Assembly (NCBI GenBank): GCA_028876585.1
Contig: JAGWRL010000238.1
Coordinates: 1-23,790, forward strand
Direction: 5' to 3'
Origin: Pseudomonadota bacterium
GTDB taxonomy: Bacteria > Pseudomonadota > Alphaproteobacteria > Rhizobiales > Beijerinckiaceae
Length of the DNA: 23,790 nucleotides
In this document: piece by piece, positions 1-23,790 of the stretch
Layout of the letters: every line of letters begins with the position of its first letter
Numbering within the stretch: position 1 is the first letter of the stretch
Made by a program: the position numbers and the translations under genes
Notes under the pieces: generated by a model
Databases searched by the model: none
Seen by the model: the letters and a program-made list of their open reading frames with translations, nothing else
What the model was told of the DNA's origin: nothing

Positions 1-564
<564 letters not shown>

Positions 565-598
565 CGCGCGCGCGCCTTCGGCGTCGCGATCCGATGTT

Positions 599-615
599 CA
601 TCGGCAGTTCCTCCC
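599..615 (-). promoter_or_regulatory. Strong Shine-Dalgarno and ATG out of frame with the ABC ATPase
   Basis: On the minus strand GGGAGG (615-610) lies 8 nt before an ATG (601-599), a textbook initiation site. That ATG reads only 14 codons (MNIGSRRRRRARGA) before a stop. Dropping one base from the AA after the ATG would give MTSDRDAEGARAVLEARD, joined in frame to the ATPase. This is therefore either the true start disturbed by a one-base difference or a sequencing error, or a short upstream peptide overlapping the gene. Confidence 0.6.
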
Positions 616-686
616 GCAAAGACTTGGCCTCGCCGGGCGAGAATGGCGTATCGCGCTTTATGCTGTCAAGCCAATGGAGAACTAGA

Positions 687-703
687 TTGACAAATTTTGC
701 CAA
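687..703. promoter_or_regulatory. 17-bp inverted repeat, candidate operator in divergent region
   Basis: TTGACAAA-T-TTTGCCAA is an 8-1-8 inverted repeat with one mismatch. It lies between the divergent sugar ABC ATPase and hydroxyacid dehydrogenase genes in an AT-richer patch. The left half begins with a -35-like TTGACA for the plus strand, although no good -10 follows at 17 bp. This is the usual place and form for the operator of a local sugar-catabolic regulator. No regulator gene is visible in the window, so the protein family is unknown. Confidence 0.55.
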
Positions 704-751
704 CTTTCGCAATCTGGTCATACAACGAGACAGGTAAAGCAGGGGGATGCG

Positions 752-1759
752 ATGGGGCCGCTGTCGGCGCTGGCTTTCGAGCGTTACGACCCGACCGACG
801 CTTCGATCGCCTGGCTGCGCGAGCGCGGCCTCGAGGTGCGGATGGGCCATCCGTTGTGGGTGACGCCGTTCACGCGCTACAGCGAGGATGAGTTGATCGC
901 GGCGGCGCAGGATTGCGTCGCGCTGATGGGGGCGAGCGGCACGCGCATCAGCCGCCGCGTGATCGAGGCGCTGCCGAAGCTGCGCTATATCTCGAAATAC
1001 GGCATCGGCTTCGACAGCATCGACATCGAGGCGGCGACCGAACATGGCGTGCTGGTCAGCAACACGCCGAACGAATACCAGTGGTTCACCGTCAGCGAGC
1101 ACGCGATCGCGATGATGCTGGCGCTGGCCAAGCAGTTCTCGACCTGGACGCCGGAATTCATGCGCGCGGGCGGCTGGCGCGGCCTGACCCATTCGGCGAT
1201 CCTGCGCGGCGCGACGGTCGGCATCGTCGGGCTCGGGCGGATCGGGCGCGGCGTGGCGCAGCGGCTGGTGGGCTGGGAGGTCAGGCTGCTCGGCTACGAT
1301 CCGCATATCGCCGAGGCGCCGCCCGGCGTCGAACTGGCGCCGCTCAACGCGCTGATCGCGCAAGCCGATTTCCTCACCCTGCACGCCGCGCCAAGCGCCG
1401 ACAATCGCCATCTCATGAACCGCGCCGCCTTCGCCGCGATGAAGCCGACCGCCTATGTCGTCAACACCGGGCGCGGCTCGCTGATCGACTACGCGGCGCT
1501 GCGCGAGGCGCTGGCGAGCGGGGAAATCGCCGGCGCCGCGCTCGACGTGTTCGACCAGGAGCCGCCGCGCCCCGACGATCCGCTGTTCGCGATGCCCAAC
1601 GTGATCTGCACGCCGCATGTCGCGGCCTGGACCAAGCCCGGCACGGAAGGGATCGGCTGGCACGCCGCGCGCAACCTGTGGGCGATGATCAGCGGCGAGG
1701 GGCCGGTCGATCTCGTCAACCCGGAAGCGAAAGCGCGCGGCCGCGCGGTCGCGCGCTAA
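752..1759 (+). CDS. D-isomer-specific 2-hydroxyacid dehydrogenase (NAD-dependent)
   Basis: Cytosolic oxidoreductase interconverting a D-2-hydroxyacid and its 2-oxoacid with NAD(P)H. The 335-aa length is normal for the family. The nucleotide-binding loop is GLGRIG (residues 160-165). The catalytic trio is visible: Arg241 in NTGRGSLID, Glu270 in DVFDQEPP, and His289 in CTPHVAAWT. The protein lacks the C-terminal ACT domain of long SerA enzymes, so a phosphoglycerate, glyoxylate/hydroxypyruvate or sugar-acid reductase role is possible and the substrate cannot be fixed. The ATG at 752 follows AGGGGG (741-746) at good spacing; an ATG at 747 is out of frame. It diverges from a sugar ABC transporter with a shared inverted repeat between them, which suggests joint regulation and metabolism of the imported compound. 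Confidence 0.9.
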   Translation: MGPLSALAFERYDPTDASIAWLRERGLEVRMGHPLWVTPFTRYSEDELIAAAQDCVALMGASGTRISRRVIEALPKLRYISKYGIGFDSIDIEAATEHGVLVSNTPNEYQWFTVSEHAIAMMLALAKQFSTWTPEFMRAGGWRGLTHSAILRGATVGIVGLGRIGRGVAQRLVGWEVRLLGYDPHIAEAPPGVELAPLNALIAQADFLTLHAAPSADNRHLMNRAAFAAMKPTAYVVNTGRGSLIDYAALREALASGEIAGAALDVFDQEPPRPDDPLFAMPNVICTPHVAAWTKPGTEGIGWHAARNLWAMISGEGPVDLVNPEAKARGRAVAR

Positions 1760-2050
1760 CGCCCGGCGCGCTATCCGTCGGCCCCGGCTGGCGCCGAGCG
1801 GACCCATCCCGACAGGCGCGAAAAAGTGATCGAGCCGATCCGGCGCATCCAACAGGCGGGACTGCTGACGGGCGTCGCGGCGGCGAGCCTTGGCTGCGGC
1901 GTAGATTTTCCCGCGCCCGGCGTGGATGCGGGCCTGCGGACGTGCGCCGCTGCGACGCGCGCGCGAGCTGACCGCCGTCCCGTAAACCCCCAAACGCGGG
2001 CCTTCCGGTATGTGGCGCTGCGTAAACTTTCGCGATATAAGGTCGGGGCG
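1760..2050. other. Intergenic region, nothing firm
   Basis: About 290 bases between the dehydrogenase stop and the caspase-like gene. The caspase reading frame stays open upstream to 1826, but that extension has no signal-peptide or domain character, so I leave it out. AAGG within a TATAAGG sequence near 2036-2042 serves as the ribosome binding site of the next gene. I see no convincing terminator, RNA gene or repeat. Confidence 0.5.
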
Positions 2051-4555
2051 ATGGCAAGACATTCGTTCTCTACGAAAGCGCTGGTCGCGGCCGCCGCGCT
2101 TTGTTGCCTGTCCGCGCTTCCCTCCGAAGCGGTCTCGCGGCGCGTCGCGCTGGTGATCGGCAACGCCGCCTATACCGCGCTGCCGGCGCTGGACAACTCC
2201 GTCAACGACGCGGAGAAAATGCGCGACACGTTGCACGACGCCGGGTTCGAGATCTATTTCGGCGCCAATCTCACCCATTTGCAGGTCGAGGAACTGCTGC
2301 GCAAATTCTTCCGCGACGTCGACAACGCCGATATCGCGACGATTTACTATTCCGGCCACGGCGTGCAGGTCGCCGGCGACAATTTCATCGTTCCCGTCGA
2401 CGCCAAGCTGGCCACGCCCTACGATATCGAACAGCAGACCTTCAAGGTCGGCGACATCTTCCGCTATTTGACCGCGCATTCGCGCGCGCAACTCATCTTC
2501 CTCGACGCCTGCCGCAACAATCCGTTCCAGACCAACCGCTTCTGGATCGGCGACACGCTGAAGGCCGCCAATGTGAAGGAGGGGCTGGCGCGCGCCAATT
2601 ATGGCGTCGGCAGCCTGATCGCGTTTTCCACCGAGCCCGGCGCGGTCGCCTATGACGGCACGGGCTCGTTGAGCCCCTACACCACCGCGCTGGCCAACCA
2701 CATCACCGCCCCCAACGAGGAAATCCGGCGCGCGCTGACGCTGGTGCGGCGCGAGGTGATCAAGGCGACCGACGGCTTGCAGGTGCCTTGGGAAAATTCG
2801 GCGCTGGTCGACGACGTCTATTTGATGCCGGCGCCGCCGGGGCCGAAGGTCGCGCCGATGGTGCGTATGTCGGCGCCGCCGGGCGAGCGGCTGGCGCTGA
2901 ATTTTCCGGTCCCGACGCGCTCGAGCGACGACGGGCTCGAAATCCGCATCGACGCGCCGCCCGATCACGGCAAACTCTGGCTCGACGGCAAGCCGCTGGC
3001 CACGCGCGAACTGACGATCGACGAGTTCGAGCGGCTCGCTTTCGATTCCAACGGCCTGTCGCCCGGCGCCATTTCGCTGATGACCTATTCGGTCACCGAC
3101 AAATGGGCGCAGACGGCGCGCGGCGTGGCGGCGATCACGGTCAATAGCGCCCAACCGCCGCCGCCGCCTCCGCGCGACCTCACCGCCGAAGCGGCCTCGG
3201 CTTTGGCCAAAATCGACGCCCGCAACGCCGCGCCGATTGTGGCGGTCGGCCCGGTCAACCTGCGGCTCGACGCCAAACCGGTCGAGGGCGCGCCGGCGGT
3301 GGTCGTCGAGCGCGCGCCGGCGCTGGGCGTGCTGCGGCTGGGCGAGCGCACCTTGAGCGCGCGTCAGCAATTCGCCTTCGCCGATCTCGCCCGGCTCGAC
3401 TATCAACCCTCGGTCGGCGCCGAGGGCCGCAAGGATGGTTTTGCGCTTACGCTGGCCGGCGCGAGCAAGGCGCTGGCGACGGTGGCGCTGGCGCCCGTGC
3501 TCGACGGCTGCGACCGCGAGGCGGCGAGCCCGCTCGATTTGCAGGGGGTGGGGCCGGGCAAATTGCCCAACGAGATCAACGTGGCGCGCGCGACGGAGGC
3601 CTGCCAGCAAGCGGTCGCCGCTTATCCCGGCGTGGCGCGGTTCGCCTATCAGCTCGGCCGCGCGCTGCTGGCGGCGGGCAAGACGGCGGAGGCGAAGACC
3701 TGGATCGAAAAGGCGGCCGCGGCCAAGCATACGCGCGCGGCCTGGGAGCTTGGCAATCTCGAAACCTTCGGCGCGCTGGGCGCGGCCGATCTCGCCAAGG
3801 CCAACGTCTATTACAAACAATGCGCCGACGCGGGCGACGCCTATTGTTCGCTGGCCTATGGCCGCAACCTCTATTACGGGCGCGGCGTCGCGCAGGACGC
3901 CAAGGCCGGGCTTGAGCTGATACTGCGCGCGGCGGCGCTCGGCCACACCTATGCGATGAACGAGCTCGGCTATATCTTCCTTTATGGCAAGGGGCAGCCG
4001 GTCGACGCGGAGCGCGGCATCCGCTTCTACGAAGCCGGCGCCGAGCGCGCCGACATCTATTCGCTCAACAACCTCGGCCTCGTCTATCTGCGCGGGCTTG
4101 GCCGGCCCGCCAATCCCGCCAAGGCGGCGAGCTATTTCACCCGCGCCTCCGCCGGCGGACATCCCTATGCGCCGACCAATCTCGGCCGCATGGCGCGCGA
4201 CGGAATCGGCGAACGCAAAGATTTGGGCGCCGCGCGGCGCTGGTTCGAACTGGCCGCCGAGCGCGGCGATTACTGGGGCGCGCTGGACCGGGCGAATATG
4301 GAGGGCGACAAGGCGGTCGCCGCCAAATTCCTGGCGCTGGCGGTTTCGCTCAACCGACAGGACGACAATTACGACGCCGACAAACAGGCCGAGCAGGCGC
4401 TGGCCAAGATCCCCGCCGCCGACCAGCAGCGCGCGCTCGACCAGCTCGCGGCGCAGGGCGTCGCCGTCGCGCCGGGGGCGGACGTGACGGCGCAGTTGAT
4501 TGAAACGCAGGGCCGCGCCTGGCGCAGCCGCAACCCGAGGTTCGATCTGTTCTGA
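2051..4555 (+). CDS. Exported caspase-like (C14) protein with cadherin-like and Sel1 repeats
   Basis: An 834-aa multidomain protein predicted to be exported. Residues 1-28 form a signal peptide (basic start, Leu/Ala core, cleavage probably after SEA). A caspase p20-like domain (about 29-250) keeps the catalytic His103 in YYSGHGVQVAGDN and Cys154 in LIFLDACRNNPF, so it looks active; bacterial orthocaspases/metacaspases usually cut after Arg or Lys. Two stretches (about 279-365 and 395-482) resemble cadherin/CSPG-like repeats, with G-x-L-x-L-x-G-x-x-L and a 'YSVTDKW' end, separated by a PPPPPPR linker. Residues about 517-742 are Sel1/TPR-like helical repeats (for example GHTYAMNELGYIFLYGKG), a protein-binding scaffold. 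The start at 2051 was chosen over the longer open frame because the signal peptide begins there and AAGG precedes it. The next gene, 90 nt downstream, is also exported. The substrate is unknown. Confidence 0.85.
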   Translation: MARHSFSTKALVAAAALCCLSALPSEAVSRRVALVIGNAAYTALPALDNSVNDAEKMRDTLHDAGFEIYFGANLTHLQVEELLRKFFRDVDNADIATIYYSGHGVQVAGDNFIVPVDAKLATPYDIEQQTFKVGDIFRYLTAHSRAQLIFLDACRNNPFQTNRFWIGDTLKAANVKEGLARANYGVGSLIAFSTEPGAVAYDGTGSLSPYTTALANHITAPNEEIRRALTLVRREVIKATDGLQVPWENSALVDDVYLMPAPPGPKVAPMVRMSAPPGERLALNFPVPTRSSDDGLEIRIDAPPDHGKLWLDGKPLATRELTIDEFERLAFDSNGLSPGAISLMTYSVTDKWAQTARGVAAITVNSAQPPPPPPRDLTAEAASALAKIDARNAAPIVAVGPVNLRLDAKPVEGAPAVVVERAPALGVLRLGERTLSARQQFAFADLARLDYQPSVGAEGRKDGFALTLAGASKALATVALAPVLDGCDREAASPLDLQGVGPGKLPNEINVARATEACQQAVAAYPGVARFAYQLGRALLAAGKTAEAKTWIEKAAAAKHTRAAWELGNLETFGALGAADLAKANVYYKQCADAGDAYCSLAYGRNLYYGRGVAQDAKAGLELILRAAALGHTYAMNELGYIFLYGKGQPVDAERGIRFYEAGAERADIYSLNNLGLVYLRGLGRPANPAKAASYFTRASAGGHPYAPTNLGRMARDGIGERKDLGAARRWFELAAERGDYWGALDRANMEGDKAVAAKFLALAVSLNRQDDNYDADKQAEQALAKIPAADQQRALDQLAAQGVAVAPGADVTAQLIETQGRAWRSRNPRFDLF

Positions 4556-4645
4556 GTGTGTGATGGGGCCGCCAAACTCCAGCGCGAGGCAGCCCGTAAA
4601 GTTGACGCTGAGCGCCGGTGCGGCGTTGAAAAGCGAGGATAGTCC

Positions 4646-5434
4646 ATGCGATCTGTCAATCTGTTCGCGGCGCTCGCCGCTACGTGCCTGACGGGCGTCG
4701 CCGTTGACGCCAAAGCGGCGTCCGGGTTCGGTCCCGACGCGCAATCTCCAGGCGGCTGCGCCTCCGGCTATCACCCCGACGCCGGCGGCTATTGCCAACC
4801 CGACGGCGGCGAGGTGAACCGCTATTGCCCGGCGGGCGGGGTGTATCATGCCGCGCCCAACGGCTGGTATTGCGATCTCTCCGAGGCGGCGCCTGAGCTT
4901 CAACCCGAGGCTTATCCGCAGCCCCAGCCGACGCCCCATTACGCCGAGCGCCCGCGTGAGCGTCGCCATGTGGTGCGTCACGGCACGCCTCGCGCCCACA
5001 CGGCGCATCACGCGACGCGTCGCGCCGTAGTGGCGGAGCAGCCCACCGATCGGCCGCGTTCAGTGACGGCGCCGTTGGCCCCCGTCAATCCGGGCGGTTC
5101 GCCGGTGTTCGGTGGCGGTGGCGGCGGCGGAGGCGGTGGAGGCGGAGGCGGAGGCGGAGGCGGAGGCGGCGGAGGAGGCGCAGGCGGCGGCGGCGGCGGC
5201 GGTTGGTCGGACCGGCGGTTGAAGCGCGACATCGTGCCGCTCGGCGCCTCGCCGAGCGGCCTGCCGATCTACAGCTTCCAATATATCTGGGGCGGGCCGC
5301 GCTACATCGGCGTCATGGCGCAGGACCTGCTGAAACTGCGCCCCGACGCGGTGATATTCGACGAGTGCGGTTATTACCGGGTCGATTACGCGAAGATCGA
5401 CGTCGAAATGCGCGAGGAGGCGCTCGCCGCCTGA
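4646..5434 (+). CDS. Exported Cys/Pro/Gly-rich protein with S74-type autoprocessing domain
   Basis: A 262-aa protein with a signal peptide (about 1-25). A Cys-containing segment (residues 36-78) shows repeated G-Y-x-P-D-A-G-G-Y-C-like patterns; Cys38, 50, 61 and 76 could pair if exported. A His/Arg/Pro-rich linker follows. Next come 23 glycines, one alanine and seven glycines (156-186). The C-terminus (about 187-262) resembles the peptidase S74 intramolecular chaperone domain of phage tail spikes: SDRRLKRDI at 188-196, then YIGVMAQDLL and YYRVDYAKI. Ser188 and Lys193 have the spacing of the autocleaving Ser/Lys dyad of that family. The ATG at 4646 follows GAGGAT. The stop lies 4 nt before the convergent cysteine-synthase gene. 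In phage this domain trimerises a fibre and is then released; a cell-surface fibre is an inference here. Confidence 0.8.
   Translation: MRSVNLFAALAATCLTGVAVDAKAASGFGPDAQSPGGCASGYHPDAGGYCQPDGGEVNRYCPAGGVYHAAPNGWYCDLSEAAPELQPEAYPQPQPTPHYAERPRERRHVVRHGTPRAHTAHHATRRAVVAEQPTDRPRSVTAPLAPVNPGGSPVFGGGGGGGGGGGGGGGGGGGGGGGAGGGGGGGWSDRRLKRDIVPLGASPSGLPIYSFQYIWGGPRYIGVMAQDLLKLRPDAVIFDECGYYRVDYAKIDVEMREEALAA
5111..5203 (+). repeat. Poly-glycine codon tract, GGN and GGCGGA repeats
   Basis: Thirty-one codons, all GGN except one GCA at 5180-5182. The core contains consecutive GGCGGA hexamers. The tract lies inside the S74-domain protein, just before its SDRRLK motif. It would allow in-frame length change by slippage and is also a place where sequencing may miscount repeats. 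Confidence 0.9.
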
Positions 5435-5438
5435 GGTC

Positions 5439-6470
5439 TCATACGCTGACGTCGGGCGCGGCGGCGCGCCGGGTCAACCAGCCGGGGACGGGAAGGTTCT
5501 TCTCGCGCAGGAACGCGGGGTTGAACAGTTTTGACGCGTAGCGCGCGCCGGAATCGCACAGCAGCGTCACGATCGTGTGGCCCGGCCCGAGATCGCGCGC
5601 GAGCCGAATCGCGCCGGCGATGTTCACGCCCGAGGAGCCGCCGAGCAGCAAGCCTTCGCGCTCGACCAGATCGAACACGATGCGCAACGCCTCCGCGTCG
5701 TCGATCTGATAGGCCAGATCGACCGGCGCGCCTTCGAGATTGGCGGTGATGCGGCCCTGGCCGATTCCCTCGGTGATCGACGATCCCTCCGCCTTGAGGA
5801 CGCCGGTCGTGTAGTAGGAATAGAGCGCCGCGCCGTGCGGATCGGCGAGCGCGATCTTCACTTTGGCGTCGCGCTCCTTCAACGCCATGCCGACGCCGGC
5901 CAGCGTGCCGCCGGAGCCGACCGCGCTGACGAAGCCGTCGATCCGGCCCCGCGTCTGCTCCCAGATTTCCGGCCCGGTGGTCTCGTAATGGCCGCGCCGG
6001 TTGGCGACATTGTCGAACTGATTGGCCCAGATCGCGCCGTTGGGATCGCTCTTCGCCAGCGCCTGCGCCAGCCGGCCGGAATATTTCACGTAATTGTTGG
6101 CGTTGGAATAGGGCGCGGCGGGGACTTCAACCAGCTCGGCGCCGACCAGACGCAGCATGTCCTTCTTTTCCTGCGACTGGGTTTCCGGAATGACGATCAC
6201 CGAGCGAAAGCCCATCGCCGAGGCCACCATGCCGATGCCGATGCCGGTGTTGCCCGCGGTGCCTTCGACGATCGTCCCGCCCGGCCGCAACTCCCCGCGC
6301 GCGACGGCGTCGTTGATGATGGCGAGCGCGGCGCGGTCCTTGACCGAGCCGCCGGGATTCATGAACTCGGCCTTGCCCAGAATCTCGCAACCGGTCGCCT
6401 CCGAGGCGGCCTTGAGGCGAATCAGCGGCGTATGGCCAATGGCTTCAATCACGGACGGAGTAATAGACAT
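5439..6470 (-). CDS. cysK: Cysteine synthase A family (O-acetylserine sulfhydrylase)
   Basis: PLP enzyme of fold type II that makes L-cysteine from O-acetylserine and sulfide in the cytosol. Lys44 in NPGGSVKDRAA is the PLP-binding lysine, TAGNTG (71-76) the substrate loop, and GSGGT (195-199) the phosphate-binding loop. At 343 aa it is longer than enterobacterial CysK (about 320), with a C-terminal tail carrying an Arg-rich segment (LTRRAAAPDVSV); I recall this longer form in related alphaproteobacteria. The ATG at 6470 follows GAGGG. It is convergent with the upstream plus gene, only 4 nt apart, and no sulfur-metabolism gene is adjacent. The family is sure. Cystathionine beta-synthase-like use of homocysteine is a less likely alternative, and the symbol rests on family membership. 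Confidence 0.85.
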   Translation of the reverse strand: MSITPSVIEAIGHTPLIRLKAASEATGCEILGKAEFMNPGGSVKDRAALAIINDAVARGELRPGGTIVEGTAGNTGIGIGMVASAMGFRSVIVIPETQSQEKKDMLRLVGAELVEVPAAPYSNANNYVKYSGRLAQALAKSDPNGAIWANQFDNVANRRGHYETTGPEIWEQTRGRIDGFVSAVGSGGTLAGVGMALKERDAKVKIALADPHGAALYSYYTTGVLKAEGSSITEGIGQGRITANLEGAPVDLAYQIDDAEALRIVFDLVEREGLLLGGSSGVNIAGAIRLARDLGPGHTIVTLLCDSGARYASKLFNPAFLREKNLPVPGWLTRRAAAPDVSV

Positions 6471-6542
6471 TCTGCCCTCGTAGCACGGGCAGTCATCTTA
6501 CACCGACGTGTGGGATTTGGCAGCCCCGCTTCGCGCGCGACC

Positions 6543-7283
6543 TCAAGCCTTGCCGTAGGTCTCGTCGAAGGAATAGCCGGCGCCGCGCACGGTGCGGATC
6601 GGATCGCGCTCGCGCCCGCGCGACAGCGCCTTGCGCAGCCGGCCGATGTGGACGTCCACCGTGCGCTCGTCGATCTCCACCGATTGCCCCCACACGCCGT
6701 CGAGCAGTTGCGCGCGCGAGAATACGCGGCCCGGACGTTCGAGCAGATATTCGAGCAGCCGGAACTCGGTCGGCCCCAGATGCAGGTCGCGCACGCCGCG
6801 CCGCACCCGCCGCGTCTCGCGGTCGAGGTCGATGTCGCCAGCCACCAGCCGCTCGGCGATGCGCTGCGGCCGGCTGCGGCGCAGCAAGGCGCGCACGCGC
6901 GCCATCAGCTCCGGCACCGAGAACGGCTTGACGACATAATCGTCGGCGCCGACGGAGAGGCCGCGCACGCGCTCGGTCTCCTCGCCGCGCGCGGTCAGCA
7001 TGATGACGGGCAAAGTGCGCGTCGCCTCGCGCGCGCGCAGGCGGCGGCAGATTTCCAGCCCCGATACGCCCGGCAGCATCCAATCAAGGATCAGCAGGTC
7101 GGGCGGGGATTCAACCAGTCGCAACTCCGCCTCGTCGCCGCGCTCCACCGTCTCGGCGGCGTAGCCCTCGGCCTCGAGGTTGTAGCTCAACAGCAGGGCG
7201 AGGTCGGCCTCGTCCTCGACCACGAGAATGCGCGGCAGCTTCGAGGCGCCGGCGCGGGTGGGGTCTCGTCGCGCCTCGTTCAA
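6543..7283 (-). CDS. phoB: Phosphate regulon response regulator PhoB
   Basis: OmpR/PhoB-family transcription factor activated by PhoR under phosphate limitation. The 246 aa comprise a receiver domain (about 17-130) with acidic pocket Glu23/Asp24, phospho-acceptor Asp67 in LLILDWMLPG and conserved Lys in VVKPF, followed by a winged-helix domain (GPTEFRLLEYLL, then RTVDVHIGRLRKAL and RTVRGAGYSF). The start is TTG at 7283: it follows GGAGGG at about 6 nt and no ATG exists before the first beta strand. The TTG overlaps the phoU stop as TTGA, so translation is probably coupled to phoU. It is the last gene of the pst cluster and its product should bind the repeats before pstS, giving positive feedback. 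Confidence 0.95.
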   Translation of the reverse strand: MNEARRDPTRAGASKLPRILVVEDEADLALLLSYNLEAEGYAAETVERGDEAELRLVESPPDLLILDWMLPGVSGLEICRRLRAREATRTLPVIMLTARGEETERVRGLSVGADDYVVKPFSVPELMARVRALLRRSRPQRIAERLVAGDIDLDRETRRVRRGVRDLHLGPTEFRLLEYLLERPGRVFSRAQLLDGVWGQSVEIDERTVDVHIGRLRKALSRGRERDPIRTVRGAGYSFDETYGKA

Positions 7284-7981
7284 GCGGCGCCCTCCGTCTC
7301 GGCGTGGCCCTTCGGACGCTCGCCCAGCAGCGGTTGGCCGGTGACCAGATAAAACACCGTCTCCGCGATATTGGTGGCGTGATCGCCGATGCGCTCGACG
7401 TTCTTCGAGCAGAACAGGAGATGCGCGCAATAGGAGATGTTGCGCGGGTCCTCCATCATGTGCGTGAGCAGGTCGCGGAACACGCTGTCCTCTAGCGCGT
7501 CGAGTTCGACGTCGCGCTCCCACACCGCGCGCGCCCGCTCGGTGTCGCGCTGGGCGTAGGCGTCGAGCACGTCCTTCAGCAATTCGGTGGCGACGTCGTT
7601 CATGTGTTTGAGGCCGACCACTTCGCGCGGCGAGCGCGGCTCGCCGCCGATCTTGATCGAGCGCTTGGCGATGTTCTTGGCGAGATCGCCGACCCGCTCC
7701 AGATCGCCCGCGACCCGGATCGCGCCGACGATCTCGCGCAGGTCCACCGCCATCGGCTGCCGCCGCGCGATGGTGAGGATCGCGCTGTCCTCGATCTCGC
7801 GTTGCAGCGCGTCGAGCCGTTCGTCGCTGGCGATCACGGAATGGGCGAGCTGGGCGTTGGAATGGACCAGCGCGTCCATCGCGTCGATCACCATCTTTTC
7901 CGCGATGCCGCCCATTTCGGCGATGCGGCGCTCGAGCGACTCGAGCTCCTTGTCATAGGCTTTCAGCGTATGGTCGGACAT
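7280..7981 (-). CDS. phoU: Phosphate signalling protein PhoU
   Basis: A 233-aa all-helical protein that links the Pst transporter to PhoR and keeps the regulon silent when phosphate is plentiful. The sequence has the two related PhoU three-helix halves: AEMGGIAEKMVIDAMDAL with RQPMAVDLREIVGAIRVAGDLERVGDLAKNI in pieces, and later MMEDPRNISYCAHLLF with NVERIGDHATNIAE. The E/DRxGD metal-binding motifs occur in both halves (DLERVGD, NVERIGD). The ATG at 7981 follows GGGAGG. It lies 11 nt after pstB and its TGA overlaps the phoB TTG. Confidence 0.95.
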   Translation of the reverse strand: MSDHTLKAYDKELESLERRIAEMGGIAEKMVIDAMDALVHSNAQLAHSVIASDERLDALQREIEDSAILTIARRQPMAVDLREIVGAIRVAGDLERVGDLAKNIAKRSIKIGGEPRSPREVVGLKHMNDVATELLKDVLDAYAQRDTERARAVWERDVELDALEDSVFRDLLTHMMEDPRNISYCAHLLFCSKNVERIGDHATNIAETVFYLVTGQPLLGERPKGHAETEGAA

Positions 7982-7992
7982 GTTGGCCTCCC

Positions 7993-8802
<810 letters not shown>

Positions 8803-8832
8803 GACTGGCTCCGAACGTTTCGACGGACGCAA

Positions 8833-9681
8833 CTATTGGCCGCCGCGCTTGGGGGCGGCGAGCAGGCGCGCGAGAATGGAGAGCGTCAGCACCGCCGCGG
8901 TGACGATCAGCGCGCCGGTCCAGGCGAGCTTCTGCTGTTCGGCGTAGGGGCTGCGCGCGAATTCGTAGATGATGAGCGGCAGGCTCGACATCGGTTGCGT
9001 GACGTCGGCGTTGAACAGCGAATTGCCGAGCGCGGTGAAGATCAGCGGCGCCGTCTCGCCGGTCATGCGCGCCACCGCCAGCAGCACGCCGGTGACGAGG
9101 CCGCTCATCACCGCGCGATAGGCGACCTTGCGGATGATCAGCGAGCGCGGCATCCCCAACGCGGAAGCGGCCTCGCGCAAGGTGTTGGGCACCAGCGCGA
9201 GCATGTCCTCGGTCGTGCGCACGATGATCGGCGTCGCGATCACCGCCAGCGCCACGCCGCCGGCCAGCCCCGAGAAATGGCCGAACGGCACGACGCAGAA
9301 CTGATAGACGAACAGGCCGATGACGATCGAGGGCGCGCTCAGCAGGATATCGTTGATGAAGCGGATCAGGATCGCGAGTTTGGTGTGGCGGCCGTATTCG
9401 GCCAGATAGGTTCCCGCGAGCACGCCGATCGGCGCGGCCAGCGCCAGCCCGATCGCGGTCTGGATCAGGCTGCCGACGATCGAGTTGAGCAGGCCGCCGC
9501 GCACGCCCGGCGGCGAGGTCATCTTGGTGAACACGTCGAGCGACAGGCCGCCGACGCCCTTCCATAGCAGCGCGCCGAGGATCAGCGCGAGCCACGCCAG
9601 CCCGAACGCGGTCGCGGCGTAGCAGAAGACCGACCAGAACGCGTTATGCGCCCTGCGGCCGGCGTAAAGAGACCTGACCAT
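8833..9681 (-). CDS. pstA: Phosphate ABC transporter permease PstA
   Basis: Inner-membrane permease subunit pairing with PstC. The 282 aa have about six hydrophobic segments, starting with [20 protein letters not shown], and the permease coupling (EAA-like) loop '[19 protein letters not shown]' that contacts PstB. PstA-typical stretches include [30 protein letters not shown] and [16 protein letters not shown]. Its ATG shares a base with the pstC stop (TGATG), implying coupled translation and equal amounts of PstC and PstA. Confidence 0.95.
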
Positions 9682-10676
9682 CAGCGCGCGCCCCTGTTTT
9701 CGAGCCGGGCCAGCATCAGCCGCGCCGCCGCCAGGACCAGGAAGGTGATGAGGAACAGGATGAAGCCCAGCGCCAGCAGCGACGAGGTGAACAGGCCGGG
9801 ATCGGCGTCGGCGAAGGTGTTGGCGATCATCGCCGAGATCGTCGTGCCCTGCGCCAGGATCGAGGTCTCGATGTGCGGCGCGTTGCCGATGACGAAAGTC
9901 ACCGCCATCGTCTCGCCGAGGGCGCGGCCGAGCGCCAGCATGACGCCGCCGATCACGCCGACGCGGGTGTAAGGCAGCACGATATTGCCGACGACCTCGA
10001 AGGTGGTGGCGCCGACGCCATAGGCCGCCTCCTTCAACACCGGCGGCACGGTCTCGAACACGTCGCGCATGATCGAAGAGATGAAAGGCAGAACCATGAC
10101 GGCGAGGATGAAGCCCGCCGTCAGCACGCCGATGCCGAGCGGCGGACCGGCAAACAGCGCGCCGATCCCCGGCACGGCGCCGAGCGTGTGGATCAAAGCC
10201 GGTTGCAGATATTCCTGCATGAACGGCTTGAAGTAATACACGCCCCAGATGCCGTAGATGATCGAGGGGATGCCGGCGAGCAACTCGATTGCGACGCCGA
10301 CCGGACGGCGCAGCGCCGGCGGACAAAGCTCGGTCAGGAACACCGCGACGCCCAGGCCGACCGGCACGCCGATCAGCATGGCGATGATCGCCGTCAGCAG
10401 CGTGCCGTAGATCGCCGCCGCCGCGCCGAATTTCTCTCGCGGCGGGTTCCAGGCGTCGCTGATGAAGAAGTCGAGGCCGAAATGCTGGAACGCCGGCCAG
10501 GCGCCGATGAACAACGAGATGGCGACGCCGAGCAGCAGCACCAGCACGATCAGCGCGGCCGCCAGCGTCATGACGCGGAAGCTCGCATCGGCGCCCTTCA
10601 GCCGCGCCAGCGCGCGGGCGCGATCGAACGTCGCGGTTCGCGCGGCCGGCGTCGAGGGCAGGGCGGTCGATGTCAT
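9681..10676 (-). CDS. pstC: Phosphate ABC transporter permease PstC
   Basis: Second permease subunit. The 331 aa have a cytoplasmic N-terminus and about six membrane helices, the first being [20 protein letters not shown]. Family stretches are [48 protein letters not shown], the coupling loop '[20 protein letters not shown]', and [16 protein letters not shown]. The start used is ATG 10676 ([10 protein letters not shown]), preceded by GGAAG; an in-frame GTG at 10703 is possible but lacks a better ribosome site. It is separated from pstS by 74 bases that contain a GC-rich hairpin. Confidence 0.95.
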
Positions 10677-10717
10677 GTCGTCACTTCCACGCGAAAGCCG
10701 CACGCGAAACCTCGAAG

Positions 10718-10740
10718 GCCGGCGGCGCGAGGCCGCCGGC
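10718..10740 (-). terminator. GC-rich hairpin between pstS and pstC (attenuator or RNA stabiliser)
   Basis: A perfect 9-bp stem, GCCGGCGGC with GCCGCCGGC, around a 5-base loop. It lies 11 bases after the pstS stop codon. No U-run follows, so it is not a classical intrinsic terminator. It probably lets only part of transcription through or protects the 3' end of pstS mRNA, which would give much more periplasmic PstS than permease. Confidence 0.6.
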
Positions 10741-10750
10741 TCGTGTCACG

Positions 10751-11764
10751 TCACTTCTGGGCGATGTCCTTCGCCCAGGTCTTCTTGACCATGTCGATGA
10801 CATTGGCCGGCATCGGGATGTAATCGAGCGCCGTGGCTTCCTCCGCGCCCTTTTCATAGGCCCAGCCGAAGAACTTCAGCGCTTCGTTAGAGGCGGCGAG
10901 GTCGACCGGCTTCTTGTACATCAGGATGAAGGTGGCGGCGGTCATCGGCCACGACTTGTCGCCGGGCTGATCCGACAGGATCAGATAATAGCCGGGCGCC
11001 TTGGCCCAGTCGGCGTTGGCGGCGGCGGCCTGGAACGCCTCGATGGTCGGCGCGACCTTCTTGCCGTCCTTGTTGATCATGTCGACCCAGGCCAGCTTGT
11101 TCTGCTTGGCGTAGGCGTATTCGACGAAGCCGATCGCGCCTTCGGTGCCGGCGACGTTGCTGGAGACGCCGTCGTTGCCCTTGGCGCCGATGCCGACCGG
11201 CCAATCGACCGAGGTCGCCGAACCAACCTTGTCGCTCCATTCCGGCGAGACCTTGGAGAGATAGTTGGTGAAGTTGAAGGTGGTGCCCGAGCCGTCGGCG
11301 CGGTGAATGACCGCGATGGCGGTCGCCGGCAGCTTCACGCCGGGGTTGAGCTTGGCGATCGCCGGATCGTTCCAGGTCTTGATCTTGCCGATGAAGATGT
11401 CGGCCAGCGTCTTGCCGTCGAGCGTCAGTTCGTCGGCCTTGACGCCGTTGAGATGGGCGACGGGAACGATGCCGCCCATCACCATCGGCCATTGCGCCAG
11501 GCCCGCCTCGTCGAGGTCCTTGGCCTTCAGCGGCGCGTCGGTGGCGCCGAAGGTCACGGTCTTGGCCTTGATCTGCTTGATGCCCGCGCCCGAGCCGATC
11601 GACTGGTAGTTGAGGCCGTTGCCGGTCGCCTTCTTATAGCTGTCCGCCCACTTGGCGTAGATCGGATAGGGAAAGGTCGCCCCGGCGCCGGAGATGTCGG
11701 CGGCCGCCGCGCCAGTGACGCTGGCCGCGACCAGCGCCGCGCCGAGAAGGGACTTGAGGAACAT
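10751..11764 (-). CDS. pstS: Periplasmic phosphate-binding protein PstS
   Basis: High-affinity periplasmic phosphate receptor delivering phosphate to PstCAB. The 337 aa start with a signal peptide (residues 1-21, ending GAAA before [13 protein letters not shown]). Family marks are the [13 protein letters not shown] start, [21 protein letters not shown], and [15 protein letters not shown], in which Arg/Asp/Ser/Gly/Thr contact phosphate. No lipobox is present, so it is a soluble periplasmic form. The ATG at 11764 follows GAGG. It is the first gene after the Pho-box region, transcribed toward pstC. Confidence 0.96.
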
Positions 11765-11829
11765 GTAAGCCTCTTGAGTTGAACATCGCCGCGGCGGCGC
11801 CTCATCGGCCAGCCGTCGCGGTCGACGGC

Positions 11830-11835
11830 CTTATA
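11830..11835 (-). promoter_or_regulatory. -10 element of the pst promoter
   Basis: TATAAG on the minus strand, 21 bases downstream of the last Pho-box hexamer and about 65 bases before the pstS ATG. No good -35 precedes it, as expected for a PhoB-activated promoter where the Pho box replaces the -35. Confidence 0.55.
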
Positions 11836-11851
11836 GGTGGCCGTGACGAGT

Positions 11852-11885
11852 GCTGTATGACGCTCAGATGACGCCGCGATGACAG
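11852..11885 (-). promoter_or_regulatory. Pho box: three 11-bp-spaced direct repeats before pstS
   Basis: On the minus strand TGTCAT, CGTCAT and CGTCAT occur with exactly 11 bases from one to the next (plus-strand 11879-11884, 11868-11873, 11857-11862). PhoB dimers bind direct repeats of TGTCA-like heptamers spaced 11 bp. Three units make two overlapping sites. They lie between phoR and pstS and should drive pstSCAB-phoU-phoB. Confidence 0.8.
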
Positions 11886-11904
11886 CGCAAGCGGCCGGAT
11901 CGCC

Positions 11905-13017
11905 TCAGGTTTTCGCCGGGGAGGGCGGTTCCTTCTCCCCCGCCTTGGCCAGCGGCGTGAACGCTGTGAACGTTGAGCCGTCGCCGATCCGGCTGGCGAT
12001 CGTCAGCCGGCCGCGATGGCGGGCGAGGATGTGCTTGACGATGGCCAGCCCCAGCCCGGTGCCGTTCTTGGCGCGGCTCTGGCCGGGATCGACGCGGTAG
12101 AAGCGCTCGGTCAGGCGCGGAATATGCTCGGGCGCGATGCCGCGCCCGTGGTCGCGCACGATCAGCGCGCCCTCCTTGCCCCGGCGCGTCACCGCGACCT
12201 CGACGCGCGAGGCGGCGCCGTCGGGCGCGGCGCCGTATTTGATCGCGTTCTCGATCAGGTTTTCCGCCACGCGCACGAGTTCGTCGCGCTCGCCGGTGAC
12301 GAGGACGGCGGCTTCGGCGTCGAGCGACAATTCGACGCGCAATTCGCGCGCGAGCGGGGCGAGCGTGTCGGCGACGTGGCGGGCGACCTGCGCCAGATCG
12401 ACCTCCGCGGCCGGGCGCAGGTGCTGCTTCTGCTCGATGCGCGACAGCGACAGGAGATCGTCGATCAGCCGCGCCATGCGCCGCCCCTGATCGCGCATGA
12501 TGGAGAGGAATTTCGCCCGCGCCTTGCCGTCGGCGGCGGCGGGGCCTTGCAGGGTTTCGACGAAGCCGAGCAGCGAGGCGAGCGGGGTGCGCAATTCATG
12601 GCTGGCGTTGGCGATGAAATCGGCCCGCATCCGCTCGACCCGGCGCGCTTCGGTGAGATCGCGCAGGGTCAGCAGCATTGCGACGACCTCTCCGGCATCG
12701 GTGGCGAGCGGCGCGACATCGACCTGAAAAAGCCGGTCGATCGGCACCCGCTCGCTCCACAACGCCGTCTCCGGCTCGCCGCCGGCGGCGACGCGGCGGA
12801 TCGCGTCGGTGACGTCGGGCGCGCGCAGCGCCAGCACCAGCGCGTCGCCGGCGCGCAAGGTCGGCAGCAGCTCGCGCGCGGGGAGATTGGCCAGCATGAC
12901 CCGCGCTTCCGCGTCGACCAGAATGGCCGGCGCGGGCATCGCGCCGATCAGCTTCTCCGCAGCCGGCGCGCGCAGTTGCGCCGTCAGATTGCGGCGCAGG
13001 AGTTTCGCCTCGCCCAT
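11905..13017 (-). CDS. phoR: Phosphate regulon sensor histidine kinase PhoR, no membrane segment
   Basis: Histidine kinase partner of PhoB. The 370 aa contain a PAS-like domain (about 21-125), the HisKA H-box FIANASHELRTPL with His140, and the HATPase domain: N-box NLIENAIKYG (Asn256), G1 DHGRGIAP, and G2 GTGLGLAIV (319-327). Typical PhoR proteins begin with one or two membrane helices; here the PAS follows a short basic N-terminus and I see no hydrophobic segment. An in-frame stop belonging to the upstream gene lies seven codons before the ATG, so no longer version is possible in this sequence. The ribosome site is weak. Coupling to the upstream membrane-protein gene (21 nt) is likely. The PhoR call rests on domain order and position next to pst. 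Confidence 0.88.
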   Translation of the reverse strand: MGEAKLLRRNLTAQLRAPAAEKLIGAMPAPAILVDAEARVMLANLPARELLPTLRAGDALVLALRAPDVTDAIRRVAAGGEPETALWSERVPIDRLFQVDVAPLATDAGEVVAMLLTLRDLTEARRVERMRADFIANASHELRTPLASLLGFVETLQGPAAADGKARAKFLSIMRDQGRRMARLIDDLLSLSRIEQKQHLRPAAEVDLAQVARHVADTLAPLARELRVELSLDAEAAVLVTGERDELVRVAENLIENAIKYGAAPDGAASRVEVAVTRRGKEGALIVRDHGRGIAPEHIPRLTERFYRVDPGQSRAKNGTGLGLAIVKHILARHRGRLTIASRIGDGSTFTAFTPLAKAGEKEPPSPAKT

Positions 13018-13038
13018 GTCGGAAGACCCCGAAAGCGT

Positions 13039-14088
13039 TCAGTCGTCGTCGAGTTCCGCCGTTTCGATCGCCTCGCTGAGCGCGCGCCAGCGCCGCGCCG
13101 CCTCGTGCGCGCCCAGCAGCGCCAGCGCGAGCACGAACGGAACGATGTAATAGATCACGCGGAACAGCAGCAGCGAGGCCAGCAGGCTGTCGGGCGAACC
13201 GCCGACGCCCTTGAGCATCGTCGCCTCGAACACGCCGAGCCCGCCCGGCGAATGGCTGGCGATGCCCAGCATCGCCGCGAAAGAATACAGCGCCGCGAAG
13301 GCGAGAAAGCCGACGCCGTGCCCGCTCGGCAGCAGCGCGTAGAGCGCGCCGGCGGCGGCGCACACGTCGATCACGCCGAGCGCGGTCTGGCCCAGCGTCA
13401 CCAGCGCGCCGGGCAGGCGGAAATGCAGCAGCACGCCGCGCCCCTGCCGGCGCATCCGCGCGACCCAGAACAGATAGGCCAGCAGCAGGCCGATCAGCGC
13501 GGCGCCGATGGCGCGGTTGACCGCGGTCGGGAACTGGTTGATCTCGGCGATGGCGCTGGCGTCGAACAGGAAGCCGCTCGCCAGCACCAGCCCCATGCCA
13601 AGCCAGAAGGTGACGCCGGCGACCACCGTCAGGCTGGCGATCCGCCCCGCCGAAAGCCCGGCCGGGCCGTAGATCCAGTAACGCACCGCGCCGCCGGTGA
13701 CGAGCGGAAAGCCGAGCGTGAACGAAATCGCGTAGCTGGTGAACGAGGCGAGCGCGGTCAGCGGATAGGGGACGCGCGAGCCCAGATGACGCAGCGCCAG
13801 CGCGTCATAGCCGGTCAAGGCGAGATAGCTGGTGGCGGCAAGGCCCATCGCCAGCAGGATCTGCTCCGCGCTGGTGGCGCGAAAGGCGCTCTCGAATTGT
13901 GCGAGGTCGATCTTCACCAGCGTGCGGCCGAAGATGAAGATCGAGACCGAGACGATGGCGAGGCTGATCGCCACGCCAAGGCGGCGCAGCGCCACGCGGT
14001 GACGGCTCAACGCCTCGGCGAAGCGGGCGACCGCAGTCGTGGGCGCCTCCGCCTCGCCGGAGGCGCCTTGATCCTGTCTCAGCGCCAT
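13039..14088 (-). CDS. Lysylphosphatidylglycerol synthase-type flippase-like membrane protein (UPF0104)
   Basis: A polytopic inner-membrane protein of 349 aa with about eight hydrophobic segments. It matches the membrane half of MprF (lipid flippase part): TGYDALALRHLG, TLGFPLVTGGAVRYWIY, SHSPGGLGVFEATML. The cytosolic aminoacyl-transferase half is absent, so it cannot itself make lysyl-PG. Both termini are charged, and the C-terminus ends in an acidic LDDD. It sits immediately upstream of phoR (21 nt), in the same frame. This placement suggests co-expression with the phosphate system, perhaps linked to membrane-lipid change in phosphate starvation, but that is inference. The ATG at 14088 has a weak ribosome site. 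Confidence 0.82.
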   Translation of the reverse strand: MALRQDQGASGEAEAPTTAVARFAEALSRHRVALRRLGVAISLAIVSVSIFIFGRTLVKIDLAQFESAFRATSAEQILLAMGLAATSYLALTGYDALALRHLGSRVPYPLTALASFTSYAISFTLGFPLVTGGAVRYWIYGPAGLSAGRIASLTVVAGVTFWLGMGLVLASGFLFDASAIAEINQFPTAVNRAIGAALIGLLLAYLFWVARMRRQGRGVLLHFRLPGALVTLGQTALGVIDVCAAAGALYALLPSGHGVGFLAFAALYSFAAMLGIASHSPGGLGVFEATMLKGVGGSPDSLLASLLLFRVIYYIVPFVLALALLGAHEAARRWRALSEAIETAELDDD

Positions 14089-14116
14089 GGGGTAGCGGAG
14101 TCCTCAATCCTGCCGG

Positions 14117-14136
14117 AGCGGCCCTATAGAGCCGCT
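14117..14136 (-). promoter_or_regulatory. 20-bp near-perfect palindrome over a candidate -10, upstream of flippase-phoR
   Basis: AGCGGC-C-CTATAG-A-GCCGCT is palindromic except for one pair. On the minus strand it contains TATAGG, 16 bases after TTGCCC, a possible promoter for the flippase-phoR pair. It could be an operator, or instead the terminator of the upstream substrate-binding-protein gene (6-bp outer stem, no U-run). The sequence does not decide. Confidence 0.4.
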
Positions 14137-14158
14137 GCGGCGGGGGGGCAAGACGAGC

Positions 14159-15367
14159 TTACTTTTTCACCAGCGGGCAGGTCGAATCGGCGAGTTTGCC
14201 GAACGCCGCCTCGCCCGACATCGTTTCGACCAGCTTGTAGAAATCCCACGGCCCCTTCGATTCGGCCGGCGTCTTCACCTGGAACACGTACATCGAATGC
14301 TCCATCAGCCCGTCGGGGCGGATGTGGCCGTCGGCGGTGAACATGTCGTCGATCTTGGCCTTGTGCAATTCCTCCATCACCTTGTCCGAATCGGTGGTGC
14401 CCGCCGCCTTGACCGCGTTGAGATAGGTCATCGTCGCGGAATAATAGGCCGCCTGGTTGAAGGTCGGCTCGACGCCGGTCTTTTCCATGAACCGCTTGGA
14501 GAACGCGCGGCTCTTGTCGTTGAGGTCCCAGTACCAGGCGGCGGTGAGATAGAGGCCCTGTGCGGTCTCCAGCCCCAGCGCGCGGATATCGGAGAGGAAG
14601 GCGAGCAGCGCCGCCGGCTTCATCGTCTTGGTGATGCCGAACTCGTTGGCCGCCTTCAGCGAATTGACGAAATCGCCGCCGGCGTTGGCGAGGCCGAGCA
14701 CCTGCGCGTTCGAGGCCTGCGCCTGCAAAAGATACGAGGAGAAATCGGAGGTGGAGAGCGGCACCCGCACCGCGCCCACCACCTTGCCGCCGTTGGCGGT
14801 GACGACGCGCGCCGCCGAATCCTGCAACTGGGTGCCGAAGGCGTAGTCGGCGGTGAGGAAGAACCAGGACTTGCCGCCCTGCTTGAGAATCGTCGTCGCC
14901 GTGCCGTTGCCGAGCGCGGTGGTGTCATAGGCGTAGTGGACCATATAGGCGTTGCAGTCCTTGCCGGTTAGCGAGGCGCCGGCCGCGCCGATGGCGATGA
15001 ACGGAATTTTCTTTTCCTTCGCCGCCCCCGCCATGGCGAGGCTGACGCCGGTGTTGGAGCCGCCGAGCACCATCGTCACGCCGTCGCGGTCGGCGAATTC
15101 CTTGAATTTCTGGCTGCCCAGGTCGGGCTTGTTCTGGTGATCGAAGGTCTTGATCTCAATCGGATTTCCCAGCGCATTGCCGCCGAAATCGGCGATCGCC
15201 ATCTTGATCGCCTCGATCGCCTTCGGCCCGATCACGTCGGCGTAAAGGCCGGACATGTCGTCGATGTCGCCGATAATCACTTTGTCGGACGCCGCCTCGG
15301 CCGGCCCGGTCGCGAGCGCGGCGAGCAGAGCGGCGGAGGCCGTCGCCAACATGAGAAACTTCCGCAT
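14159..15367 (-). CDS. Branched-chain amino-acid-type ABC substrate-binding protein
   Basis: Periplasmic binding protein of the LivJ/K-like type 1 fold, 402 aa. The signal peptide covers residues 1-25 (MRKFLMLATAS... ending PAEAA). The mature start VIIGDIDDMSGLYADVIGP and later GGSNTGVSLAMAG, FFLTADYAFG and YYSATMTYLNAV are typical of the family. A Cys near residue 145 (KDCNAY) and one near the C-terminus (STCPLVKK) could form a disulfide. The ATG at 15367 was chosen because the signal peptide starts there; the frame is open further upstream but the extension lacks signal character. No Liv permease or ATPase gene is adjacent, so it is an orphan here and its ligand (amino acid, amide, urea or aromatic acid) is unknown. 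Confidence 0.9.
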   Translation of the reverse strand: MRKFLMLATASAALLAALATGPAEAASDKVIIGDIDDMSGLYADVIGPKAIEAIKMAIADFGGNALGNPIEIKTFDHQNKPDLGSQKFKEFADRDGVTMVLGGSNTGVSLAMAGAAKEKKIPFIAIGAAGASLTGKDCNAYMVHYAYDTTALGNGTATTILKQGGKSWFFLTADYAFGTQLQDSAARVVTANGGKVVGAVRVPLSTSDFSSYLLQAQASNAQVLGLANAGGDFVNSLKAANEFGITKTMKPAALLAFLSDIRALGLETAQGLYLTAAWYWDLNDKSRAFSKRFMEKTGVEPTFNQAAYYSATMTYLNAVKAAGTTDSDKVMEELHKAKIDDMFTADGHIRPDGLMEHSMYVFQVKTPAESKGPWDFYKLVETMSGEAAFGKLADSTCPLVKK

Positions 15368-15457
15368 ATTCCTAAACTCCCCAAGCGGTTTCCGTCCCGG
15401 ACGCTTTTGCGCGCCGCGCCCTGCTTCTAGCGCCCAAGCGCGCCGGGTCAAAGGGGT

Positions 15458-16576
15458 TCAGCGGGCGCGGGCGGCCAGTGCGGCGGCGAGCAGCGACATC
15501 GCCGCCAGCGCCGCGAAGGCGATGCGCAGATCGGCGACCGAGGCGATGGCGCCCACCAGCGGCGGCCCGGCGAGCAGGCCGGAATAGCCCGCCGTCGCCA
15601 CCGCCGCGATGCCGCGCGCCGGGCTCGACGCATGCGCCGCGCTCTCGCTGAACAAGGCCGGCACGACATTGGACAGGCCCGCCCCGACCAGCGCGAAGCC
15701 GAGCGCCGCCGGGATCAGCGCCGGCCATAGCGAAGCCAGCGCCAGACCCGCCGCCGCCAGCGCCGCGCCGCCGAACACGGCGGGCAGCCGGCCGATTCGG
15801 GCGATCGTCACGTCGCCGAACAGCCGGCCCAGGATCATCGTCGCCGCGAAAGCGGCGTAGCCGAGCGGCGCGACGGCGGGGGCGACCCCGAGCGAGACGA
15901 GATAGACGCCGTCCCAGTCGATCATCGCGCCCTCGATGATGAAGCAGAGAAGCGCCACCCCCGCGAGCCCGACCAGCGCGCGCGGCGGCCAACCGAACGG
16001 GCTTTGCGTGGTCTTCGGCCGCTCGCCGGGCGAAAGGCCCGCCGCCGCGCCCGCGATCATCGCTGCGGCGAATAGCCCCAGCCCCAGCAGCACCGTGCGC
16101 CAGCCGCCCCCCGCCGCCAGCAGCGCCGCGCCAAAGCTCGCGCCGACGAGGCCGCCGACGCTGAACGCGGCGTGGAACGACGACATGATCGGCTTGGCCC
16201 AGGCGCGTTCGACGTCGGCCGCGTGCGCGTTCATCGTCACGTCCATCAGGCCGTTGCTGGCGCCGAGCGCCAGCCCCGCCAGCGCCAGCGCGCCCGCGCC
16301 CGGCGCCAGCGCGGCGAGCGCGAAGCAGACGCAGAACGCCAGCCCGGCGCGGATCGAAACCGTGCCCGTGCCGCCGAGCCGGGGCCCGAGCGCGCCGGCG
16401 ATCGGCATGAACGACACCGCGCCGAGCGCCAGCATCAGCAGCAGCAGGCCGAGTTCGCCGTTGGAGAGCGCCAGCGCGCGCTGCATCGGCGCGATCGTCG
16501 CCGACCAGCCGCCAAAGCCGAAGCCATTGGCGAAAAACAGCAGCGAGGTGGCGAAACGGTCGCGGCGCAGGTTCAA
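15458..16576 (-). CDS. MFS transporter (YbjJ/FucP-like)
   Basis: A 372-aa polytopic membrane protein with about 12 hydrophobic segments. It starts RRDRFATSLLFFANGFGFGG and has features of small Ala/Gly-rich MFS carriers: GASNGLMDVTMNAHA, SSFHAAFSVGGLVGA, and EGAMIDWDGVYL at the start of the second half. The substrate is unknown (sugar or drug efflux both possible). The start is TTG at 16576, overlapping the TGA of the upstream kinase as TTGA. The next in-frame ATG (MQRAL) falls after the first helix, so TTG is required for a complete protein. A purine-rich GAGGCGGG lies upstream. Translation is probably coupled to the kinase gene. Confidence 0.87.
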   Translation of the reverse strand: MNLRRDRFATSLLFFANGFGFGGWSATIAPMQRALALSNGELGLLLLMLALGAVSFMPIAGALGPRLGGTGTVSIRAGLAFCVCFALAALAPGAGALALAGLALGASNGLMDVTMNAHAADVERAWAKPIMSSFHAAFSVGGLVGASFGAALLAAGGGWRTVLLGLGLFAAAMIAGAAAGLSPGERPKTTQSPFGWPPRALVGLAGVALLCFIIEGAMIDWDGVYLVSLGVAPAVAPLGYAAFAATMILGRLFGDVTIARIGRLPAVFGGAALAAAGLALASLWPALIPAALGFALVGAGLSNVVPALFSESAAHASSPARGIAAVATAGYSGLLAGPPLVGAIASVADLRIAFAALAAMSLLAAALAARAR

Positions 16577-17916
16577 GCCAGGCCCGCCTCGGCCAGAGCG
16601 GCGGCCTGCCGGGCGCCGACCGACTCGGGCGAGAAATCGGCGAGCGCGGCCTCGAACAGGCGGTGAAAATTCAGTTCCGCGCCGAGCCGCAGGAACGCCG
16701 CGCCGAGGCCGATGGCGGCGCGGTCGAGGAACACGAATTCGCGCGGCGCGGTCAGCGAGGTTCCCTCCGAACGCAGCGCCTGCATGACGGCGCGAATCTC
16801 CTTGCGGCCGAACTCGGAGGCTTTCACCCCGTCGGCGAAGCTGCGCACGCGGTCGTCGAGAATCGGGCCGTAGATGAACGAGGCCCAGATGTTCATCGCC
16901 TCGATGGTGGAGGGCTTGAGGTTGCGGAAGCCCCAGAGATCGTAAGCGCGCGCGAGCCGCGCGCGGTCGCCGCTCTGCAACGCGCGGTAAAGCTCGACCA
17001 CGCCTTCGACGAAACGCATCGGGAAAATCCGCACGCAGCCGAAATCGTAGAGATTGACCGCCTCGCCGGCGCCGGCGACGGAATAATTGCCCAGATGCGG
17101 ATCGCCGTGGATCACGCCATAGCGCAGGAACGGCCGCCACCACGCCTTGAACAGCAGTTCGGCCAGATGCGCGCGCGTCGCCGGCGCGGCCTGCTCGAAC
17201 GACAGCAGTTTCGCGCCGTCGAGCCATTGCAGCGTCAGCAGCCGCTTCGACGACAGTTCGGGATGCGGGCGCGGCACCCGCACCTCCGGCGTATCGGCGA
17301 GCATGATACGGTAGAGCGCGGCGAGCTTGATCTCGCGGGCGTAATCCAGTTCCTCGCGCAGCCGGTCGCCGATCTCGATCTGCACTTCGCGGGTGTCGAT
17401 CGCCGCGCCCATGCGGCGGCGCAGGCTGAACAGCATGTTGAGCTGCGACAGATCGGCCGCCACGGCGGAGGCCATGTCGGGATATTGCAGTTTGCAGGCG
17501 ACCGGCTCGCCGGCAAGCGTCGTCGCGCGATGCACCTGGCCGAGTGAGGCGGCGGCGGCGGGGGTGAGATCGAACTCGCCGAACCGCGCCCGCCAATCCG
17601 GCCCGAGTTCGGCCAGCATCCGCCGCCGCACGAACGCCGCGCCCATCGGCGGCGCCTGCGATTGCAGTTTCATCAAAGCTTCCGAATAATCGGCGGGCAG
17701 GACGTCGGGAATGGTCGCGAGCAATTGCGCGACCTTCATCATCGGCCCCTTCATCGTCCCCAACGCCTGCGCGAAGGCGCGGGCGTCGTCGCCGCCGCCC
17801 GCGCCGGTCAGCCGGCTCGCGCCCATCTTGGCGGCGAAGGCGCCGGCTTCGACGCCGAGCCGGGCGTAACGGCTCGCCCGGGCCGACAGGCGGTTGGCTT
17901 CTTCGTCGCGGGGCAT
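16573..17916 (-). CDS. ABC1/AarF/UbiB-family atypical kinase
   Basis: A 447-aa protein of the ABC1 (ADCK/COQ8/UbiB) family, which supports ubiquinone and lipid metabolism through an atypical ATPase activity. Visible are the KxGQ-position motif as KVAQ (61-64), the Ala-rich loop AAAS (121-124) before LGQVH, the ATP lysine Lys142 in VACKLQYP, the catalytic loop HGDPHLGN (270-277), and DFG as YDFGCVR (Asp291). Gly is replaced by Ala in the KxGQ motif. No C-terminal membrane helix is evident, unlike E. coli UbiB. It is followed by the overlapping MFS gene and diverges from the GST-like gene. The ATG at 17916 follows AGG. Whether it is the cell's main UbiB cannot be told. Confidence 0.88.
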   Translation of the reverse strand: MPRDEEANRLSARASRYARLGVEAGAFAAKMGASRLTGAGGGDDARAFAQALGTMKGPMMKVAQLLATIPDVLPADYSEALMKLQSQAPPMGAAFVRRRMLAELGPDWRARFGEFDLTPAAAASLGQVHRATTLAGEPVACKLQYPDMASAVAADLSQLNMLFSLRRRMGAAIDTREVQIEIGDRLREELDYAREIKLAALYRIMLADTPEVRVPRPHPELSSKRLLTLQWLDGAKLLSFEQAAPATRAHLAELLFKAWWRPFLRYGVIHGDPHLGNYSVAGAGEAVNLYDFGCVRIFPMRFVEGVVELYRALQSGDRARLARAYDLWGFRNLKPSTIEAMNIWASFIYGPILDDRVRSFADGVKASEFGRKEIRAVMQALRSEGTSLTAPREFVFLDRAAIGLGAAFLRLGAELNFHRLFEAALADFSPESVGARQAAALAEAGLA

Positions 17917-18017
17917 GACAACCTGGGGCGGGAGGACGGGCGTTACATAGGCCGCGCGCGCGCTCGCGGCTAGTCGCGGCTTCGGCTTTGCAGGAACCGG
18001 GCGACGGATTAGAACGC

Positions 18018-18036
18018 GGTTCCCTCCGCTGGAACC
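18018..18036. promoter_or_regulatory. GGTTCC-N7-GGAACC inverted repeat upstream of the GST-like gene
   Basis: A perfect 6-bp inverted repeat with a 7-bp spacer immediately before the GST-like start codon, with a further GGAACC copy at 17993-17998. It could be an operator for the divergent kinase/GST region. In GC-rich DNA short repeats arise readily, so confidence is low. Confidence 0.3.
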
Positions 18037-18043
18037 CCGCGCG

Positions 18044-18664
18044 ATGCAACTGATCGGAATGCTCGATTCGCCCTATGTCCGCCGCGTCGCGGTGGCGATG
18101 CTGGCGGCAGGCGTTGCGTTCGAGCACCGGCCGATCTCGCTGTTCCGCCACATCGAGGCTTTCACCGCGCTCAGCCCGCTCTTGAAAGCGCCGTCGCTGA
18201 TCGCCGAGGACGGCGCGGCGCTGGTCGATTCGGGCGTCATCCTCGAATATCTCGCGACCCGTTCGCCCGCGCTCGCGGCGCTGCGGCCGCAAAGCCTGCC
18301 CGCCTTCCGCGCGCTGGCGACGGCGCTGACGGTGATGGAGAAATCGGTGCAAATCCATTACGAGCGGGCGCTGCGCAGCCCCGGCGAGCAGAGCGAAAGC
18401 TGGCGCGCGCGGGTCATGCGGCAATTGCGCGCAGGTCTCGACGCGCTGGAGGCGAGCGCGCCGGAGGCGTGGTTCGAGGGCCGGCTCGGCCATGCCGATA
18501 TCGCCGTCGCCTGCGCCTGCGGTTTCCTGCACGGGGCGCTTGCCGATGTCGTGGCGATGGCGGACTATCCCCGCCTCGCCGCTTACGCGGCCCGCGCCGA
18601 GGCCTTGCCGGCCTTCGTCGCGGCGCCGGCGGTCGATGGCGTCGTGGCGGGAGGATTGCGATGA
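18044..18664 (+). CDS. Glutathione S-transferase-family protein
   Basis: A 206-aa cytosolic GST-fold protein. The N-terminal thioredoxin-like domain (about 1-80) has the SPYVRRVAV active-site region with Ser9, and APSLIAEDGAALVDSGVILEYL, which contains the cis-Pro and the Asp-Ser glutathione-binding pair. The helical C-terminal domain carries the fold-capping GHADIAVACA motif. The substrate is unknown; detoxification or redox roles are typical. The ATG at 18044 has a weak GGAA site. Its stop overlaps the next gene's ATG as ATGA, so it is coupled to the quinone oxidoreductase. Confidence 0.85.
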   Translation: MQLIGMLDSPYVRRVAVAMLAAGVAFEHRPISLFRHIEAFTALSPLLKAPSLIAEDGAALVDSGVILEYLATRSPALAALRPQSLPAFRALATALTVMEKSVQIHYERALRSPGEQSESWRARVMRQLRAGLDALEASAPEAWFEGRLGHADIAVACACGFLHGALADVVAMADYPRLAAYAARAEALPAFVAAPAVDGVVAGGLR

Positions 18665-19650
18665 TTCCGAAATTTATGCGCGCGGTGATCGTCCCCCATC
18701 CGGGCGGCCCTGAGGCGCTGACGCTGGTCGAGCGCCCCGTGCCGATGCCGGGCGCCGGCGAAATCCTGATCAAGGTCGCGGCGGCCGGGGTCAACCGGCC
18801 CGACGTGCTGCAACGGCTCGGCGGCTACGCCCCGCCGCCCGGCGCCTCCGACGTGCTGGGGCTGGAGGTCGCCGGCGACGTCGTCGCGCTCGGCGAGGGC
18901 GTGGCGATGCATATCGTCGGCGATCCCGTCGCCGCGTTGCTGCCCGGCGGCGGCTACGCCGAATATGCGCTCGCGCATGAGAGCAACGCGCTGCCCGCGC
19001 CGCAAAGCCTGTCGATGGTCGAGGCGGCGGCGATTCCGGAAACCTATTTCACCGTCTGGACCAACGTGTTCGAGCGCGGCGGCCTGAAGGCGGGCGAATG
19101 GTTGCTGGTGCATGGCGGCGCCTCGGGCATCGGCACCACGGCGATCCAACTCGCCAAGGCGTTCGGCGCGCATGTGATCGCCACCGTCGGCGCCGACGAC
19201 AAGGCGGAGGCCTGCCGCAGGCTCGGCGCCGATGTCGTCGTCAACTACAACAAAGAGGATTTCGTCGCCGCTGCGCGCGCGGCGTCGGGCAAGGGCGTCG
19301 ACGTGATCCTCGACATGGTGGGCGGCGATTACGTGCAGCGCAATTACGCCGCCGCCGCTATGGACGGGCGGATCGTGCAGATCGCGTTCCTGAAGGGGGC
19401 GACGACGCAGGTCGATCTGCGGCCGCTGATGATGAAGCGGCTGGTCCACACCGGCTCGACGCTGCGGCCGCGCTCGCCCGCCGAGAAGGCGTTGATCGCC
19501 GAGGCGCTGCGCGAGCAGGTCTGGCCGCTGCTGGACGCGGGACGCGCCAAGCCGATCATCGATTCGACCTTCCCGCTCGATTCCGCCGACAAGGCGCATG
19601 CGCGGATGGAATCCTCGGGCCATTTCGGCAAGATCGTGCTGACGATCTGA
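18661..19650 (+). CDS. NAD(P)H quinone oxidoreductase, PIG3/zeta-crystallin-like MDR family
   Basis: A 329-aa medium-chain dehydrogenase/reductase without the zinc ligands of alcohol dehydrogenases. It reduces quinones or enones with NADPH in the cytosol. Family marks are AAGVNRPDVLQRLGGYAPPPG, the hinge PETYFTVWTNVF, and the nucleotide-binding HGGASGIGTTAIQLAK (151-166). The ATG at 18661 follows GGGAGG; a second in-frame ATG is at 18676. It overlaps the GST gene by 4 nt, and truA starts directly after its stop. The GST plus quinone reductase pairing suggests electrophile or oxidative-stress handling. Confidence 0.92.
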   Translation: MIPKFMRAVIVPHPGGPEALTLVERPVPMPGAGEILIKVAAAGVNRPDVLQRLGGYAPPPGASDVLGLEVAGDVVALGEGVAMHIVGDPVAALLPGGGYAEYALAHESNALPAPQSLSMVEAAAIPETYFTVWTNVFERGGLKAGEWLLVHGGASGIGTTAIQLAKAFGAHVIATVGADDKAEACRRLGADVVVNYNKEDFVAAARAASGKGVDVILDMVGGDYVQRNYAAAAMDGRIVQIAFLKGATTQVDLRPLMMKRLVHTGSTLRPRSPAEKALIAEALREQVWPLLDAGRAKPIIDSTFPLDSADKAHARMESSGHFGKIVLTI

Positions 19651-20397
19651 ATGGCGCGGTATCGGCTGACGATCGAATACGACGGCGCGGCCTATTCCGG
19701 CTGGCAGCGGCAGGAGAACGCCCGCTCGATCCAGCAGGCGCTCGAACAGGCGATCGCGAGATTCGCCCCCGAAGTGAAGCACGTCGCCGGCGCCGGGCGC
19801 ACCGATGCGGGCGTGCATGCGCGCGGTCAGGTCGCGCATGTCGATCTCGACCGCGATTGGCCGGGCTGGCGGCTGCGCGAGGCGATCAACGCGCATCTCG
19901 CGCGCGACATGATCAGCGTGGTTGACGCGGCGCCTGTGGCGGCCGAGTTCGACGCGCGGCGCAGCGCCACAGCGCGGCACTATGGCTATGTCGTGATCAA
20001 CCGGCGCGCGCCGCTGGTGTTCGAGCGCGGCCGGGCGTGGCGCGTCAAGCCGCCGCTCGACGCGGACGCCATGCACGCGGCGGCGCAAGGCTTGGTCGGC
20101 CGCCACGATTTCTCGACCTTCCGCGACGCGCAATGTCAGGCCAATTCGCCGCTGCGCACGCTCGATTACCTCAAGGTCGAGCGCGCCGGCGAGGCGATCC
20201 GGTTCGAGGTCGGCGCGCGCTCGTTCCTGCATCGGCAGGTGCGCTCGATGGTGGGCTCGCTGGTCGAGGTGGGATTGGGCAAATGGAGCGCCGCCGATTT
20301 GCGCGCCGCGCTGGAGGCCGCCGACCGTAGCCGCTGCGGCCCGGTCGCGCCGCCCGACGGGCTTTATCTGGAGCGGGTCGACTACCCGTTGAAATAG
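19651..20397 (+). CDS. truA: tRNA pseudouridine synthase A
   Basis: Makes pseudouridine at positions 38-40 of the tRNA anticodon arm. The 248 aa are of normal length. The catalytic Asp52 lies in [13 protein letters not shown]; the N-terminus [17 protein letters not shown] and the C-terminal [13 protein letters not shown] are diagnostic. The ATG directly abuts the stop of the quinone reductase. The 3' end overlaps dapE on the other strand by 16 bases. Housekeeping gene. Confidence 0.97.
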
Positions 20398-21515
20398 CGG
20401 CGCAGGATGCGCTCGTAGATCGACGACAAAGCTTCGAGGTCGGCGAGGTCGGCGTATTCGTCGACGCCGTGCATGTTGCCGCTGAGTAGGCCGAGTTCGA
20501 CCACCGGGCAGATGTCCTTGATGAAGCGCGCGTCCGAGGTGCCGCCGCCGGTGGAGAGTTCGGGCCGCCGGCCCGTCACGTCGGCGACGGCGTCGCTGAC
20601 CAGATCGGTGAACGGCCCGCGCGGGGTGAGGAAGGAAACCGCGTTGGTTGGATCGAACGCGAGTTCATAGGTCACGCCGGCCGCGTCGAGCCGGCGGCGG
20701 AGTTCGGCGGCGAGCGTGTCGGGGCTCCAGCGGTCGTTGAAGCGGATGTTGAAGACGGCGCGCACCTCGCCGGGAATGACGTTTGTGGCGGGATTGCCGA
20801 CATCGACGGTGACGATTTCGAGGTTGCTCGGCTGGAAATCGGCCGTGCCCTGATCGAGCGCTGGCGACAGAAGCGCGTCGAGCGCGCGCGGCAGGGCGCG
20901 CACGGGATTGTCGGCGAGATGGGGGTAGGCGACGTGGCCCTGCTTGCCGATCAGCCGCAGCCGCCCGGTCAGCGAGCCGCGCCGGCCGTTCTTGATCGTG
21001 TCGCCGAGGCGGGCGACGCTGGTCGGCTCGCCCAGCACGCAATAATCGATCCGCTCGCCCCGCGCCTGCGCCCATTGCACCAGCTTCACCGTGCCGTCGA
21101 CGGCGGGGCCTTCCTCGTCGCCGGTCAGCAGGAAGGCGATCGAGCCGGTGCAGGCGCCGGAGGCGGCGAAGCGCAGGCTGGCGGCGAGCGCGGCGGCGAC
21201 GCCGCCCTTCATGTCGGCCGCGCCGCGCCCCCACAGCCGGCCGTCGGCGATCTCGGCCGCGAACGGATCGCAGCGCCAGCGCGAGACATCGCCGGGCTGC
21301 ACGACGTCGGTGTGGCCGGCGAAGGCGAGACAGGGCGCGGCGGTCCCGAACCGCGCGTAAAGGTTCTCGATCTCGCCGAAGCGCAGCCGCTCGCAGGCGA
21401 AGCCGGCGTGGGCGAGCAGGTCCTGCACGTAGCCGAGCGCGCCCGCGTCGGCGGGCGTCACGGAGGGGAAGCGGATCAACTGTTGCGCGATTTCCAGCGC
21501 GGTCGGACTTGTCAT
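20382..21515 (-). CDS. dapE: Succinyl-diaminopimelate desuccinylase
   Basis: Di-zinc M20 enzyme that removes succinate from N-succinyl-LL-diaminopimelate in lysine and peptidoglycan synthesis. The 377 aa match the family length. Metal ligands and catalytic residues are visible: His68 and Asp70 in [11 protein letters not shown], Asp101 in [10 protein letters not shown], Glu134/135 in TGDEEGPA, Glu163 in LGEPTS, and the late His in GNMHGVDEY. The ATG at 21515 overlaps the stop of the upstream repressor gene as ATGA, so its translation may depend on that gene. The frame is open further upstream but the extension has no homology character. Confidence 0.96.
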
Positions 21516-22099
21516 CGCGGACGCATTTCGCGCACCAGCGCCGCCCAGTAAAGGATGACGTCGTAGATCGGCGGCTCGGTGTTGGAGAGCAGGGTCCACA
21601 GGCCCGCCACCTGAGAGCGCTTCAGCGCCTTGACCAGCACCCGGCCGTCGGCGAGGCCGCAGACGCACATGCGCCCGACCAGATCGTCGCCGGGCGGGTC
21701 GCGCACGTCGTCGTAGAACACCAGCCAGTTATCGAACAGCGCGCCGAGCGAATGGCCGCGAATCTGCACCGCGACAGTCGAGGCGCTCGCCGCGTCCGGC
21801 GCGTCGACGTCGTCGAACGGCCCCTGCGCGTCGGCGTAGAAATGCGCGATCGCGCCGGCGCCGACATAGCCGACGAGGGGCACCCGGCCGGTGGGATGGC
21901 GCGAACGGCCGCCGCCGACCAGACGCGGCGGATCGACGCCGAGATATTCGGCGACGATGGCGATTTCCTCCGCCCGCAGGCGGCGCGAGCCGTTGAGGAG
22001 GTCAGTCACGGCGGAGGGCGAACGGCCGAGCGCCTTGGCCAGACCGCTGCGGGTCTTGCGCTTTTCTTTCAGGCCTTCCCGAATCCAATCGACGGTCAT
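21512..22099 (-). CDS. XRE-family HTH repressor with S24/LexA-like C-terminal domain
   Basis: A 195-aa transcription regulator. The N-terminal HTH (about 5-60) includes [20 protein letters not shown] and [17 protein letters not shown]. The C-terminal domain (about 72-190) resembles phage CI/LexA S24 peptidases: [11 protein letters not shown] with the Ala81-Gly82 bond, Ser117 in [12 protein letters not shown], and Lys157 in VLVKALK. The spacing (81, 117, 157) is close to LexA (84, 119, 156), so RecA-stimulated self-cleavage is plausible though unproven. It differs from true LexA, whose HTH is winged. The ATG at 22099 has a weak ribosome site. Its stop overlaps dapE. It diverges from two small unknown genes, with several inverted repeats between; autoregulation is likely. 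Confidence 0.82.
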
Positions 22100-22109
22100 G
22101 TGTTAACTA

Positions 22110-22124
22110 TTCGGCTTTTCCGAA
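22110..22124. promoter_or_regulatory. Inverted repeat TTCGG-N5-CCGAA in the repressor leader
   Basis: A perfect 5-bp inverted repeat 10 bases before the repressor ATG and downstream of its probable -10. It may be an operator or a small leader hairpin. Confidence 0.4.
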
Positions 22125-22133
22125 CGCTAGGCA

Positions 22134-22162
22134 ATTATGAATTTCAGAAATTTTGTTGACAG
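22134..22162 (-). promoter_or_regulatory. Candidate promoter of the S24-like repressor gene
   Basis: On the minus strand CTGTCA (22162-22157), 17 bases, then CATAAT (22139-22134). The spacer contains the 13-bp perfect palindrome AATTTC-A-GAAATT (22140-22152). The -35 shares its bases with the -35 of the divergent plus-strand promoter. Confidence 0.5.
22140..22152. promoter_or_regulatory. 13-bp perfect palindrome AATTTC-A-GAAATT
   Basis: A perfect 6-1-6 palindrome in the spacer of the repressor's own candidate promoter, 6 bases from the larger palindrome at 22159. It fits a second operator for autorepression. Confidence 0.45.
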
Positions 22163-22184
22163 AACCGTTCTGTTTCCCCAAAAT
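22156..22184 (+). promoter_or_regulatory. Candidate promoter of the two-gene plus-strand operon
   Basis: TTGACA (22156-22161), a 17-base spacer, then CAAAAT (22179-22184). The -35 is a perfect consensus. The 15-bp palindrome at 22159-22173 covers the -35 and spacer, and the LexA-type site at 22187-22201 covers the expected transcription start. Confidence 0.6.
22159..22173. promoter_or_regulatory. 15-bp perfect palindrome ACAGAAC-C-GTTCTGT, probable main operator
   Basis: A perfect 7-1-7 inverted repeat overlapping the -35 elements of both divergent promoters. The position allows one bound repressor to block both directions, as in phage immunity regions. The likely binder is the adjacent XRE/S24 repressor. 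Confidence 0.65.
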
Positions 22185-22186
22185 GA

Positions 22187-22201
22187 GAACATAACACGAA
22201 C
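22187..22201 (+). promoter_or_regulatory. LexA-type SOS box GAAC-N7-GAAC
   Basis: GAACATAACACGAAC matches the alphaproteobacterial LexA direct-repeat consensus GAAC-N7-GAAC (GTTC-N7-GTTC on the other strand). It lies directly after the candidate -10 and 16 bases before the start codon of the small gene, where binding would block initiation. Confidence 0.6.
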
Positions 22202-22216
22202 AAATTGGAGGCTGGG

Positions 22217-22435
22217 ATGGCGAAGGCTGCGACGCGGGTGCGATGCGAGGAAACCGAGGGCGAGCGATCCCGCCGGGCCTGTCAGCGCCATCTCAACGAC
22301 CTCAAACGCGCGCAGGGGCGGCCGCCGCCGGACGTGGCGGTGAAATCCACTTCGACGCCGCTGCGCATCGCCGGCGTTCCCGCCTCGTCCAATTGTACGT
22401 CCCCCAGCGCCCTCTGTGCGGAGTTGATGTCATGA
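22217..22435 (+). CDS. Small hypothetical protein, 72 aa, first gene of putative SOS operon
   Basis: I do not recognise this protein. The start ATG at 22217 follows a perfect GGAGG (22207-22211) at 5 nt. The N-terminal half is basic and charged (ETEGERSRRACQRHLNDLKR, about 13-31) and probably helical; the C-terminal half is Ser/Pro-rich and likely disordered. It has four cysteines (10, 22, 60, 67) and one histidine (25) without a clear zinc-finger pattern. No signal peptide or membrane segment is present. The stop overlaps the next start as ATGA, indicating coupled translation. The strong ribosome site and the regulated promoter support a real gene. Confidence 0.65.
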   Translation: MAKAATRVRCEETEGERSRRACQRHLNDLKRAQGRPPPDVAVKSTSTPLRIAGVPASSNCTSPSALCAELMS

Positions 22436-23001
22436 CCCTGAAGCCCCGCAAGTCCAAGAAGGCCGAGGCCGCCGCGCTGGAGGAAAAACTCGACGCGACG
22501 CCGGAACGGCTCGCGCGCGCCGAAGAGGCGGGCCAGGCGGCCGAAAAGGCGCCGGGCCGGGCGCGCCGGCTGCTCGATCCGTTCGACGTGATGCGCGCCA
22601 CCCGCGCGCTGGCGCCGCACGATCCCAAGCTCAACGACATCCGCTGGCTGACCGGCGAGGCGTTGCGCCGCGTCCACAGCCGCGCCGGCCTCGACGGCCT
22701 GCGCGCGATCTCGACCGACCGGATCGGCCAGACCGGCTTCGGCCCGCGCTCCGGCCTGCCGGCGAGCGAAATCGCCTTGCACGCGCGGGATAAAATTCGG
22801 GCTGCTGAGGAGCGGGTCGGCCCGGCGGCGTGGCCGATCCTGACCCGCATCATCCTCGAAGGCGCGGGCGTGCGCGAATGTCGCGGCTTCGTGCCCGAGA
22901 TCGTCACCCCCTGGCGCGCCGACGCCGTCGTCACCGACCGCCTGCGCGTCGCGCTCGACGCGCTGAGCGGGCTGGTCGGGGTGACGGGGGGGAAGCGGTG
23001 A
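22432..23001 (+). CDS. Hypothetical protein, 189 aa, second gene of putative SOS operon
   Basis: Not firmly recognised. The N-terminus (1-45) is Lys/Glu/Ala-rich and probably helical or coiled. The remainder contains LLDPFDVMRATRALAPHDPK, IRWLTGEALRRVHSRAGLDG, and a helical C-terminal part: AAEERVGPAAWPILTRIILE, VRECRGF, VVTDRLRVALDALSGLVG. The 'ERVGPAAWPILTRIILEGAGV' type pattern loosely recalls the C-terminus of DUF6456-like alphaproteobacterial and phage proteins, which would suggest DNA-linked regulation, but I am not confident. It is soluble with no signal peptide. The ATG at 22432 overlaps the stop of the 72-aa gene; an open frame extends upstream but is a shadow of that gene. Confidence 0.75.
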   Translation: MTLKPRKSKKAEAAALEEKLDATPERLARAEEAGQAAEKAPGRARRLLDPFDVMRATRALAPHDPKLNDIRWLTGEALRRVHSRAGLDGLRAISTDRIGQTGFGPRSGLPASEIALHARDKIRAAEERVGPAAWPILTRIILEGAGVRECRGFVPEIVTPWRADAVVTDRLRVALDALSGLVGVTGGKR

Positions 23002-23091
23002 GGGGGCGCATTACCAAATCTTCATCCGCACGCCACTCCCCGTAAAGCCGCCGCGCCCCATATCAGGCTGACGTCCTCCCCGGAGCGCCCG

Positions 23092-23790
23092 ATGAGCGTG
23101 GTTCCCTTCAACGCCGACCGCCGCAGGGCGATGCGCCGAGCCTGGCTCGGGGCGGCGGCCGCGGCCACGATCGGCGGCGCGGGTCTGGCCGAGGCGGCGG
23201 CGGGTTACGCCGCCGCTTATGCGGCCGAGACGTCGGGGCCGGCCTCGTTCGCCGACATCGTCGAGCGCGTCAAAGGCGCGGTGGTCTCGGTCAAGGTCAA
23301 GCTCGCCGACGCGGCGGAGGACGATTCCGACGAGGACGGCGGCCCGCATTTCCCGCATGGCGGCCCGTTCGAGCGTTTTTTCAAGCGGTTCGGCATTCCC
23401 TCGCCGGACGGCGAGGGGCGCCGCTCGGGGCCGCCGCATGAACACGGCTCGGCGCAGGGGTCGGGCTTCTTCATCAGCTCGGACGGTTACATCGTCACCA
23501 ACAATCACGTCGTCGAGCACGCCAGCGCCGTCACGATCACCACCGACAGCGGCAAGACGCTGACCGCCAAGGTGATCGGCGTCGATCCGAAGACCGATCT
23601 GGCGCTGCTGAAGGCGGAAGGAACGGACTTTCCCGCCGTGCGTTTCGCCGCCAAGGCGCCGCGCGTCGGCGATTGGGTGATCGCGGTCGGCAATCCGTTC
23701 GGGCTCGGCGGCACGGTGACCGCCGGCATCGTCTCCGCCCGCGGCCGCGACATCGGCTCCGGCCCCTACGACGATTTCATCCAGATCGAC
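23092..23790 (+). CDS. degP: DegP/HtrA-family periplasmic serine protease, partial (3' end cut)
   Basis: Periplasmic heat-shock-type protease/chaperone that degrades misfolded envelope proteins. The 233 visible residues hold an N-terminal export signal (RRRAMRRAWLGAAAAATIGG, twin-Arg-like or ordinary Sec), the trypsin-like domain with catalytic His139 in IVTNNHVVEHA and Asp169 in DPKTDLALLK, and VGNPFGLGGTVTAGIVSARGR. The catalytic Ser (GNSGGP) and PDZ domains should lie beyond the window. An acidic and His-rich insertion (residues about 76-121, with EDDSDEDGGPHFPHGGP and FERFFKRFG) occupies the LA-loop position seen in DegP. The ATG at 23092 follows GGAG at 7 nt. Confidence 0.93.
   Translation, partial: MSVVPFNADRRRAMRRAWLGAAAAATIGGAGLAEAAAGYAAAYAAETSGPASFADIVERVKGAVVSVKVKLADAAEDDSDEDGGPHFPHGGPFERFFKRFGIPSPDGEGRRSGPPHEHGSAQGSGFFISSDGYIVTNNHVVEHASAVTITTDSGKTLTAKVIGVDPKTDLALLKAEGTDFPAVRFAAKAPRVGDWVIAVGNPFGLGGTVTAGIVSARGRDIGSGPYDDFIQID

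Follow-up and report, generated by a model that had tools for sequence, protein, structure and literature searches.

Genes and promoter region of the locus

The window, that is the whole stretch of 23,790 nucleotides analysed here, carries a repressor gene that faces a two-gene operon (together, the triad). The repressor gene (21512–22099, minus strand) encodes a protein of 195 amino acids (aa), composed of an XRE helix–turn–helix (residues ~1–60) and an S24/LexA-type domain (residues ~72–195). The operon, on the plus strand, is composed of s72 (22217–22435), its first gene, encoding a 72-aa protein, and of o189 (22432–23001), encoding a 189-aa protein; the two genes overlap by ATGA. The repressor gene itself overlaps dapE by 4 bp (ATGA, 21512–21515; dapE, 20382–21515, minus strand, PRK13009 E 3e-150), which suggests a common transcript, so that, as far as gene arrangement can tell, repressor gene and dapE are probably co-transcribed. 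The triad is flanked by dapE and by a gene for a degP-like trypsin protease, and inspection by eye of the window's gene list shows no integrase and no phage structural gene. The initial annotation of this DNA had described the same housekeeping flanks, the same lack of integrase and structural genes nearby and the same divergent arrangement, with Ala81-Gly82, Ser117 and Lys157 in the repressor, and the motif positions and coordinates agree with ours. These residues, together with a predicted fold like that of LexA and lambda CI, place the repressor among CI/LexA-type proteins for which self-cleavage is predicted; its match to PF00717 is below the cut-off.

The divergent promoter region between the repressor gene and s72 (22100–22216, 117 bp) contains every element that had been claimed for it, namely both promoters, three inverted repeats and a GAAC-N7-GAAC site. 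The predicted promoters, both sigma-70-like, are TTGACA-17-CAAAAT for the operon (22156–22184, plus strand) and CTGTCA-17-CATAAT for the repressor gene (22162–22134, minus strand); they overlap in opposite directions, and two such promoters in the gap compare with a mean of 0.1 in shuffles. The TTGAC of the operon promoter is kept in the 11 triad loci compared. The inverted repeat TTCGG-N5-CCGAA (22110–22124) is a candidate operator of the local repressor, and ten of the 12 triad loci have TTCNG-N5-CNGAA in this gap, the exceptions being G003 and G004. The other two repeats are short, odd-centred palindromes: AATTTCaGAAATT (22140–22152) lies over the repressor promoter, and ACAGAACcGTTCTGT (22159–22173), a second candidate operator in which GAAC/GTTC half-sites are also present, lies over the overlapping -35 elements. 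The LexA-type box GAACATAACACGAAC (22187–22201, plus strand) is placed 2 bp past the operon -10, and its motif agrees with the published Caulobacter LexA box GTTCN7GTTC (PMC12700426). The window holds two GAAC-N7-GAAC matches against a shuffle mean of 0.59; a single box is therefore not beyond chance, and means little without comparison.

Relatives of the three proteins and of the LexA-type box

The 248 genomes compared belong to the family of Roseiarcus fermentans (Roseiarcaceae at NCBI, a family whose GTDB name we take to be Beijerinckiaceae), and 21 of them have a match to o189 at E 1e-3 or better. In 11 of these 21, called clade A (G001–G005, G032, G121, G141, G169, G194 and G207), repressor, s72 and o189 occur together, o189 being cut by the contig end in G207 and G169, so that the conservation of the triad, on which the initial reading depended, holds throughout the clade. 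dapE is the next gene after the repressor in nine of the 11, at 8–177 bp in the eight that were measured, the ninth (G207) being taken from the gene listing; in G005 it is 5 kb from the repressor, and in G003 there is none in the remaining 1.1 kb of the contig. The dN/dS values against G001 (NG86) are 0.033/0.327 for the repressor, 0.184/0.665 for s72 and 0.056/0.314 for o189, and these low ratios fit a kept function. In addition, 12 positions of s72, including the start Met, are identical in 12 of 12 aligned sequences.

Six further genomes form clade B, with an o189 relative at 36–39% identity. There a repressor relative faces a GcrA-like gene (6/6 by BLAST; PF07750 over the cut-off in the one scanned), and a VRR-NUC-like gene is present in five (PF08774 E 0.036, below the cut-off, in the one scanned). 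The four weaker relatives are those of G177 (L072), G046 (L073) and G211 (L075) and the canonical GafZ of G190 (L074). Two of these loci are prophage-like, L072 with a resolvase and a large terminase and L073 with a resolvase, and L075 lies beside a terminase; in Roseiarcus, an o189 relative (L084) has an integrase gene (PF00589) 7.5 kb away.

Neither small protein could be assigned in the initial annotation, which stands for s72 and no longer for o189. At a limit of E 1, Pfam, NCBIfam and PADLOC return nothing for s72, which has two weak terminase rows in PHROGs (E 0.017 and 0.11). Nor does s72 match, up to E 1, the DnaA-type helix–turn–helix of GafY (PF08299), a family that the GafY of G190 matches at E 2e-12. 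The gene in the s72 position varies by lineage: DnaA-like GafY (PF08299), GcrA-like plus VRR-NUC-like, a 170-aa protein, or s72. o189 scores 15.2 bits (E 0.024) against PF20057 (DUF6456), below the curated cut-off of 26.3 bits, and its distant relative in G114, taken with its neighbours in frame, reaches 26.6 bits. Over the domain, o189 can be aligned with canonical GafZ (20 sequences, GafZ of G190 at 25%), with R79, L171 and L175 invariant. The antiterminator Q of phage 21 ranks first against the predicted fold of o189, with 9% identity in the alignment; the o189 profile has no match among PDB sequences up to E 1. We conclude from these alignments that o189 is a divergent relative of DUF6456, the C-terminal domain of the GafZ/GafA activators of gene transfer agents (GTAs), and hence a candidate late activator or antiterminator. 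Because its score is under the Pfam cut-off and s72 does not resemble GafY, we use the term GafZ-like for o189, and not GafZ.

A pattern scan of IMG/VR found o189 relatives in two contigs; the repressor and the LexA box were not seen in these two stretches, and the same kind of scan found no repressor relative in IMG/VR. o189 and two distant relatives have no match in 50,697 phages; the repressor matches three phage records, among them Mesorhizobium phage vB_MseS-P1 at 46%. A GafZ-type pair in that phage was considered and rejected, its 192-aa gp24, beside a weakly DnaA-like gp23 (PF08299 E 0.0045), showing no relationship with o189. No ordinary housekeeping family was found for the small proteins, which leaves the initial reading standing on this point, and a defence system was discarded because PADLOC matched neither s72 nor o189 up to E 1. 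We likewise gave up the hypothesis that clade A has a further, canonical GafZ: of the six extra PF20057 matches (G001, G002, G003, G121, G169 and G207), three (L166, L170 and L175) have sigma-70 region 2 and 4 families over the cut-offs, and the other three are similar by eye. Weak DUF6456 matches were also seen in G038, G075, G128 and G185. DUF6456 is over the cut-off in 162 of the 248 genomes of the family, but in none of the 11 of clade A.

The LexA-type box is present in 11 of 12 triad promoters (absent in G005), with its eight bases constant and its spacers variable. GAAC-N7-GAAC also lies upstream of lexA in all 11 clade A genomes and upstream of recA in six of the seven in which recA was found. 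The triad promoters thus carry, conserved and at the promoter itself, the GTTC-N7-GTTC/GAAC-N7-GAAC motif of a LexA regulon, and this site suggests that DNA damage helps to switch the operon on. The box was found in none of the six clade B promoters. It was found in five of five promoters of a second type of switch (G160, G103, G126, G146 and G211), where it reads GTTC-N7-GTTC, being on the opposite strand, and lies at the -10 region. In this switch, located directly beside the terminase genes TerS and TerL, an S24 repressor of a 249-aa type diverges from a gene of the 170-aa type and a DUF6456 protein of ~228 aa; in G160 the repressor matches PF00717 at E 4e-12 and the DUF6456 protein reaches 29.4 bits, over the cut-off.

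Among 60 canonical DUF6456 loci, chosen not at random but by score, from the top of the listed ranking of the 162 genomes, 31 have the box within 700 bp upstream of gafZ. There is no other GAAC-N7-GAAC in the remaining 161,742 bp of these loci, nine other spacings (3 to 12) are found in 0–2 of the 60, and eleven other permutations of the tetramers in 0–4. The corresponding Fisher p of 5e-22 overstates independence because the loci are related. In these canonical loci the second GAAC often overlaps the start codon (ATG-AAC).

Structural cluster and dapD/dapE junctions

A GTA-like structural cluster is present in the relatives. Nine of the 11 genomes of clade A and four of the six of clade B have a GTA_TIM match (PF13547); as 191 of the 248 genomes have one, it is weak evidence by itself. 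Of the 11 clade A genomes, nine have a terminase orthologue of the cluster; where triad and cluster were both found they are on different contigs. The clusters of relatives include terminase and portal genes (Pfam), with a presumed capsid gene that has no Pfam match; a tailocin was rejected on this account.

dapD was found in 19 of the 21 genomes searched, and dapE adjoins it in seven of the nine outgroups with dapD. In six of the ten clade A genomes with dapD (G003, G005, G032, G121, G141 and G169), TerS is the next element gene after dapD, followed by TerL in five of them, the G141 contig ending inside TerS. Four genomes (G032, G121, G141 and G169) have both the dapE–triad and the dapD–TerS joins. 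As the triad borders dapE, TerS follows dapD, and dapD and dapE are adjacent in outgroups, the joins are the two sides of one ancestral gap, and, judged from these junctions, triad and cluster look like the two ends of one old prophage that was inserted between dapD and dapE and has since been disrupted internally. No dapD–TerS join was seen in G194 and G004. As read by eye, in G001 and G207, the genomes closest to the window, an alcohol-dehydrogenase-like gene follows dapD and the head genes are close to genes for ATP synthase; in G001 a tail fragment is on another contig, the structural genes being apparently split.

Models for the switch

The triad resembles the RogA–GafY–GafZ system of the Caulobacter GTA, in which a repressor with helix–turn–helix and S24-type domains, an operon of two genes, the second of them related to DUF6456, and a cluster located elsewhere are described (PMC9632790, PMC11150451), and for Caulobacter GafZ a sigma-like helix–turn–helix is reported (PMC9632790, PMC11150451). 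The fold and position of our repressor fit a RogA-type role, a likeness to RogA by description from which control of the operon is predicted. The systems differ in several ways: RogA is reported without key catalytic residues (PMC9632790), whereas the repressor here keeps Ser117 and Lys157; RogA (CCNA_00080) is distant from gafYZ (CCNA_01111/01112) (PMC9632790, PMC11150451), whereas our repressor adjoins its operon; and here the first gene is not DnaA-like and a LexA box is added. The DUF6456 domain, the two-gene split and the link to GTA activation also recall GafA of Rhodobacter capsulatus and the split gafA of Hyphomicrobiales, whose canonical locus is reported next to sufE and mucR, unlike the triad by dapE with its own repressor (PMC9638019, PMC6363796).

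The initial annotation had offered, as the first of two options, a domesticated lysogeny switch under a double lock, a reading that fits the conserved triad and box, the LexA/CI fold, the DUF6456 relative in viral contigs and the probable partner cluster of structural genes in relatives. We hold it to be fairly probable that the triad serves as switch to a tamed prophage or GTA-like element, with LexA and a self-cleavable repressor acting together to restrain a GafZ-like late activator. An ancient prophage would have integrated between dapD and dapE and later been tamed into a GTA-like element, the triad being its control region. The operon is most likely blocked by LexA and the local repressor together; gene content, conservation of genes and box, similarity of fold and the matching junctions are what we observe, and binding, cleavage, antitermination, target cluster and particles what we infer. 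In the undamaged cell LexA would occupy the start-site box, and the S24 repressor the palindromes over the -35 elements. DNA damage would activate RecA, which would provoke self-cleavage of both proteins, and the operon would then express the 72-aa and DUF6456-like proteins. By analogy with GafZ, o189 may then bind a promoter of the distant structural cluster and drive it in trans, RNA polymerase reading through the cluster.

In the CTX phage and in GIL01 the lytic promoter is jointly controlled by host LexA and by a factor borne by the element. The triad differs from these in lying on the chromosome next to a housekeeping gene and in having a DUF6456-like protein as its effector. Induction through host LexA is an established phage habit (PMC9437464), and the triad might control an ordinary prophage, or one in decay, whose genes have been scattered and whose cluster, if active, would make infectious phage. 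The repressor relative in vB_MseS-P1, the o189 relatives in the two IMG/VR contigs and in the prophage-like L072 and L073, and L084 with its integrase point this way; we nevertheless consider it unlikely, as the dapE neighbour is constant in 9 of 11 genomes, dN/dS is low, inspection by eye of the genes listed for the triad regions and for L177 and L222 shows no integrase, and the structural genes appear split in G001.

The position of triad and cluster on different contigs, and the region upstream of TerS, with the LexA box in none of eight cases and TTCNG-N5-CNGAA in one of eight, speak for another reading, in which o189 now serves the host as an SOS-responsive regulator of its genes and has lost control of the phage cluster. 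Caulobacter GafZ, however, likewise acts in trans on an unlinked cluster (PMC11150451), and triad and cluster genes are retained together in 9 of 11 genomes, which makes such a recruitment improbable in our view. We give still less credence to the idea that the GAAC repeat serves the local repressor as operator, or belongs to the context of a start codon, and is not a LexA site. The half-sites in the adjacent ACAGAACcGTTCTGT and the ATG-AAC overlap in many canonical loci speak for it; against it, the same box lies upstream of lexA in 11 of 11 relatives and at two further promoter types, its eight bases stay fixed over variable spacers, and other spacings or permuted tetramers occur in 0–4 of the 60 canonical loci.

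LexA has been connected with GTAs before: in Rhodobacter it is needed for GTA production and appears to act on RcGTA via CckA (PMC6363796, PMC9638019), and in Dinoroseobacter LexA sites were predicted in silico at the GTA cluster itself, gafA being listed under CtrA (PMC6473078). The Caulobacter GTA was found during the study of an SOS-independent damage response (PMC9632790). In the open-licence literature searched, within the text available, we found none that reports LexA sites for gafA, gafYZ or DUF6456 genes; the LexA-type box at promoters of DUF6456-type activators and the dapE-linked form of the switch thus seem to be new.

The trigger of GTA production is an open question, on which the LexA-type box at the activator promoter in 31 of 60 canonical loci bears. 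We put forward, as a tentative proposal, that in this Hyphomicrobiales family the master activators of GTA-like elements are under direct LexA control, the SOS box having been kept or gained at canonical gafY/gafZ, at the terminase-joined repressor–DUF6456 switch and at the dapE-linked triad, so that cells with damaged DNA would respond, through SOS, by releasing particles filled with DNA. If this is true, such particles would give neighbours intact DNA for repair, and the clade of the window would add a self-cleavable repressor, probably co-transcribed with dapE, as a second lock opened by the same signal. The triad also illustrates how a phage switch may come to reside in a housekeeping operon, that of dapE.

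Copies and relatives of the o189 gene on putative mobile and viral DNA

In Roseiarcus fermentans a further copy of o189, the 189-aa gene of the window, about 61–63% identical to the window's o189, was observed. By Pfam assignment this second copy adjoins an extra DnaN sliding-clamp gene, and an integrase gene lies 7.5 kb from the pair (stretch L084, 4671–6720 and 14208–15212). This stretch is a putative mobile element that bears the same effector as the window. Relatives of o189 also occur in two predicted viral contigs of IMG/VR (L338, 1537–1947; L339, 6001–6417), and no repressor of the window's type was found near them in these contig stretches. The DUF6456 profile, to whose family o189 is distantly related, weakly matches ECF-type sigma factors (L170, 620–1186; L175, 2196–2762; L166, 7155–7724), and these matches are in keeping with a predicted sigma-like helix–turn–helix in DUF6456.

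Promoters and first genes of related operons

A LexA-type box (GAAC-N7-GAAC) is absent from 29 of the 60 canonical DUF6456 loci examined (L278–L337). The first gene of the clade B operons, whose genomes carry an o189 relative, resembles the C-terminal part of GcrA (L066–L071). The divergent promoter of L071 holds two palindromes of the TGTGCCCATATTGGGCACA type, and similar ones are present in its kin.

Portal region and the repressor–dapE junction

In the relatives' GTA-like structural cluster, several partial copies of the portal gene come after that gene (L243, 2858–11928; L242; L171, 1701–6042) and alternate with small genes of lower GC3, so that the portal-to-protease interval resembles a cassette array. 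In the window itself, PstB-, PstC- and PstS-like genes (7993–11764) resemble a phosphate ABC transporter and, judged by eye, are ordinary.

The repressor gene overlaps the housekeeping gene dapE by ATGA (21512–21515), and the gene order repressor–dapE recurs in 9 of 11 relatives. Because of this overlap, it seems likely that a phage-type repressor and a cell-wall/lysine gene share one common transcript.
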